Assembly: GCF_001465835.2 (NCBI RefSeq)
Contig: NZ_CP013661.2
Coordinates: 1,852,501-1,916,500, forward strand
Direction of reading: 5' to 3'
DNA length: 64,000 nucleotides
DNA from: Planococcus kocurii
GTDB taxonomy: Bacteria; Bacillota; Bacilli; Bacillales_A; Planococcaceae
In this document: one piece after another, positions 1 through 64,000 of the stretch
Numbering within the stretch: position 1 is the first letter of the stretch
How the letters are laid out: each line of letters starts with the position of its first letter
The notes under the pieces: model-generated
Seen by the model: the letters and a program-made list of their open reading frames with translations, nothing else
What the model was told of the DNA's origin: nothing
Database searches by the model: none
Program-made: the position numbers and the translations under genes

Positions 1-1
1 G

Positions 2-1495
2 ACCAGTTCTTCACAATCAACGGAAAAAGCAGCATCAGCCGATGGGAACTCAACAGGAGGCACTTTGAATATCGTTCGACTTTCAGATGCCACTAACTTA
101 GATCCACATTTCATCACGGATATCCCATCCGCGAATATCAACTACCAGAAAGTATATGAAAACTTAGTAAAGCCAGATGAAGATTTCGTACTTCAGCCAT
201 CACTTGCTAAAGAATGGACAGTGATTGATGATAAGACATGGGAATTCAAATTGAATGAAGGAATAACGTTCCACGACGGAGCTACATTTGATGCAGAAGC
301 GGTTAAAGCTACATTCGACCGTCTGTTAGACCCAGCAACAGGTTCGCCACAACGCGAGAAATTTTCAATGATTAAAGAAGTGAAAGTAGTAGATCCAACT
401 ACTGTGCAATTTCTTTTAGACTACCCATATGCACCACTGCTATCTATCTTAGCTAGTCAAGAAGGCAGTATCCTAAGTCCGAAAGCATTAGCGGAAGATC
501 CAGAGTCTTTGAGAGATAAGCCAGTTGGAACTGGACCATTTGTTTTTGAAGAGTGGAAAAGCGGTCAAGAAATTTCATTAACTAGAAACGAAGAATACTG
601 GGGTGAAAAAGCAAGCATTGATCGCGTCGTCTTCAAAGTTGTACCAGAAGATGCAACAAGACTTGCAATGATTGAAACCGGAGAAGCACACATTAATGAC
701 CAAGTTCCAGTCACTGAAATCGAACGAATTGAAGCTTCAAGTACGATGGGTCTTACACGTACAGAAGGACTTGCAGTAGAATTTCTAGGATTTAATACAC
801 AAAAAGCACCGTTGAATGATGTACGTGTCCGTAAAGCAATCAGTCATGCTATCGAACGCGAATCGATTATCTCAGGTGTTTATAACAATGTAGGAACTTT
901 GGCAAACTCGGCGATGAGCCCGAAAGTTTTTGGCCATAGTAAAAATACCAAACCTGCAGAATACGATTTAAACGAAGCGAAGAAATTACTGAAAGAAGCT
1001 GGAGCAGAGAACTTGAAAATTTCATTGCTGACAAGCGACAGAAAAGAACGGATCAATATGGCAGAAGTTATTCAGTCTCAATTAAAAGGAATTGGCATCG
1101 AAGTAGAAATTCAAGTAGTGGAATACGGAACGTTTATTGAAATGACAAACGCTGGAGAGCAACAGATGTATATTAGTGGTTGGGGTAATGCGACAGGTGA
1201 TGGCGATTACAATCAGTACAACCTGTTCCATACGGCGTCACAAGGACCTGCTGGTAACTCTTTCTACTACAGCAATCCAGAAGTAGACAAATTGATTGAA
1301 GCAGCACGTGAAGAAACAGACGACAACAAGCGATTGGAAATTTATGAAGAACTGGCACAAATGGAGCTTGACGATGCCGTATACGTACCCATTCGCAATT
1401 ACGAACATATGGCAGTACACAATGAAAAGGTCAGCGGCTACTGGTTGAATGCTGCAAACTATTTAATGATCGACAAAGTGAAAATTGCTGAATAA
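2..1495 (+). CDS. ABC transporter substrate-binding protein, family 5 (5'-truncated by window edge)
   Basis: Extracellular solute-binding lipoprotein of the peptide/nickel/glutathione (SBP family 5) class, which delivers oligopeptide-like ligands to an ABC importer. The frame is open to the first base. The first about 21 residues are a Ser/Thr/Gly-rich linker (TSSSQSTEKAASADG) typical of the stretch just after a lipobox, so the signal peptide and lipidated Cys lie upstream of the window. A TTG at 65 is an internal codon, not the start. The body shows family hallmarks: an N-terminal DPH segment, a KPVGTGPFVFEEWKSGQEI block, and the ARLAMIETGEAHI and LNDVRVRKAISHAIER blocks. The adjacent deaminase-like genes suggest, by inference, import of a compound they then process. 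Family assignment is firm; the ligand is unknown. Confidence 0.93.
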   Translation, partial: TSSSQSTEKAASADGNSTGGTLNIVRLSDATNLDPHFITDIPSANINYQKVYENLVKPDEDFVLQPSLAKEWTVIDDKTWEFKLNEGITFHDGATFDAEAVKATFDRLLDPATGSPQREKFSMIKEVKVVDPTTVQFLLDYPYAPLLSILASQEGSILSPKALAEDPESLRDKPVGTGPFVFEEWKSGQEISLTRNEEYWGEKASIDRVVFKVVPEDATRLAMIETGEAHINDQVPVTEIERIEASSTMGLTRTEGLAVEFLGFNTQKAPLNDVRVRKAISHAIERESIISGVYNNVGTLANSAMSPKVFGHSKNTKPAEYDLNEAKKLLKEAGAENLKISLLTSDRKERINMAEVIQSQLKGIGIEVEIQVVEYGTFIEMTNAGEQQMYISGWGNATGDGDYNQYNLFHTASQGPAGNSFYYSNPEVDKLIEAAREETDDNKRLEIYEELAQMELDDAVYVPIRNYEHMAVHNEKVSGYWLNAANYLMIDKVKIAE

Positions 1496-1510
1496 TATTA
1501 AAAAAATAAA

Positions 1511-1547
1511 CAGAAAAAGCACTATGCCTAGTGCTCTTTCTGTTTTT
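1511..1547 (+). terminator. Intrinsic terminator after the substrate-binding protein gene
   Basis: Twelve-base arms (CAGAAAAAGCAC and GTGCTCTTTCTG, one mismatch) around an 8 nt loop, followed by a T run. It lies between the SBP stop and the next ribosome binding site, so the SBP transcript probably ends or is attenuated here. Confidence 0.75.
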
Positions 1548-1563
1548 CAATGGAGGTACGAAC

Positions 1564-2790
1564 ATGAAAAATTACTGGTTAATGAACGTACGATTAGAAA
1601 AGGGCTTTAAAAGAGATGGCAATCGCATTACTGGAACTGAAACAGAAATCGTCCATTTAGAAATTGAAGAAGGCAAAATTAAGTCTATTTCTAAGGAATT
1701 ACCGAACAATTTGGTAGAAAAATACGATGCCGAACATCAACTTCTTCTGCCTTCTTTACGCGAAATGCATATTCATATCGACAAAACGTTTTACAGCGGA
1801 CCGTGGAAGGCGTGCACACCTATAACGAAAGGCATTTTCACGCGATTAGAAGAAGAAAAAGAGCTATTACCTAAACTGTTGCCAACTGCACAACAACGAG
1901 CAGAAAACATGATTGACATGCTGATTCGCAATGGTCATACGCATATTCGCACGCATTGCAACGTCGATCCGGTTATCGGATTGAAAAACCTTGAAGCAAC
2001 GATGCGAGCACTTGAAAACTACAAAGATGTCATCACCTACGATGTTGTCGCATTTCCTCAGCACGGCTTGCTTAGAAGCGATTCCGTAGAATTAGTGAGA
2101 GAAGCGATGAAAAACGGAGCGACTTTAGTGGGTGGCGTAGACCCAGCAACAGTGGATCGCCACATCGAACGCTCTTTATCAACGGTGTTCGATATAGCTG
2201 CCGAGCATAATGCAGGCATTGACTTGCACCTGCACGACCCAGATACACTCGGTGCTTTCACCTTTAGTCGACTGGCGGACTATACGAAACAAGCAAATAT
2301 GCAGGGACGTGTAACGATAAGTCACGGCATAGCATTAGGTGATTTAGAGGGAGATGTCCTTGCCTCAACACTTGCTGACTTGCGCGAAAGCCGGATTGAT
2401 GTAACGACGACGATTCCTATTAATCGTCCAACCATTCCAGTTGCAAAAATAGATCAGGCGGGTATCGAAGTTTCGCTTGGTCATGATAGCATTACGGATC
2501 ATTGGTCACCATTCGGCACAGGAAATACGATTCGGAAATTAGCAACTCTCGCAGAACGCTTTAAATACATTGATGAATATTCGTTAAATCGTCTTTTGAA
2601 ATACGCTACAGGTGGAATAACGCCTCTTAACGAACAAGGAGAAAGAGTATGGCCACAAATTGGTGATACTGCATCAATGATCTTAGTGAATGCAAGTTGT
2701 ACAGCAGAGGCAATTGCCAGAAGAGCTGACATAAAAGCTGTCTTTTTCAAAGGTCAAGAAATCAAAAATAAACTGCCGCAAATGCAGTGA
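1564..2790 (+). CDS. Cytosine-deaminase-like amidohydrolase, copy 1
   Basis: Metal-dependent hydrolase of the amidohydrolase superfamily, closest in motifs to CodA-type cytosine deaminases. Visible: the metal ligands HxH at about residues 69 and 71 (MHIHIDKTF), an HLHD segment, ISHG, and the C-terminal GHDSITDHWSPFG block that matches the CodA GHDD...DPWYPLG signature. CodA has Glu where this protein has Asp in the HLHD segment, and the Asp after GHD is Ser, so the substrate may not be cytosine. The start is the ATG preceded by GGAGG at 1551-1555; the longer open frame runs back through the terminator stem. The gene is 22 bp upstream of a paralogue and near an ABC binding protein, suggesting a salvage or catabolic operon for an N-heterocycle or related amide (inference). 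Confidence 0.85.
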   Translation: MKNYWLMNVRLEKGFKRDGNRITGTETEIVHLEIEEGKIKSISKELPNNLVEKYDAEHQLLLPSLREMHIHIDKTFYSGPWKACTPITKGIFTRLEEEKELLPKLLPTAQQRAENMIDMLIRNGHTHIRTHCNVDPVIGLKNLEATMRALENYKDVITYDVVAFPQHGLLRSDSVELVREAMKNGATLVGGVDPATVDRHIERSLSTVFDIAAEHNAGIDLHLHDPDTLGAFTFSRLADYTKQANMQGRVTISHGIALGDLEGDVLASTLADLRESRIDVTTTIPINRPTIPVAKIDQAGIEVSLGHDSITDHWSPFGTGNTIRKLATLAERFKYIDEYSLNRLLKYATGGITPLNEQGERVWPQIGDTASMILVNASCTAEAIARRADIKAVFFKGQEIKNKLPQMQ

Positions 2791-2812
2791 ACCGGTAGAA
2801 GGAGGAAATTTG

Positions 2813-4033
2813 ATGAGTACAGCATTATGGATAAAAAATGTTCTTTTAGAAAAAGGATTGAGTACATGCACCAACAACTCACTAGAAACAAACACTGCTC
2901 TTTATCATTTAAAGATTGAAGAGGGTAAAATTACAGAAAAAAAGCCAGCCACTGAAACCATTGAAACAGGTGTAAAAACGATGGATGCCAAAGGGCTACT
3001 CGGTCTGCCTTCTTTTAAAGAAATGCACAATCATTTAGATAAAACCTATCTTTCGCTCGACTGGAAAGCGTGCCAGCCGGTTTCTAGTTTAAAACAGCGA
3101 TTGAGTTTGGAAGCTATTGAACTAGAAGAGCTTTCCGAAACGACCGAGCAACGTGCCACAGCAATGATTCAGTTACTTCAATCAAAAGGCGCGACTCATA
3201 TCCGAACTCACGTAAATATTGATCCGTACGTCGGGCTTAAAAATCTAGAAGGCATACGCTCGGTATTAGAAGCTCATTCCGATCAGCTCAGTTACGATAT
3301 TGTGGCGTTTCCCCAACATGGTCTATTAAATGGAGAGGTTCCTGGATTGATGAAAAAAGCCATGCGTTCGGGTGCGACAATGGTTGGTGGATTAGACCCA
3401 GCTGGTATCGATAGAAACATTGAAAAGTCACTTGATACGATGATGAATATCGCGACTGAATTCGATGCCGATATCGATATTCACTTACATGACAGCGGAC
3501 AAGTCGGGTATTATACGACCGAGAAGCTAATCGAATTAACAAAACAAGCACAATGGCAAAATCGTGTCGCCGTCAGTCATGCGTTTAACTTGGGTGAATC
3601 GCCAATTGCTCAGCAAGAGAAAATAGCAAAAGAATTGGCAGAAGTCGGGATGGCTGTTATGTCGACTGTGCCGATTACAAAAACAATGCCACCTGTTGCC
3701 CTATTAGATCAACAAGGCGTAAACGTTCATTTTGGCTGTGACGGATTTTATGATTCCTGGTCGCCATATGGCTCAGGAGACTTGCTAGAAAAAGCTTCGC
3801 TGTATAGTGAAGTATTCCGGAAAAGTGACGAACGTGGCTTGGCCAATTCATTGAAGTTTATCACAAATGGAATTACCCCGTTATCCGATAAAGGGGACGT
3901 ATTGTGGCCAATTGTTGGCGATGATGCAGATTTTGTTTTTGTAGAAGCCTCATGTTCTGCTGAAGCAGTGGCTCGTACGCCAGAAAGAAAAGCTGTCGTA
4001 TTCCGTGGTAAGTTAGTATACGGAGAACTTTAA
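2813..4033 (+). CDS. Cytosine-deaminase-like amidohydrolase, copy 2
   Basis: Tandem paralogue of the preceding gene; long blocks are shared (THIRTHxNxDPxxGLKNLE, YDxVAFPQHGLL, NGITPL/GGITPL). It retains the HxH ligand pair (MHNHLDKTYL), HLHD and SHAF segments and the metal-binding Asp. However, the usual GHD triplet is GCD (GCDGFYDSWSPYG), a His to Cys change beside the catalytic Asp. The start is the ATG 7 bases after GGAGG (2801-2805); a TTG one codon earlier is too close. The two copies may form a heteromer or act on different substrates; the sequence does not decide. Same operon as copy 1 and the ankyrin/TPR gene (19 bp gap). Confidence 0.83.
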   Translation: MSTALWIKNVLLEKGLSTCTNNSLETNTALYHLKIEEGKITEKKPATETIETGVKTMDAKGLLGLPSFKEMHNHLDKTYLSLDWKACQPVSSLKQRLSLEAIELEELSETTEQRATAMIQLLQSKGATHIRTHVNIDPYVGLKNLEGIRSVLEAHSDQLSYDIVAFPQHGLLNGEVPGLMKKAMRSGATMVGGLDPAGIDRNIEKSLDTMMNIATEFDADIDIHLHDSGQVGYYTTEKLIELTKQAQWQNRVAVSHAFNLGESPIAQQEKIAKELAEVGMAVMSTVPITKTMPPVALLDQQGVNVHFGCDGFYDSWSPYGSGDLLEKASLYSEVFRKSDERGLANSLKFITNGITPLSDKGDVLWPIVGDDADFVFVEASCSAEAVARTPERKAVVFRGKLVYGEL

Positions 4034-4052
4034 GAGAAAAGTGGATAAGTAG

Positions 4053-5231
4053 ATGACGATAGATTTTAGCGATAAACGCCTCTTGTCAGCAAGTGCCTCG
4101 GGAGATGTAGAACAAGTCAGAATGTTGCTAGAGAAAAAAGTTAGTATTCAATACAAAGATGAATTTGAACAGACCGCATTGATGCGGTCTGTCTTATCCA
4201 ATCACTTTGCAATAACTGAATTTCTATTAAAAGAAGGAAGTAATCCGAATCATAAAGATTCTACGGGATTAAGTCCATTCATTGCAGCAGGAGCCAATGG
4301 TTTTTCAGCTACATTGAAGTTGATGACGCGATTTGGTGCAGATGTTACCGGTGTAAATCGATTTGGTGGTACAGCATTGCTACCATCTAGCGAAAAAGGC
4401 TATGCCAAAACGGTTCAATACTGTTTAGAAGCAGGTGTTCCAGTTAATCATGTAAACAAACTCGGCTGGACGGCTCTCCATGAAGCCGTTATTTTAGGCG
4501 ATGGAGGTCATTTGTATACGCTCGTCGTTCGATTACTACTAGAAGCAGGTGCCGATTTTCAAGTTAAAGATCGCCAAGGGTTAAACGCTTATGACCATGC
4601 TTATCAACTAAAGCAAACGACTATAATAGAACTTTTTGAAGGAAACTCGATAGAAGGTAGTTCTGGAGAAGTCAATTTGTCATCTTTTTATAAAAAAGAA
4701 AACTATGACGAAGGGTTAGAGATGGTTGAAAAAGCTTTTTCAACCGACAAAAATAACGGTGAACGGTATTTTTGGAAAGGATTAATGCTGCAGGAAACAA
4801 AAGCATACAGTTCTGCGATAACAGCTTATAGAAAAGCTATAGAATTAGATGATGAAGACAGCCAATTTTATTTCTACATCGCAAATTGCTATCGCTTATT
4901 GGAGCAGCCAGAAGAAGCATTGAACGTATTTGACAAGGCCATCACAAAAAATCCTGCAGCTTCTTTTTTCTTGTATCACAAATCTAATTACTTGCGCGAA
5001 CTTGGCAGACATCAAGAAGCAGTCTGTGTGATGAACCGGCTGTTAGAAAAGTCACCAGCACGCCCTGACTACCTATTTCATAAAGCAAATAGTTTACGAG
5101 CGATAGCGAGTCACAGTGAGGCAATCCAAGCGATGGATTTAGCTATCGCATTAGATGCCGACAATAAGTTATTCACAGAGCATAAAAATCGTTCCATTGA
5201 ATTACTGAACAAGAGCGGAAAAAAAGGCTAG
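4053..5231 (+). CDS. Ankyrin-repeat plus TPR protein
   Basis: Cytosolic 392-residue protein without signal peptide or membrane segment. The N-terminal half (about residues 5-195) has ankyrin repeats (for example DEFEQTALMRSVLSNHFAITEFLLKEG, LGWTALHEAVI...VVRLLLEAGADF). The C-terminal half (about 215-385) has tetratricopeptide-like helices (SAITAYRKAIELDDEDSQFYFYIANCYRLL and following units). Both are protein-binding scaffolds, so no catalytic activity is proposed. It lies 19 bp after the second amidohydrolase and is probably co-transcribed. A partner role for those enzymes is only a guess. The ribosome binding site is weak. Confidence 0.8.
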   Translation: MTIDFSDKRLLSASASGDVEQVRMLLEKKVSIQYKDEFEQTALMRSVLSNHFAITEFLLKEGSNPNHKDSTGLSPFIAAGANGFSATLKLMTRFGADVTGVNRFGGTALLPSSEKGYAKTVQYCLEAGVPVNHVNKLGWTALHEAVILGDGGHLYTLVVRLLLEAGADFQVKDRQGLNAYDHAYQLKQTTIIELFEGNSIEGSSGEVNLSSFYKKENYDEGLEMVEKAFSTDKNNGERYFWKGLMLQETKAYSSAITAYRKAIELDDEDSQFYFYIANCYRLLEQPEEALNVFDKAITKNPAASFFLYHKSNYLRELGRHQEAVCVMNRLLEKSPARPDYLFHKANSLRAIASHSEAIQAMDLAIALDADNKLFTEHKNRSIELLNKSGKKG

Positions 5232-5251
5232 TAAAATTCTCGTTTTTTTTC

Positions 5252-5308
5252 TTTTCACCATGACAAAAAGGCAGATCAAAATGATCTGCCTTTTTGTCAT
5301 GGTGAAAA
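5252..5308. terminator. Very long perfect hairpin (27 bp stem), probable bidirectional terminator
   Basis: Perfect inverted repeat: arms 5252-5278 and 5282-5308, loop AAA. The core AAAAAGGCAGATCA / TGATCTGCCTTTTT is a classic GC stem with A and T tails, able to terminate on both strands. It closes the amidohydrolase/ankyrin operon. Confidence 0.88.
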
Positions 5309-5507
5309 ATAACGGAGTATTGGCTACTTAAACGATGTTGCTAGACAAGAAGCGAGTACTATTATTTTTTTGCTGACAATCCGTTATACAAAATAAAAAA
5401 ATTAAATAAGGCTATCTAAATTTCGACTACCGCATTAATGAGAGGTACTTGCTAACATTAAAAAAGTAATGATACATTCAGCTAACTGAATTATCAGAGT
5501 ACAGCTA

Positions 5508-5536
5508 TTGATAATCAGCAGATATACCTGTATTAT
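5508..5536 (+). promoter_or_regulatory. Candidate sigma-A promoter of the GGDEF-EAL gene
   Basis: TTGATA (5508-5513), a 17 bp spacer and TATTAT (5531-5536). It lies about 165 bp upstream of the GTG start. The rest of the 5310-5700 gap is AT-rich; I see no ORF or structured RNA in it. Confidence 0.45.
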
Positions 5537-5700
5537 GGGTGTAATTTAGTTCGTTAGATACATGTGAATTGGAATCTAAAAGAGTGATGTGTATGAACTA
5601 TAAATCGAAATTCGTAAATGTTGCTAAATAAACTTTTCGTTACGTATGTCGTATTAATTATTTGTCATCTGTGTAATTGGTCAGAAAAGAGGGGTTTGTA

Positions 5701-8175
5701 GTGGATTACTATTCACTTAGTGATTACATGTTATCAATTACAATTGCCAGTATAGCGGCCTTTATTGGTATTACAGTCATAAGAAAAGTAGATTTCACAA
5801 GAGAGAACAAAAACAAAGTACGCATTCTCTCAATTATTGTTGGAGCCATCATTTATTTTACTTATCTCGACTCTTCCTTTTTAGACATTGGTTCACCGAG
5901 TAGTTTACTAACGGGTATCTTTGTTTTTCTTTTCAGTTCTTTTGCGGTTTATACGGCAGTACTTGCGATATGTTCTAAAGAAATTTCCTTTCAAAAATTA
6001 TTGTTGGGCGCCATCATTTTTGCTTGTTGCATTAGTTTAGTTAACTTTATTGATATTCGAACGGAAATGGTCGAGAAGAATCTAAAAATGAATATTTTAT
6101 TATTTGTTAGTGCGAACATTTTGCTGTTAGGTAACACAATTGCCACTTTTCGATTTATACGGCAGTTGAGAAAAATTGAGAAAGTAAATATTAGCTGGAT
6201 CATTTACGGAAGTATTGCAGTTGGCATCGCATTCGCGAGCATTCGATTTACATTGTTTTCCAGCATTACGCTATTTTCTAATATAGATCTGTTTAATAAT
6301 CGTGACATTCCGATTTCTAATTGGCTTTACCTAAATGACACGCTATTGCCGTTAACGATCAACGTGTTTGGCTTAGTATTCTTAGAACTGTTCCCAGGTT
6401 TTGTTTCAGACTTTTATAGTGAAAAACAAAAAGAGCTGATAAATAAAAATAAGCATCAATACGAGACACTGTTTGAAAACCAAGCGATTGCGATTTTTAC
6501 GCTAGATGCGAGCGGGAAAATAACTAAAATTAATAAGGCGACTCAAGAAATGTTAGGTTTTCAACTAAAGGAGTTAAAAGAATTGTCTTCGTTTAGTGAA
6601 TTGATTCATGCTCAACGAAAAGATGAGTTTCTAAGTTTATCGGTAATAGCCTTTAATGGGGAATCACAAATGTTCGAAACGAAGTTACTCACTCGTATGA
6701 AAACGGAGGTCAATGTACAAATCACGTTAGTGCCTAATTTTTTAGAAGAAGAGTTAACACATATCACTATTTTTGCAAAAGACATTTCGGAAATTGTTGA
6801 GGCGAGAGAAAAAATTCATCATATGGCTTACCATGATCCACTCACTCTCTTACCAAATAGAAGGTTTTTTGAAGAAGAGTTAAGTCGTAGAATTACTGCT
6901 TCTAGCCCCGACGCACAGATGGCTGTGTGTTTCTTGGATTTGGATCGTTTTAAGTTGGTGAACGATATATTGGGTCATCAAGCAGGAGATCATTTGCTTC
7001 AGGTGTTGGCAAATCGATTTACCGCTATGAACAAACAAGACCTAGTCATTTCAAGGTTAGGCGGGGATGAGTTTACTTTTCTGTTTTCGGATATTTCATC
7101 ACATGAAAATTTCGAAAAACAGGTAGAAGATGTTTTAAGTCAAATACAAACGCCGTTTCTTCTCGAAAATCAGGAATTTTACATAACAGGAAGTATCGGA
7201 ATAGCTTTATATCCTCAGGATAGTTGCTTTGGAGAAGATTTGATGAAATTTGCGGATGCGGCGATGTATAGTGCTAAGGAAAAGGGTAAAAACATGTATG
7301 AGTTTTATCAAAATCACCTGAAAGAAATGAACCCTAAACAATTGTTGTTAGAAGCAGATATGAGAAAAGCAGTAAAAGAAAAGCAATTCGAGATATATTA
7401 TCAACCTCAGATAAATTTCGCGACTGGAAAAGTATTTGGCGTAGAAGCTTTATTGAGATGGAATCATCCAGAGGAAGGGTTGATCAGTCCAGAAGATTTT
7501 ATTGCAACAGCGGAAGAAAACCAGTTGATTATTGAATTGGGGCAGTGGGTGTTAGCAGAGTCTAGTAAACAGGTTAAAATTTGGCAAGAAGCAGGACACA
7601 AGAAACTGCACTTGAGTGTAAACGTCTCCATTAAACAATTTTTCCACCAGAACTTTATCAAGAATATTGAAGAGATAGTTAAAAACACGGGCTATGCTCT
7701 TGACATGCTCGACTTAGAAATAACGGAAAGTATGGCTATTCGAGATGTAGAATATGCCAAGGATATTTTTGATAAGATAAGAAATCTCGGCATTTCAATT
7801 AGCATGGATGACTTTGGGACAGGCTATAGTTCGTTAAATCACTTAAAAAACTTTTCAATCGATCGCTTGAAGATTGATGGTTCTCTTGTTCAAGACATTG
7901 CAACCGATGAAAAAGCAAGAACCATCATCAATACCATCATTGTCATGGCCAAAAACTTAAAGTTAGTTTCGCTTGCGGAGCGAGTGGAAACGGTAGAGCA
8001 ACAAGATTACTTAACCGCTATCGGGTGTAATGAAGTACAAGGGTATTTGTATGCCAAACCTTTAAATCGAAATGAAATGACGAAGTTTTTGAAAGAGAAC
8101 TTTAATGCTAACTTGCTAAAAAGCTCACAAATGGATTACGTTCCTCCTAATTATTTAGGGGTGACAGACAATTAA
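5701..8175 (+). CDS. Membrane PAS-GGDEF-EAL cyclic-di-GMP enzyme
   Basis: Bifunctional c-di-GMP turnover protein in the membrane. The N-terminal about 230 residues hold about seven hydrophobic segments (a sensor of MHYT/7TM-like size, but I do not see the MHYT motif). A PAS domain (LFENQAIAIFTLDASGKI...) covers about 250-370, GGDEF about 380-535 and EAL about 550-800. The catalytic GGDEF motif is intact (SRLGGDEF, about residue 454), as are EALLRW (about 581) and DDFGTGYSSL, so both cyclase and phosphodiesterase activity are possible. The RxxD inhibitory site is not seen at its usual place (NKQD instead). The start is GTG with GAGGGG at 5689-5694; a TTG at 5677 has no ribosome binding site. 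A c-di-GMP riboswitch lies 28 kb away at about 36.0 kb. Confidence 0.9.
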   Translation: MDYYSLSDYMLSITIASIAAFIGITVIRKVDFTRENKNKVRILSIIVGAIIYFTYLDSSFLDIGSPSSLLTGIFVFLFSSFAVYTAVLAICSKEISFQKLLLGAIIFACCISLVNFIDIRTEMVEKNLKMNILLFVSANILLLGNTIATFRFIRQLRKIEKVNISWIIYGSIAVGIAFASIRFTLFSSITLFSNIDLFNNRDIPISNWLYLNDTLLPLTINVFGLVFLELFPGFVSDFYSEKQKELINKNKHQYETLFENQAIAIFTLDASGKITKINKATQEMLGFQLKELKELSSFSELIHAQRKDEFLSLSVIAFNGESQMFETKLLTRMKTEVNVQITLVPNFLEEELTHITIFAKDISEIVEAREKIHHMAYHDPLTLLPNRRFFEEELSRRITASSPDAQMAVCFLDLDRFKLVNDILGHQAGDHLLQVLANRFTAMNKQDLVISRLGGDEFTFLFSDISSHENFEKQVEDVLSQIQTPFLLENQEFYITGSIGIALYPQDSCFGEDLMKFADAAMYSAKEKGKNMYEFYQNHLKEMNPKQLLLEADMRKAVKEKQFEIYYQPQINFATGKVFGVEALLRWNHPEEGLISPEDFIATAEENQLIIELGQWVLAESSKQVKIWQEAGHKKLHLSVNVSIKQFFHQNFIKNIEEIVKNTGYALDMLDLEITESMAIRDVEYAKDIFDKIRNLGISISMDDFGTGYSSLNHLKNFSIDRLKIDGSLVQDIATDEKARTIINTIIVMAKNLKLVSLAERVETVEQQDYLTAIGCNEVQGYLYAKPLNRNEMTKFLKENFNANLLKSSQMDYVPPNYLGVTDN

Positions 8176-8195
8176 AAATTAGTTCTAATGAATGT

Positions 8196-8225
8196 AAAGC
8201 TGTTGAGTTCTCGACAGCTTTTTTT
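8196..8225 (+). terminator. Intrinsic terminator after the GGDEF-EAL gene
   Basis: Stem AAAGCTGTTGAG / CTCGACAGCTTT (12 bp with one G-T pair) followed by a T run. Confidence 0.85.
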
Positions 8226-8286
8226 GCTACCTACAGAAACAGTAGTCTTGTCGTGAAGGGAACGACAAAGTTGACTTTGCTTGTTA

Positions 8287-8316
8287 TTGAATACGCTTCC
8301 AATTATGAACTATGAT
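8287..8316 (+). promoter_or_regulatory. mtlA promoter with overlapping cre-like operator
   Basis: TGAATACGCTTCCA at 8288-8301 differs from the CcpA cre consensus (TGNAANCGNTNNCA) at one fixed position. It overlaps a possible -35 TTGAAT (8287-8292), with TATGAT (8311-8316) 18 bp further on. A cre over the -35 box would give glucose repression of the mannitol operon, as known for other Bacillales PTS operons. A 7 bp inverted repeat, TTGTCGT / ACGACAA, lies upstream at about 8248-8268 and could be an MtlR site. Confidence 0.6.
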
Positions 8317-8359
8317 AAAGAAACAACATAACTAACTATTTTGAGAAAGGGAGGATCAC

Positions 8360-10273
8360 ATGAACGATTCGAAAACAAAGGTCGGGATACAAAAGTTTGG
8401 GAACTTCTTGAGCTCTATGGTTTTACCGAATATTGGTGCATTTATTGCGTGGGGATTAATCACAGCTTTGTTTATTCCAACAGGGTTCTTTCCTAACGAA
8501 GAGCTTGGGAAATTAGTTGGACCAATGGTTCACTATATGCTGCCGCTTCTTATCGGCTATACAGGTGGGCGCTTGATTTATGACCAGCGAGGTGCAGTAG
8601 TCGGAACAATTGCGACCATGGGTGTCATTATTGGGGCTCCTGATACACCTATGTTTTTAGGTGCTATGATTATGGGTCCTCTCGGTGCATATGTGATCAA
8701 GAAATTTGATCAGTTGATTGATGGGAAAATTCGGACTGGCTTTGAAATGTTGGTCAACAACTTCTCTGCAGGAATTCTGGGTGGGGCACTGGCGATTTTT
8801 GCGTTTCTCGGTATCGGGCCTGCTGTAAGTGCCTTTACGAGCGTTCTCGTTTCAGGTGTAGACTGGTTGTTAGAAGCTGGATTGTTACCATTGACGAGTA
8901 TTTTGATTGAACCTGCGAAAATTTTGTTCTTAAATAACGCAATTAACCATGGTGTTTTGACACCGATCGGCTTGGAACAAGTTCAACAAGCAGGAAAATC
9001 AATTTTGTTTCTACTTGAAGCGAATCCAGGTCCAGGACTCGGCGTTCTACTGGGCTTTATGTTCTTTGGAAAAGGAATTGCGAAACAATCGGCACCTGGA
9101 GCAGCGATCATTCATTTCTTCGGGGGAATTCACGAAATTTATTTTCCCTATGTACTAATGAAGCCAATGTTGTTGTTGGCCGTAATTTTTGGGGGGATGA
9201 GTGGCGTCTTTACTCTTGTGTTAATGGGTGGCGGATTGGTTGCGCCTGCATCACCAGGAAGTATTTTAGCCATTGCAGCGGTCACACCACCTGAAGGATT
9301 GGCATACTTAGCCAACTTTACTGCGGTATTTGTTGCAACGGCCGTATCTTTTGTTATTTCAGCAATCGTTTTAAAATCAAGCAAACAAACAGATGAAGGA
9401 ATCGAAGAAGCAACAAAGAAAATGGAACAGATGAAAGGGAAGAAGAGTTCTATTTCCCAGGAAATAATTCCAACAGCTACAGCTACTAGCAGTGTATTTC
9501 CTGGAAATGTCCAAAAAATTGTCTTTGCTTGTGATGCCGGGATGGGATCAAGTGCTATGGGTGCTTCTTTATTACGTAAGAAAGTAAAAGAGGCAGGATT
9601 AGGTATAGTCGTCACAAATACGGCCATCAGCACAATTCCAAGTGACTCACAAATCGTCATTACGCAGGAAAAATTGACACCGCGTGCTGAAAATAAGGTG
9701 CCAGCTGCTTATCATATTTCAGTTGACAATTTTCTATCGAGTCCGGAATACGACAAGCTGATCGAGCGTTTACAAAACGATGCGACGAGTGAAGAGCAAG
9801 AAGTGGTGGAAGAAAATCGAGCGGTTGTCGCTGGCAGCGCTGAAGAGGATCAGCTGTTGCTTGAAGAAAATGTCTTTATCGGACAAAGATTCCGCACAAA
9901 AGAAGAAGCTATTCGATTTGCTGGACAGGCATTAGTAAAAGCGGGTTATGTGGAAGAATCTTATGTGGGGGATATGCTCAAGCGTGAGGAAATCACAACG
10001 ACATATATGGGCAATAACGTTGCCATTCCTCATGGCACAGAAGAGGCGAAAAAAGCAGTCATCAAGTCTGGCTTTACTGTTGTTCAAGTCCCAAATGGAG
10101 TAGACTTTGATGGAGAGCGTGCAAAAATGATTTTTGGGATTGCTGGAAAAGATGGCACACATTTAGAAATCCTTTCAGGAATCGCAGTCGTTTGTGCGGA
10201 CCAAGACAATGTCGATCGACTCGTAGCAGCGAAATCTGCTAAAGAAATCATCGACATCATTAACAGCAATTAA
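8360..10273 (+). CDS. mtlA: Mannitol-specific PTS transporter EIICBA
   Basis: Imports mannitol with phosphorylation to mannitol-1-phosphate. Residues about 1-345 are the EIIC channel (eight or more hydrophobic segments; LPNIGAFIAWGLITALFIPTGF, GGIHEIYFPYVLMKP). The EIIB domain at about 390-480 has the phospho-Cys in KIVFACDAGMGSSAMG. A C-terminal EIIA domain (about 495-637) carries the phospho-His in NNVAIPHGTEEAK. The EIIA is fused, so no separate mtlF is needed; in several Bacillus species EIIA is a separate gene. First gene of mtlA-mtlR-mtlD; the start follows GGGAGG. Confidence 0.97.
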   Translation: MNDSKTKVGIQKFGNFLSSMVLPNIGAFIAWGLITALFIPTGFFPNEELGKLVGPMVHYMLPLLIGYTGGRLIYDQRGAVVGTIATMGVIIGAPDTPMFLGAMIMGPLGAYVIKKFDQLIDGKIRTGFEMLVNNFSAGILGGALAIFAFLGIGPAVSAFTSVLVSGVDWLLEAGLLPLTSILIEPAKILFLNNAINHGVLTPIGLEQVQQAGKSILFLLEANPGPGLGVLLGFMFFGKGIAKQSAPGAAIIHFFGGIHEIYFPYVLMKPMLLLAVIFGGMSGVFTLVLMGGGLVAPASPGSILAIAAVTPPEGLAYLANFTAVFVATAVSFVISAIVLKSSKQTDEGIEEATKKMEQMKGKKSSISQEIIPTATATSSVFPGNVQKIVFACDAGMGSSAMGASLLRKKVKEAGLGIVVTNTAISTIPSDSQIVITQEKLTPRAENKVPAAYHISVDNFLSSPEYDKLIERLQNDATSEEQEVVEENRAVVAGSAEEDQLLLEENVFIGQRFRTKEEAIRFAGQALVKAGYVEESYVGDMLKREEITTTYMGNNVAIPHGTEEAKKAVIKSGFTVVQVPNGVDFDGERAKMIFGIAGKDGTHLEILSGIAVVCADQDNVDRLVAAKSAKEIIDIINSN

Positions 10274-10282
10274 ATGACAACA

Positions 10283-10315
10283 ACAAAAAGGCGGGAGCTC
10301 CTGCCTTTTTGTGCT
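10283..10315 (+). terminator. Terminator between mtlA and mtlR
   Basis: ACAAAAAGGCGGGAG / CTCCTGCCTTTTTGT stem with one G-T pair and a T run. It probably lowers the level of mtlR and mtlD relative to mtlA unless they have their own promoter. Confidence 0.85.
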
Positions 10316-10369
10316 ATTTGCATTTCCCAGTCTTGTTGAAGGCATTTTAAAGCGAAATGAGTGAGCTGC

Positions 10370-12457
10370 ATGTTTATCACGTTTAGAGAAAAATCCATAA
10401 TCGAGCTAATTGTTAAAACCTCTGGAAAACATACGGTAAATTCGCTGTCTTCCTATTTGGATGTTAGTGCTCGAACCATTCAGCGGGATTTAAAATCAGT
10501 AGGAAAGCTATTGCAGCAATTCGACTTGACGGTGGAACGTACCGCGGATGAAGGGCTTTTTATCGAAGGACCCAACGATCAAGTTTATCGTCTCATACAA
10601 AATTTGATAACGACCAGTCCGGCAGATGAAACAGCAGAGGAGAGAAAATTGAAGTTGCTCCTAATTTTGCTGCATGAAGGCCCGTTTTTTAAAAAGCAAA
10701 TGCTCGCCAACAATCTAGGTGTCAGCACCGCTACACTAACCGTTTATTTAGAGGATCTAATAAGCTGGTTAGGGAAGTTTTCAGTTGAGTTATCACGAAC
10801 ACGTGGCGTAGGTGTGGAAGTGGTTGGTAGAGAGACCGACAAGCGTCATGCTTTAGGAAGTTATGTTTTGTCCTTTTTTTACGAAGAGATGGTTGAAAGT
10901 TTGTATTTTCTTCAACAAGGAAAAAAACAACAACAAAAAATTCTCGGTTATTTTTTACCGGGATACATGATTGTCGTGGATGGATTAGTTGACCAGAAAA
11001 TCAATAAAGAACAAACGAAGTTAGCGGATAGAGATTATATTGGCCTGGTTGTTTATTGCTGCTTGACAGTACAGCGCACGGAAAATGGATTTCCGATTGA
11101 ACTTGAAGAACAACCAGAGTATGGCACTGAGCGCGAACATCAATTGATGGATGCAGTTTGTCGAGAGTTGAGTAAGCAGCTTTCTATTCCATTGACTGCG
11201 GAAGATATCTATTTTTTATCAGTGATTTTAAAAGGGTCAAAAGTTCAAGCGGCTGATACGGGTTATTACGATAGCGTCTTGCTAGGTCGATTGATAAAAA
11301 ATTTAATCCGCGACGTTTCAGCGCAACTACATGTAGATCTTGTCGATGACTTTTCATTGTACCAAGGGTTGCTTGCGCATATGGGCCCATCGATTTTCCG
11401 TTTAAACCAAAAACTAGAATCCTTTAATCCGTTAACAGACGAGATCAAGCGAAAATACCCCGTTTTGTTTATGGCAGTCAAGCAAAGTTTAGAAAGTGAA
11501 TTTGAGGATTTGGATTTTCCGGCAGGTGAGATCGCCTATGTCGTCCTGCATTTCGGCTCAGCTTTACTGATGAATGAAGAAAGGCTTCGGATTGATGCAG
11601 TTGTTATTTGTCCAACAGGCATCGGAACTTCTAAAATGCTAGCCAGTCGGATTCAAAAAGAACTTCCTGAAATCAATTCAGTTGAAATTCTTTCTATTAA
11701 CGAATTTCAGACAGCTCATTTCCAAGATTACGATCTAGTCATTTCGACAATTAGATTGCCTGTAACAGAAGTGGATTATATTATGGTTAGTCCTTTATTG
11801 AGTGATCAAGATATTGGCTATATTGAAAACTATTTGCAAAAAAATGTAGAAAAAATTACTAGTAAGAAACGATATTTGGATCTTGAGAATTCTGACCGGT
11901 CGGTAACTGCTAACAAAAAGCCGAATATTCAAAACGTACTGAGGGAAATTAAAGAAGTACAAGTAAGCATGGATACACTGTTAACTAATTTTAAAGTCAT
12001 TAACACACAGCTTGCTACAGATCATTGGCAAGTTTTGCGGGAAGTAATGGAACAGGCTGAAAAAGAAGCACTTATTACAGACATTGACGCTGCCATGCAT
12101 GAACTAAAAGAACGAGAGAAAAAAGGTGGACTTGGAATTCCAGATACGAATATGGCTCTTTTTCATTGTCGTGACGACTCTATCCGTGGGCTATTGTTTC
12201 AAGTTGTTCATCTCGATACCGCTCTTGTTGTTCGAGGGATGGATGGGAAAGAAATGCGTATAAAAAACCTCTTATTAATGCTAGCCCCTACATTGCTGAC
12301 AGCTAGAGAGCAGGAAATACTAAGTTTAATCAGTACCAGTTTGATTGAAAGCGAAAGGTCTATGATGATTTACACATCAGCTAACGAAAAAGTAATTCGG
12401 CAAAAATTAGAAGAACTCTTTTTGGATTATTTACAAAATAAGTTGATAAAGGAATGA
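10370..12457 (+). CDS. mtlR: Mannitol operon activator with PRD, EIIB and EIIA-like domains
   Basis: PTS-controlled transcription activator of the BglG/MtlR class. The order is N-terminal helix-turn-helix (LSSYLDVSARTIQRDL), a second HTH-like segment (LANNLGVSTATLTVYLEDL), two PRDs (about 185-400), an EIIB-like domain with a Cys (VVICPTGIGTSKMLASR), and a C-terminal EIIA-like domain (about 545-690, His in MALFHCRDDS). In characterised MtlR proteins, phosphorylation at these sites reports mannitol flux. The ATG at 10370 gives MFITFREKSIIELI, matching the family N-terminus; an upstream GTG at 10361 is possible. Stop overlaps the mtlD start region. Confidence 0.93.
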   Translation: MFITFREKSIIELIVKTSGKHTVNSLSSYLDVSARTIQRDLKSVGKLLQQFDLTVERTADEGLFIEGPNDQVYRLIQNLITTSPADETAEERKLKLLLILLHEGPFFKKQMLANNLGVSTATLTVYLEDLISWLGKFSVELSRTRGVGVEVVGRETDKRHALGSYVLSFFYEEMVESLYFLQQGKKQQQKILGYFLPGYMIVVDGLVDQKINKEQTKLADRDYIGLVVYCCLTVQRTENGFPIELEEQPEYGTEREHQLMDAVCRELSKQLSIPLTAEDIYFLSVILKGSKVQAADTGYYDSVLLGRLIKNLIRDVSAQLHVDLVDDFSLYQGLLAHMGPSIFRLNQKLESFNPLTDEIKRKYPVLFMAVKQSLESEFEDLDFPAGEIAYVVLHFGSALLMNEERLRIDAVVICPTGIGTSKMLASRIQKELPEINSVEILSINEFQTAHFQDYDLVISTIRLPVTEVDYIMVSPLLSDQDIGYIENYLQKNVEKITSKKRYLDLENSDRSVTANKKPNIQNVLREIKEVQVSMDTLLTNFKVINTQLATDHWQVLREVMEQAEKEALITDIDAAMHELKEREKKGGLGIPDTNMALFHCRDDSIRGLLFQVVHLDTALVVRGMDGKEMRIKNLLLMLAPTLLTAREQEILSLISTSLIESERSMMIYTSANEKVIRQKLEELFLDYLQNKLIKE

Positions 12458-12462
12458 TGACA

Positions 12463-13602
12463 GTGAAGAAGGCTATTCATTTTGGAGCGGGAAACATTGG
12501 TAGAGGGTTTATCGGTGCGTTATTTTCCGAATCGGGCTATCACGTAACGTTTGTGGATGTTGCAAATCAAGTAATCAATAAGTTAAATGAAGAAAAAGGC
12601 TATCAAGTAAAATTGGCACAATCGCAGGAAGAAACCATTGCGATCACCAATGTTTCGGGTATTAACAACCGGACACATGAAAATGACGTCATTGAGGCGA
12701 TTCAACAAGCAACTTATTTAACCACTGCCATCGGTCCGAATATTTTGCCGTTAATTGCCCCGTTAATTGCCCGTGGTTTAGCTAAGCGCATCACGGCAAC
12801 AGAGGATAAGCTTTATGTTATTGCCTGTGAAAATCAAATTGGGGCGACCGACATACTAAAGCAGCACATTTTGGACAATCTAGACGAAGAAACGAAAACC
12901 CAACTGGAAGAGAAAATTTGCTTTTTCAACTCAGCGGTTGACCGCATTGTGCCAATCCAAAATCAGGATTCATTGGATGTGTTAGTTGAACCGTATTACG
13001 AGTGGGTCGTGGAAACGACAGAGGATATTCCGCCAGTAACTGGCATGACAATAGTCAAAGATCTTGCACCGTTTATCGAACGGAAGTTGTTTACCGTGAA
13101 TACTGGTCATGCCGTGATTGCTTATTTGGGCTATTTAGCGGGAAAAACGACCATTGATGAAACCTTAGGCGATGAAGAAATTGTTAGGGAAGTAAGAGCG
13201 ACGTTAAAAGAAACAGGTGCTTATTTAATAAAGCAATACAAACTTGATGAAGCTGAGCATTTGGCCTATATTGATAAAAATATCGAGCGCTTTAAAAATG
13301 CTTATTTGAACGATGGCGTGACACGAGTCGGACGTGCTCCTATTCGTAAGCTAGGACCTGAAGATCGGCTAATTCGACCAGCTACACAAGCGCAAAAAGC
13401 GGGATTGCCGTACACACATCTAGCGAATGCGGTTGCAGCTGCGTTATTATTCGATTACCCAGAAGATGAAGAAGCGGTGGAAATCCAAGAAATGATTCGT
13501 GAACATGGACTTGCAGAGACGTTACAGAAGTTTAGTGGCCTCGCTGAAGATAGCGATGTTACCAAAGAAGTTATTCGTCATTATAAAGTGCTGCAAGGGT
13601 AA
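12463..13602 (+). CDS. mtlD: Mannitol-1-phosphate 5-dehydrogenase
   Basis: Oxidises mannitol-1-phosphate to fructose-6-phosphate with NAD, completing the pathway started by MtlA. The N-terminal Rossmann motif HFGAGNIGRGFIG and the catalytic-region signature KLFTVNTGHAVIAYLGY are clear; length (379 residues) is normal. ATG codons at 12454 and 12457 overlap the mtlR stop. I prefer GTG at 12463, because AAAGGA (12448-12453) is then at good distance and the protein begins MKKAIHFGAG as in the family. Last gene of the operon. Confidence 0.94.
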   Translation: MKKAIHFGAGNIGRGFIGALFSESGYHVTFVDVANQVINKLNEEKGYQVKLAQSQEETIAITNVSGINNRTHENDVIEAIQQATYLTTAIGPNILPLIAPLIARGLAKRITATEDKLYVIACENQIGATDILKQHILDNLDEETKTQLEEKICFFNSAVDRIVPIQNQDSLDVLVEPYYEWVVETTEDIPPVTGMTIVKDLAPFIERKLFTVNTGHAVIAYLGYLAGKTTIDETLGDEEIVREVRATLKETGAYLIKQYKLDEAEHLAYIDKNIERFKNAYLNDGVTRVGRAPIRKLGPEDRLIRPATQAQKAGLPYTHLANAVAAALLFDYPEDEEAVEIQEMIREHGLAETLQKFSGLAEDSDVTKEVIRHYKVLQG

Positions 13603-13612
13603 AATCCAACGG

Positions 13613-13648
13613 AAAAGGCCACTACTGATAAAAAGTAGTGGCTTTTTT
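13613..13648 (+). terminator. Terminator of the mannitol operon
   Basis: Stem GCCACTACT / AGTAGTGGC with flanking A run and T6. Confidence 0.9.
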
Positions 13649-13875
13649 AATTGCTTCGAGTAAATCTCCAATTGCGCTGGAGGTCTTTCTTTTTTACAGG
13701 CTTTAAGTAAGGTATAATTGACAGGCAAAACCACATAGGTCGAATCGGAAAATGTGATATAATTATTAAATTGAGGCAGAAAAGGTGTGTTTTACGGTTG
13801 AGCCTGGCTTTTTGTATTATTTGATCAGGAGCAAGCTGCACCTATTTGCAAATATACGGGATAAGGAAGGTTATA

Positions 13876-15375
13876 ATGGACAACCAACAAAAAAACAAGA
13901 ACGTTATCTTGATCGGCGCTGGAGTTATGAGCGCGACTTTGGGAGCAATGCTTAAAGAGTTAGCCCCTAGCTGGAATATTAAAGTGTTTGAAAAACTTGA
14001 AAAAGCAGGAGCCGAAAGTTCCAACGAATGGAATAACGCTGGAACAGGACATGCAGCACTTTGCGAGCTGAACTATACACCTGAACAAGCTGACGGCTCT
14101 ATCGATATAAAAAAAGCGAGTAGCATCAATGAACAGTTTCAGCTTTCGAGACAATTTTGGTCGTTTCTTGTAAATCACAAACGCATTGCTAATCCACAGG
14201 ACTTTATTATGTCGATTCCGCACATGAGTTTGGTACAAGGAGAAGACAATGTACGTTTCTTAAACAACCGATTTGAAGCATTATCAAAAAGTCCTTTATT
14301 TAAAGGCATGGAATATTCAGCTGACCTAGAAAAGTTGAAAGAATGGATTCCCCTTATTATGGAAGGTCGAACTTCAACTGAAGCCATGGCGGCAACCAAA
14401 ATTGATACGGGTACGGATGTTAACTTTGGTGCTTTAACGGAAATGCTGTTTACTCATTTGGAAGAGCAACAAGTCGAAATGAACTACAACCATGCAGTTA
14501 AAGACATTAAACGTAGTAGTGATAGCACGTGGGAAGTCAAAGTTCAGGACCTTGAAAACAACAAAATTGAGTACCATAACGCGGACTTCGTCTTTATCGG
14601 CGGCGGTGGCGGAAGTTTGCCTTTGCTTCAAAAGACGGGTATTCCTGAGTCTAAGCATATTGGCGGCTTCCCGGTGAGTGGCTTGTTCTTAGTTTGCAAC
14701 GATCCTGAAATTGTAGAGCAACATCATGCAAAAGTATATGGAAAAGCAAAAGTTGGCGCTCCGCCAATGTCCGTACCGCATTTGGATACACGCTTTATTG
14801 ACGGCAAGAAATCATTATTGTTCGGACCATTTGCAGGATTTTCACCGAAATTCCTGAAAACAGGCTCAAACATGGATTTACTCGGTTCTGTAAAACCAAA
14901 TAACGTCTTTACCATGCTTGCTGCAGGGGCGAAAGAAATGTCGTTAACAAAATATTTGGTTCAGCAAGTATTGCTGTCCAATGAAAAACGTGTGGAAGAA
15001 CTGCGCGAATTTATTCCGACTGCCAAACTTGCAGACTGGGATGTAGTAGTCGCAGGACAGCGTGTACAAGTTATTAAAGATACGGATAAAGGCAAAGGAA
15101 CTCTTCAGTTTGGTACGGAAATTGTTACTTCTAGGGACGGTTCGGTTGCTGCTTTATTAGGCGCTTCACCAGGTGCATCTACGGCTGTTCATGCCATGCT
15201 TGAAATTTTCCAAAGATGTTTTCCGGATCATGTGGGCGAATGGGAACCGAAGATCAAAGAGATGATTCCGTCTTACGGCATCTCGTTGGCTGAGAATCCT
15301 GAGCTTCTTCAAGAAATCCATACTTCAACAGCAAAAGCGTTGCAATTGGATGAAAAAAGCCCAATCGGAATTTAA
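13876..15375 (+). CDS. mqo: Malate:quinone oxidoreductase
   Basis: FAD-dependent peripheral membrane enzyme that oxidises malate to oxaloacetate and reduces quinone, replacing or supplementing NAD malate dehydrogenase in the TCA cycle. The N-terminal dinucleotide-binding motif is [14 protein letters not shown]. The family block [17 protein letters not shown] and the C-terminal [16 protein letters not shown] are intact; 499 residues is normal. The start is the ATG after AAGGAAGG (13863-13870); an upstream in-frame ATG at 13846 lacks a ribosome binding site. Monocistronic, with terminators on both sides. Confidence 0.97.
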
Positions 15376-15390
15376 GTAGAAAAATATATC

Positions 15391-15718
15391 AAAAGGGCTG
15401 TCCCAAAAGTCATGAAAAATGACTTTTCAGGGCAGCCCTTTTTTGTATGGCTGAGAAATAGCTGCTGTCCATTCCGACGGACGCTTTCCGCGGGCGCGGC
15501 CTCAGCCGGCTGCCGTCTTCACCACGCGTCGTTCCGTCGATTCCTCCTCTCGGGCCTCGATAAAGTGTATACGACGTTCGAAATTGTGGCATGGACCTAC
15601 AATCTTCTAAAAGCATACGGCATCGTTAACTGCGTTCAGGAAGCTCATCACAAAAAAAGACGATGAAAAAAATTCTTTTTCATCGTCTTTTTAGGGACTT
15701 ATGGGACAGCCCCTTTTA
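15391..15718. repeat. Composite repeat element with terminal inverted repeats (copy 1)
   Basis: Bounded by AAAAGGGCTGTCCCAAAAGT (15391-15410) and its near inverse ACTTATGGGACAGCCCCTTTT at the right end. The left end is itself a terminator (AAAAGGGCTG... GCAGCCCTTTT enclosing AAAAGTCAT/ATGACTTTT). The middle is GC-rich (GACGCTTTCCGCGGGCGCGG), unlike the neighbourhood. An inner hairpin AAAAAGACGATGAAAAA / TTTTTCATCGTCTTTTT precedes the right end. No credible ORF. It has the same terminal repeats as the element at 51294 and serves as terminator for mqo and, from the other side, the ECF gene. Confidence 0.8.
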
Positions 15719-15774
15719 AATTCTACTTTTTACATTCCCAGTGGCAATTCAAAAACTATTTTTCTCCGGTTGTG

Positions 15775-16317
15775 TTATTTAAAGAATGGAGTTTTTTTCA
15801 AGGCAACTGCAACTGGAATGGCAATAATCAGTCCGACGAAGTTTTGAACTAGGTTTCCGGGAATCGAAGCAGCAGGAATAATCCAACTGCTAAAGATAAT
15901 AGCTTCCCCGACGTAATAAATGGCAACCATCAGCGGAATTGAAAGAGTTGCTGCAAAAATATTGAAAGCTGTACTGCTACCATTTCTGCCACCAGACCAA
16001 GCAATTTTTCCGACTAAGTAACCTTGGAGACCACGAGCCACAATTGTAATGGGCGCCCATAAAGTCCACCCAGAAACTAAATCAAATAGCCCCATGCCGA
16101 TTGCACCGGCAATCAAACCTTTTTTAGGACCAAAAAGAATGGCGATGATGAAAAGCATCGCAGTACCAAGGTGGACAAGGCCGCCGTTTGCAGCAATTGG
16201 CAAGCGAATATTTAGTAGTAAAGTAGCGACGAAGACAAGGGCAATGGCCATAGCGCTCAAAATCAAATCGAGTGTCCGTGAATTAGCGGCAGGTGAATAG
16301 CTAGTCGTTTTTTGCAT
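15775..16317 (-). CDS. ECF transporter S component
   Basis: Small integral membrane protein, about six helices, giving substrate specificity to an energy-coupling-factor vitamin importer (shared EcfA/A'/T encoded elsewhere). The segment NGGLVHLGTAMLFIIAILFGPKKGLIAGAIGMGLFDLVSG is characteristic of this family (ECF_trnsprt). The exact vitamin cannot be read from the sequence, and I see no known riboswitch in the 130 bp upstream. The start at 16317 (MQKTT) has GGAAGG upstream; two earlier Met codons are poorly placed. Confidence 0.82.
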   Translation of the reverse strand: MQKTTSYSPAANSRTLDLILSAMAIALVFVATLLLNIRLPIAANGGLVHLGTAMLFIIAILFGPKKGLIAGAIGMGLFDLVSGWTLWAPITIVARGLQGYLVGKIAWSGGRNGSSTAFNIFAATLSIPLMVAIYYVGEAIIFSSWIIPAASIPGNLVQNFVGLIIAIPVAVALKKTPFFK

Positions 16318-16452
16318 CGTTAGTAACCTTCCCATCTGTTCATTTTCACATAACATTAGCAGAGGATTGGACTAGTTAAAAGTATCAATTCCGAACAAAA
16401 CTTAGAGGTCAGATTGTATTTTTAAATTGATAGGAGAAATTTATAAGACGAT

Positions 16453-16498
16453 AAAGCCCAGCTAGATTCGGAAAGTTTCCGAGTCTAGCTGGGCTTTT
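16453..16498 (-). terminator. Terminator of ptsG
   Basis: Strong stem AAAGCCCAGCTAGA...TCTAGCTGGGCTTT with inner GGAAA/TTTCC, just after the ptsG stop on the minus strand. Confidence 0.85.
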
Positions 16499-16514
16499 AA
16501 GTAGGGGTATCAAG

Positions 16515-18551
16515 TCAAACAACAGGTTCTCCGTGGATAATTTCCATAATTCCTGTATCTTTAGCTGTCACTGCACCAGACTTTAGGAGTTTGATTGACT
16601 GGCCTTCTTCAAGATTTGTGAAAACGATGGGCGTAACGATGGAAGCCGCATGTTCAGCGATATAATCAAGATCCATTTCCATCAAGAGTTGTCCTTGCTC
16701 TACCAAGTCACCTTGTTCAATATGCGATGTAAACCCTTCACCTTTTAGATGGACTGTATCAATACCGATGTGAATTAGAATTTCCGTACCGTTGTCTGCC
16801 GCAATCCCAATAGCGTGCTTAGTAGGGAAGACCGTAACAACTTTTCCGTTTACCGGAGAAAAAACTTTTCCTTCTGTCGGTTTAATTGCAAATCCATCTC
16901 CAACCATTTTGCCGGAGAATACTTGGTCCGGAACTTCTGAAATTGGAAGAAGTTCACCTGTAATCGGGCTATTGAATTCTAATGGCGTCGCCGATGCAAC
17001 TGTATTTTCCGTCGGAGCAGCAGTTTTGGAAGCTGGACGAGGGGATTTACCATTCATGATATCTTGCATTTGTCCGCGTAAGCTATCCGAAACCGGTCCG
17101 AAGATCGCCTGAATGTTGTTGCCGACTTCCATGACACCGGAAGCGCCAAGTTTTTTCAATCTCTTTTTATCGACGTTTCCTTTATCTGCTACACTGACGC
17201 GCAGACGTGTGATACAAGCATCAAGGTTTTTGATGTTTTCTTGTCCGCCCATGGCAGCAAGAATTTCATACGGCAAGTCGCCGATTTCTTCCATCTCTTC
17301 GTCGCCTTCTTCTTCTGGTTCGCGTCCAGGTGTCATCAAGTTGAATTTCAAGATGGCAAAACGGAAACCAAAGTAGTAGATGACCGAGAACACGAGACCG
17401 ACAACGATGACCCAGAACCATTCTGTTCTACCGGGTAAAACACCGAAGAGCAAAAAGTCAATCAGTCCACCGGAGAACGTCATTCCGATTTTAACATCGA
17501 GCAAGTGCATCGTCATAAACGACAATCCTGCGAAAATAGCATGAATACCAAACAACACAGGAGCTACAAACAAAAATGTGAACTCAAGTGGTTCTGTAAT
17601 TCCAGTTAAGAAAGAAGTCAACGCACCTGAGGCCATAATACCGCCAACAATTTTCTTTTTCTCAGGGCGTGCACAATGATAGATAGCAAGTGCTGCAGCG
17701 GGAAGGCCGAACATCATGAATGGAAATTTACCGGTCATAAATGTACCCGCCGTAAAGTCTACACCGTCCTGCAATTGAGCAAAGAAGATCCGTTGGTCGC
17801 CGCGGACAATTTCACCAGCCGCAGTTGTGTATTGACCGAATTCAAACCAGAAAGGCGAGTAGAAAATATGGTGCAATCCAAATGGAATCAGAGAGCGTTC
17901 AATAACACCGAATACAAAAGCTGCAAGCGTACGGTTTGTCTCCAACATGAAATGGGAAAGTGTATTTAATCCAGTTTGAGCGAATGGCCAAACCAAGAAC
18001 ATAATAATGCCAAGAAAAACAGCAGAGAAAGCCGTAACGATAGGAACAAAGCGCTTTCCAGCAAAAAATCCTAAAAACTGTGGCAATTGGATATTGAAAA
18101 ATTTATTGTACATGAAAGCGGCTAAGACACCAACGATAATTCCGCCGAAAACACCGGTCTGTAACGTAGGGATGCCTAATACATTAGCGTATGCTGGATC
18201 AGTCGTCATTTCCAGCGTAATTCCACCAAATGCCTTCATCGTGACATTCATAATCAAGTAACCGATGATGGCTGCGAGTCCTGCTACCCCGTCACCGCCA
18301 GCAAGACCAATGGCGACACCTACAGCAAATAGTAAAGGCAAGTTGTCAAAAACAACGCCACCCGCTTCTGCCATAACGAATAATAATTGCTGAATCCAGT
18401 TAGCTCCCATAAAAGGAACCGCTTCCAAAAATGATTCTTGTGCAAAACTAGTACCAAAAGCTAACAGAATACCAGCAGCGGGCAAGAGTGCGACAGGTAA
18501 CATTAAAGCTTTACCTACTTTTTGCAAAGTACCGAAAAAATTGAATGACAT
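16515..18551 (-). CDS. ptsG: Glucose-specific PTS transporter EIICBA
   Basis: Glucose import and phosphorylation. EIIC covers about 1-410 ([32 protein letters not shown] is the family signature). EIIB at about 430-510 has the phospho-Cys in [17 protein letters not shown] at about 540-670 has the phospho-His in [18 protein letters not shown]. The 678-residue IICBA order matches Bacillus PtsG. The start follows AAGGAGG. Its leader carries a terminator/antiterminator controlled by the adjacent glcT product (see 18602-18690). Confidence 0.97.
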
Positions 18552-18601
18552 ATAACTTCCTCCTTTATGTTTTAACTATGAAAAAACAATTGAATGGATA
18601 C

Positions 18602-18690
18602 AAAAAGGCATGAGCAGAAAAGGGAAAGTTGTCAGAGGGCAGGTTTGTCCTAGTAGTCAACTTTTCATCTTTTCATACTCATGCCTGATC
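18602..18690 (-). promoter_or_regulatory. ptsG leader terminator with embedded GlcT antiterminator (RAT) region
   Basis: On the minus strand, AGGCATGAG (18679-18687) pairs with CTCATGCCT (18606-18614), followed by a T run, closing a large hairpin just upstream of ptsG. The inner sequence (GAAAAGATGAAAAGTTG...CAACTTTCCCTTTTC) can form an alternative stem overlapping the terminator. Position and logic match known ptsG leaders where GlcT binds RNA to prevent termination when glucose is present. Confidence 0.75.
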
Positions 18691-18708
18691 GAATCAGTAA
18701 CACGTATG

Positions 18709-19551
18709 TCAGAATTTATGTGTTAAGCGTTGCAGATGAATGGTCAAATACATGACTTCCGCTTCATCTACCGGCTTATTCAATTGATTTTGCATGACTT
18801 TAATGAGCTTATAGGCAAGATTATAGCATACAGGATATTCACTTTTCAACATAGCAGCTAATTTATTTTCTTCACCAAGCAACGTGCCTTTTGCGGCTCG
18901 GTCAATCGCGCGGTGAAGGTGTTGAATGAGACGATGATAGTCAATATTGTTTTTTTCCAATTGAATATCAAGATTGTCTTCGATAATATTCACCATTTTT
19001 GAAATCAGCGCATGGTACCGATTGATGTCGCGTAAAGACTTATCTGTTACCGCACTGTGAATATGGAGCGCGATAAAACCAACTTCACCTTCTGGAAAAG
19101 AAACGCCTGTCCGCTCTTCCACCTTTGTCACAACGTCTTTGGCCACTAAGTATTCTTTTGGATACAGTGACTCAATTTCAAATAAAAAAGGATTGGAGAA
19201 TTGAATCTCTTTTTTCGCACGATTAATGGCGAACGCAATGTGATCAGTCAAAGCCACGTGGATATGCTCGTTCAATTGCTTATCCATTTTTTCCTCGATG
19301 AAAAGAAGGAGTTCATGAATAAAGATAAGGAGCTTTTCCTCAATATAAGGAAGTAGATTGACATATTGTTCCATTTCATTTTCGTCTTTTAGCAAAAATG
19401 TTTTATCTGCTTCGTCAAAAGGAATCGAATCTCCTTTTTTTCGATTGAATCCGAGGCCATTGCCAATTAATACGACTTCTTTATAGGTATCATGGTGGGC
19501 AATCACAACATTATTATTCAATACTTTTTGAATGATTAAAATTTGTTCCAT
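18709..19551 (-). CDS. glcT: GlcT-type PRD antiterminator
   Basis: RNA-binding antiterminator of the BglG/SacT family controlling ptsG. The N-terminal co-antiterminator domain (about 1-55, QILIIQKVLNNNVVIAHH...KEVVLIGNGLGFNRKKGD) is followed by two PRDs with conserved His residues (EVGFIALHIHSA, LIQHLHRAIDRA, VMYLTIHLQRL). The start at 19551 follows GGAGG. It lies directly upstream of ptsG in the same direction, as in Bacillus subtilis. Confidence 0.94.
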   Translation of the reverse strand: MEQILIIQKVLNNNVVIAHHDTYKEVVLIGNGLGFNRKKGDSIPFDEADKTFLLKDENEMEQYVNLLPYIEEKLLIFIHELLLFIEEKMDKQLNEHIHVALTDHIAFAINRAKKEIQFSNPFLFEIESLYPKEYLVAKDVVTKVEERTGVSFPEGEVGFIALHIHSAVTDKSLRDINRYHALISKMVNIIEDNLDIQLEKNNIDYHRLIQHLHRAIDRAAKGTLLGEENKLAAMLKSEYPVCYNLAYKLIKVMQNQLNKPVDEAEVMYLTIHLQRLTHKF

Positions 19552-19868
19552 ACTAGCCTCCATCTGCAGCTTCAACTTATGTAACAGCTGGATATTTCTT
19601 GCGTGTTAGGCGTATTTTCTGTGAACCATACGTAAAATTCGAAATTCCTCTTTCCGTCATTCTAACATTTTCTGTCTATTCGCAATAGAAATTTATTACG
19701 CTATATTCTAGAACTAAGGATATCTAGCTATTTGGATGCCTTAAAGAAGGTACCAGAGTTTTAATCGGTGTAGATACGGTAGGCGGCACGGCAGATTCAT
19801 TGAGTTTAAAAATAACAGGACGTATACTTGTATTAATTAGTTGTCTTTAATCAACAGGAGGTAATAAC

Positions 19869-20750
19869 GTGTCAATCAAACCTAAAGCCGTCTTTTTGGA
19901 CATGGACGGAACAATTTTAAATCACCACAACAAAGTGAGTGCAGAAACGAAACAAATTATAGATGAGCTGCGAAATGAAGGTATTTTCGTATTTGTGGCG
20001 ACAGGAAGGTCTTCTGCTGAACTGGTAGGGATGCTACCGGAAGGGTTTATGGTAGATGGCATCATTACCGCAAACGGCATGGCGGGTTACATTGGAAACG
20101 AAGTAGTTTTTGAGCACTCTCTTCCGCTGGATTTAGTAGAAGCCATCATCAAGAAAGCGCGTGAACATAAAATCTATTACGAACTTTTTCCGCATGGTCA
20201 ATCCCAGCAAGTATTAAAGCAGGACAAAGAATTTGTCGAAGCTGCAGTGCGCGATCCCAAGCCCGAATCGGTACAGACGAACGAATGGATTTCACGCCAA
20301 CAAGCAATCAAAGAAGATATTAGATGGGTAGAGGAACTAACAGAGAGTCATTTCTCCAAATTTTATTTTTTTGCAAGAACTCGCGATGAAATCGACAACT
20401 GGAAACAAGAGTTAGAAGAGCTACAAAAGCTTATGCAGTTTACGATGACTCCCTCTTCTCCAAATAATATGGAAGTAATGGTCGCGAATGTGAGCAAGGC
20501 GTCTGGAATCGCTCAAATGCTGGAACGCTTTGGGTTAATCGGCTGTGAAACACTCGCCATTGGAGACAGTGACAACGATGTGAAAATGTTCGAATACGTA
20601 TCTCACGCTGTAGCAATGAAAAACGCCCCCGCTCACATTCAAGCAGTAGTGGATGAAGTCACAGCGTTTACTTGTGATGAAAACGGTGTTTACCATTACC
20701 TGAAAACGAGTGTGTTGGCAAATATCGCTAAGAAATCACCAAGAGCTTAA
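19869..20750 (+). CDS. Cof-type HAD-IIB phosphatase
   Basis: Haloacid-dehalogenase superfamily hydrolase acting on small phosphorylated metabolites. Motif I is AVFLDMDGTIL (nucleophile DxD), motif II the T of VATGRSSAEL, and motif IV IGDSDNDVKMFEYV near the C-terminus; the large C2B cap lies between. 293 residues is normal. GTG start after AGGAGG. Substrate not predictable. The 19552-19868 upstream gap has no supportable gene. Confidence 0.9.
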   Translation: MSIKPKAVFLDMDGTILNHHNKVSAETKQIIDELRNEGIFVFVATGRSSAELVGMLPEGFMVDGIITANGMAGYIGNEVVFEHSLPLDLVEAIIKKAREHKIYYELFPHGQSQQVLKQDKEFVEAAVRDPKPESVQTNEWISRQQAIKEDIRWVEELTESHFSKFYFFARTRDEIDNWKQELEELQKLMQFTMTPSSPNNMEVMVANVSKASGIAQMLERFGLIGCETLAIGDSDNDVKMFEYVSHAVAMKNAPAHIQAVVDEVTAFTCDENGVYHYLKTSVLANIAKKSPRA

Positions 20751-20799
20751 AATAACCCAAACCGGAGATGTTTTCATTTTCCAGTTTGGGTTATTTTTT
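20750..20799. terminator. Terminator between the HAD gene and the convergent CDF gene
   Basis: AAATAACCCAAAC / GTTTGGGTTATTT 13 bp perfect stem with T run; serves convergent genes. Confidence 0.88.
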
Positions 20800-20813
20800 A
20801 TGAAACCACGAAA

Positions 20814-21797
20814 CTATTGGTTATCTTTAGGAGAGATACTGCTCCATGTATCAATATCATCATCGTCGTCAAATTCAATAATAACATCTGTTACATTTTT
20901 TACGCTTTCTTTTATTTTCTTCTCAATATAATTTCGAATATCATCTGCTTCTTTAATGGTCATATTGGAATCTACTTCAACTTTGAGTTCAACATGAAGA
21001 CTTTCACCTTCTTTAATGACGTCCAGATCTTGAATATCGTTGATGTGTGGATGTTGTAAAATTCGAGCACCCATCCGTGCCTGCATTTTCACATCAGCTA
21101 CACCAAGTGCACCGGCTGCATTATCCATAAAGATACGACCGACTACCAAAACAAGTGCAACACCAATAATAATCGAAGCGTAGCCTGTCGCACTATGGAA
21201 AGGTGTATATGTCGCAACGATAATTGCCAGCATGGCGAGGACCGCTCCACCAACTGCAACGTTGTCTTCTAAAAAGACCAATTTCGAAGCAGGTTTAGCA
21301 TCTTTCACGTGTTTATAGCTTTCTGGAATCAATTTAAATCCTTTAACTTGTTCTTTTGGAAGGTGCTCCGTAATTTCTTTCATGGCTTTATAAAGAACAG
21401 CAGCTTCAAGAAGCGCCGAAGCACCCAATACACCAATATTCAACCAAAACCAATCTTCTGAATGTGTAGCATTCGAAATGTGATGAATTCCCTCAACAAT
21501 TGTTTCATAAGCTAAGACAGCAACAATCAATACGGCACCGAGCAGGACGAGATTGACCAAACGTCCAAATCCTCCAGGAAATTTTTCTGTGGGTTCTTTC
21601 TTACTCAATGCGGAGCCGATAAACACAAAAAATTGATTGGCGGCATCACCAAAACTATGCATCATTTCAGCAAACATCGCGACATTCCCAGTAATCATAT
21701 AGGCTGCCGTCTTGATGATGGCAACGACACTATTAATAACGGCTGCCCATAAAGCCGACCTTGTACCGAATTTCATCAATCCGAAAAGTTCCCTCAT
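20814..21797 (-). CDS. Cation diffusion facilitator metal exporter
   Basis: Membrane antiporter exporting a divalent metal. Five or six hydrophobic segments in the first about 230 residues. The transport-site motif is MHSFGDAANQ in helix 2 (canonical H/D-x3-D). A cytoplasmic C-terminal domain (about 245-310) has the ferredoxin-like fold residues GARILQHPHINDIQDLDV...LHVELKVEVD. The C-terminus is acidic (five consecutive Asp), which might modulate metal binding. Metal identity (Zn, Mn, Fe or Co) not readable. Confidence 0.88.
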   Translation of the reverse strand: MRELFGLMKFGTRSALWAAVINSVVAIIKTAAYMITGNVAMFAEMMHSFGDAANQFFVFIGSALSKKEPTEKFPGGFGRLVNLVLLGAVLIVAVLAYETIVEGIHHISNATHSEDWFWLNIGVLGASALLEAAVLYKAMKEITEHLPKEQVKGFKLIPESYKHVKDAKPASKLVFLEDNVAVGGAVLAMLAIIVATYTPFHSATGYASIIIGVALVLVVGRIFMDNAAGALGVADVKMQARMGARILQHPHINDIQDLDVIKEGESLHVELKVEVDSNMTIKEADDIRNYIEKKIKESVKNVTDVIIEFDDDDDIDTWSSISPKDNQ

Positions 21798-22001
21798 ACT
21801 ATTTTCTCCTTCCAGCCATGAGACATTGATAATTTACCATTAGTTAATTCGATTCCCTCAGTCCCGAAGTTGAAACACAGAGCAGTTGGCAGAGAACAAT
21901 AAAACGGTGAAAATCTGATGAGCAATCAAAAAAGAAAACCGTTCCATATGGGTGTATACTGTTACAATACGTAAAACAAGCGCGTGTTTGGAGGAAAAAG
22001 G

Positions 22002-23051
22002 ATGTTTAGCAATATTTCAGTAAATGATTTGATGCCTTTAAGTGAACAGAAAAAGATGGTGCTAATCGATGTCAGGTCGCCATCGGAGTATAAGAATTTT
22101 TCAATACCAGGCAGCATCAATATTCCTTTTTTCGATGATACAGAACGAGCAGAAATTGGAACTCTTTATAAGCAAGCGAGTGTGGAAGCTGCAAAAGTAC
22201 GAGGTCTGGAGATTATATCAGCTAAATTACCAGAATTTGTTCAACGGTTTAAGCAGGTTGAAGGCAGCAAAACGGTCTTTTGCTGGCGCGGTGGCATGCG
22301 TAGCCGCACTACAGCTACACTTTTGTCATTAATGGACGTTCACGTCAGTCGCTTAGAGGGCGGAATTCGCGAATACCGCAGATGGGTTGTGAGCCAGCTC
22401 GACCAGCCAGAAGCGCCTTTTAAAGCATATGTATTGAACGGCTTAACCGGTACAGGTAAAACAAGAATTTTAAAAGCTTTGGAAAAGCAGGGCTATCCGG
22501 TTATCGATTTAGAAGGATTGGCCAATCATAAAGGTTCGATTTTCGGTCATATTGGCGTTGAGCCACATAATCAGAAAATGTTTGATTCGCTGCTAGTCCA
22601 GCAATGCCGAGAGCTAGAGAAATCTCCATTTATTCTTTTTGAAGCCGAAAGCGCGAGAATCGGGAAAATTGTCATTCCGAGTTGGCTAACAGAATTGAAA
22701 GCCAATAGCGTTCAACTGATCATCGACATGCCCATGGAAGAACGAATCAAAGAAATTATTGAAGATTACCGTCCAGTGGAATACCAAGCCGAGTGTATCG
22801 CAGCTTTTCAACGAATCAAAACACGGATGCCTTTAAACATTTCAAAGCAAATTGAAGTAGCTTTAGAAGTCGGTGAATTTCCCTCTGCAGTAAGATTGCT
22901 GCTGGAGTATTATTACGATTCACGCTATCAACATACAGGTCTTCAATATCCTGATGCGCAAAAAAAAGTACTGCAAGTTAGGAATTTAGAAGAAGCCATT
23001 GAAGCGATAAAAAAACAGATTCCGAAAATTGAAGAATCTCCAATCATATAA
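22002..23051 (+). CDS. mnmH: tRNA 2-selenouridine synthase MnmH/SelU
   Basis: Replaces sulfur by selenium at the wobble 2-thiouridine of certain tRNAs; a geranylated intermediate is known for the family. The N-terminal rhodanese domain has the active Cys in FCWRGGMRSRT (about 94). The C-terminal half has a P-loop (LNGLTGTGKTRIL). ATG start at 22002 after GGAGGAA; the GTG 18 bp upstream would overlap the ribosome binding site. No selD (selenophosphate synthase) is visible in this window. Confidence 0.93.
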   Translation: MFSNISVNDLMPLSEQKKMVLIDVRSPSEYKNFSIPGSINIPFFDDTERAEIGTLYKQASVEAAKVRGLEIISAKLPEFVQRFKQVEGSKTVFCWRGGMRSRTTATLLSLMDVHVSRLEGGIREYRRWVVSQLDQPEAPFKAYVLNGLTGTGKTRILKALEKQGYPVIDLEGLANHKGSIFGHIGVEPHNQKMFDSLLVQQCRELEKSPFILFEAESARIGKIVIPSWLTELKANSVQLIIDMPMEERIKEIIEDYRPVEYQAECIAAFQRIKTRMPLNISKQIEVALEVGEFPSAVRLLLEYYYDSRYQHTGLQYPDAQKKVLQVRNLEEAIEAIKKQIPKIEESPII

Positions 23052-23076
23052 ATGATAAGTAACTTTTAAAATCAAA

Positions 23077-23117
23077 AAAAATCTCCCCAACGTCTTGTTG
23101 GAGGGGATTTTCTTTAA
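23077..23117 (+). terminator. Terminator after mnmH
   Basis: AATCTCCCCAAC...GTTGGAGGGGATTTTCTTT, imperfect stem with a bulge and T-rich tail. Confidence 0.65.
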
Positions 23118-23221
23118 CTATCAAAGTCGAACAGGTAGAGAAGTTGATTCACCCTCCGCAGTCGGGGATAATAAAGACAACTGTCACCGGTATTCGAGTG
23201 TCCTGGAAAGGAACTACTATC

Positions 23222-26200
23222 ATGAATTTTTCACTTAATGAAATAAAAATAAAAAAATTATGCGGAATCGCGGCTTATAAAAAAGGCAAAAGCTTTATTC
23301 AAGCTGGAAAAATTCGGCTATTGCTAGATTTGAGTGATGACCGACTGATAAAAGCTGTTGTTACAGGACGTAATGAATTTTACGTGAGCGTTGAACAACA
23401 GGAGGATGGTGAAATCCTCGCTTCTTGTAGCTGTCCACCGGTAGGTTTTGTGCAGACCTATTGCCATCATATTGCAGGAGTTTTACTAGCGATAGATGAC
23501 ATGCAACAACGTGAGAATCCAGCTGTGAAAATGTTGGATTTGTTTGCGCGACAGAAGAATGGGACGAAAGGACGCCAATATTTTGATAAACGGCAATTGC
23601 TTCACATTGAATTTAGTTTGTTGCCGGTGATGTCGGGAGAAAACGATCACGCACTCGCCTTACGAGTCGCTGCGGGTATTGAACATTTAGCAACTATTGG
23701 TGATCTCGATACGTTTTTAAAGGCGGTCAGAGCGGAAGAAACTTATAGCGAGTCTACTGGCTTTTATTACTCACCGGAAGAGCATCGTCTGCAAGACGAA
23801 ACCACAACAGTGCTCGATTATTTAGCAAGGACTCGACTTGCTGGCGCAGTAAGAACAGAAGGCACAGAACTGCTAGTCATGGCAGCTCCGGATTGGGAGC
23901 GGTTATTGCCGTTACTTCAAGCCGCACCTTACGTCAAACTTGTTAGAGACCGAGTCATTACGGACGGCATTCGCGTGGAAAAAGAATTGCCTTTGTCTTT
24001 TCATTTTGCTGAGCATCGTTCTGGAGGGTTCCGGCTAGATGTTGAAGGACTCGAAGAAGTGCTAATTCTAAAAGATTATGAAATGGCAATTGCGGATGAG
24101 GCATTGTTCTATTTGGCCGAAGAAGACGCTAGACACTTAACAGAACTAAAGGAATTTCTGCCAAACTCCGTTGATCAGTTGCTTATCTCAGCACAAGAAA
24201 TCGATCATTTCATGGCGACAGTCGTACCTGGACTAGAACGTTTGGGAAACGTGTATATTGCAGACGCAGTAGCAGATCGATTAGTGAAAACGCCTCTTCG
24301 TGCCAAATTATTCCTCGATCGCATTAAACATCGCTTACTAGCCGGAGTGGAATTCCATTATGGCCACTTAGTTATTAATCCATGTGAAGAAGCAGAAGGT
24401 GGACCTCGCCATTATCCGGGGATCCGTAGACAACGTCACCAAGAACAAGATATTCTACAAATTATGAAAGACAGTGAGTTTACACAAACCGATGGCGGCT
24501 TCTATATGCAAGACGAGGAAGCGGAGTATCATTTTCTCTATCACGTTATGCCTGTGCTCGAAGAATTGATGCAGGTATTTGCAACAACTGCTGTAAAAAT
24601 GCGCGTTCAAAAAAAATATGGTGGTCCGAAAGTAAAGGTGGAAATAAGTGAACGTACAGATTGGCTAGAGTTCCGCTTTGACTTACAAGACATTCCAGAA
24701 TCTGAAATCAAGAAAATTTTGGAGGCGTTAGAAGAGAAACGACCATTTTACCGAATCCCTAACGGAACGTTAATGTCTTTAGAAACACAACAATTCCTTG
24801 AGTTGAGTGATTTTTTACGTGACTTGGCTGTTACTGCAACTAATTTTGGAAGAGAAGAGATCCGAATTCCATTGATCCATGGGTTGCAAGTAGTCGCTTC
24901 ACTAGAAGATGGACAATTGCTCGATCCAGGCGCAGATTTTTCCAGTTTGTTGCAAAGTTTGAATCGTCCAGAAAAATTGACTACAGATATACCAGAAAGT
25001 TTAAATGGAGTTCTTCGAGATTATCAGGAAGCCGGCTTTCGTTGGCTTAAGCTGCTCGCGAAATACCAATTCGGTGGTATTTTGGCTGATGACATGGGGC
25101 TTGGAAAAACCTTGCAAAGCATCGCTTTTATCGTATCGGTACTCCCCGAGATTCGGAAGCAGCGGCAACCTGTACTCGTAGTTGCTCCTTCGTCGCTAGT
25201 TTACAATTGGCTGAACGAACTAGCTAAATTTGCACCAAGCATTAAAGCTGGCATTATAGACGGTGACAAAAGACAAAGAGCTTTGTCGATTAAAAAAATG
25301 CAAGAGTCGGACGTTATCATTACTTCTTACCCTTTAATGCGCATGGATCAAGTGCTATACCGAGATCAACGCTTTCATACTTTGTTTTTGGACGAAGCCC
25401 AGGCTTTTAAAAATCCGGTTACGCAAACAGCAAAAGCAGTTAAGGCGATTCAAGCAGATTACCGATTTGCATTGACCGGAACCCCAATTGAAAACTCTTT
25501 AGACGAATTGTGGTCGATTTTCAACGTGATATTTCCTGAACTTCTCCCAAATCGTAGGCTGTTTAGCGAAATGAGACGTGACAGCATCAAAAAACGAGTT
25601 CGACCATTTATTTTGCGGCGCATCAAAGCAGAGGTGTTAACAGAACTTCCAGATAAAGTAGAAACGATTCGATTTTCAGAACTACAAAAAGAACAAAAAC
25701 AATTATACGCTGCGTACTTAGCTGAATTAAAACAAGATGCGCTGAAGCATTTAAACAAAGATAGCTTTCAAAAAAACCGAATTCGAATTTTGGCAGGTCT
25801 TACGAGGTTGCGTCAATTGTGCTGCCATCCGGCATTATTTGTGGAAGACTATAATGGAGGATCTGCTAAGTTTGACCAACTGATGGAGCTCATAGAGGAA
25901 TGCCGACTGACTGGCCGGCGTGTGCTAGTCTTTTCACAGTTTACTAAGATGCTCGGCATGATTGGTCATCAATTAACAAAAGAAGGGGTCTCTTACTTTT
26001 ATTTGGATGGTCAAACGCCGCCAGCGGAACGAGTAGACTTATGCACACGTTTTAATGAGGGTCAAGGTGAGTTATTTTTGATTTCTTTAAAAGCGGGGGG
26101 CACCGGTTTGAATTTAACAGGTGCGGATACAGTGGTGTTGTATGATCTTTGGTGGAACCCAGCTGTCGAGCAACAAGCAGCAGATCGTGCCCATCGGATG

Positions 26201-26374
26201 GGACAAAAAAAGGAAGTTCAAGTTGTCCGATTAATTGCTAAGGGGACTATTGAAGAGAAAATCAATGAACTGCAAATGAAAAAGAAAAACTTGATTGATG
26301 ATGTAATCCAATCGGGGGAAGAACCGTTAAAGGCGATGTCGGCAGAGGATATCCGAGAAATTTTGATGACATAG
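23222..26374 (+). CDS. SWIM-domain SNF2/RapA-type helicase
   Basis: DNA-dependent ATPase of the SNF2 family, about 1050 residues. The N-terminal SWIM zinc domain (CSCPPVGFVQTYCHHIAGVL, about residues 65-85) is followed by a bacterial SNF2-helicase-associated region. The motor domains are Walker A ADDMGLGKTLQS at about 625, DEAQ box LFLDEAQAFKN, and C-terminal motifs VLVFSQFTKML, GGTGLNLTGADTV and DRAHRMGQ. Family members remodel nucleoprotein or transcription complexes; the exact role is unknown. ATG at 23222 follows GGAAAGGA; the longer frame starts on a TTG with no ribosome binding site. Confidence 0.92.
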   Translation: MNFSLNEIKIKKLCGIAAYKKGKSFIQAGKIRLLLDLSDDRLIKAVVTGRNEFYVSVEQQEDGEILASCSCPPVGFVQTYCHHIAGVLLAIDDMQQRENPAVKMLDLFARQKNGTKGRQYFDKRQLLHIEFSLLPVMSGENDHALALRVAAGIEHLATIGDLDTFLKAVRAEETYSESTGFYYSPEEHRLQDETTTVLDYLARTRLAGAVRTEGTELLVMAAPDWERLLPLLQAAPYVKLVRDRVITDGIRVEKELPLSFHFAEHRSGGFRLDVEGLEEVLILKDYEMAIADEALFYLAEEDARHLTELKEFLPNSVDQLLISAQEIDHFMATVVPGLERLGNVYIADAVADRLVKTPLRAKLFLDRIKHRLLAGVEFHYGHLVINPCEEAEGGPRHYPGIRRQRHQEQDILQIMKDSEFTQTDGGFYMQDEEAEYHFLYHVMPVLEELMQVFATTAVKMRVQKKYGGPKVKVEISERTDWLEFRFDLQDIPESEIKKILEALEEKRPFYRIPNGTLMSLETQQFLELSDFLRDLAVTATNFGREEIRIPLIHGLQVVASLEDGQLLDPGADFSSLLQSLNRPEKLTTDIPESLNGVLRDYQEAGFRWLKLLAKYQFGGILADDMGLGKTLQSIAFIVSVLPEIRKQRQPVLVVAPSSLVYNWLNELAKFAPSIKAGIIDGDKRQRALSIKKMQESDVIITSYPLMRMDQVLYRDQRFHTLFLDEAQAFKNPVTQTAKAVKAIQADYRFALTGTPIENSLDELWSIFNVIFPELLPNRRLFSEMRRDSIKKRVRPFILRRIKAEVLTELPDKVETIRFSELQKEQKQLYAAYLAELKQDALKHLNKDSFQKNRIRILAGLTRLRQLCCHPALFVEDYNGGSAKFDQLMELIEECRLTGRRVLVFSQFTKMLGMIGHQLTKEGVSYFYLDGQTPPAERVDLCTRFNEGQGELFLISLKAGGTGLNLTGADTVVLYDLWWNPAVEQQAADRAHRMGQKKEVQVVRLIAKGTIEEKINELQMKKKNLIDDVIQSGEEPLKAMSAEDIREILMT

Positions 26375-26460
26375 TCAATTTGAATCGCCACAAGGTCTTT
26401 TCTGAAAAGGAATTTTCGAGTTGAATTTGATAAAATGGAAAGAAGAGATGAGGTGTTGAT

Positions 26461-27075
26461 ATGGATCCACAAAGTATGCTGAAAAAAGTAAAAAACCGCA
26501 CTCCTGAAGTTTTAGGAAATAAGGAATTTTCGAAATACGCAATTCTTTTACCTCTTATCGAAAAAGATGGAGAAATCCATGTCCTCTTTGAAGTTCGTTC
26601 TTACGATCTTAGAAATCAGCCCGGAGAAATTTGTTTTCCAGGTGGGAAAATTGATTTTCAGGATCAGACAGAAGAAGACACGGCAGTCCGTGAAACAATT
26701 GAAGAATTGGGAATAGAACGAGCAGAAATCTCAGATATCTATCCGTTGGACTATATCGTTTCGCCTTTTGGCATGATCGTCTACACATTCGCTGGTGTGA
26801 TTAATCCAGAAACGGCATTCACTCCTAATCCACCGGAAGTTGACAGCATTTTTACGGTGCCACTATCTTTTTTCTTGGAAAAGGAACCGAAAATCTATCG
26901 TGTCAATTTTGATATCCAACCAGAAGAAAGTTTTCCTTTTGATTTGATTGCTGGAGGCGAAAACTACAATTGGCGAACACGCCAGGTAGATGAGTATTTT
27001 TACATTTATGGTGACAAAGTCATTTGGGGATTAACTGCCAAGATTCTGGCACACTTTATTGAGATCATTCGCTGA
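26461..27075 (+). CDS. NUDIX hydrolase, CoA pyrophosphatase type
   Basis: Hydrolyses CoA or related diphosphates. The CoA-specific motif LRNQPGEICFPGGKID runs directly into the Nudix box, whose metal-binding end is AVRETIEELGI (RExxEE). Length 204, typical of the NudL/YeaB type. ATG start after GAGGTG. Independent of neighbours as far as can be seen. Confidence 0.9.
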   Translation: MDPQSMLKKVKNRTPEVLGNKEFSKYAILLPLIEKDGEIHVLFEVRSYDLRNQPGEICFPGGKIDFQDQTEEDTAVRETIEELGIERAEISDIYPLDYIVSPFGMIVYTFAGVINPETAFTPNPPEVDSIFTVPLSFFLEKEPKIYRVNFDIQPEESFPFDLIAGGENYNWRTRQVDEYFYIYGDKVIWGLTAKILAHFIEIIR

Positions 27076-27218
27076 ATGGTCTTTTTTTTTTGAAAAAACA
27101 GGTCTTTTATCATGATTTTAGAATAATGCATAGAGAAGCTATTAAAGAAGAGAATGAACGTGTATAATTATTCATATAACTGATAATTATAATTATTTTG
27201 ATAGAAGGAGTCCTGACA

Positions 27219-28292
27219 ATGACAACACAGCAACTTGAAGTTATTAACAATACCAGCAAAAAAGAAAAGCCGGTGAAAGACCAAGTGCCATTCGGGACTA
27301 CCTTTACAGATCATATGTATATGCTCGAATACCAAACAGAAAAAGGCTGGTATGATCCTAAAATTGTACCCTATGGACCCATTAGCTTAGATCCGGCAGC
27401 GATGATCTTCCATTACGGTCAAACAGTTTTTGAAGGCATGAAGGCTTATCATACAGAAGACGGCCGCATTCTATTATTCCGTCCTGAGAAAAACTTTGAA
27501 CGTCTCAATCTTTCTAGCGAACGTCTAAGCATTCCAGCAATCGATGAGCAACTAGCGCTCGAGCATTTAATGCAATTAGTCAAACTGGAAAAAGAGTGGG
27601 TACCCAAAACGCCTGGAACTTCTCTTTATATCCGCCCTTATATTATTTCAACAGATGCAAATTTGGCAGTCGGACCTTCTCAAACCTATAAATATATGGT
27701 CATTTTGTCGCCGGTAGGCTCTTATTTCTCAGGCGGTCTTCAGCCAGTAGTCATTCATGTAGAAGAGAAATTTACTCGCGCTGTCAAAGGCGGAACGGGG
27801 ATGGCCAAAACAGCAGGAAACTATTCGTCAGGCTACCAAGCACAAGCAGATGCTAAAAAAGAAGGCAACGCGGATGTCTTGTGGCTCGATGGTGTTGAGA
27901 AAAAATACATTGAAGAAGTTGGCAGCATGAACATCTTCTTCAAAATAAATGGGGAAGTCGTAACACCTGAGTTAAATGGTAGTATCTTAAAAGGCATTAC
28001 GCGCATGTCCATTATTGAATTGCTCGGCACATGGGGAATCGCTGTAACAGAAAAACGCGTTTCTATTGATGAGTTGTATGAAGCTTATGAAGCGGGCCAC
28101 GTAGAAGAAGTCTTTGGTACAGGTACAGCTGCAGTTATCTCACCGGTAGGAGAACTAAACTACAAAGGTAAAAAAATGATCGTTAATAACCATGAAATTG
28201 GTGAGTTGTCACAGAAGCTATACGATACGATTACGGGAATCCAAACAGGAAAAATTGAAGATACACTTGGTTGGACAGTAGAAGTAAAATGA
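27219..28292 (+). CDS. ilvE: Branched-chain amino acid aminotransferase
   Basis: PLP enzyme interconverting Leu, Ile and Val with their 2-oxo acids. Class IV fold with HYGQTVFEGMKAY near the N-terminus. The PLP-lysine region is GMAKTAGNYSSGYQAQADAKKEG, and the family signature is EEVGSMNIFFKING. 357 residues from the ATG after AGAAGGAG. Start is clear; the TTG at 27198 precedes the ribosome binding site. Confidence 0.96.
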   Translation: MTTQQLEVINNTSKKEKPVKDQVPFGTTFTDHMYMLEYQTEKGWYDPKIVPYGPISLDPAAMIFHYGQTVFEGMKAYHTEDGRILLFRPEKNFERLNLSSERLSIPAIDEQLALEHLMQLVKLEKEWVPKTPGTSLYIRPYIISTDANLAVGPSQTYKYMVILSPVGSYFSGGLQPVVIHVEEKFTRAVKGGTGMAKTAGNYSSGYQAQADAKKEGNADVLWLDGVEKKYIEEVGSMNIFFKINGEVVTPELNGSILKGITRMSIIELLGTWGIAVTEKRVSIDELYEAYEAGHVEEVFGTGTAAVISPVGELNYKGKKMIVNNHEIGELSQKLYDTITGIQTGKIEDTLGWTVEVK

Positions 28293-28318
28293 AAAAATCT
28301 TTTTAATCGCTCTATTTC

Positions 28319-28372
28319 AACCCATAGCTGTTAGCTTATCCATTGTGATAAACTAATAGCTATGGGTTTTTT
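28319..28372 (+). terminator. Terminator of ilvE
   Basis: AACCCATAGCT...AGCTATGGGTT with inner TTAG/CTAA pairing, and T6. Confidence 0.9.
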
Positions 28373-28503
28373 AGTTATGTCATTCATAAAACTTACAGAG
28401 ACAAACTGAGTTTTTATCACAAAACAGAAAATGTCACTGCGTGCAGCTGACTAAAGCTTGCTTAGCATAGATAAGTAATAGAAGAAAAGAAGGTGTAAAA
28501 CGA

Positions 28504-29709
28504 GTGGGAAGTTCAACTGGTCTAAAACGCAACCAATTTATTTTACTGATGGGTGCGTTGACTACTTTAGTGCCATTTACCATTGATATGTATTTACCAG
28601 CGTTCCCAATTTTAGCGGACGTTTATGAAACAAATGCTAGTTCTGTTCAATTAAGCTTAACAGCATGCTTGTTAGGACTAGCAATCGGCCAATTGATTGC
28701 TGGCGCACTTAGCGATATGCACGGAAGGCGAAAACCGTTATTAATTTCCTTAGTGGCTTATATTGTCGCATCAATCGCTTGTATATTTGCTCCGAACATT
28801 TATCTATTTGTTTTCCTACGCTTTATACAAGGCTTAGCAGCTTCTGGTGGACTTGTTATTTCCCGGGCAATTGTGCGGGATGTCAGTAGTGGACCAGAAC
28901 TGACACGGTTATTTGCGTTATTAATGGTTATTGGTAATTTAGTTCCGTTAATTGCGCCTTCTATTGGTAGCGGCGTCTTATTGTTTGCAGATTGGAAAGG
29001 GATTTTCATGCTGTTAACGACACTAGGAATTGTTCTGTTACTTCTTTCGGCTTTTCGTTTAACAGAAAGTTTACCGTCTGAAAAACGAGTACCAAGTAAT
29101 CTAAAATCAACATTCGGTAACTTTGCAGGAATTTTAAGAAATCGCCAATTTACAGGGTATGCGTTAGCACAAGGCTTTTTAATCGGCGGTGTTTTTGCTT
29201 ATGTATCGGGTACTCCTTTTATCTATCAAAACATCTACGGGACTTCCCCTCAAATGTTTAGTGTGCTCTTTGGGATGAATGGCATTGGGCTGATTATGGG
29301 TAGCTACGCTGTTGGCCGATTTTCTTATAGATGGTCTGAAAAGAAACTTTTAGAAACGGCTCTCTATACCGCAACGCTTGCTGGTGCAGTGTTATTAGCT
29401 GTCGTGTTCATACAAGGACCTCTGTGGGCAGTGGTGATTCCAATTTTCTTTTTCATCATGTCGATTGGTGTAGTGGGGACAGCCTCTTTTACTCTTGCTA
29501 TGGAAAGTCAAGGTCACGTAGCAGGAAGTGCTTCTGCGTTACTTGGGCTATTGCCTTTTATCCTAGGGGCTGCGACTGCACCGTTAGTAGGGATTGCCGG
29601 AGAAAATACGGCTGTTCCGATGGGACTTGTTATTTTTTCGATGTGCACAATCGCCCTACTTGCGTATTTACTATTAGCAAAAAATACACCTTCATCTACT
29701 GCTAATTAA
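28504..29709 (+). CDS. Bcr/CflA-family MFS drug exporter
   Basis: Twelve-helix proton antiporter, 401 residues. The N-terminal motif LVPFTIDMYLPAFPILADVYE is characteristic of the Bcr/CflA subfamily (bicyclomycin, chloramphenicol). Motif A LSDMHGRRKPLL follows helix 2, and the subfamily region LRFIQGLAASGGLVISRAIVRD follows. GTG start after AAGGTG. Actual substrates unknown. Confidence 0.92.
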   Translation: MGSSTGLKRNQFILLMGALTTLVPFTIDMYLPAFPILADVYETNASSVQLSLTACLLGLAIGQLIAGALSDMHGRRKPLLISLVAYIVASIACIFAPNIYLFVFLRFIQGLAASGGLVISRAIVRDVSSGPELTRLFALLMVIGNLVPLIAPSIGSGVLLFADWKGIFMLLTTLGIVLLLLSAFRLTESLPSEKRVPSNLKSTFGNFAGILRNRQFTGYALAQGFLIGGVFAYVSGTPFIYQNIYGTSPQMFSVLFGMNGIGLIMGSYAVGRFSYRWSEKKLLETALYTATLAGAVLLAVVFIQGPLWAVVIPIFFFIMSIGVVGTASFTLAMESQGHVAGSASALLGLLPFILGAATAPLVGIAGENTAVPMGLVIFSMCTIALLAYLLLAKNTPSSTAN

Positions 29710-29713
29710 GTAG

Positions 29714-29768
29714 AAGGGGCTGTCTCCAAAGGTCATGAACAAATGACTTTTGAGTGCAGCCCCTTTTG
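29714..29768 (+). terminator. Terminator related to the ends of the 15391/51294 elements
   Basis: AAGGGGCTG...CAGCCCCTTTT enclosing GGTCAT/ATGACTTT. Its sequence closely resembles the left-end hairpin at 15391-15444, so it is a solo member of the same terminator family. Confidence 0.85.
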
Positions 29769-29883
29769 TGTTGCCTAAAATGCTTTATTTATTATTTTAC
29801 AAAAGCTAAACAATTCCTCAACCATAACTTAATAAACGATCCTTATACTGAACTTATAGCTAGAATTGACTGGAGGAGAAAAA

Positions 29884-31281
29884 ATGATACGTAAAAAGTT
29901 GAAAACAAAAGTACTGCCAATTGCTTTAGTATCAGTATTGGCCATTACTGGAATCACGACCTTTACTTTATCGACTAAAGCCAATTCTTCGAGTAGCAAC
30001 CAAAGCAAAGAGGATAAAAAGGACAACGTACAAAACATTATTTTCTTGATTGGTGATGGAGTAGGTACTTCATATACGTCAGTATATCGCTACTTACAAG
30101 ATGATGTTTCTACTAAAAAAGTTGAAGAAATCTCTTTTGATTCATATTTAGTCGGCCAGCAATCGACTTATCCCGATGATCCTACAGAAAATGTTACTGA
30201 CTCTGCGTCGGCTGCAACAGCTATGGCTGCGGGTATCAAAACTTATAATAATGCGATTGCTGTCGACAACGACGAAAGTAATGTGACAACAGTACTCGAA
30301 GCTGCAAAGAAAAAAGGCAAAGCCACAGGATTGGTTGCAACTTCTGAAATTACACATGCAACTCCGGCATCATTCGGAGCTCACGATCTTGCACGAAAAA
30401 ATATGACCGCGATTGCCGATGACTATTACGACGAATTAATTGATGGTGAGCACAAAGTGGATATTCTGCTAGGAGGAGGAACCGAGTTATTCGATCGAAC
30501 AGACCGTAACCTTACGAAAGAGTTTCAAAAAGACGGCTACAGCTATGTCACTGACCGAGACGAATTACTCAGTGACGATGGCGAGCAGGTGCTTGGATTG
30601 TTTGCACCCGCAGGTCTTCCTAAAATGGTCGACCGTGATGAGAACATTCCTTCATTAGAAGAAATGACGACATCCGCAATTGATCGTTTGTCAGAGGATA
30701 AAGATGGATTCTTCCTCATGGTAGAAGGTAGCCAAGTCGACTGGTCAGGACATGATAATGATATCGTAGCCGCAATGAGCGAAATGGAAGACTACGACAA
30801 AGCATTTCAGGCAGCAATAGAATTTGCTAAAAAAGATGGGAATACGTTAGTCGTAGCAACTGCGGACCATTCGACAGGCGGTTTTTCGATAGGTGCAGAT
30901 GGTGTTTACAATTGGCTTATGGAACCGATTAAAGCGGCAAAGCGTACGCCAGACTTCATGGCGCAGCAAATTGTTGACGGTGCTAGTGTTGAAGAAACCT
31001 TACACGAGTACATTGATCTGGATCTAACTGCTGAAGAAGTGGACATGGTAAAAAAAGTGGAAAAGAGTAATGACGTTACAGTTATCGATGATTCTATTGA
31101 AAAGATTTTTGATAAACGCTCACACACGGGCTGGACAACTAGTGGTCACACGGGAGAAGATGTACCCGTTTATGCATACGGTCCGGCAAGTCGAAAGTTT
31201 GCAGGGCAGCTCGATAATACAGATCACGCTAAAATCATTTTTGATTTACTAAAAGCAAAAGTCACAATTGATGACAAGTAA
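29884..31281 (+). CDS. Secreted alkaline phosphatase
   Basis: PhoA-type phosphomonoesterase scavenging phosphate outside the membrane. Signal peptide in the first about 36 residues (RKKLKTK then a hydrophobic run, STKANS). Metal site NIIFLIGDGVG. The nucleophile Ser is in ENVTDSASAATAMAAG. Metal ligands appear in MVEGSQVDWSGHDND, TADHSTGGF and SHTGWTTSGHTGEDVPVYAYGP. 465 residues, ATG after GGAGGAGA. Upstream (29796-29815), TTTACA and TAAACA spaced about 11 bp may be PhoP half sites, weakly supported. Confidence 0.93.
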   Translation: MIRKKLKTKVLPIALVSVLAITGITTFTLSTKANSSSSNQSKEDKKDNVQNIIFLIGDGVGTSYTSVYRYLQDDVSTKKVEEISFDSYLVGQQSTYPDDPTENVTDSASAATAMAAGIKTYNNAIAVDNDESNVTTVLEAAKKKGKATGLVATSEITHATPASFGAHDLARKNMTAIADDYYDELIDGEHKVDILLGGGTELFDRTDRNLTKEFQKDGYSYVTDRDELLSDDGEQVLGLFAPAGLPKMVDRDENIPSLEEMTTSAIDRLSEDKDGFFLMVEGSQVDWSGHDNDIVAAMSEMEDYDKAFQAAIEFAKKDGNTLVVATADHSTGGFSIGADGVYNWLMEPIKAAKRTPDFMAQQIVDGASVEETLHEYIDLDLTAEEVDMVKKVEKSNDVTVIDDSIEKIFDKRSHTGWTTSGHTGEDVPVYAYGPASRKFAGQLDNTDHAKIIFDLLKAKVTIDDK

Positions 31282-31355
31282 AATCGAATGGAAGAATTGT
31301 TGCCCATAAAAGCGACCAAAAGATTGCCACAAGCGATAGCTTAAGTGATCCATGT

Positions 31356-31383
31356 AAACAGACTCATCTCAATGAGTCTGTTT
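31356..31383 (+). terminator. Hairpin downstream of the alkaline phosphatase gene
   Basis: Perfect 12 bp stem AAACAGACTCAT / ATGAGTCTGTTT, loop of 4, short T run. Confidence 0.75.
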
Positions 31384-31515
31384 CAGCTTGTAGACAAAAG
31401 AATACTTATTCATTTTTTTGTATGCACCTAGGATTCTCCGCACCAAGCGAAGTGGCCAGCCCAGTTGGAGATTAAACATCACTATTTAGTTTGATAAGAC
31501 GTTGTCTACAGTCTG

Positions 31516-31546
31516 AAGCATGGAGTTAGTATTCCATGCTTTTTTA
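31516..31546 (+). terminator. Second hairpin terminator in the 31.3-31.8 kb gap
   Basis: AAGCATGGA / TCCATGCTT stem followed by T5. Between the two hairpins is a non-coding stretch with a GC-rich block (31425-31470) that I cannot assign. Confidence 0.7.
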
Positions 31547-31680
31547 ATTGTCTTGACGTAATTAAATTTCCCTTAATCTAAAAAGTTTATAGAGTCATTT
31601 ATTTTATGCATAAATATACATAAAGAATATTAAGTGAATACTGTTAAATAAAATAAAATTTAAATATTCTTTTTATTTTA

Positions 31681-31709
31681 TTGACTTAAAATACAAGAAA
31701 GTGCATAAT
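31681..31709 (+). promoter_or_regulatory. proBA promoter
   Basis: TTGACT (31681-31686), exactly 17 bp, CATAAT (31704-31709). It gives a leader of about 110 nt before proB. Confidence 0.7.
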
Positions 31710-31750
31710 AACTCTATTAAAGAGATTCACATAAACTTGTCGAAAGAGTC

Positions 31751-31798
31751 ATGGAGTTAAGGTTCTTCCGCTTTTAGATAAAATGGAAGAACTTTTTT
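31751..31798 (+). promoter_or_regulatory. proB leader attenuator with possible 8-codon leader ORF
   Basis: GTTCTTCC / GGAAGAAC stem followed by T6 lies between the promoter and the proB ribosome binding site, so transcripts must read through a terminator. A mini-ORF ATG...TAG (31751-31777, MELRFFRF) overlaps the upstream arm. It has no proline codon, and its ribosome binding site is poor. No T-box signature (AGGGTGG) is seen. Confidence 0.5.
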
Positions 31799-31826
31799 AT
31801 TTATCAAAAACGGGTGGTGACTGTAC

Positions 31827-32597
31827 GTGGAGAAGAAAAGGATTGTAGTGAAGATCGGCAGCAGCTCATTAACGGACGATGAAGGCAAACTGTCGATTGA
31901 GAAGTTACGCGAGCATGTGGATGCGCTGGCCAGCTTAAGAACACATGGACATGAAGTCATATTGATATCGTCTGGAGCAGTCGCTGCGGGATGTATGGGC
32001 ATGGGCTATTTATCGCGACCGGACACAGTGGTCGACAAACAATCAGCAGCAGCAGTGGGGCAGAGCCTATTATCGCAGGCATATGCAGACGAATGCAAGA
32101 AACACCGTATTGTGGCTGCACAGTTACTGCTGACGAAAGATCTTTATAAAAACGCCAATGCGACAATTTCCAAGTTATTAGAACGCAACGTCTTACCTAT
32201 CATCAATGAGAATGATTCGGTTTCCGCAGAAGAGCTGACTTTTGGTGACAATGATATGTTATCAGCATTGGTCAGTGGTCTTGTGCATGCAGATATTTTA
32301 ATGATTTTGACAGATATTAACGGCATTTACCAGGACAACCCGAGAACAAATCCGCAAGCGCAAAAATACCTTCACCTTCACGAAATCCCCGATGAATTAA
32401 TAGATGCCACTTCCTCAGATAGCTCCACTGTGGGTACAGGCGGTATGAAATCAAAAGTTGAAGCAGCTCGAACGGCGTTAGCTTTCGGAGTTCAAGTATT
32501 TATCGGTTCGGGAACGGGCAGTGAAAAATTAGTTGATATTTTCAAAGGCAAAGGCGATGGAACTTATATTGGCGTAAAAACGACAATGAGTGTTTGA
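31827..32597 (+). CDS. proB: Glutamate 5-kinase, short form without PUA domain
   Basis: First step of proline synthesis: glutamate to gamma-glutamyl phosphate. Amino acid kinase fold with [33 protein letters not shown]...[11 protein letters not shown] and [12 protein letters not shown]. At 256 residues it ends right after the kinase domain; the C-terminal PUA domain of about 100 residues in E. coli and B. subtilis ProB is absent, as in some cocci. GTG start, ribosome binding site GGTGGTG. proA follows after 28 bp. Confidence 0.95.
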
Positions 32598-32625
32598 AGC
32601 ATGGAAAATCGAAAGGGGCATCAGA

Positions 32626-33903
32626 ATGACTGAACTTCTCCAAGAACAGCAAACGTCTACAAGTGAACTGATACAAAAAGCGCAACTAGCAAAACAAGCT
32701 TCAGCAATATTAGCAAAATCGACAACAAAGCAAAAAAATAATGCATTGCGTTCTATTTCAGCGCAATTACTAAAAGAACAAGCCTTTATTTTGGAGGAAA
32801 ACAGCAAAGATATTGAAGTAGGACGTCAAAATAGCATGAGTGAGTCGTTACTAGACCGTTTGAAATTAGATGGAGACCGCTTAACGGAAATGGCTGATGC
32901 CTTGATTCAATTGACAAAACTAGCAGATCCTGTTGGTGAAGTATTAGAAAAGTGGGAACGGCCAAACGGTTTAACCATGTCTAAAATTCGTGTGCCTTTA
33001 GGCGTTGTGGGAATGATCTACGAAGCACGTCCGAATGTTACTGTTGATGCTTCTAGTTTGTGCTTAAAAACCGGCAATGCAGTGGTACTGCGAGGTAGTT
33101 CTACAGCAATACACTCCAACAAAGCCATCGTGGCGGTGATTCACAGAGCTCTTGAGAACAGTGAATTGCCTATTGATTCGGTACAATTGATGGAAGATAC
33201 AAGTAGAGAAGCAGCTTCTCATATGTTCAAACTCAACAAATATTTAGATGTGCTCATTCCTCGTGGAGGCGCTAAATTGATTCAGAGGGTCGTTCAAAAC
33301 GCTACAGTTCCAGTATTAGAAACGGGAGCAGGGAATTGCCATATTTATATTGATGAGACAGCAACTGTTCAAATGGCGATTGATATCGCATTAAATGCTA
33401 AAATACAGCGACCTTCTGTTTGTAATGCCTGTGAAAGTATTTTGGTTCATAAAGATTGGGCGGACAAGCATTTGCCACTGTTGCTAAGTGCGCTACTGGC
33501 TCAACAAGTAACTATTCATGGGGACGAATCCGTACAAAAACGCTCTCCTGATGTTATCCCTGCAAAGGAAGAGGATTGGGGAACGGAGTACTTGGGATTA
33601 GAGGTAGCGATGAAAATTGTAGCTGGTGTCAGTGAAGCGATTCAGCATATCAATACGTATGGTACAAAGCATTCCGAAGCAATCATTTCGAAAAACTCGG
33701 AAAACGTCGATCAATTTTTTATGGAAATCGATGCTTCCGCTGTTTATCACAACGCATCCACTCGATTTACAGATGGGTTTGAATTTGGTTTTGGTGCCGA
33801 AATTGGTATTAGTACGCAAAAACTTCATGCACGTGGACCAATGGGCTTGCCTGCTTTAACATCGACTAAGTACATCGTGCGTGGCAATGGCCAAGTAAAG
33901 TAA
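32626..33903 (+). CDS. proA: Gamma-glutamyl phosphate reductase
   Basis: Second proline-synthesis enzyme, reducing gamma-glutamyl phosphate to the semialdehyde with NADPH. Aldehyde dehydrogenase fold. The family signature includes [16 protein letters not shown] and the catalytic Cys in [15 protein letters not shown]-terminal [21 protein letters not shown] is conserved. 425 residues from the ATG after AAGGGG; an upstream in-frame start at 32590 would overlap the proB stop. Confidence 0.96.
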
Positions 33904-33917
33904 AGGTTCTATCATCG

Positions 33918-33955
33918 AAAAAAGACAGAGAGCAAGTTGCTCCCTGTCTTTTTTA
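33918..33955 (+). terminator. proBA terminator
   Basis: AAAAAGACAG.GAGCAA / TTGCTC.CTGTCTTTTTT stem with T6; also used by the convergent DUF4395 gene. Confidence 0.9.
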
Positions 33956-34366
33956 TACCTGCACTTTTGTTCGATTATGCTTCCACATCATGTACCGGAA
34001 GCGAATCGTACAGCCGATACAATAGCCCATCAACGCAACACCTGCTGCGATAATGACCATAATACTGAAGACAAAGCCCAACGATGGTATGCCAAAAGAA
34101 AAGAAAATCAAGGACAGTCCTAAGGAAATTGTCGCAATCCACTGGTTAAACAATTGCTGATCTTTATCTTCTTGCTGATAACTTGCCGCCGGCTTTTTCA
34201 AAAAGAGATGGCCCAATTGAATCACTGGATTTTTCTTTGTCACTAATGTATAAGCTCCAACAACAAACGGCAACAGTAAAATGGCTGGATGGAACAACAA
34301 CGCCGCTACGACAGTAACGACAACAAACGTCTGATTGGTTTGAACAAGGGGTTTTGGAATGGTCAT
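33953..34366 (-). CDS. DUF4395 membrane protein
   Basis: 137-residue integral membrane protein with about four hydrophobic segments and the MGYCIGCTIRFRY motif (two Cys) characteristic of DUF4395. Function unknown for the family; the CxxC-like pair suggests a thiol redox link, which is inference. Start after GGAGGTG. Its stop sits inside the proBA terminator. Confidence 0.82.
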   Translation of the reverse strand: MTIPKPLVQTNQTFVVVTVVAALLFHPAILLLPFVVGAYTLVTKKNPVIQLGHLFLKKPAASYQQEDKDQQLFNQWIATISLGLSLIFFSFGIPSLGFVFSIMVIIAAGVALMGYCIGCTIRFRYMMWKHNRTKVQV

Positions 34367-34501
34367 AAGCGCACCTCCTTCGATTACAACCTATTATACC
34401 TAGTGTCTTACTTGGTATAAAGTTATTTGCCTGAAAAAGTGCGAATCACCATACGTTGAGTCAGTAATTATTTTTAGTGAAAGTTTTACTCAGGACTTTT
34501 C

Positions 34502-35860
34502 TTACATCAATTGTGAAATGAACAGTGTGGCCATTCCAAAATAAATGAGCAGAGATAGAATATCGTTGATGGTAGTAATCAGTGGACCGGAAGCAACGGC
34601 TGGATCAATATTGAATCGGTACAGAATCAGTGGGATAATAGTTCCGGCTAAAGTACCAATAATTAAAGTCATTAATAGAGAGCCACCCACGACAATTCCT
34701 AAAATAAAGCTACCTTGCCATACATAAGCAATCAATAAAATAAGAACAGAACAAATCACGCCAATAATGATGCCGACCCATAATTCTCGGATGATCAGTT
34801 TAACGGTTTGCTTGAAATCTAGCTTTTGCGAAGCTAGTCCACGAACAACAACAGATAGGGATTGTGTGCCGGTATTTCCAGTCATCCCAGCAATCAACGG
34901 CATAAAAAAGGTTAATGCGACAACTGCTTGCAACGTATCTTCAAAACGGCTAATGATGCTGCCTGAAAATAGACCAATGAACAGCAGGAGGATTAGCCAA
35001 GGAAGGCGACGATAAGCTGCCGTCCAAGCCGGAGTATTAAAATCAATCGATTTACCAGATGCCGAAAGTTTTTCAATGTCTTCATTGGCTTCTTGCATCA
35101 CGACATCAATGACGTCATCAACCGTTACAACCCCTGCGAGTGTATTATCATGTTCCACAATGGGCAATGTCACAAAGTCATAGCGGCTAATGATGTGTGC
35201 CACATCTTCTTGGTCCATCAATACATCAGCTTTGACGACGCGGTTGTACATAATGTCTTCTACTTTATCCTCAAGATTTCCAAGAATTAAATCCTTATAG
35301 GAAATCACGCCGCGTAGTTTTTTATCTTCGTCTACTACGTAAAGGTAATTGAGATACTCCGCTATTTCTGCAAAATGCTTGATTTTATCAATAGCATCTC
35401 GAATTGTATAATGCCGTGGAATCCATACGTAACGGTTATTCATAAGACGTCCTGCAGTTTCTGGCGGATAATTGATCGTTCTTTGAACAAATTTAGAATC
35501 GTCTTGGTTAATTTGAGATAACAATTCGTTAATGCGATCAGGCTCTAAATCATCTAAGAATAAAGCCAAATCATCGTTATCCATACGATCCAACACTTTT
35601 TTTGATTTTTCTACACCCAATTTTTGCAGAATTTCGGCTTGCTCTGTTTTAGGCAGCTCTTGCATTAAATCTGTGAGTTGAAAAATCGTTAAATACAACA
35701 AAAATTTGTTTCGATGTTTTTCTGGCAAATGTCGATAATGAACACCCATATCGTAAGGTTGGAGTTCACTCAATATTGCCTGAAATTCATTACTATTGCC
35801 TTCTTGTAAAGACTGAATTAATGCCAATGTAATTTCGTCTTCACGTATTGCTGTAGACAT
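34502..35860 (-). CDS. mgtE: Magnesium transporter MgtE
   Basis: Mg channel. Order: N-terminal superhelical domain (to about 130), two CBS domains (about 135-255; MNNRYVWIPRHYTIRDAI, DVLMDQEDVAHIISRYDFVTLPIV), and five transmembrane helices (about 285-450) with the pore signature FFMPLIAGMTGNTGTQSLSVVVRG. 452 residues, normal. Start after AAGGAGTGA. The CBS/N domains gate the pore by cytosolic Mg in characterised members. I see no M-box in the 140 bp upstream. Confidence 0.96.
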   Translation of the reverse strand: MSTAIREDEITLALIQSLQEGNSNEFQAILSELQPYDMGVHYRHLPEKHRNKFLLYLTIFQLTDLMQELPKTEQAEILQKLGVEKSKKVLDRMDNDDLALFLDDLEPDRINELLSQINQDDSKFVQRTINYPPETAGRLMNNRYVWIPRHYTIRDAIDKIKHFAEIAEYLNYLYVVDEDKKLRGVISYKDLILGNLEDKVEDIMYNRVVKADVLMDQEDVAHIISRYDFVTLPIVEHDNTLAGVVTVDDVIDVVMQEANEDIEKLSASGKSIDFNTPAWTAAYRRLPWLILLLFIGLFSGSIISRFEDTLQAVVALTFFMPLIAGMTGNTGTQSLSVVVRGLASQKLDFKQTVKLIIRELWVGIIIGVICSVLILLIAYVWQGSFILGIVVGGSLLMTLIIGTLAGTIIPLILYRFNIDPAVASGPLITTINDILSLLIYFGMATLFISQLM

Positions 35861-35997
35861 TGTAGGTCACTCCTTAGTAATAAAAGATGTAGACAAATCC
35901 TACTGTTGATTATTGCCTTAAACTTCATAATTTGAAAGAGCTATTTAAAAAAGGTAGTAAAATCTCATAAATTAACATATAATAATGAAAATCTGAA

Positions 35998-36080
35998 AAA
36001 GGCAAACTCTATCGAAAGAGGAGGACGCAAAGCCATGAGCCTACCCGTTGAAAAACGCAAGGTCGTCTGGTTGCCAGGGT
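35998..36080 (+). ncRNA. Cyclic-di-GMP-I (GEMM) riboswitch
   Basis: Contains the conserved blocks GGCAAAC, a CGAAAG tetraloop arm, GGACGCAAAGCC and the closing GTCTGGTTGCC, in the right order and spacing for the GEMM-I aptamer. TATAAT at 35978-35983 is a possible -10. Downstream, CTCC at 36094-36097 can pair with the GGGAGG ribosome binding site (36109-36114), suggesting translational control of the following gene. Confidence 0.93.
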
Positions 36081-36125
36081 CTCGTTCTTTGAGCTCCGGC
36101 TTACGGAATGGGAGGATATCAGAAG

Positions 36126-36995
36126 ATGAAAAAAATAATAATGGCAGGTGTGTGTTTGTTAATTATGCTGACACAAAATGGAGTGAGTGCACAAGCAGCT
36201 GAGACGGAAGTCAAAGCTACCTGGTTATGGAATCCGTGGATGATTTATAGCGATGAAGCGGGAACCCTTGCTTTTTTAGACAGTAAGGATGTCAATAAAG
36301 TCTACGTGCAGATTGACGCGGATATTCCAGTGGATGTCTATAAAAGGTTTATTGAAAAAGCGGGACTATTAGGAATGACGATTTACGCATTGGACGGTGC
36401 TAGTGACTGGGTAGCACCAAAGGGCTTTACCAAGCAAGATCGGTTGATGAACTGGTTATCGTCTTATCAACAAGGTGCTTTGCAAGCTCAAAAATTTGCA
36501 GGTGTTCATTTGAATGTAGAGCCTTACCTTTATAGCGGTTGGAATACGAACCGAGCGGCCACTGTAAAATCCTATCAAGCCCTTTTGAGTAAAGCTAGTG
36601 CTAGTACAGCTGCAATGAACTTACCCCTTGAAGCAGATTTGCCTTTTTGGTTTGATGAAATCACTTATAAAAATATTTATGGCAAAGGGATACTTGCTGA
36701 GTGGGTGATTGCCAACACACATAGTGTGACCTTGATGGCTTATAGAGATTCTGCTGCTTTGATTACAGAACTTGTAAAGAACGAAGTGGCCTATGCAGAA
36801 AAATACGGCAAATCAGTAGTAGTCGGAGTTGAAACTGGTGAGACTGATGAAGGCGACAACATTTCTTTCTATGAAGAGGGCGAAACTTTCATGGAAGGTG
36901 AATTAGCTGCAGTAACTGCACACTATGCAGGGATAACTGGTTTTGGCGGCGTCGCGATTCACCACGTAGATAGCTGGAAAACGATGACACCCTAA
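36126..36995 (+). CDS. Secreted protein under c-di-GMP riboswitch control, TIM-barrel-like
   Basis: 289-residue exported protein with a clear signal peptide (MKKIIMAGVCLLIMLTQNGV, cleavage near AQAAE). The mature part has alternating beta/alpha patterns and blocks such as KVYVQIDADI, GVHLNVEPY and VTLMAYRDS, and a FGGVAIHHVDSW C-terminus. This resembles glycosidase TIM barrels with acidic residues at strand ends (NVEPY, GVETGE), but I do not recognise a named family. The ATG at 36126 follows GGGAGG by 11 bases. Regulation by c-di-GMP suggests a role in matrix, adhesion or motility transition (inference). Confidence 0.85.
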   Translation: MKKIIMAGVCLLIMLTQNGVSAQAAETEVKATWLWNPWMIYSDEAGTLAFLDSKDVNKVYVQIDADIPVDVYKRFIEKAGLLGMTIYALDGASDWVAPKGFTKQDRLMNWLSSYQQGALQAQKFAGVHLNVEPYLYSGWNTNRAATVKSYQALLSKASASTAAMNLPLEADLPFWFDEITYKNIYGKGILAEWVIANTHSVTLMAYRDSAALITELVKNEVAYAEKYGKSVVVGVETGETDEGDNISFYEEGETFMEGELAAVTAHYAGITGFGGVAIHHVDSWKTMTP

Positions 36996-37043
36996 AAAAA
37001 CAGCAAGGTTGAGCCATGCCGGCCAACCTCGCTGTTTTTTTTT
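36994..37043 (+). terminator. Terminator of the riboswitch-controlled gene
   Basis: AAACAGCAAGGTTG / CAACCTCGCTGTTT stem (one mismatch) with T9. Confidence 0.9.
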
Positions 37044-37102
37044 ATGATTTACTCATCTATAAAACCATAAACCGGACACGCTACTAACATGTCCGGTTTA
37101 TA

Positions 37103-40100
37103 TCACTGAGTGTTGCCAAAAGTTTCTTGAAGAATGTAATACGATTGCTTCAAGCGTTCTTTGGATTGTGGCAGTCCCCATGTGTCCCATGAATACTGGG
37201 CTGCTTGAGTTGTAGTAAAGGTTTCAGTTGCTTTACCATTATCATCCGTTAAACTAGCAGCGACATCTATTCCTTCAATTGTTCTCGAAGCCTCAATGCC
37301 GTCTTGTTGAAGATCCCCTGTAAATTCTCGTTTTGCGGGATCTTTAGCATTCAGCAACATCCAAGGAATTCGGATTTCCATGATGCCTGTTTTTTCATCG
37401 TAGTAATAATCGTTCAAAGAATCATAGTTTTCATGCTCCGGATTGGCAATACCAAATCGGAAAACACCGGTTTCATAAGAAGAAAATGGCAGTGTTTCTC
37501 CAGTATCGGGACGCACAAATTCTTTGTTCAATGCGAGTCGAATCGGATGGAAAGTCGATTCAATATTTTCTTCTGCAGGAATCATCTTTAAACGGTTGTG
37601 ATAATCATAATAGAAGCTGTCGTAATCGCCTGCAACTTGCATTTGTGCTTGTTTTAAATCGTTCATCTTCAACTGAAAATCTGCGAGAAATTCTGTTTTT
37701 CCCAACGCATCAACTGCAATGCCTTGGTCTTCACGAATACTAAAGTACAAATTGAAATCCTGTTCAGTCCACCAGGTTTTATCGGTAGGATCGAATTGGG
37801 CTTTGATGTAAACGTAGCGCTCATCTGAATCCATGGTCAAGGTTCTGAGGGCACCGTTGTCTTTTTTGTATAGCTTTTGCCCATCTTGCCAATCATCTTC
37901 ACCATCGACTTTCACTTTATGACGATCAAAGCTCAACAATCCGAATTGCTGCTCATTTGTTTGAGCATTGGACCAAAATGGCCGTTCGTTTGGATTGTCA
38001 TACTCCATCGTATTCCACGTACGCTTAAACCACTCATCTTGCCATGTGAAAACCATACCGCCCATCAGTCCTTCTTCAAGGATATCCTCATACATATGGC
38101 TGACGATTTCGCCTTGCTGTTGTTCAGAGATAAACCCTTGGTTCCAACCGAACGGATTTTCATGAGTCATGCCGCGAGAAGAAGGAATACCGAACTCGGC
38201 GATGACAATTGGCATATCGTGAGAATCGTTCAAATCCTTCAAGTAGCCGGCGTAGTTATTGAATTCCCCGCGGTGGTCTACGTATTCAGTGTATCGTTCT
38301 TCTAAATTCAAGAAATCTGGATAGTACGGGTAAACATGATAAGAAGCGAACATGCCAACTGTATCCGTGATGCCTTTGGTTTTAATGTGATTTGGATCGA
38401 CAGTTGCCATATCTTCTTGTTCACTTGGCTCTGCTGGTTGGTCCACATTATCTGTCGTTACCCAGTTAGTAAAACTCAAAGGACGCATACTTTGGTAGGT
38501 ATCTAGTTCGTACGATGCTAACAAGTCCAGCTGCTGTGCCAACCAATTTTCCATCGGGTTGGCCTCTTCTGTGTATACATGCGTACCTTGAAAATCACCA
38601 AGCTCAGGATAATCAAGTTCCATTTGTTGAACCGTAAACGGATACCAATCATCCAACCAATAACGTAAGAGGAGATGTCAGTTTTGTAGGTACCATATGC
38701 ATGGCCAGGTTCTTGTTCGACAACAGCATCACCGTGAATAACGTCTACTATTTTCTGAACCTCATTTTGGAAACGCTCAGTAATCTCAGGAGTAAAGGCG
38801 TCGAGTGTTTCAACTAGTGGCTCTTCATCAATCCAGACGCCGTGGTACAGGTAAAGTGGCTGTTTAGCACTTGCATTATAAGCAGCAAATGCTTCATAGA
38901 AAGCAGGCGGGTGAAGCGTATACACACGAATCGCATTGGCATTCATCTCACCGATTGCTTTAAACCAGCGGTCGTATTCATCACGCGAGATTGCGGCTTC
39001 TCCAGGAAACGTTCCGGGCTTAGCCATGCCCATATTAACGCCTTTAATCGTAAATGGCTGCCATTCGCCATCTTCATACACTTCGAATGTCTGTCCGTTT
39101 ACACGGGAAGGATAAGAAATACCTTCTTCCTTAGCAACTTCTTTAACTGCTGTAACTTGTGATTCTTTGTCTTCTGCATTTGCTAAAATAGCTTCCATCA
39201 TTGGTACATAGGTCTTCCAATAAAAACTCTTTTCAGCATCTAACGATTCCATGGAAAGGAATGAGCGCATTTTTGCAAAACCAGAATAACGGTAAAAGTT
39301 TGGAACATCGTCAATATCGACAAAATCACCTGCAAAATAGTATAGATCTGCACCGTATTTAGACTGGTGGAATACAGCTGGAAAGCTCTGTGGAATTCCT
39401 GCTTTTTCTAGCTTTTCACTACCTGTAGCTTGCAGGTCCCACTGATAATCTGCTAAGACATCCGTTCCTTCAGTGGCTTCATTAATATCAAACCAATAAC
39501 CAAAAGAAGGGCTATCCGTTAAGTTGAATTGAGCGGTGCCTTGTTCAGTAAAGGTAAGATGAAGACCGTCAGAACCGATTTCACCTGCTTCTTCAGAAAG
39601 AACTACAATTTCGCCGGTATCGTCATTAACCAATATAAATCCAGCACCTTTAAAATGCCACTTGGCCTCATTTTTCTCGTAGTTATCAATAATCCATTGA
39701 GGGATTTCACTGTCAGAAGAGTCAAGATCGACAAAGTAACGACCACTCCAGCCACTCCACTCCAAGCCAAGAAATTTGTTTATGTCTGTTGCGACTTCTT
39801 TAGGCGTTGGAGAAGCAAATGTATTAAACTCCATTACCAAATCAGTGCCTTCAGCTTGAACTTGTTGCTTAATCGTGTTCCACTCAGCCATACTCAGTCC
39901 GCCGGTAATCATGGATGAACTGCCAGGCTTTTTCTCGGTCGTTTGCCATGGTAAATTTTCTTCGTAAACTCCGTAGGAATCTGCAAGATAGATCAGGTCA
40001 GTTCCAGACAAGTCTCCGGGTAAATCACGAGTAGTGTAGCTTTCTTCTTTTTCATTAGGGACGAAGCCATAATAATCTGTGTCGGCCAGATAAGCTTCTC

Positions 40101-40290
40101 CAGATTCACTTACGTAACGTTGATGATTTAATAGCCAAGTCAGGCCTTTATGCTCCCGGTAGCTTTCAGTAGGAACCGTTTTATCAATGATTGCAATAGT
40201 GACTGTTTTTTCATCTTTAAAAAACCATATGATAATAGGGAGTGCCAACAAAATAATGACTCCGAATAAGTATAGAAATGTCTTTTTCAT
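37103..40290 (-). pseudogene. Large membrane-anchored glycosidase-like protein, broken by one frameshift
   Basis: Two overlapping minus-strand frames (40290-38518 and 38656-37103) join into one protein of about 1060 residues. The first ends ...TDISSYVIGW and the second continues DDWYPFTVQQMELDYPELGDF. A single missing base near 38656 explains the shift. N-terminal membrane anchor (FLYLFGVIILLALPIIIWFF). The central region resembles GH2/GH5-type TIM barrels (FTIKGVNMGMAKPGTFPG, WFKAIGEMNANAIRVYTLHPP, and the possible catalytic Glu in MPIVIAEFGIPSSRG). It could be a true pseudogene, a phase-variable state or an assembly error. It is convergent with the c-di-GMP-controlled secreted gene, hinting at a shared exopolysaccharide theme. 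Confidence 0.8.
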
Positions 40291-40742
40291 ACATACCACT
40301 CTTCTCTATTTACAAAATATAACTCACAAGTCATTATAGCTTAAAAGTCACTATAAATAGAAAGAAATTACCTGATTTTTTAAAGAGCCAAATTTTATCA
40401 CAAGAAAATTGGGACACTGCTTGAGAATGTATCAATGACGTAAGAAGGCGAATGATCTAGCCATTCGGACGTAGAAAGACGCTGACGAAAGAGTCTGCAA
40501 TAAAGGTTCTACACACTATCTTTATATGGAGTCGTACCGAGTAATCGCATATCTATCACTACTATGTCGACTTTTCGAATAACGTGTTTGAGTAATTGGT
40601 AGTTGGAACTCTCGAAATTTTTACTATGCTGCTTATCTAAATAAATATTCCGATCAGTGCTTCCAATTTGACGCGTATGCAATCAAATTTGCGATGGTGC
40701 ATAATTCATCTCAGTAAACGATTCTTTCCTCTTATTCTAACT

Positions 40743-40870
40743 AAAAAGCGTTCGTAAAAGCGTCTGCAATTCCCGAACGTTCGTAAATTGATTTACTACA
40801 TTTGCGAACGCTTTTTCCGGTCATTTTTAGTTCTTTTTAAAGCGTTCGTAAAAGTGTACTTTTACGAACG
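40743..40870 (+). repeat. CGTTCG palindrome cluster at the left edge of the accessory region
   Basis: AAAAAGCGTTCG (40743-40754) pairs with CGAACGCTTTTT (40805-40816). A second near-perfect palindrome follows: CGTTCGTAAAAGT / ACTTTTACGAACG (40843-40870, 2 nt centre). The right half, ACTTTTACGAACG, recurs in the tails of the dif-like units. No dif-like core is recognisable here. Bases 40291-40742 hold no gene I can support. Confidence 0.8.
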
Positions 40871-41004
40871 GTTTTATTTGTACTGCATTGATTTTAGTTT
40901 CAGGTATTTATACTTAAGAAATATTGTTATAATTCAATTAACAAATTATTCATTTTTATCAATTTATATCTAGTTAAAATAATGATATGCAAGGAGGAGA
41001 ACTG

Positions 41005-41121
41005 ATGGAGACGATATTTTTATTCTCTTTAATGATGATAATCTTAGCTATAGCAGTACTTAATACTTCCAAAGTTGAAAAGCTAGAAAAAAGAATAAAG
41101 CAACTTGAGGGAAAACAATAA
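41005..41121 (+). CDS. Small membrane protein, 38 residues
   Basis: Perfect AAGGAGGAG ribosome binding site followed by ATG. The peptide has one hydrophobic helix (METIFLFSLMMIILAIAVL) then a short charged coiled-coil-like tail (KVEKLEKRIKQLEGKQ). No family recognised. Small single-pass proteins of this shape are common in Bacillales. The good ribosome binding site is the main support. Confidence 0.65.
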   Translation: METIFLFSLMMIILAIAVLNTSKVEKLEKRIKQLEGKQ

Positions 41122-41307
41122 CTTGAAAGGTTTTCAAACTCCTAAACGTGTAGTTACTAATTTTTCGTTTTACCACTGACTTTTAAGTAGAGTATCGAGT
41201 TGAGCATGAGTCATAATCAAAAAATCAATGAGCTACAAACTGATCTGGAGGATTTTGTGAAACTCCCGAAAAAATTTAATTAGATTTTTTGCTGAAAAGA
41301 CTGGAAT

Positions 41308-41343
41308 GTGAATGTAGCTTAAGTGCACTTAAGCTACATTCAC
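41308..41343. repeat. 36 bp perfect palindrome
   Basis: Arms 41308-41325 and 41326-41343 are perfect reverse complements (GTGAATGTAGCTTAAGTG and its inverse). Related palindromes occur at 41790 and 42445. It may serve as a terminator, but the weak T tail and perfect symmetry also fit a protein-binding or mobile repeat. Confidence 0.85.
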
Positions 41344-41401
41344 ACTTAGTTAAAGTATTAAAAAATATTGTTTAGACAAGAATGAATATGAGGAGTTTAG
41401 G

Positions 41402-41752
41402 ATGAAAAAAAATATCAGTACTATAATCGTGATTTTGGCATTGATCGGCTTTTTAGTTGCAACGTTTTTTCTTCAGTATGAAGTTTTATTTCTAACTCGT
41501 ATTGCTTCACTTATCTTCACAATTGTTTATTTAGTAATTGAAGTAAAGCAAGAGTATTTCTCAACACGCAAGCCATTATTTATTCTCTTTGGTGTCATTA
41601 GCATATTAGCTATAGCGGTATGCATTATACTTGATGAAACTTCAGCGACTGATGGATTCAATGCTAGAAGTTTTATGCTACTGGTATTTATTTTCATTTT
41701 TCTGGTCATTAGCTATAACCATTTATACAACAAAAACGATGCTGCAAAGTAA
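41402..41752 (+). CDS. Small multi-pass membrane protein, 116 residues
   Basis: About four hydrophobic segments (STIIVILALIGFLVATFF, TRIASLIFTIVYLVIEV, PLFILFGVISILAIAVCIIL, FMLLVFIFIFLVISY). No recognised domain or catalytic motif. ATG with AGGAG upstream. It is flanked by two related palindromes (41308 and 41790) and stands alone on the plus strand. Confidence 0.72.
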   Translation: MKKNISTIIVILALIGFLVATFFLQYEVLFLTRIASLIFTIVYLVIEVKQEYFSTRKPLFILFGVISILAIAVCIILDETSATDGFNARSFMLLVFIFIFLVISYNHLYNKNDAAK

Positions 41753-41789
41753 TTTCAGTTCAACTTTAGTTTTATAAATTCTTTGATTT

Positions 41790-41821
41790 GAATGTAACTT
41801 AATGTGAATTAAGTTACATTC
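41790..41821. repeat. Palindrome related to the one at 41308; convergent terminator position
   Basis: GAATGTAACTTAAT / ATTAAGTTACATTC, 14 bp arms with a 4 nt loop. It lies between convergent small genes, so a bidirectional terminator role is plausible. Confidence 0.8.
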
Positions 41822-41855
41822 GTTCTTAATGAAAATGGCAGATTGAGTGCTTTAA

Positions 41856-42023
41856 TCATTTACTCTGGACCGTATTTTTCAACTCTACAATTCCTATAAC
41901 TAACATTCCGATGCTTAAGGGAGAAAATATTAGAAAAAATACTTCTAAAGTAATTTGATTAGTAGCAACTAATAGCAATAAAAGGATTGAAAGTATCGTT
42001 ATGGTACTTACATATTTTCCCAT
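41856..42023 (-). CDS. Small two-helix membrane protein, 55 residues
   Basis: Minus-strand ORF with an excellent AAGGAGG ribosome binding site 6 bases before ATG. The sequence begins MGKYVSTITILSILLLLLVA, has a second hydrophobic segment (VFFLIFSPLSIGMLVIGIV) and a charged C-terminus. No family recognised. A conserved promoter-like block lies about 51 bp upstream of the start (42074-42102), shared with the next small gene. Confidence 0.72.
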   Translation of the reverse strand: MGKYVSTITILSILLLLLVATNQITLEVFFLIFSPLSIGMLVIGIVELKNTVQSK

Positions 42024-42073
42024 CAGATCCTCCTTTTCGGTACTCTTTATTTTTAAATCATCCGTAGAGTTAC

Positions 42074-42102
42074 TATACCAATTAATTCCCAGTAAAGTTT
42101 CA
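42074..42102 (-). promoter_or_regulatory. ECF-like promoter, copy 1
   Basis: On the minus strand: TGAAAC, 17 bp, GGTATA. The block is nearly duplicated at 42373-42401, at the same distance from the following start codon. It resembles extracytoplasmic sigma promoters (TGAAAC...CGTATA) more than sigma-A. Confidence 0.45.
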
Positions 42103-42152
42103 TTTCTTAAAAAAGAGAAATTTAGAGAAGATGTTTTGATGAATTTGAATGT

Positions 42153-42320
42153 TTATAAGCCAAGTATTGCTATGAAAATTAATGTGAACACGAAACTTGC
42201 AACGATGGACATTACCCAATGAGTCTTGTTCGTTATTCTTAAAAGTTTATTCACGATAAAATTAATGATTAAAATAGCTAAAAAGACGACAACGAACGTT
42301 ACTAGAAAATAAATGAACAA
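42153..42320 (-). CDS. Small two-helix membrane protein, 55 residues (second)
   Basis: Hydrophobic protein beginning MFIYFLVTFVVVFLAILIIN, with a second helix in the C-terminal half (WVMSIVASFVFTLIFIAILGL). I prefer the TTG at 42320, because AAAGGTGG lies 8 bases upstream and the promoter-to-start distance (about 53 bp) then equals that of the sister gene. An ATG at 42344 is an alternative but sits upstream of that ribosome binding site. Function unknown. Confidence 0.65.
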   Translation of the reverse strand: MFIYFLVTFVVVFLAILIINFIVNKLLRITNKTHWVMSIVASFVFTLIFIAILGL

Positions 42321-42372
42321 TTGGTTTCTCCACCTTTCATACATACGCTAAAGAAATAATAATGCACTTTGT

Positions 42373-42401
42373 TATACCTATTTATTTCCAGTAAGGTTTC
42401 G
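42373..42401 (-). promoter_or_regulatory. ECF-like promoter, copy 2
   Basis: Minus strand CGAAAC, 17 bp, GGTATA; shares the spacer core TTACTGG.AAT.AAT with copy 1. Confidence 0.45.
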
Positions 42402-42444
42402 TTTTTTCTAAAAAAGAACTTCATATGGATTTTTCTACTCAAAC

Positions 42445-42478
42445 TGAATGTAACTTAAGTGTAAGTAAGTTACATTCA
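42445..42478. repeat. Third palindrome of the GAATGTAACTTA family
   Basis: TGAATGTAACTTA / TAAGTTACATTCA, 13 bp arms around an 8 nt loop, followed by T-rich sequence. Confidence 0.8.
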
Positions 42479-42595
42479 TTTTCTTGATTCTACTGGCTTC
42501 CCCAGAAAATCATTCCGAACTAATTTCATTAGAAAAAATGATACATTCAGAATGCTGTTTTGTAAGGTTTTCAAACTTGAATCTCAAAAGGTGTA

Positions 42596-42623
42596 GGTTT
42601 ACATATCGAGAATTATAGGAAGG
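42596..42623 (+). other. dif-like Xer recombination site A
   Basis: GGTTTACATAT, 6 nt centre CGAGAA, TTATAGGAAGG. It is the first of eight direct-repeat sites and differs by three bases from the best copies in the XerC-type arm. Downstream tail GTGTACTTTTACTAACGGTT (42670-42689). Confidence 0.75.
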
Positions 42624-42848
42624 GGAGAAGTGTTAGGTTAAGCTTCCTTCCTTCTTTTTGTTCGTTTAAGTGTACTTTTACTAACGGTTAAATTCAATGC
42701 AGTTTTAAAATGCTACAACAGTAATTTTGAATAAATTTCAAAACAAAAATATATAAGTAAAAATTATGTATATTCATTAATTTAATCAATTTTACTTATA
42801 GTACATTAAGTTATATGCTTGGGTTAGAAGAAAAGGAGGAATATGGAA

Positions 42849-43592
42849 ATGAAGTTTTTTGATGCGCACTTACATATTATAGATTCAAGATTTCCTTTGA
42901 TAGAAAATCAAGGTTTTATGCCAGAGGCTTTTACTAGAAATGATTACTTAAAAAGCGTCGAGCACTTTGATGTAGTTGGTGGTGCTGTAGTTTCCGGTTC
43001 GTTTCAAGCGTTTGATCAATCTTACCTGATAGACGCTTTAAAAACATTAGGAGACAACTTCGTTGGAGTTACTCAACTCACTCATGATACTTCAGACGAT
43101 AGAATCATCGAATTAAATAAACTTGGGGTTCGGGCATTGCGATTTAATGTGAATCGGGGTGGTTCAGAGGACCTTTCACGGTTGGATTACTTTTCGAGAA
43201 GAGTTCACGAACTGGTTAACTGGCATACGGAACTTTACATTAATTCCCGGGATCTAACCGAAATTGAAGAGAAAGTAGCGAAGCTTCCGGCTGTTTCCGT
43301 TGATTATCTTGGATTATCCAAAGAGGGATTTTCAACTCTTTTATCATTAGTTGAAAAAGGAATCAAAGTAAAAGCCACTGGCTTTGGAAGAATCGATTTT
43401 GATGCAGCAGAAGCCATTCGAACTATTTATTCTATAAACCCTGACGCCCTGATGTTCGGAACAGATTTACCTTCTACAAGAGCAAAAGTGCCATTCCAGC
43501 ATTCCGATGTCTCCTTAATTCATCAGGCACTTGAACAAGACCAAGCTGAAAACGTACTCTATAGAAATGCACTCAAGTGGTACTTAAAATGA
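42849..43592 (+). CDS. TIM-barrel metal-dependent hydrolase (amidohydrolase 2 family)
   Basis: Cytosolic 247-residue hydrolase of the COG3618-like group. N-terminal metal motif FFDAHLHIID (HxH at about residues 7 and 9). The C-terminal FGTDLPSTRAK carries the catalytic Asp. The middle has VTQLTHD and a barrel pattern. Family members hydrolyse lactones or decarboxylate, so the substrate is uncertain. The ATG at 42849 is 9 bases after AAGGAGG; the ATG at 42843 is too near. It is the only gene between dif-like sites A and B. Confidence 0.82.
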   Translation: MKFFDAHLHIIDSRFPLIENQGFMPEAFTRNDYLKSVEHFDVVGGAVVSGSFQAFDQSYLIDALKTLGDNFVGVTQLTHDTSDDRIIELNKLGVRALRFNVNRGGSEDLSRLDYFSRRVHELVNWHTELYINSRDLTEIEEKVAKLPAVSVDYLGLSKEGFSTLLSLVEKGIKVKATGFGRIDFDAAEAIRTIYSINPDALMFGTDLPSTRAKVPFQHSDVSLIHQALEQDQAENVLYRNALKWYLK

Positions 43593-43663
43593 AAAATTAA
43601 ATTAAGAATTAATGAAATATTATGAAGCTAACGATTATCTATACTAGAAATTTTTAAATTATA

Positions 43664-43771
43664 AGTTTACATATCGCAGCTTATCGGAAGTCTATAAAAG
43701 CAAACTGGAGAAGGTGCTGGTCCTAAGCATCTTCTTTTTTCGTTCATGGAAGTGTACTTTTACGAACGGTT
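43664..43771 (+). other. dif-like site B with its terminator and tail
   Basis: Core 43664-43691: AGTTTACATAT, centre CGCAGC, TTATCGGAAGT. It is followed by CTATAAAAGCAAACTGG, a hairpin (GAAGGTGCTGG/TAAGCATCTTC, T6) and CGTTCATGGAAGT / ACTTTTACGAACGG. The whole 108 bp is nearly identical to units C and D. Confidence 0.88.
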
Positions 43772-43894
43772 ATAATAAATCTTGTTTTTGCTAGTAGAAT
43801 TACATAAAGGGAAATTATGTTAAAATTAATAAAATCAAAATATAATAATTCATAAAATAAAGCATTGAATAGGACAGGGAGGAAATAGAGTCAG

Positions 43895-44326
43895 ATGAAT
43901 CAAATAGAAGAAGTGATAAATAATGCATCAGAAATAATGAACAGTCAAAACTGCATTGGAATAGGGTCTACGAGAAAAGTTTACTAATACAAAAATTTAG
44001 TCGTTAAAAAGCATTTACATAAAATAGGACATTTGCAAAGCATAAAAGAAAAAGAAATATACAAAGAATTGAACCGAAAAGGAAAGACACAATTTTTAGT
44101 ACCTGTATTACATACAGACGAAAAGCTGTCAATTCAGCCATTTTATGAGCCGTTACCTCTAAAGAGGGATGAAACTTATAATCTTGAACTTGAAACCGAT
44201 AACTGTTTGACAAATGAACTGAGAGAGGTGATCGAAGAAATAGATAAAAAATATGATGGCTTCGATCTTCTTGACAGTGGGAACTATGGATTGAATCAAG
44301 ATGGAAATTTAATCCTGATTGATTAG
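43895..44326 (+). pseudogene. Kinase-fold protein remnant with in-frame stops
   Basis: From ATG 43895 (GGGAGG upstream) the frame reads MNQIEEVINNASEIM...GIGSTRKVY, then a TAA at 43985, and continues in the same frame YKNLVVKKHLHKIG...DLLDSGNYGLNQDGNLILID to a TAG at 44324. The glycine-rich loop (GIGSTRKVY), a VVKK lysine and the D.GNYG...LIDYG-like end resemble small eukaryotic-type or aminoglycoside-type kinases. Both stops sit where a sense residue, plausibly Tyr, would be expected (VY-x-YK and LID-x-G). Most simply a decayed gene. Confidence 0.75.
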
Positions 44327-44391
44327 GGGATGACAAAAAACTATATGATAATGAGTAGGTTCCATTAGCAACAGCAGGTATTTTACCGTAA

Positions 44392-44580
44392 ATATATTTC
44401 GAAAGTTGCCAGGTTTGTGGACAACAAAAGGAACTTAGGATCTACGGCGAAGATAACAAAGATCGCAGATGCTTAGATTGTGGTAAGGAATACTCCTTTG
44501 CAGCTCGTTATTCGAATAAATTCAGTATTGAATTTAAATTTAGATATCATGAAGTTATCGGACGCGGCATATCGTGCTGA
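44392..44580 (+). pseudogene. Zinc-ribbon protein fragment
   Basis: Open stretch without start codon or ribosome binding site, encoding CQVCGQQKELRIYG and, 17 residues later, CLDCGKEYSF: two CxxC knuckles of a treble-clef or zinc ribbon, followed by a short basic/aromatic tail. Taken as a remnant of a larger gene; the parent family is not recognised. Confidence 0.55.
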
Positions 44581-44696
44581 CAATTGTAGTAATAGAAATT
44601 AAAAAATCTCAATTCAGTTTAAATCGAGATTTTTCTTCTATTATTTATTTTCAATAGCTCCTTAAACTAAAGCAACAGTTATTTTAAATGCCGTGT

Positions 44697-45149
44697 TTAT
44701 GAACCGTTTTTAACGTGATCCCTACTGAAACATACATAGTTTTGTTTAATTTTGTATGTATCACATGCCCCGCCATCTTCATCATAAATTTCTTTCTCTA
44801 CAACCAATTCAATACTTCTATCCCCGTATTCATCAAAATTGGTGATAGAAAGTAAATCATCGTCAAGCCAATTTAACTGGACGCGCCCTTTCGCATCACT
44901 AAAATAAACTGTTCGTTCTAAATCGCCCTCTAAATGAAATACAACATTAACAAACGCATTGACTCCACCTGCTGCTCCACCATAATTTTGGTAATAAACT
45001 TGAGCAGAATATGCCTCATTTGGTGAAGTGACTATATCTCCATCTTTTTCACCGTTCGTATAGTAAAACTCATATGTAAAATGTGTGTAGATTAAATATA
45101 GGCAAAATAGTAAAGCCAGAACTAAAGTTACTTTGAGGATTTTCACCAT
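44697..45149 (-). CDS. DUF5412-like membrane-anchored protein
   Basis: 150-residue protein with an N-terminal signal anchor (KILKVTLVLALLFCLYLIY) and an extracellular part containing SPNEAYSAQVYYQNYGGAAGGVNAFV, TVYFSDAKGRVQLNWLDDDLLSITNF and CDTYKIKQNY. This pattern fits DUF5412 proteins of Bacillales (recalled, not searched). A decayed relative lies at 46539-46937. Start after GAAGGATGTGAAGGA. Function unknown. Confidence 0.72.
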   Translation of the reverse strand: MVKILKVTLVLALLFCLYLIYTHFTYEFYYTNGEKDGDIVTSPNEAYSAQVYYQNYGGAAGGVNAFVNVVFHLEGDLERTVYFSDAKGRVQLNWLDDDLLSITNFDEYGDRSIELVVEKEIYDEDGGACDTYKIKQNYVCFSRDHVKNGS

Positions 45150-45322
45150 ATTCCTTCACATCCTTCAAGTTTTAATTGTGTTTCTTACTCTCTTCTTCAC
45201 CTGACTTACCATTTTTGTTTTATTATCCCTCATACTCATTTTAAAAGATTTCTTATTAAACTAGACGCTTGCTTTTGAAGCAAAGTTGCAACAAGCAATA
45301 GTATAGAAGGCAAGAGGAAACT

Positions 45323-45333
45323 TTATCGGAAGT
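45323..45333 (+). other. Orphan XerC-type arm, possible decayed dif-like site
   Basis: TTATCGGAAGT, identical to the right arm of sites B, C, D and G, but the expected left arm is not present (AGGAAAC precedes it directly). The rest of 45150-45656 shows no supportable gene. Confidence 0.4.
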
Positions 45334-45656
45334 TAAATAAACCTAACAAACCTTTGCAAACTTATAAATGAATTGGGCCATCAATAAATGGGGCGCTTTT
45401 TTTCAAAGTGTCTACCATTTGGAGTTCAATTCACAATACAGTGCTTTTTCTTTTTTCTTACAAAAAAACTCCTCCCAGAAATTCAATTCTGGAAAGAGTA
45501 TCTCATGATAAATTTTCTATTAGAATGTGTTCACTATTGGACGGTTACGTATATTTCTCACGAAGATACATAATTTCACATTCTATATTTCAAAGGAAAT
45601 TTGTTTTTCCATACTGTACTCATTAGCTTAATTTTACAATCGGCGTAACTTAAAAA

Positions 45657-46517
45657 CTAGTCATATTTTACAGCATTGTCAAAACCTCTTCTAACAGGAG
45701 CTTTATCTCCTTCACTATCAAGCGAAGCCTTGAACTCTCCTTTTTGAATATTAGTCATAAAAGAAGTAATAATCGAGACTCCGTCTCCAGCTGCAAGCAG
45801 ATCCTTTTTACTAAACAACAATTCCCCTGTATAACCGTAATTGTAATTGCCAATATAAGCGGAATCAATGACTTTAGTTCCATCAAAAAAAGTCCCTAAA
45901 AATTTCTTATACCATGGCGCATAGCCGGAAACAGTTTTATAATCCCAAGAACCTTTTGGTTTTACTTTTCCTACAAAATATCCTATTGTTGCTGTGTATG
46001 GATTTCCTCCACCCCACTTAACAAGGGATTTTTGGGAACTAAGAAACGATTCAAGGTTATTTCTATTAGCAATAACTAGGTTTTTTATATTCCTTGAAGG
46101 TGGTGCACTTGGATCTGCAAATATGGTAACAGGTTGATTATCAATGATGATTCTTTCGGAAGGATTACTTAAAGATTTCTCATATACTATTTGAGATATT
46201 TCTTCTGGGCTGTAAATCACTGGTTGGAAATTTTCATCAAATGTTAATAGATCATCTTCAACAAGTGTGTTCATTTTTTTCAAATCAGCAGTATAATCAT
46301 TAAATAGACTCATACTTACTTTTAGATATTCTGCATTGGCCTTTTCGTTTATCTCAAGCTGACCCTTTTCATTTAACCTTACTAAATTTTGTTCAATAAT
46401 CAAATCATGCAATTCTTGAATATTATTAGTTTTTTCAGATGCATCTACAGAGTGAGAAATAGAAAAGCTTAATAGAAACGCAATAAATAAAGTTGGTATC
46501 AGATGATATTTCTTCAT
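45657..46517 (-). CDS. Secreted protein of unknown function
   Basis: 286 residues with a typical signal peptide (MKKYHLIPTLFIAFLLSFS, cleavage near VDASEK). The mature part has a charged helical region (about 30-110) and then an aromatic/Gly-rich beta-like region (VKWGGGNPYTATIGYFVGKV, YIGNYNYGYTGELLFSKKDLLAAGDGVS). No recognised domain. ATG at 46517 follows TTGGAGG. It lies downstream, on the same strand, of the SHP pheromone gene at 47061-47117, so it is a candidate target of the Rgg circuit, though a decayed gene lies between. Confidence 0.75.
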   Translation of the reverse strand: MKKYHLIPTLFIAFLLSFSISHSVDASEKTNNIQELHDLIIEQNLVRLNEKGQLEINEKANAEYLKVSMSLFNDYTADLKKMNTLVEDDLLTFDENFQPVIYSPEEISQIVYEKSLSNPSERIIIDNQPVTIFADPSAPPSRNIKNLVIANRNNLESFLSSQKSLVKWGGGNPYTATIGYFVGKVKPKGSWDYKTVSGYAPWYKKFLGTFFDGTKVIDSAYIGNYNYGYTGELLFSKKDLLAAGDGVSIITSFMTNIQKGEFKASLDSEGDKAPVRRGFDNAVKYD

Positions 46518-46538
46518 AAGTTCCTCCAAAGTAATGTT

Positions 46539-46937
46539 TTATTTTTCCTTCCGAAAATCATAACTATCTTCACGAATATTCAGTTCCATGTTATTAATTG
46601 ATATTGTTTCTTCATTAATCCATTCAACGTTTAATGGTCCATCTACGAAGTTGTAATATATAGTTCTTAATCTTCGCTATCTTTATCAAATATTGAAACT
46701 CTAACATTTTTGTAATCGATAAATCCGGAATAGTAATATATTCTTGCTTCATACTCTTCATCGAGTGATGATATTTCCTGAATAAGATAGCCCTCAGGTA
46801 AAAATCTCAAATTAAACTGCCAGTTAAGCAGGTATATAGAAACTAAAAGTATACCTATAAGAATTGCGCCTATTTTTTTGTTGGAAAATTCATCCTTTTT
46901 AAAAAAGGTTTTTAACGATTCGAATTAAAAGAATCAT
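46539..46937 (-). pseudogene. DUF5412-like gene with two frameshifts
   Basis: Reading from ATG 46937 gives MILLIRIVKNLF, then a stop. With one T removed from the T6 run (46901-46906) the frame continues KKDEFSNKKIGAILIGILLVSIYLL... to DKDSED and a stop. A second shift near 46675 restores IYYNFVDGPLNVEWINEETISI...DSYDFRKEK. The joined product resembles DUF5412 proteins and the gene at 44697. Confidence 0.7.
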
Positions 46938-47060
46938 AAAAAGTATTACAGATACTAATAAAATAAATAGAAATAATATTGTTTATAAATTAAACAGTTC
47001 ATTACTCACATTCACACCTTCGAATTTGCAAGCAATTATACCATTTAATTAAGGTGAAGT

Positions 47061-47117
47061 TTAACCTCCTACTATAATCCAAATATCTATAAGTATTTGA
47101 AAAATTTCCATTTTCAT
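47061..47117 (-). CDS. shp: SHP-type short hydrophobic peptide pheromone
   Basis: A minus-strand ORF of 18 codons ends in DIWIIVGG, matching at seven of eight positions the DILIIVGG pheromone of streptococcal SHP2 (SHP3 is DIIIIVGG). Full product MKMEIFQILIDIWIIVGG. GGGGGG abuts the first ATG; the second ATG (47111) is 6 bases away, so the 16-residue form may be the real one. The gene is divergent from an rgg gene whose start is 83 bp away, exactly the layout of streptococcal shp/rgg pairs. In that system the peptide is exported, trimmed to the C-terminal octapeptide, re-imported by Opp and bound by Rgg. Function here is inferred from motif and position. Confidence 0.82.
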   Translation of the reverse strand: MKMEIFQILIDIWIIVGG

Positions 47118-47163
47118 CCCCCCTTTTTTCTATATCGTAAAGGATAATTTACTATCGATAACG

Positions 47164-47185
47164 AAATATTCTAGATAGAATATTT
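47164..47185 (+). promoter_or_regulatory. Inverted repeat between shp and rgg, candidate Rgg operator
   Basis: AAATATTCT, AGAT, AGAATATTT: perfect 9 bp arms. It sits 14 bp before the rgg start and 46 bp upstream of the shp start, suitable for control of both. Confidence 0.6.
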
Positions 47186-47199
47186 TAGAGGAGATTGCC

Positions 47200-48066
47200 A
47201 TGTATTTAGGAGAGGTTTTAAAACGTATTCGAAGAAATAGAGGCTTTACCCAAATAAGTGTCTCTAAAAATATTATTTCTCAAGGTAGCTATTCTAAATT
47301 TGAAGCAGGATTAAATAATTTAGAGACAGATGTCTACATTAAGATTCTAAATAACTTGAACATTGATTTTGAAGAGGTAATTTTTATTCGAAATAGTTAT
47401 AATTATGAAGCGAAGCAACTGATTATCAAACAGTTCTTCACCTTAAATTATAATAATATTGAAAAATTAGAAGAAATGAGTATAGCAATAGCAAAATTTT
47501 TAAAAAAGAAACAAGATTTAGATATTGAAGAAATTCAGATTGTCTGCAATGCATTTTTGCAGCTACATTTAACGAGAGACATCGAACTTACAAAAAGGAT
47601 AATCCAGCCAATTTGGAACCGTATATCAAAATATGAACAATGGTATTTGAATGATATTCGTATGATTAATACTATATTATTTTTATTTCCAGTTAATGTA
47701 GCTACTGAATTTACTCAAAGTGTATTAACCAGGCTTAATAAGTATAAAGATTTTCGAGAAGCAGAACTTCTTAAAACTTCATTTGCAATAAATTTATCAC
47801 TACTATTAATAAAGGAAGGAAATTATGTAAAAGCTCTTGAAATTATTGAGGGTTCACTTGAAAAATACAAAAAAAAAATGAACTACACTATATTAGCCTT
47901 ATACTTTTCAAGAAAAGCAATATGTAGCTTTCACCTTGGAAAAGAAGATTCAATCATTTTTTTAGAAAAAGCAAAAAATTTAACGCTGCTTTATGAAGAT
48001 GCAGAATATTGGGAGCGTATACGGAAAGAATATAACTATTATACTTCAGTAGTAAAATTTGAATGA
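47200..48066 (+). CDS. rgg: Rgg/GadR/MutR-family peptide-responsive regulator
   Basis: 288-residue RRNPP regulator. The N-terminal XRE-type helix-turn-helix (LKRIRRNRGFTQISVSKNIISQGSYSKFEAGLNNLE, about 5-50) and an all-helical repeat domain (about 65-285; repeated LL/EG/AL helices, e.g. LSLLLIKEGNYVKALEIIEGSLEKYKKK) match Rgg proteins in order and length. ATG after GAGGAG. The divergent SHP gene supplies a plausible ligand. It closes the module bounded by dif-like sites B and C. Lower-GC codon use than the core genes suggests transfer. Confidence 0.87.
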   Translation: MYLGEVLKRIRRNRGFTQISVSKNIISQGSYSKFEAGLNNLETDVYIKILNNLNIDFEEVIFIRNSYNYEAKQLIIKQFFTLNYNNIEKLEEMSIAIAKFLKKKQDLDIEEIQIVCNAFLQLHLTRDIELTKRIIQPIWNRISKYEQWYLNDIRMINTILFLFPVNVATEFTQSVLTRLNKYKDFREAELLKTSFAINLSLLLIKEGNYVKALEIIEGSLEKYKKKMNYTILALYFSRKAICSFHLGKEDSIIFLEKAKNLTLLYEDAEYWERIRKEYNYYTSVVKFE

Positions 48067-48150
48067 CAGTGTTTTGTTATAGAAAGGTGCAATTGAGAGC
48101 CTAAAATATCTTGTATAAATGAACTAGAAGAGAATCCTAATTAGGTATGC

Positions 48151-48258
48151 AGTTTACATATCGTGGCTTATCGGAAGTCTATAAAAGCAAACTGGAGAAG
48201 ATGCTGGTCCTAAGCATCTTCTTTTTTCGTTCATTTAGGTGTACTTTTACGAACGGTT
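48151..48258 (+). other. dif-like site C with terminator and tail
   Basis: Core 48151-48178: AGTTTACATAT, centre CGTGGC, TTATCGGAAGT. The following hairpin GAAGATGCTGG/TAAGCATCTTC with T6 terminates rgg. Tail GTACTTTTACGAACGGTT. Nearly identical to units B and D. Confidence 0.88.
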
Positions 48259-48377
48259 TGATATTTAGATAAATGCTCTTCGAATCTCTACTTCTTATAT
48301 TGAGAAGTCTTTTGCTATTGGATATATATGTTAAAGTAAAAAGAAAATAGTTTATAGCTGAAGAGGAGTTGAGAAAT

Positions 48378-48809
48378 ATGGAGAAGTTTTATGTGGCATC
48401 AAGTTTTAGAAATATTGAAGCAGTTAATTACGTTACTAATCAATTAATAGATAAAGGATATCTTCACACTTACGATTGGACTAGAAACGAAAAAGCAAAA
48501 GAAGAACAGACAATCACATTGGAGGATCTAATAGAGATAGGGCAAAGTGAAAAAGAAGCTGTAATGGAATCGGATTTTGTTGTTGTTTTACTGCCAGGGG
48601 GAAAAGGTACTCATGTTGAGTTAGGAATTGCATTGGGACAGAAAAAGAAGGTTTTTCTATACTCACAAGATGGTGCAATTAAAAATGTTGAAACGACAAG
48701 CACATTTTATCATTTACCGGAAGTAGAAAAATGTTATGGGACCCTTGAGGAACTAGTGAATAAAATTGCTGCTTCAGACAATGTTATAAGCAGAATTGGA
48801 GATATCTAG
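48378..48809 (+). CDS. Nucleoside 2-deoxyribosyltransferase-like protein
   Basis: 143 residues. The N-terminal FYVASSFRNIEAVNYV and the SDFVVVLLPGGKGTHVELGIALGQKKKVFLYS block match the nucleoside 2-deoxyribosyltransferase fold, with the catalytic-type Glu in HVELG. Relatives move deoxyribose between bases or hydrolyse nucleotides; which is done here is unknown. ATG at 48378, 9 bases after AGAGGAG. Followed after 18 bp by a P-loop kinase gene; the two form the module between sites C and D. Confidence 0.8.
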   Translation: MEKFYVASSFRNIEAVNYVTNQLIDKGYLHTYDWTRNEKAKEEQTITLEDLIEIGQSEKEAVMESDFVVVLLPGGKGTHVELGIALGQKKKVFLYSQDGAIKNVETTSTFYHLPEVEKCYGTLEELVNKIAASDNVISRIGDI

Positions 48810-48827
48810 GAAGAACTAATATAGAAA

Positions 48828-49454
48828 ATGAAAAGTGGTGATAAAGTGAACTTCAAAAATAAAAAAGGCGACTTTGGTAATTTGGAACAATTGGTAGGGT
48901 CATTTAGCTCGATACCAAAAAAACAGAAGACTTTACTGATTGGAATAGATGGTTGTGGAGGTTCAGGCAAAAGTACGTTAGCAAACCACTTGAAGAAGGA
49001 ATGTTCGGACGTAACAATTGTTCATATGGATGATTTTTATTTGCCGTCGTCACAACTAATAAACAGTCATCCCAAAGAGAAAGCTATTGGCGCTGATTTT
49101 GATTGGGTACGTATGCTGAAAGAAGTTATTGAACCCATTAGTCGAAACAAAGAAGGGTGTTACCAGAGATATGATTGGGAGAAGGACGATTTAACGGAAT
49201 GGCATAAAGTGCCCATTGGAGGAATTGTTGTAATAGAAGGCGTTTATTCCCTTCGTAATGAATTAGTGGATAAATATGATTATACAATATGGGTTGATTG
49301 TCCACGAGATGTGAGGCTTTCACGAGGACTTGAAAGAGACGGAGAGGATGCGCGCGATACGTGGGAAAATAACTGGATGATCTCAGAAGACCTGTATGTA
49401 AAAGAACATAACCCTATTAGTAAAGCAGACCTCGTAGTTAACGGAACGAAATGA
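48828..49454 (+). CDS. Uridine-kinase-like P-loop phosphotransferase
   Basis: 208-residue protein with Walker A GIDGCGGSGKSTLANHL (about residue 44), VTIVHMDDFYLPSS (catalytic-type Asp), a VVIEGVYSLR core strand and a lid-like RDVRLSRGLERDGEDARDTWENNW segment. This is the uridine kinase/phosphoribulokinase pattern, although small relatives act on other sugars or nucleosides. ATG at 48828 has a weak ribosome binding site; GTG at 48846 is an alternative. With the deoxyribosyltransferase-like gene it may salvage or modify nucleosides (inference). Confidence 0.8.
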   Translation: MKSGDKVNFKNKKGDFGNLEQLVGSFSSIPKKQKTLLIGIDGCGGSGKSTLANHLKKECSDVTIVHMDDFYLPSSQLINSHPKEKAIGADFDWVRMLKEVIEPISRNKEGCYQRYDWEKDDLTEWHKVPIGGIVVIEGVYSLRNELVDKYDYTIWVDCPRDVRLSRGLERDGEDARDTWENNWMISEDLYVKEHNPISKADLVVNGTK

Positions 49455-49541
49455 ACTTTTTAATTTGTAATTATGAATAGCTAATTGAAGCATAAACAGC
49501 ATGATTCAGATCGTGGGCTAGCGAGAACTTTATTGATTATT

Positions 49542-49649
49542 GGTTTACATATCGCAGCTTATCGGAAGTCTATAAAAGCAAACTGTAGAAGATGCTGGTC
49601 CTAAGCATCTTCTTTTTTCGTTCATGTAAGTGTACTTTTACGAACGGTT
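49542..49649 (+). other. dif-like site D with terminator and tail
   Basis: Core 49542-49569: GGTTTACATAT, centre CGCAGC, TTATCGGAAGT. Then the same CTATAAAAGCAAACTG spacer, hairpin and CGTTCATGTAAGT / ACTTTTACGAACGG tail. The remainder up to the PadR promoter has no gene. Confidence 0.88.
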
Positions 49650-49912
49650 ATTTTTAAGTTTTTCATTCTATTCGTTGAAGAAAATAAATTGGATTCTATG
49701 AGAAACTCTGTATAAGCGAATGATTGGGATTTCTTTATCATACAGAAATTGTAGAAAGCAGAAGTTTTATGAACACACCAATAACTTATAAAAATTTATT
49801 TGGTGTGCTTAGGCTTCAAGCAGGCGAATTCGCTTTTATTGACATACTTGAAAGCATCTATTAATTTGCAGTTAGTAAATGAGAAGGAAAAACATCAAAT
49901 GCAACTTTAGTC

Positions 49913-49972
49913 TTGACAATAAATTCAGATAATTTTATACTTTAAACAACTACTTGGTAAAACAATGTAGTT
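49913..49972 (+). promoter_or_regulatory. padR promoter with candidate PadR operator
   Basis: TTGACA (49913-49918), exactly 17 bp, TATACT (49936-49941): near-consensus sigma-A. Immediately downstream AACTAC, 13 bp, GTAGTT (49948-49972) is a dyad placed to block transcription, as for autoregulated PadR genes. Confidence 0.75.
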
Positions 49973-50024
49973 AAATTTTTGATTAGCTATCTTGGTATAC
50001 CGAGTACTGAAAGAGGTGAATGCT

Positions 50025-50357
50025 TTGACGCTTAGAAGCCAATTATTGAAAGGGGTACTCGAAGCCTGCGTTATGGCCGTAGTAGAGAAAGATGCGGTTT
50101 ACGGCTATGAACTATCGCAAAAGCTCCAGAATATTGGATTGCCGGACATCAGCGATGGAACCATTTATCCGGTTTTATTGCGGCTGCAGAAGAATGGATT
50201 TATTTACGGAGAAACGAGACCTTCAGCATCCGGGCCAAACCGGAAATATTATTTTTTGACAGACAGTGGAAAAGAGGAATTGAGGAAAATATCCAGTGAA
50301 TGGGAAGAAATTGCCGCACCTGTTAGTAAATTATTAAAAAGGAGCGAGGACTTATGA
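50025..50357 (+). CDS. PadR-family transcriptional regulator
   Basis: 110-residue winged-helix repressor: TLRSQLLKGVLEACVMAVV, YGYELSQKLQNIG and DGTIYPVLLRLQKNGFI are the PadR hallmarks. TTG start after AGAGGTG, giving the family-typical TLRSQLLKG N-terminus; the longer frame from 49992 crosses the ribosome binding site. Its stop overlaps the next gene by 4 bp. The partner membrane protein suggests a small envelope-stress or drug-response unit, as in other PadR pairs (inference). Confidence 0.9.
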   Translation: MTLRSQLLKGVLEACVMAVVEKDAVYGYELSQKLQNIGLPDISDGTIYPVLLRLQKNGFIYGETRPSASGPNRKYYFLTDSGKEELRKISSEWEEIAAPVSKLLKRSEDL

Positions 50358-51025
50358 GGTCAGTGAAAGTATTAATCAAAGACAATAACGAAAAGCGTGA
50401 ATTGCTGAGTGAAGAAAACCTGGCGTTTTATGAAGAATTTCTTTTTTACATCCGCACGGATCTGCGGGTTGATGAGCAGTCAGGGGAAGAAGTATTGATG
50501 GATTTACTGGATCATCTGCTTGAATCGCAGGATGAAGGCAAAACAGGCAAGGATTTGTTTGGCGACAGACCACAGGCATACGCGGATGAACTGATAGACG
50601 CTTTGCCCAAGGAGAAAAAGCGCAATGTGGCTGTCTTCGTCCTGTCCCAAATGTTAGGCATAGCAGGTTTTTTCAGTATTACATTAGGGATTATCTATAT
50701 CGCATTGTCATTTTTCCTTGAAGTGGATACGACGCTCTCTTTAGGTAATATTCTGACAATACTTGTAACCGTTGCGATTCTTTCATTAATAGCAGTATCG
50801 TTTATCTTTAAATTAATCCGTTCTTCTTTGTTCCGTCCGAAGAGGAGTCGAATCATCGAATATTTGAAAGCCGGTTTGTTCGGTGCCACTCTATTTGCAG
50901 TTATACTACTGCTGGTTTGGCTTGTTCCAGAATTTGGTCCGGAAATCAGTTTGCAATGGTGGATGTATGTGTTGTTTGGTTTCGTTTTGCTGGCGGGAGA
51001 TAAAGTGATGGATCGTTTGAAATAA
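50354..51025 (+). CDS. DUF1129-like membrane protein, PadR partner
   Basis: 223 residues. The soluble N-terminal domain (about 1-95; LLSEENLAFYEEFLFYIR, LLDHLLESQDEGKTG, FGDRPQAYADELIDALP) is typical of the DUF1129/DUF1048-like partners of PadR. About four membrane helices follow (about 98-220). The start overlaps the padR stop (ATGA), indicating translational coupling. Function unknown. Confidence 0.8.
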   Translation: MRSVKVLIKDNNEKRELLSEENLAFYEEFLFYIRTDLRVDEQSGEEVLMDLLDHLLESQDEGKTGKDLFGDRPQAYADELIDALPKEKKRNVAVFVLSQMLGIAGFFSITLGIIYIALSFFLEVDTTLSLGNILTILVTVAILSLIAVSFIFKLIRSSLFRPKRSRIIEYLKAGLFGATLFAVILLLVWLVPEFGPEISLQWWMYVLFGFVLLAGDKVMDRLK

Positions 51026-51244
51026 GAATAAATATGTCTGATTTCAATAGAGATGTTACTATTGAGGGCTTTCTTAAAGGAAGTAAGTGAGTTAATTTCA
51101 TTTCATTATTCCGCGTCTGTGTAGCTCTTAGATAAAATAGAGCATCTCTTCTAATCATGTTTAGTGGTAGTCGTCACAAGGAAGATTTTGTGGAATATTA
51201 GTTAATTCCCCGAAAGAAGAATCTTAATCTACAGTAAAGTATTA

Positions 51245-51273
51245 GGTTTACATATCAGCAGTTTATCGGTAGT
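51245..51273 (+). other. dif-like site E
   Basis: GGTTTACATAT, 7 nt centre CAGCAGT, TTATCGGTAGT. One base longer in the centre and one mismatch in the right arm. The usual tail is replaced by the repeat element at 51294. Confidence 0.72.
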
Positions 51274-51293
51274 AGGTTATTCAAAGCAAATAG

Positions 51294-51488
51294 AAAAAGG
51301 GGCTGTCCCAAAAGTGGCTGACTGGCGCCGAACTAACTCGGGCTAAATGCCCGAGTTAGTTCGGCACTGCGCTATCCCGCAGGAGTCGCCGCTTCCATTC
51401 CAGTCAGCTCGTTTAAAAACCGGCAAAGAAAAGGGTTCCTTTTCTTTGCCGGTTTTATATTTTGTAGTTATGGGACAGCCCCTTTTTT
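51294..51488. repeat. Composite repeat element with terminal inverted repeats (copy 2)
   Basis: 195 bp. Ends AAAAAGGGGCTGTCCCA and TGGGACAGCCCCTTTTT are perfect inverse repeats. Inside are a 17 bp perfect stem (51327-51343 / 51349-51365), a GC-rich core (CCCGCAGGAGTCGCCGC) and a 19 bp perfect stem (51416-51434 / 51438-51456). Same termini as the element at 15391, different interior. MITE-like or a complex terminator; no ORF. Confidence 0.85.
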
Positions 51489-51531
51489 CCATATAGACAG
51501 AAAGATTACTGTTTCTCACTGCTAGCAGGTA

Positions 51532-52380
51532 TTAGAGGTTTAATTTATTGGCAGAAAGCATCTTGATCATGTCCGGGTCCGCATGAGAGAAGAACTGGCT
51601 TTCGCCCAGATTTAAAGTGGCGATGGCTGCTTTGTCTTCGTCCGATAAACTGAAATCAAAGACATTGATATTTTCTGCCATGCGTTCCGGTTTCGTCGAT
51701 TTGGCCAGAACCACAACGTCCTGTTCCACGAGCCAGCGAACAATCACTTGGGCGACGGATTTTTTGTATTTCGTCCCGATTTCATTGAGAACGTCATTTT
51801 GGAAAATGTTGTTTTTTCCTTCTGCAAAGGGCGCCCAGGCTTCCGGAACGATTCCTTCGGCTTTTAACGCTTCAATCGCTTCCGTTTGCTGGTTAAAGGG
51901 ATTGATTTCGATTTGGTTGATAGCAGGTGTGATTTCGTTAAAGACCGTTAAATCCATGGCACGGTCCACGGCAAAGTTGGAGATGCCGATTGCTCGGATT
52001 TTTCCTTCTTTTTGGAGTTTTTCCATTGCGCGCCACGCCCCATGCACATCATTGTAAGGCTGATGAATCAGCAGCAGATCCACATAGTCGAGGCCCAGGC
52101 GATCAAGGGAACCTCGGAAAGAGTCCATGACGCCTTCATACGAAACGTTTTGAATCCAGATCTTGGTGGTGATGAACAGCTCGCCGCGTGCCACACCTGA
52201 GTTTTTGATGCCTAAACCAACTTCGGTTTCGTTCATATAGGCTTGCGCTGTATCGATATGGCGATAGCCTGCCTGAATCGCATCGAGTACGGCCTGTTCT
52301 GTTTCTTCCGGTGGAATTTGAAAGACGCCAAAACCGAGAATCGGGATTTCCACACCGTTATTGAGTTGGACTGTTTTCAT
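51532..52380 (-). CDS. Aldo/keto reductase
   Basis: NADPH-dependent carbonyl reductase, 282 residues, (beta/alpha)8 barrel. Catalytic tetrad visible: Asp in YRHIDTA, Tyr in QAYMNE, Lys in ITTKIW, His in LLIHQPY. Family signatures GVFQIPPEE, IGISNF and the C-terminal cofactor loop VLAKSTKPERMAEN. The Bacillales homologues reduce small aldehydes such as methylglyoxal. Controlled by a MerR-type operator/promoter just upstream. Start after AAGGAGG. Confidence 0.93.
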   Translation of the reverse strand: MKTVQLNNGVEIPILGFGVFQIPPEETEQAVLDAIQAGYRHIDTAQAYMNETEVGLGIKNSGVARGELFITTKIWIQNVSYEGVMDSFRGSLDRLGLDYVDLLLIHQPYNDVHGAWRAMEKLQKEGKIRAIGISNFAVDRAMDLTVFNEITPAINQIEINPFNQQTEAIEALKAEGIVPEAWAPFAEGKNNIFQNDVLNEIGTKYKKSVAQVIVRWLVEQDVVVLAKSTKPERMAENINVFDFSLSDEDKAAIATLNLGESQFFSHADPDMIKMLSANKLNL

Positions 52381-52411
52381 CTGTTTGCCTCCTTAGAATT
52401 CATTCCCTCTT

Positions 52412-52442
52412 ACTGTAAACTATGGAGTGGCCTCCATAGCAA
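52412..52442 (-). promoter_or_regulatory. MerR-type promoter/operator of the aldo/keto reductase gene
   Basis: Minus strand TTGCTA, a 19 bp spacer, TACAGT. The spacer holds the dyad CTATGGAG, TGGC, CTCCATAG (52420-52439). A 19 bp spacer with a central dyad is the signature of promoters that MerR proteins activate by DNA distortion. Confidence 0.82.
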
Positions 52443-52451
52443 GACCTTTGC

Positions 52452-52883
52452 TCAATCTGCTAGAGAATGCTTCATTTCCCACAGCTTCTCGACATTCTCG
52501 AGTGTAAGCTCTCCACTTTTAAACTTGTCCAAGTGTTCATCATAGGTATCGACTTTATATTGCAGAATGGCACGGATTTTTTTCATCTCGGCCATTTTTT
52601 TATCCATTTCCTGTAATTGGTTGTTTAAAATTTGTTTTTGCGCCTCGGCTACGTTTTGCGTTCCACTCAGTCCGGCAAGTGCTGTAAATTCAATCAGCGA
52701 CTCAATAGGCAATCCAGCAGAGCGAAGACTTTTCGCAAGAAAAACCCAGTTCAAGTCATGGGTCTGGTAATTGCGATAGCCGTTTTCGTCCCGATTGACG
52801 GGTGGGATCACCCCAATGCGCTCATAGTAGCGAAGTGTATCGACGGACAAGCCGAACATGTCGGCAACTTTTTTACTGTTCAT
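52452..52883 (-). CDS. MerR-family transcriptional regulator
   Basis: 143 residues: N-terminal winged HTH (KKVADMFGLSVDTLRYYERIGVIPPVNRDENGYRNYQ), then a long dimerisation coiled coil (about 80-125) and no obvious ligand domain or metal-binding Cys. Length and sequence fit the AdhR/NmlR-like aldehyde-responsive branch, consistent with its aldo/keto reductase neighbour. Start at 52883 after AAGGAAGG; an upstream in-frame ATG at 52916 precedes this ribosome binding site. Confidence 0.9.
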   Translation of the reverse strand: MNSKKVADMFGLSVDTLRYYERIGVIPPVNRDENGYRNYQTHDLNWVFLAKSLRSAGLPIESLIEFTALAGLSGTQNVAEAQKQILNNQLQEMDKKMAEMKKIRAILQYKVDTYDEHLDKFKSGELTLENVEKLWEMKHSLAD

Positions 52884-53044
52884 GGTATCGCCTTCCTTAA
52901 CTTTTGGTAGTTGCATCTTACACTGTACGATGGAATTCTACTATCGTTCTATTTTCTGCAAGTACAATAAGCATTGCACAAAGAATCCGCAAAATACAGA
53001 GAAGTCGCATCTGGTGGAATACTTAACGTGAGAAAGAAATGTTA

Positions 53045-53130
53045 GGTTAACATATGACACATTATCGGAAGAAGAGGCTCAAACCTGAGTCTCTTTTTGT
53101 TTTGAAATTTGAACTTTTACAAACGCTCTT
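53045..53130 (+). other. dif-like site F with terminator and tail
   Basis: Core 53045-53072: GGTTAACATAT, centre GACACA, TTATCGGAAGA. Hairpin AAGAGGCTCA/TGAGTCTCTT with T5, then GAACTTTTACAAACGC. The 53131-53640 stretch has no gene I can support. Confidence 0.8.
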
Positions 53131-53640
53131 TAATATAGTCCCAGTAACTGATTTTACTTATTCATGAGCACCCATTTATACCGTTTTTAAAATAGTCGTA
53201 CAAAATAAAGAAGTGTTTACAGGGGAACAGTTTTACGAGATTCCGTTTGTCAAATTAAGCTAGACGGATATACTCTATTCAGTTGACTCATAAGGCCTCT
53301 AAAGACGTGCGGCAATTTAATGACTTCTGAGGGATATTATTCCGCTTACTTTACTTTGGATTAAGTTATATTTCTATTTTGAATGATTTTCTTTGAAATC
53401 CCATATCTTTAAATGGTCAAAAGACGTAATTAGTAAGGCCAATTAGTTCTTCTATCAGTACCTTTGGGTATCTCTAGAAAATCAGAATAATAATGATGGA
53501 CTCAACCCACAGTAGCTGCCAGGCAGAGTAACATTCCACTACAGACCAAGATTACGGCACACTCTTGGAAGCATTTGGGGGTCACCCGAATAGAATAATT
53601 CTGTTTAGTGTAAATTGACAAAGGAAACTTTATAATTTAG

Positions 53641-53670
53641 GCAAACTTTTTAAGAAGCTCGTCCGTCTAA
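53641..53670 (+). promoter_or_regulatory. SigV-type autoregulatory promoter
   Basis: GCAAAC (53641-53646), 17 bp, CGTCTAA (53664-53670). Close to the SigV class (-35 TGMAAC, -10 CGTCTAA) and located directly upstream of the sigma factor gene. Confidence 0.65.
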
Positions 53671-53740
53671 TAACTAAACTGTAAAAATTAAAAAAATGTG
53701 TTCACAACATGTTAATAGAGAAAAAGGTGATTACTTCGTC

Positions 53741-54238
53741 ATGATGAAAAAAGGGAATTATAAACTCCTAGAGAATTTTATAATAAAAAATCAAGAATCT
53801 CATTATCGCCTAGCATACAGCTATGTTAAAAATAAAGAAAATGCGTTAGATATTGTACAGGATTCCATACTCAAAGCACTCAAATCAATTGATAGTCTAG
53901 AAGAAACCTCCTATTTAAAAACCTGGTTCTACCGAATTATTATCAATACTTCCATGGATTTCATTAGAAAACATAAACGGGTGGAGGTTATGGACGATGA
54001 TATTCTGAGTATACTTTTGCCACAGTTAGAGGATGAAATACCCGATATGGATTTGCAAGCTGCCATTAATCATTTAACTCCAGAATACAAGACACTTATC
54101 ATTCTTCGTTTTTTCGAAGATTTAAAAATCGACGAGATTGCAGAGATAACTGGGCAAAATATTAATTCCGTTAAAACTAGACTCTATAGCGTGTTGAAAA
54201 AACTACGCGTTGAAGTTGGAGAGGATTTTAAACTATGA
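53741..54238 (+). CDS. sigV: ECF sigma factor, SigV type
   Basis: 165-residue extracytoplasmic sigma factor. Region 2 (LAYSYVKNKENALDIVQDSILKALKSI...LKTWFYRIIINTSMDFIRK) and region 4 (LTPEYKTLIILRFFEDLKIDEIAEITGQNINSVKTRLYSVLKKLR) are complete. ATG at 53741 or 53744 after AAAAAGGTGATT; the longer frame from 53696 lacks a ribosome binding site. It overlaps the next gene by 4 bp. That partner is RsiV-like, so this is the lysozyme-responsive SigV rather than SigW or SigM. Confidence 0.88.
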   Translation: MMKKGNYKLLENFIIKNQESHYRLAYSYVKNKENALDIVQDSILKALKSIDSLEETSYLKTWFYRIIINTSMDFIRKHKRVEVMDDDILSILLPQLEDEIPDMDLQAAINHLTPEYKTLIILRFFEDLKIDEIAEITGQNINSVKTRLYSVLKKLRVEVGEDFKL

Positions 54239-55107
54239 AAAAAATAGAAAAGTTAAAAAAAGATTATCATGCGGTAGAAATTCCATCCGAGTTGCAGGCC
54301 ATCGTAAAAGATTCAATTCGTCAAGCTAAAGCAGAGCAGAAGAAACGCCCAATTCTAAAGAAATGGTTGATTATAGCAGCAGCTGCCACTATTTTATTTA
54401 TTGGCAGTATTAACTTGAGTCCGACTATGGCCAGAGCGATGGCGAATATCCCAGGGTTAGCAGAAGTTGTGGAAATTTTTACTGTTCAAACTTTAACTGT
54501 TGATGAAGCAACATATCAAGCCAATTTTAGTATACCTGCGATTGATGGTTTAGAAAATAAAGAGCTACAGGCTTCATTGAACGACAAATATATCGAGGAA
54601 AATAAGGCGCTTTACGAACGATTTGAAGAAGAAGTTGCTGAAATGAAAGAAGTAGAAGGTGGTCATCTTGGAGTTGACTCAGGCTACGAAGTACTGGCAG
54701 ATAGCGAGCAACTGCTATCAATTGCTCGCTATGAAGTGAATACTGTTGGTTCATCTTCAACAACGATGAAGTATGACACCATTGATAAACAACAAAATAT
54801 ACTGATAACACTTCCAAGTCTTTTTGAAAATGATAAATATATCGAGGTGATTAGTTCGTATATAGCGAGAGAAATGAACCGACAAATGTCAATGGATGAT
54901 GAGATCTATTATTTCTCGTTTGATGGATTGGAATTAGACTTTGAAGAAATTAATCCTGAACAAGGGTTTTATATTACTACTACTAATAAACTTGTTATTT
55001 CATTCGACAAGTATGAAGTGGCACCAGGTTATATGGGGATTGTGACATTCGAGATTCCTTCGGATATACTGAGAAATTTGTTGGTCAGTGACGTATACAT
55101 CAACTAA
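54235..55107 (+). CDS. rsiV: RsiV-type anti-sigma factor
   Basis: 290-residue membrane anti-sigma factor. Cytoplasmic N-terminus (about 1-42), one membrane helix (KKWLIIAAAATILFIGSINL), then an extracellular domain with the DUF4163/DUF3298 pattern (VDEATYQANFSIPAIDGLENKELQASLND; EEINPEQGFYITTTNKLVISFDKYEVAPGYMG). B. subtilis RsiV binds lysozyme through this domain and is then cleaved to free SigV. Overlapping start (ATGA) with sigV indicates coupling. Confidence 0.88.
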   Translation: MKKIEKLKKDYHAVEIPSELQAIVKDSIRQAKAEQKKRPILKKWLIIAAAATILFIGSINLSPTMARAMANIPGLAEVVEIFTVQTLTVDEATYQANFSIPAIDGLENKELQASLNDKYIEENKALYERFEEEVAEMKEVEGGHLGVDSGYEVLADSEQLLSIARYEVNTVGSSSTTMKYDTIDKQQNILITLPSLFENDKYIEVISSYIAREMNRQMSMDDEIYYFSFDGLELDFEEINPEQGFYITTTNKLVISFDKYEVAPGYMGIVTFEIPSDILRNLLVSDVYIN

Positions 55108-55121
55108 TTTCTTTGCATTTC

Positions 55122-55157
55122 AAAGTAGCAAACACATTCACCTGTTTGCTACTTTTG
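55122..55157 (+). terminator. Terminator after rsiV
   Basis: AAAGTAGCAAACA / TGTTTGCTACTTT perfect 13 bp stem, 8 nt loop, T-rich end. The deacetylase gene downstream therefore needs readthrough or its own promoter; I see no convincing SigV box in 55158-55277. Confidence 0.85.
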
Positions 55158-55277
55158 CAAAATAAATTGTCGAGTTGGATTTTAAGACGGTGTCCCCATA
55201 AATATATTGCTTATACTAAACTATTAATTTGAATCACCTGTTTAAATTGTTATATAAGTACTGAAGGAGTTTTTAGC

Positions 55278-56141
55278 TTGGAAAAAGCACGCAGAAATCA
55301 TCGATACTTTTGGATTGATATCACATTTTTAATTGTTATGATTGCACTACCCATATCCACTATGAGTTTAATTACATTGATTACTAAAGAGTCGGCCGTT
55401 ACTCAGGCTTCGACTAAAATCGAAACTACGGACTCCCATAAATTCGAATTGGTAAATAGCAATACGCTTGGAAATCTGATTTCCGAAACTTCTTTACAGA
55501 AAGGAAATACTGCTTCCTCTCTAAATCAGAAAGATAGCACTAAGTATGTTGCCAAAGACGAAGAAATAAAAGGGGATTATGTCGATAGCAATAAAAAAGT
55601 AGCCCTTACATTCGATGATGGACCGCATCCGAAAGTAACAATGCAAATTCTTGAGATATTAAAAAAATACGATGCAAAAGCAACATTTTTTATGCTTGGC
55701 AATATGGTTGAAAAATATCCAGAAATCGCAAAAAATGTTCAGAGAGCAGGTCATGAGCTTGGTAACCATGCTTGGAGTCATCTTGATTTGACAAACTTAG
55801 GTGCAGAAGCAGCGCAAAATGAAATTGCTGAGACATCTGCTATAATCGAAAATACTACCGGTCAAAAAGCAACTGAATTCAGACCCCCTTATGGAGCGGT
55901 AGATGGAACTGTTCGGAACCAGACAGACTTGCCTTTCATCTTTTGGGATGTCGATACACTCGACTGGAAACACCGCGATTCAAAACAACTTCTTACTCAC
56001 GTTAAAGATATAACGAAAGAAGGAAGTACGATCCTTATGCATGATATTCACCAATCTACAGCAGATGGCCTCGATGCAGTTCTGGCCTACTTACAAAGTG
56101 AGGGCTATACTTTCGTTACAGTTTCAGATTTAAATAATTAA
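55278..56141 (+). CDS. pgdA: Polysaccharide deacetylase, PgdA-like
   Basis: 287-residue membrane-anchored carbohydrate esterase 4. N-terminal helix (FWIDITFLIVMIALPISTM), a Ser/Thr-rich linker, then NodB motifs in order: TFDDGPHP, GNHAWSH (metal HxxxH), RPPYGAVD, WDVDTLDWKHRD and ILMHDIHQS. N-deacetylation of peptidoglycan GlcNAc blocks lysozyme. Location after sigV-rsiV mirrors Enterococcus faecalis, where SigV controls pgdA. TTG start after AAGGAG. Confidence 0.9.
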   Translation: MEKARRNHRYFWIDITFLIVMIALPISTMSLITLITKESAVTQASTKIETTDSHKFELVNSNTLGNLISETSLQKGNTASSLNQKDSTKYVAKDEEIKGDYVDSNKKVALTFDDGPHPKVTMQILEILKKYDAKATFFMLGNMVEKYPEIAKNVQRAGHELGNHAWSHLDLTNLGAEAAQNEIAETSAIIENTTGQKATEFRPPYGAVDGTVRNQTDLPFIFWDVDTLDWKHRDSKQLLTHVKDITKEGSTILMHDIHQSTADGLDAVLAYLQSEGYTFVTVSDLNN

Positions 56142-56441
56142 TCGCTTACTCCCAAATTAAATATTAAATAGTACTTTTACATGTAAATTGAAGAAAATTG
56201 GCTTTTCAAAATTACCTATAAATATGATGAAGATTACTTTTTGACTTTTATTCTTCCCAAAAATATAGAAGAAGGTAGATTTAATTTTTTTACCGAAGGA
56301 TATGAATAGTTTCTAAATTTTTAGTGTATTGACATTTTACTGATTTGAAAATCAGCTCTGCGTAAAGAATATTGGGAATTCCTTTTCATATAACGATAAA
56401 ATTTTTAATTAGTTCCGGCAGTCAGTATACCTAATAACATA

Positions 56442-56555
56442 GGTTTACATATCATAAGTTATCGGAAGTAGCGGTAATTTCAATAGCAAAACACAAAGAG
56501 GAGGATGGATGCCGATTGGCACTTAACTTCCTCTTTTGTCTATAACAATCTACTT
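56442..56555 (+). other. dif-like site G with terminator and tail
   Basis: Core 56442-56469: GGTTTACATAT, centre CATAAG, TTATCGGAAGT. Hairpin AAAGAGGA...TCCTCTTT and tail CTACTTTTACGAATGC. The 56142-56441 stretch has no gene. Confidence 0.86.
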
Positions 56556-56751
56556 TTACGAATGCTGTTTCTCGATTACTACATTCTTTAAGAACGTTTT
56601 AAACTACAAAGGACTGTAAACGCTAAACTAGACTAAACAGTTTTCCACAAATAACGGTAAACAGATTCCACCAAATAAGACTCAACAGTTTACCGATACC
56701 GATTCACTTTTAATATACTTGAGAGAGTCTATTGAAAGTGAGGAATGAGGA

Positions 56752-58296
56752 GTGGAAAAGTTTATGATTTACAACGAGATTCACCAACTTCGCAGCGCGG
56801 GTTTTTCAAATAGCGCTATTGCGAAAAAGCTGAAGATATCTAGAAATCGTGTGATTGACTACGGAAATATGACACCTGATGATTTTTGTAAATTCGTTCT
56901 TTCGCTGCAAAGCAGAAGCAAGAAATTGGATCCTTACCACGAGGAGATTGTCAGCTGGCTAAAAGAGCATCCCGATCTGACAGGTGCACAGATTTTTGAT
57001 TGGCTGGAGGAACGATTGGGTGTAAAGTCCATCGCTGAAAATACCGTCAGGAATTATGTGAACGAATTGCGGGAAGTCTATCATATTCCTAAGCAGGCTG
57101 CAGAGCGCACATTCAGTGCAGTTCCAGAACTTCCGATGGGCCAACAGATGCAAGTAGACTTTGGAGAGAAGAAGGTATTAACCACTGAAGAGACATACCG
57201 AAAGGTGTATTTCATTGGTTTTGTGTTAGCGCATTCGAGGTTCAAGTATGTGGAGTTTCTGGATCGACCCTTCCGGGCAAGCGACTTAATACATATGCAT
57301 GAGAATGCCTTTCGCCATTTTGGGGGCATGTGCCAAGAAATCGTCTATGACCAAGACCGGCTCTTAATGGTTAGTGAGAATTCGGGAGATTTGATCATGA
57401 CAGCGGAATTCACCAAATACCAACAGACACGAAAATTCAAAGTCTATCTTTGTCGGAAGTCGGATCCGCAATCGAAAGGAAAAATCGAACAAGTCGTGAA
57501 ATACGTCAAAAACAACTTTGTTAAAAACCGAACCTTTGATAATTTGATGGATTGGCAAGCTGCCTGCATGAAGTGGCTGGAACGAACCGGTAATTACAAA
57601 GTTCATCACAACATCAAAAAAAGACCCTTCGAGGTGTACGCCCTGGAAAAGCAACACCTGCAAAAGGTCTCTGGTACTTACATTTTTGAAAAAGTCTTCA
57701 CTTCGAGTATAACAAGAGATATCAAGCATGACAATGTCATTCGTTTCGACTCAAACCGTTACAGTGTGCCCCGTGGCACTTACCGTAAAGGTGCGCCAAA
57801 TATCGCTTATGTTCAGACGGATAACCACTACCTGTACATACGTCTCCAGGAACATGGGGAGATATTAGCGAAACACCGATTGGCGAAGGGCAAAGGAGAA
57901 GTCATTTCGGACCCTACCCATCGTGAACGAAATCAGACCAAACGAGATGATTTAATCCAGCAAATTCAAGACCAATTAGCAGATGCAGAAACAAGCACCT
58001 GGTTCATTGAGCAATTGACCGAACGGTATCCCCGCCATTTGGTCGACCAATTGAAAGTCGTGCAATCTGTCATTGGAAATCACCCTCACTTTGTCGATGA
58101 AGCGCTGGATGAGATGAAACGGCTCAAGCTAACGAGCGCCAATGATTTACGGGACATCACTATCTCGTTAGAGATAGAAAGCCAAAAGAAGCAAAAGAAA
58201 GCCGGCACGATCAACGAGAAGTACAAAGACTTCGTGGCACCCGAACGAACAGCGGATATTTACCTCTCCGTCCTTCAAGGAGGTGAGAACCAATGA
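56752..58296 (+). CDS. istA: IS21 family transposase
   Basis: 514-residue DDE transposase. N-terminal HTH (NEIHQLRSAGFSNSAIAKKLKISRNRVIDY). Catalytic core with Asp in MGQQMQVDFGEKK, Asp in EIVYDQDRLLMVSEN and Glu in SDPQSKGKIEQVVKYVKNNF. C-terminal beta-barrel-like region about 300-400. GTG start at 56752, with ATG 56764 possible. Overlaps istB by 4 bp. Confidence 0.95.
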   Translation: MEKFMIYNEIHQLRSAGFSNSAIAKKLKISRNRVIDYGNMTPDDFCKFVLSLQSRSKKLDPYHEEIVSWLKEHPDLTGAQIFDWLEERLGVKSIAENTVRNYVNELREVYHIPKQAAERTFSAVPELPMGQQMQVDFGEKKVLTTEETYRKVYFIGFVLAHSRFKYVEFLDRPFRASDLIHMHENAFRHFGGMCQEIVYDQDRLLMVSENSGDLIMTAEFTKYQQTRKFKVYLCRKSDPQSKGKIEQVVKYVKNNFVKNRTFDNLMDWQAACMKWLERTGNYKVHHNIKKRPFEVYALEKQHLQKVSGTYIFEKVFTSSITRDIKHDNVIRFDSNRYSVPRGTYRKGAPNIAYVQTDNHYLYIRLQEHGEILAKHRLAKGKGEVISDPTHRERNQTKRDDLIQQIQDQLADAETSTWFIEQLTERYPRHLVDQLKVVQSVIGNHPHFVDEALDEMKRLKLTSANDLRDITISLEIESQKKQKKAGTINEKYKDFVAPERTADIYLSVLQGGENQ

Positions 58297-59066
58297 GTCT
58301 TCCCTACGAAGAATTACAAGAAAAGTGCCGAACCTTGCGGTTGGCAGAAACGGCCAAAGAACTGCCAAGTTTTCTACGCGAAGCCGAGGCAAAGGGATGG
58401 ACGTATCATGAGTTTATCCATGAAGTGCTTAGTTATGAAATGCGTTGTCGCGAACGCAAAACCAGCGAAAAGCTCATGAAATGGGCAGAGTTCCCTGAAT
58501 TACTTACATTCGAGGAGTTTCGCCTGGAAGAACAGACAGCTATCGGTGAAAAGCAGCTGAATGTGTTAAAGGAGCTGTCTTGGGTCGATGACTGTTTTAC
58601 GTTGATCATGAGGGGGCCGACAGGCGCGGGCAAGACTCATTTATCGACTGCTTTAGGTATCCACGCCATCGAGCGTGGGTATCAGGTGTCGTTTGTATCG
58701 ATGGAGCGCCTTATCTATGTGTTGAAATCAAAAGAATACACGAGCAAGTCAAAAACGAGATATAAGCGGATTACCACTTCTGATCTAATCATCATTGATG
58801 ATGTCATGTACATGGCTTATGAGCCTCAAGAGGCTCATCTGTTCTTCCAATTCATTTATGAAATGTACGACAAAGCGGCCTTCATTTTGACTTCAAATAA
58901 AGGTCCAGCCGAATGGGGGAAATTCTTAGGCGATCAGACCTTAACAACCGCCATCTTAGACCGCCTACTTCATCGAAGTGAGATTCTTACATTTGACGAG
59001 AAGCAAGACAGCATCCGAATGAGATACAGAAAAACGTTATTTAGCAATCAAGGTGTTGAATCTTAA
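58293..59066 (+). CDS. istB: IS21 helper ATPase
   Basis: 257-residue AAA+ protein that assists IstA in target selection. Walker A RGPTGAGKTHLSTAL, Walker B SDLIIIDDVMYM and sensor-1 AAFILTSNKGPAEWG. Complete, with AAGGAGGTGA before the ATG. Confidence 0.95.
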   Translation: MSLPYEELQEKCRTLRLAETAKELPSFLREAEAKGWTYHEFIHEVLSYEMRCRERKTSEKLMKWAEFPELLTFEEFRLEEQTAIGEKQLNVLKELSWVDDCFTLIMRGPTGAGKTHLSTALGIHAIERGYQVSFVSMERLIYVLKSKEYTSKSKTRYKRITTSDLIIIDDVMYMAYEPQEAHLFFQFIYEMYDKAAFILTSNKGPAEWGKFLGDQTLTTAILDRLLHRSEILTFDEKQDSIRMRYRKTLFSNQGVES

Positions 59067-59301
59067 TTGTGAAAAACTGTTTGTTTCTACTTGACGGTTA
59101 CAAGGACCTTAACGAGAGAAGGAAGAGTAGAGTTTTGCTTCTATAATCAATAAGTAGAGTATAAGTAGAGTCATATTGACCAGTCTTTGAGTGAAAGCAT
59201 TTAATGAAATTACTTCCTGAACAAGTAATAAATAATAGTGGGAAATTTCATCCCAAAAACTGCAACTCATGAGCGTAAGTGTTCTCCTTCATAATCAAAA
59301 A

Positions 59302-59352
59302 AAGCACAGCCACAAGGAAATGAATGGAGCCATTTCGTTGTGGCTGTGTTTT
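59302..59352. terminator. Terminator of the ABC exporter genes
   Basis: AGCACAGCCACAA.GAAATG / CATTTC.TTGTGGCTGTG.TT, about 18 paired bases, T or A tails on both sides. Confidence 0.88.
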
Positions 59353-59366
59353 CAATAACTCAATGT

Positions 59367-60272
59367 CTACTCAGCCAAGAACATTTCCTCTAAAGAAGGT
59401 TCATTGACTTCCACACGAAAAATGTTCACATGGCAATTCGTGAAAGCGCGGATGAGTTCAGCTATTTTCTGTTCACTGTCAACAGTGATAGTGGTGAAGG
59501 ATGCTGTTTGTTGTATTTCTGTCCCGGCAGTTTCCAGCCAAGCATACAGCTTTTGAGCTTCGCCAGTCGGAATTGGATCATGTTTTAGCTGAACGGTGAT
59601 CGCAGACCGATAATATGCACGCAGTTCATCCATCGTACCACTTTTGACGATGCCTCCGTCTTTCATGATAGCGATGGTGGTGCAGATTTTTTCAACTTCA
59701 TCAAGGTTGTGGGATGTCATGAAAACGGTCTTTCCTTGTTGTTTCAATGAACCAATCAGCTTATGTATGTGTAAAGCAGATTCAGCATCCAGCCCCGAAG
59801 TTGGTTCATCTAGAAAAACAAGACTTGGATTGTGAATGATGGCTTGTGCAATGCCCAGTTTTTTCTTCATCCCGAATGAAAACTTACTGACTTTCTTTTT
59901 GCCCTCATTTTCCAGACCCACAAGCTTTAAGACATGCTGGCACTCTGTCTCAGAGACTGATTTACCAGACAGAGCTGAAAGAAATTTCAAATGTTTCATT
60001 GCCGACATTGAATTAAAAAGTGTAGAATAGTCCGGCATCACACCGATGTGCTTTTTAATGCGTTCATTGGGACCATCGACGCCAAGGAGAGAAAAACTTC
60101 CGCTCGTCGGGTGAGTAATACCTGTCAGCATATTGATGAATGTAGATTTGCCAGCGCCATTGCGGCCAAGAAAGCCGAAAATTTCTCCTCTCTCCACAAC
60201 TAGGCTGATCCCGTTGACTACAGGGGTAGAGCCATAGGTTTTATTTAACATATTCGTTTCAATTGCTTTCAT
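59367..60272 (-). CDS. ABC transporter ATP-binding protein
   Basis: 301 residues. Walker A GFLGRNGAGKST (about 37), signature region KFSFGMKKKLGIAQA (a degenerate LSGGQ), Walker B SLVFLDEPTSGLD and H-loop VFMTSHNLDEVE. A C-terminal extension (about 215-300) is typical of drug or peptide exporters. ATG at 60272 overlaps the permease stop (TGATG) with AGGAGGG upstream, so translation is coupled. Divergent from a two-component system likely to control it. Confidence 0.92.
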   Translation of the reverse strand: MKAIETNMLNKTYGSTPVVNGISLVVERGEIFGFLGRNGAGKSTFINMLTGITHPTSGSFSLLGVDGPNERIKKHIGVMPDYSTLFNSMSAMKHLKFLSALSGKSVSETECQHVLKLVGLENEGKKKVSKFSFGMKKKLGIAQAIIHNPSLVFLDEPTSGLDAESALHIHKLIGSLKQQGKTVFMTSHNLDEVEKICTTIAIMKDGGIVKSGTMDELRAYYRSAITVQLKHDPIPTGEAQKLYAWLETAGTEIQQTASFTTITVDSEQKIAELIRAFTNCHVNIFRVEVNEPSLEEMFLAE

Positions 60273-60961
60273 CAAAATTCCCTCCTATTAAAAATCGCCA
60301 TTGCAGCTGCCAGTATCAATCCAGCCAAACCAAAAATAATCAAAAACAGGTAATTGTCTGCAACCAAATAGTAATAGGGGCTAGCAAACTTGAGCCAGCT
60401 AATCCAATTGTTGTCTGTAAACACAAGCCATAAGCTAAGAATTGGAAACAGCAGTCCAACCAATATACCCAAGAACATTGTTATAGAAGGTTTAGGAATC
60501 ATGATGGACAACAAAATTGTCAAAGCAATTTGGAATGTTGATAAAGCAATCACTTGTGAAAAGATAAAAAAATTGAATTTCAATGAAAACATACCAATCA
60601 ACAAGAATGAAATGAGGATGCAGGTAAACCAAAAAAGCCAGGTGCCGGCAAATTTACCAAGTATAATACGAAGCCGAGAAGTCCTGGTAACCAAAAAACG
60701 CATAGTTCGTTCGTGGCTCTCTTTGTTGATACTGTCATGTGAAAGTCCCATCACGAACAGCTGGCCGAATAACAGTAGCAAAAGTAGAAGTCCACCGGTA
60801 TGGATATCGGACATTTCTTTTTCTGTCATAGAGATGCCCGTAGTCAAAACTTGCGAGTACTTCGCTGAGTAATAGGAAGTAGTGAGCAATATAGCAATGA
60901 TAAGAATAGATTTGATGCTTTTAAACATACTGATAAACTCTCGTTTTCCGATTGCGATCAT
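60272..60961 (-). CDS. ABC-2 type permease
   Basis: 229-residue integral membrane protein with six hydrophobic segments (ILIIAILLTTSYYSAKY, LLLLLLFGQLFVMGLS, TWLFWFTCILISFLLIGMF, and three more). The conserved cytoplasmic helix NKESHERTMRFLVTRTSRLRIILGKF is typical of ABC-2 exporters. First gene of a two-gene operon with its ATPase. Substrate unknown. Confidence 0.87.
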   Translation of the reverse strand: MIAIGKREFISMFKSIKSILIIAILLTTSYYSAKYSQVLTTGISMTEKEMSDIHTGGLLLLLLLFGQLFVMGLSHDSINKESHERTMRFLVTRTSRLRIILGKFAGTWLFWFTCILISFLLIGMFSLKFNFFIFSQVIALSTFQIALTILLSIMIPKPSITMFLGILVGLLFPILSLWLVFTDNNWISWLKFASPYYYLVADNYLFLIIFGLAGLILAAAMAIFNRREF

Positions 60962-61029
60962 AGTGGATTCCCTCCAAGGTTCTTTTCGTTGCCCTCTAAG
61001 TGAGGCCTGCTTTTATTATAGAACCTTTT

Positions 61030-61071
61030 CCTTAAGGAGAAAGAAACGTTACCTTAATTCTTCCTTAATTC
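61030..61071. promoter_or_regulatory. Direct repeats between exporter and two-component genes, candidate response-regulator sites
   Basis: CCTTAA at 61030, 61052 and 61063. The last two extend to CCTTAATTC spaced 11 bp, and the first is two turns (22 bp) away. OmpR-type regulators bind such helical-turn-spaced direct repeats. Placed between the divergent operons. Confidence 0.6.
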
Positions 61072-61137
61072 TCCTTTTTTTAAAGTTAGTGAATGATATT
61101 ATAGTTAACAGGAAACTATTTGGAAAGGGGGGGCAGA

Positions 61138-61854
61138 ATGAAAGAACCGCAATTATTGATTGTTGAAGACGAGCAAGCGATTTTACATATGCTGATTACG
61201 ATTCTAAAAAAAGAGAATTTCTTCCATATTGATGCAGCAAGCTCAGCAGAAGAGGCTTTGGTTTTGTGCAAGATGAAATCATATGATTTGATTTTACTAG
61301 ATATCACGCTGCCCGGTCGCAGCGGCTTTGAAGTCTGTCCGCTTATTCGAGAAATCTCCGATGCATCAATCTTCTTTCTGACAGCACGGTCGACGGACTT
61401 GGATAAGCTTTCGGGATTTGCAGTGGGGGCGGATGACTATATCACCAAACCGTTCAATCCACTAGAAGTTGCAGCCCGCATCAAAGTGCACCTTCGAAGA
61501 CGTCTTGGAAGCGTACCACGGGTCGAAGCGAACTTATTTGAATTTGGTCCACTCTCCGTCAATACGAATGCTGGAGAAGTGAGACTTCATGGACAGCCCG
61601 TTGAACTCCCAGCCCAAGTGTATCAGTTGCTGTTGTTTTTCTGCAGGCACCCTAATCAATTGTTCAGCAAGAGCCAGCTTTACGAAAAGGTGTGGGGCGA
61701 AGAGTTTTTTGGAGAAGATAATACGGTGATGGTCCACATCCGAAAGTTACGAGAAAAAATCGAAGCAAGTCCGAGCAATCCGAAGTTTATTGTCACAGTA
61801 AGAGGACTGGGCTACAAGTTCATTCCGGAAGGAGGAACCCATGAATCTTTATAA
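61138..61854 (+). CDS. OmpR-family response regulator
   Basis: 238 residues. Receiver domain with acidic pocket (LLIVEDEQ), phospho-Asp in YDLILLDITLPGRSG, and switch residues FFLTARS and GADDYITKPFNP. C-terminal winged helix (LPAQVYQLLLFFCRHPNQLFSKSQLYEKVWGEEFFGEDNTVMVHIRKLREKIE). ATG at 61138 after AAGGGGGGG. Overlaps the kinase gene by 14 bp. Confidence 0.95.
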   Translation: MKEPQLLIVEDEQAILHMLITILKKENFFHIDAASSAEEALVLCKMKSYDLILLDITLPGRSGFEVCPLIREISDASIFFLTARSTDLDKLSGFAVGADDYITKPFNPLEVAARIKVHLRRRLGSVPRVEANLFEFGPLSVNTNAGEVRLHGQPVELPAQVYQLLLFFCRHPNQLFSKSQLYEKVWGEEFFGEDNTVMVHIRKLREKIEASPSNPKFIVTVRGLGYKFIPEGGTHESL

Positions 61855-63553
61855 GCGCTTTATGGTTCAGTTCTTCATTCAGCTGTTCTTGCTGTCGCTG
61901 ATTTTCCTTGTAGGGATGCTTATAGTTTGGGCAGTGATTGGCTTCACCATCTCAGAAGACGAGATTCAAACTGACCTGGCTGAAGCTGATGCTAGCTATT
62001 TTACCAATCGAATCATTCTGGATGACAATAACCATTTCTTTAAAAAGAATTTGGAGGAACTTGCGGAAAGCCAAAATGGCTGGCTGATTCTATTGGATTC
62101 GGACGGAGCTATCCTTGATTCTTTTAACGCACCAGAAGTGCTGCCGACCCAATTCACTGTGAGTGATTTTACGGATCGGCTATGGGGAAGCCTAGAAGAT
62201 AACCAACAATTTACTTATTGGGAAATTGAGTTTTTGGACATGGCCCCTCTTTTATTGTTATACGGCAGGAATAACATGGCTGAAGATTTATTGGAGTCTG
62301 CGGTACCAGTTATCGACTGGCAACAGGAAAACTTGAATTTAACGCTTGGAACTAAAGAGGAGCTCGAGAAAGAAAAAGCATGGATTCAGCTACTCAGTCC
62401 TGAAGGCAAGGTCCTGGACACCTATGGAGAAGTTAGTGAAAGTAGCCTGTATACAATGCAACAGTTAGGAGAGCTGCAAAGTGAGAATCAGTGGCTTGCA
62501 TCTTTGACAAATACGGAAACGGGACTGACGGTAGTCACGGGACTCAAAAACGTACCATCGACAGCTTGGGGAACAACATTCTCAAATCAGAATCTTTTCT
62601 TGTTCGCTTTAACAACATTGATTCTCTTAGCTATAGGGACTTTTTGGTATGCACGGAAATTTGGTGCCCCACTCCTTGTGATGATGCAGTGGATCCAAAA
62701 TTTAGGGAATGGTCAATACGAGGAGCCCACAAATGAGAATAAAGGCTCTTTGATCACCAATAAAAAAGGAAAGATCAAAAAGAAGTATCGTCTTTATAAA
62801 GACCTGATCGACACGCTTGAACAGTTGACTGCAACATTGAAGATTCATCAGCATCAGCAGAAAACCTTAGAGCGGACCCGTGAAGACTGGATTAGCGGAC
62901 TGTCGCATGATTTGAAAACGCCGCTATCATCCATTTCAGGATATGCCCAAATGCTCGAGTCATCCGATTACGAATGGTCAGCAAAAGAGACCCGGGAATT
63001 CGCTTCAATTATGAATGAAAAATCCTTCTATATGATGGAATTGCTTGAGGAGTTGACCTTGACTTTCCGTTTGAAAAATCAAGCGCTGCCGCTGGCTAAG
63101 GAACAAATAGACATCAATGAATTCATTCGCCGCATTGTCATTCATTTCATCAATGATCCTTCGAACACAGAGCTGAAGTTTACATTCGTGGCGGCTCCTC
63201 AAAGCATTCGTGTGAATATTGACCCGATGTGGTTTCAGCGTATCATCGATAACTTAATCGCGAATGCAGTGAAATACAATCCGTCAGGAACAGAAATCAA
63301 AATTTCCGTCTCAACTATTGAACAGCATTTATTTGTTGTGTTAATTGAAGATGATGGAAAAGGGATGGAAATGGAAATAATGGAAAAACTTTTCGACCGC
63401 TATTACCGCGGCACTAATACCCATGACACGAGTACGGGTACAGGGCTTGGTCTGGCAATTACAAAACAGCTGATCCAGTTGCATGATGGTTCAATCCATG
63501 TAGAAAGTATGCCGGAAAAAGGTACTGCAGTGCGGGTTATTGTACCGGTTTAA
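61841..63553 (+). CDS. Sensor histidine kinase
   Basis: 570 residues. Two membrane helices (about 10-35 and 250-272) bracket an extracytoplasmic sensor of about 215 residues. Then HisKA with the phospho-His in WISGLSHDLKTPLSSISGY and HATPase (N box IIDNLIANAVKYN, G boxes EDDGKGME and GTGLGLAI). Pairs with the overlapping response regulator. The large sensor domain differs from the short loop of BceS-type bacitracin sensors, so the stimulus is unknown. Confidence 0.94.
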   Translation: MNLYKRFMVQFFIQLFLLSLIFLVGMLIVWAVIGFTISEDEIQTDLAEADASYFTNRIILDDNNHFFKKNLEELAESQNGWLILLDSDGAILDSFNAPEVLPTQFTVSDFTDRLWGSLEDNQQFTYWEIEFLDMAPLLLLYGRNNMAEDLLESAVPVIDWQQENLNLTLGTKEELEKEKAWIQLLSPEGKVLDTYGEVSESSLYTMQQLGELQSENQWLASLTNTETGLTVVTGLKNVPSTAWGTTFSNQNLFLFALTTLILLAIGTFWYARKFGAPLLVMMQWIQNLGNGQYEEPTNENKGSLITNKKGKIKKKYRLYKDLIDTLEQLTATLKIHQHQQKTLERTREDWISGLSHDLKTPLSSISGYAQMLESSDYEWSAKETREFASIMNEKSFYMMELLEELTLTFRLKNQALPLAKEQIDINEFIRRIVIHFINDPSNTELKFTFVAAPQSIRVNIDPMWFQRIIDNLIANAVKYNPSGTEIKISVSTIEQHLFVVLIEDDGKGMEMEIMEKLFDRYYRGTNTHDTSTGTGLGLAITKQLIQLHDGSIHVESMPEKGTAVRVIVPV

Positions 63554-63760
63554 GGGAAAAAAGCATTCTGCATACGGCTAACAGTAGATTAGGGAAATCT
63601 CAATGAGACAAAAGTGGCTATATCTCATCTCTCAATGGAATAAAATGTCCATGCATCTACTATTCCTTTTTGCTTCTCACTTTTTTCATTCTGAACAACC
63701 AGAACTGTATAGCAAAATATTGTGCTTGTTTTTTAAGAATCTTGAGAAGAACTAAGGTAG

Positions 63761-63875
63761 AGTTTACATATGACACCTTATCGGAAGCTACTTATAGTGA
63801 AAAGGAGAGAAGGGGCTGTACGTAGCGCATCTTTTCTCCTTTTTGTTTGCGAAACTGTACTTTTACGAACGCTTA
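63761..63875 (+). other. dif-like site H with terminator and tail
   Basis: Core 63761-63788: AGTTTACATAT, centre GACACC, TTATCGGAAGC. Then hairpin AAAAGGAGA...TCTCCTTTT and CTGTACTTTTACGAACGC. Last site in the window; bases 63876-64000 show no gene. Confidence 0.85.
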
Positions 63876-64000
63876 TCTGTTCGAATCAATTTCATAATGC
63901 GCACTTTTAAAAAATCATAGAAGAGCCGAAAATCGATGATTCCTTAAAAAAACGAATGAAATGGTGAATTACGCTGCGATTGTTTGAAGAACTTTTAAAC

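Follow-up and report, generated by a model that had tools for sequence, protein, structure and literature searches.

Riboswitches of class c-di-GMP-I (GEMM-I, RF01051) are the closest described relatives of the RNA in this study. Excerpts of the literature report that the Vc2 aptamer contacts its ligand through residues G20, A47 and C92, and that the class-I switches Vc1 and Bc2 are ON switches (PMC4744006, PMC11218506). In C. difficile, transcription is blocked when c-di-GMP binds the class-I switch located before flgB (excerpt of PMC8470499), and in B. methanolicus two single genes whose function is unknown are preceded by c-di-GMP riboswitches (excerpt of PMC4342826). Among the Bacillales, an exopolysaccharide system of B. 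cereus is accompanied by PelA_H (BCE_5582), a small secreted hydrolase; deletion of PelA_H raises biofilm, and the added protein dissolves biofilm (excerpt of PMC7112168). In this study, we believe, with a probability of about 0.55, that a c-di-GMP-I riboswitch acts as a translational OFF switch on a secreted, remotely GH18-like glycosidase, which would act on the N-acetylhexosamine exopolysaccharide of a GT2/HEAT/response-regulator system and trim the matrix when the cells are motile.

The DNA analysed, here called the window, is a 64 kb stretch (G000:C2:1852501-1916500) of a 3.49 Mb genome assembly whose closest named relatives are Planococcus/Planomicrobium. When the whole window was searched, RF01051 was the sole Rfam family above its gathering score (E 6.1e-12; model positions 1-87 of 87). 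The original prediction had called the aptamer a clear match, and the full-length hit of 71.1 bits against a cut-off of 35 bears this out; the predicted start at 35998 falls 7 nt inside the Rfam match, whereas the ORF end at 36995 was placed correctly. The Vc2 contact residues were carried over by model position, a transfer of our own, and G36001, A36029 and C36074 are the predicted ligand contacts. With its full-length aptamer, contact residues, GAAA tetraloop and place ahead of a surface/matrix-type gene, the RNA is like other c-di-GMP-I riboswitches, and by its sequence it is one of them, with ligand binding predicted. It differs from them in its translational platform, whose anti-sequester is made from the ligand-contact strand. 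A TATAAT was seen by eye at 35978-35983, 7 nt 5' of the aptamer; the consensus scan for promoters gave none on the + strand.

Table 1. Features of the riboswitch locus and of associated loci; positions are those of the window unless a locus or genome prefix is given.
Feature	Position	Strand	Detail
c-di-GMP-I riboswitch aptamer	35991..36078	+	Rfam RF01051, 71.1 bits
Anti-sequester hairpin	36073..36100	+	36073-36083 (aptamer 3' strand and next bases) with 36091-36100; uses C36074
SD-sequestering hairpin	36080..36113	+	36080-36094 with 36099-36113; pairs 4/6 SD bases
Shine-Dalgarno (SD) GGGAGG	36110..36115	+	sequence
Gene for secreted, remotely GH18-like TIM-barrel protein, 289 aa	36126..36995	+	candidate catalytic D130/E132, Y206
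Intrinsic-terminator-like hairpin and U tail after gene	36996..37043	+	fold -24.4 kcal/mol
Convergent neighbour, membrane-anchored glycosidase-like gene of same exopolysaccharide system	37103..40299	-	two overlapping frames
PAS-GGDEF-EAL protein, 832 aa (c-di-GMP turnover)	5677..8175	+	Pfam; GGDEF and EAL motifs
Second c-di-GMP-I riboswitch of window genome	L001:1501-1587	-	RF01051, 73.9 bits
Exopolysaccharide-type operon: Hpt-receiver-GGDEF, HEAT protein, GT2, receiver	L123:7530-11965 (G000:C2:2052529-2056964)		
1026-aa fusion, barrel domain N-terminal, second glycosidase family C-terminal	L115:7915-10992		end of exopolysaccharide operon

The pairing of aptamer and gene is nearly fixed among close relatives. 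The aptamer stands directly upstream of the gene in 50 of 51 related loci from named Bacillales genomes (46-84% identity, all Rfam-scanned; 19/20, 20/20 and 11/11 by batch), a proportion that describes close relatives rather than the whole family, as the search behind these loci finds close relatives only. The genera include Planococcus, Planomicrobium, Domibacillus, Neobacillus, Robertmurraya, Niallia, Peribacillus, Metabacillus, Sutcliffiella, Rossellomorea, Salipaludibacillus, Caldalkalibacillus, Lysinibacillus, Alkalicoccus and Chryseomicrobium. The sole exception, L044, is one of two P. chinensis copies, and the other copy (L054) has the aptamer; these two genes, one without and one with the riboswitch, form a natural pair for tests of regulation. 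Within the genus of the window genome, where 8 of 30 loci (L003-L032) were scanned, six had the aptamer, and L017 and L018 were without it, L018 being the same P. chinensis copy as L044. Among 20 scanned distant loci (out of 25, L084-L108), ten had the aptamer and the other ten had no riboswitch.

Judged by the aligned leaders, the expression platform consists of two mutually exclusive, conserved and covarying hairpins, one predicted to hide the SD and one to free it. We aligned 51 leaders, including that of the window, and the platform design was constant across them. Pair counts and energies refer to the clean set A3 of 41 leaders (40 distinct), from which ten leaders with insertions or another register in the platform are absent (L038, L040, L045, L051, L064, L067, L068, L076, L079 and L083). 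Over twelve counted pairs, 95.6% of cells of the sequestering hairpin were paired (slid controls 31-54%), and five pairs carried double changes, which was reached by 11 of 500 shuffles. For the anti-sequester, 93.3% of cells were paired over 40 distinct leaders (slid controls 17-57%); columns 14-24 were UA in 18 leaders and CG in 12, and columns 8-28 were AU in 21, UA in 5 and unpaired in 12 of 40, the window included. Two measures of the anti-sequester were not above shuffles, namely pairs with double changes (172/500) and pair types (295/500). Because columns 14-24 covary and yet mostly keep pairing in the other hairpin through G-U, the alignment suggests that both structures are under selection. 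The mean unpaired probability of the SD was 0.91 with the anti-sequester enforced versus 0.30 with the aptamer closing pairs enforced, and the SD was more open under the anti-sequester in 40 of 41 leaders, the exception being L058. The platform is of the translational type that had been foreseen. The element originally named as anti-SD, CTCC at 36094-36097, was rejected: it is complementary to the SD region in just 15 of 41 leaders, the loop of the conserved hairpin takes in three of its four bases, and the conserved arm that hides the SD is 36080-36088.

Because the anti-sequester takes the predicted ligand contact C36074, c-di-GMP binding and formation of the SD-freeing hairpin are mutually exclusive, whereas the SD-hiding hairpin is compatible with the closed, bound-form aptamer. 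From this we infer that the RNA is probably a translational OFF switch, in which c-di-GMP binding would favour the SD-hiding hairpin. When the full leader was folded, P1 plus the sequester had the lower energy in 40 of 41 cases, by a mean of 8.0 kcal/mol relative to the anti-sequester. Since the sequestered state is more stable even without ligand, the ON state would have to be kinetic and arise by co-transcriptional folding. In transcripts ending before the 3' arm, the anti-sequester was favoured in 27 of 41 leaders; in the shortened window transcript it was not favoured (-23.7 against -25.5). The energies by themselves do not settle the direction. The only other RF01051 match in the genome lies before flgB-flgC-fliE-like genes (names by eye) and is accompanied by a terminator-like hairpin; if the window switch is OFF, its gene would group with the motile state, like flagella.

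The start of the gene is ATG 36126 behind the SD, and the program-made ORF begins at 36108. The gene is probably a one-gene (monocistronic) unit, because a terminator-like hairpin follows it directly; the consensus scan, in which loops are limited to 3-8, missed this hairpin. The product had been predicted to be exported, and an N-terminal signal sequence ending near AQA/AE was recognised by eye. In the Pfam search of the protein nothing was above the cut-off (best E 0.063), GH18 (PF00704) and GH97 gave no match at E up to 10, and GH153 was not among the matches listed; NCBIfam gave no match and the best value in PHROGs was 0.1. The family is therefore unrecognised, as had been said, in Pfam, NCBIfam and PHROGs, but there is one solved sequence relative, 10yv_A ('Putative GH97 from Cellulomonas fimi'), which matches residues 118-287 at E 7.4e-12. 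The two proteins have the DVEP motif in common and differ in that the depositors assigned GH97, whereas the window protein shows no GH97 domain; the label itself looks doubtful. Our search of open-licence papers found none on the 10yv entry.

The AlphaFold2 model (52 sequences; pLDDT 86.7, pTM 0.83) is a (beta/alpha)8 fold with eight main strands in beta/alpha order and a small hairpin, and conserved carboxylates stand at the strand ends of the predicted barrel; both the TIM-barrel-like fold and the acid residues at strand ends had been proposed from the sequence. With an E limit of 0.001, Foldseek returned 84 PDB chains, with 4wiw, a 'putative chitinase', at the top (8.2e-7). By VIA-align, Cwp19 reached Z 18.5 (rmsd 3.6, 241 aligned) and the C-terminal domain of PgaB (GH153) Z 17.4; many chitinases were near Z 16-17, and GH5-, GH1- and GH20-type enzymes near 16. 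Cwp19 and the PgaB domain, both bacterial surface-polymer enzymes, are the best structural matches (Z 16.5-18.5), but their identity is 8-14% in the structural alignments and there is no sequence-family match. So common a barrel, as modelled here, would by itself show no function.

D130, E132, P133, R207 and H279 are nearly invariant over 98 family rows. In the 46 distant domain rows, which include repeats (L108/L110 and L100/L114 overlap) and amount to about 41 distinct ones, the counts were 46/46 for D130, 45/46 for E132, 46/46 for P133 and 45/45 for both R207 and H279; D171 was kept in 39 and D208 in 40, and E236 was Glu in 35 and Asn in 10. GH18 enzymes carry the signature DxxDxDxE on strand 4 and the motif M-x-Y on strand 6. 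In the window protein, strand 4 (F-A-G-V-H-L-D-V-E) fits the end of this signature and M-A-Y on strand 6 fits M-x-Y; the signature reads A125-x-x-H128-x-D130-x-E132, with only the last D and E retained. Compared by hhalign with SleL-type GH18, the 98-row alignment (72 rows after hhalign's own filter) gave a probability of 92.6 and E 4.7e-7 on one template with the motifs aligned, while reversed alignments, used as controls, stayed at or below 0.3; the narrower alignment of 52 sequences alone gave 28.7, and chitinase-type GH18 0.3. GHL10 (38%) and DUF4015 (2.3%) matched more weakly than SleL-type GH18 and were set aside. Loci for this profile test were chosen by completeness of match (16/30 for GH18, 7/20 for GHL10, 13/25 for DUF4015), and 15, 6 and 12 frames, respectively, were usable. 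Our first guess, clan GH-A (4/7) with E132/E236, was dropped in view of the Asn at position 236 in 10 of 45 distant rows and of the profile match to GH18.

These comparisons point to a remote relative of GH18 (clan GH-K) rather than a GH18 member: the barrel, the D-x-E ending strand 4, the strand 6 motif and the SleL-type profile match are alike, whereas the first two Asp are replaced by Ala and His, the Pfam match is missing and the activity is a predicted one. The GH18 mechanism is substrate-assisted, and if the mechanism here is that of GH18, the sugar cut would carry an N-acetyl group.

The protein is linked by gene order to an exopolysaccharide-type system. In the families f22 and f27, whose genomes we guess to be Brevibacillus-like, one to three copies of relatives end an operon with a HEAT protein, a GT2 synthase, a receiver protein, a nucleotide-sugar dehydrogenase, GlmS and a GlmU-like protein. 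The GT2 of this operon scored far below the cut-off of the PgaC/IcaA model; the dehydrogenase was above the cut-off of TIGR03026 and below those of the UDP-ManNAc/GlcNAc models. A homologous GT2 (42% over 408 aa) is present in the window genome, some 160 kb away from the riboswitch gene; it lies at C2:2052.5-2057.0 kb together with genes for HEAT, receiver and receiver-GGDEF proteins. A hybrid histidine kinase is convergent beside this operon (L123:4504-7359, +). HEAT/GT2/GGDEF genes follow the riboswitch gene in 20 of the 51 related loci (3 kb viewed), and other conserved neighbours within 3 kb on either side were small clade-wise clusters only.

Among 299 genomes of the class, 69 had the barrel (E cut-off 0.001) and 83 the GT2 (1e-60), with both in 67, the barrel only in 2, GT2 only in 16 and neither in 214. 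The GT2 was found in 67/69 barrel genomes versus 16/230 without the barrel (odds ratio 448, p 1.6e-48); the genomes are related, so p-values are inflated by shared ancestry, and the genus-level and same-genus counts are fairer. By genus, the GT2 was present in 19/21 with the barrel versus 13/97 without it (both/barrel only/GT2 only/neither 19/2/13/84), and the 35 other genomes of the same genus gave 28/1/2/4 (p 0.0014). A control GT2 of the window genome (1e-40) gave 29/40/47/183 against the barrel, an odds ratio of 2.8, and 10/11/20/77 when counted by genus. A second glycosidase-like family, of 744 and 1041 aa in G238, was scored at 1e-20 and gave 64/5/13/217 with the barrel and 75/8/2/214 with the GT2. 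In G187 and G306, the barrel and this second family match one 1026-aa frame, i.e. a fusion; in G306 (L115) it is preceded by genes of GT2, receiver, dehydrogenase, GlmS and GlmU type (names by first-residue likeness to L111). In the window, the second family is represented by the convergent neighbour of the riboswitch gene; this neighbour has a frame change near 38640 and no Pfam match. It is a pseudogene or an assembly error. Relatives have frames without stops, and their whole copies are often next to the GT2 synthase. The window also encodes the dual-domain PAS-GGDEF-EAL protein mentioned in the original prediction, with both motifs, and this protein could set the c-di-GMP level.

In the proposed OFF switch, the aptamer 3' strand with C36074 would pair with 36091-36100 at low c-di-GMP, the SD would be open, and the enzyme would be synthesised and exported. 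High c-di-GMP would keep the 3' strand in the aptamer; the long hairpin 36080-36113 would then form and hide the SD, and translation would stop. In the motile state, the enzyme would trim or dissolve the matrix. The protein is likely a secreted exopolysaccharide depolymerase made at low c-di-GMP, and PelA_H is a precedent in kind. PelA_H belongs to another synthase system, and a riboswitch is not mentioned in the text of PMC7112168.

Processing hydrolases of exopolysaccharide operons trim or release polymer during synthesis. If the present enzyme worked in this way, c-di-GMP would raise its expression and the RNA would be an ON switch, as Vc1 and Bc2 are. The synthase operon of the window genome encodes a GGDEF-domain (GGEEF) protein, and relatives lie inside synthase operons of other genomes, implying co-expression with synthesis, which would suit an ON switch; however, the closed aptamer is compatible with the SD-hiding hairpin, and the SD-freeing hairpin takes both C36074 and its neighbour, and we consider the ON direction unlikely.

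The other doubts concern the enzyme. A GH18 signature without its first two Asp and the Asn at position 236 in 10/45 distant rows would fit a barrel that is non-catalytic or acts differently, as a polysaccharide-binding protein, lyase or transglycosylase, but the near invariance of D130, E132, P133, R207 and H279 makes this quite improbable. Cwp19 of C. difficile, the top structural match, acts in the cell wall. A peptidoglycan hydrolase for motility or autolysis would also agree with the remote relation to SleL-type GH18, for which the title of entry 4s3k gives a spore cortex role. This is very improbable in our view: no cell-wall-binding domain was found in the protein by Pfam or NCBIfam, the structural matches after Cwp19 follow within about 1 Z, and co-occurrence and operon membership tie the family strongly to an exopolysaccharide-type synthase. 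The product had been called a matrix or cell-wall enzyme, and of these two the matrix is retained as the likely role, the cell wall being less likely from the genome context. The original prediction contained neither the probable OFF direction nor the remote GH18 relationship nor the tie to one exopolysaccharide system.

The riboswitch class is known. In open-licence papers, a search of which is no proof of absence, we found nothing naming the protein family, the riboswitch target or the exopolysaccharide system, nor the near-fixed riboswitch pairing of close relatives or the synthase link; an earlier listing may already include the aptamer-gene pairing, unnamed, through the B. methanolicus genes. 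More tentatively than for the switch itself, and at somewhat less than even odds, we speculate that the Bacillales have an exopolysaccharide system not described so far, made up of a GT2 synthase, a HEAT protein, receiver/GGDEF proteins, a supply of amino-sugar nucleotides and a membrane glycosidase. It would possess a secreted depolymerase belonging to a new GH18-related family, and a c-di-GMP OFF riboswitch devoted to this enzyme would act as a dispersal switch in a single RNA, maintained as a unit in more than ten genera while the gene neighbourhoods change. On this proposal, a nameless secreted protein family would gain a testable function, and biofilm-dispersal enzymes may be a by-product. 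It would also draw attention to a Gram-positive matrix polysaccharide that has been little studied, and offer a compact natural case in which a second messenger controls matrix degradation directly at the RNA level.
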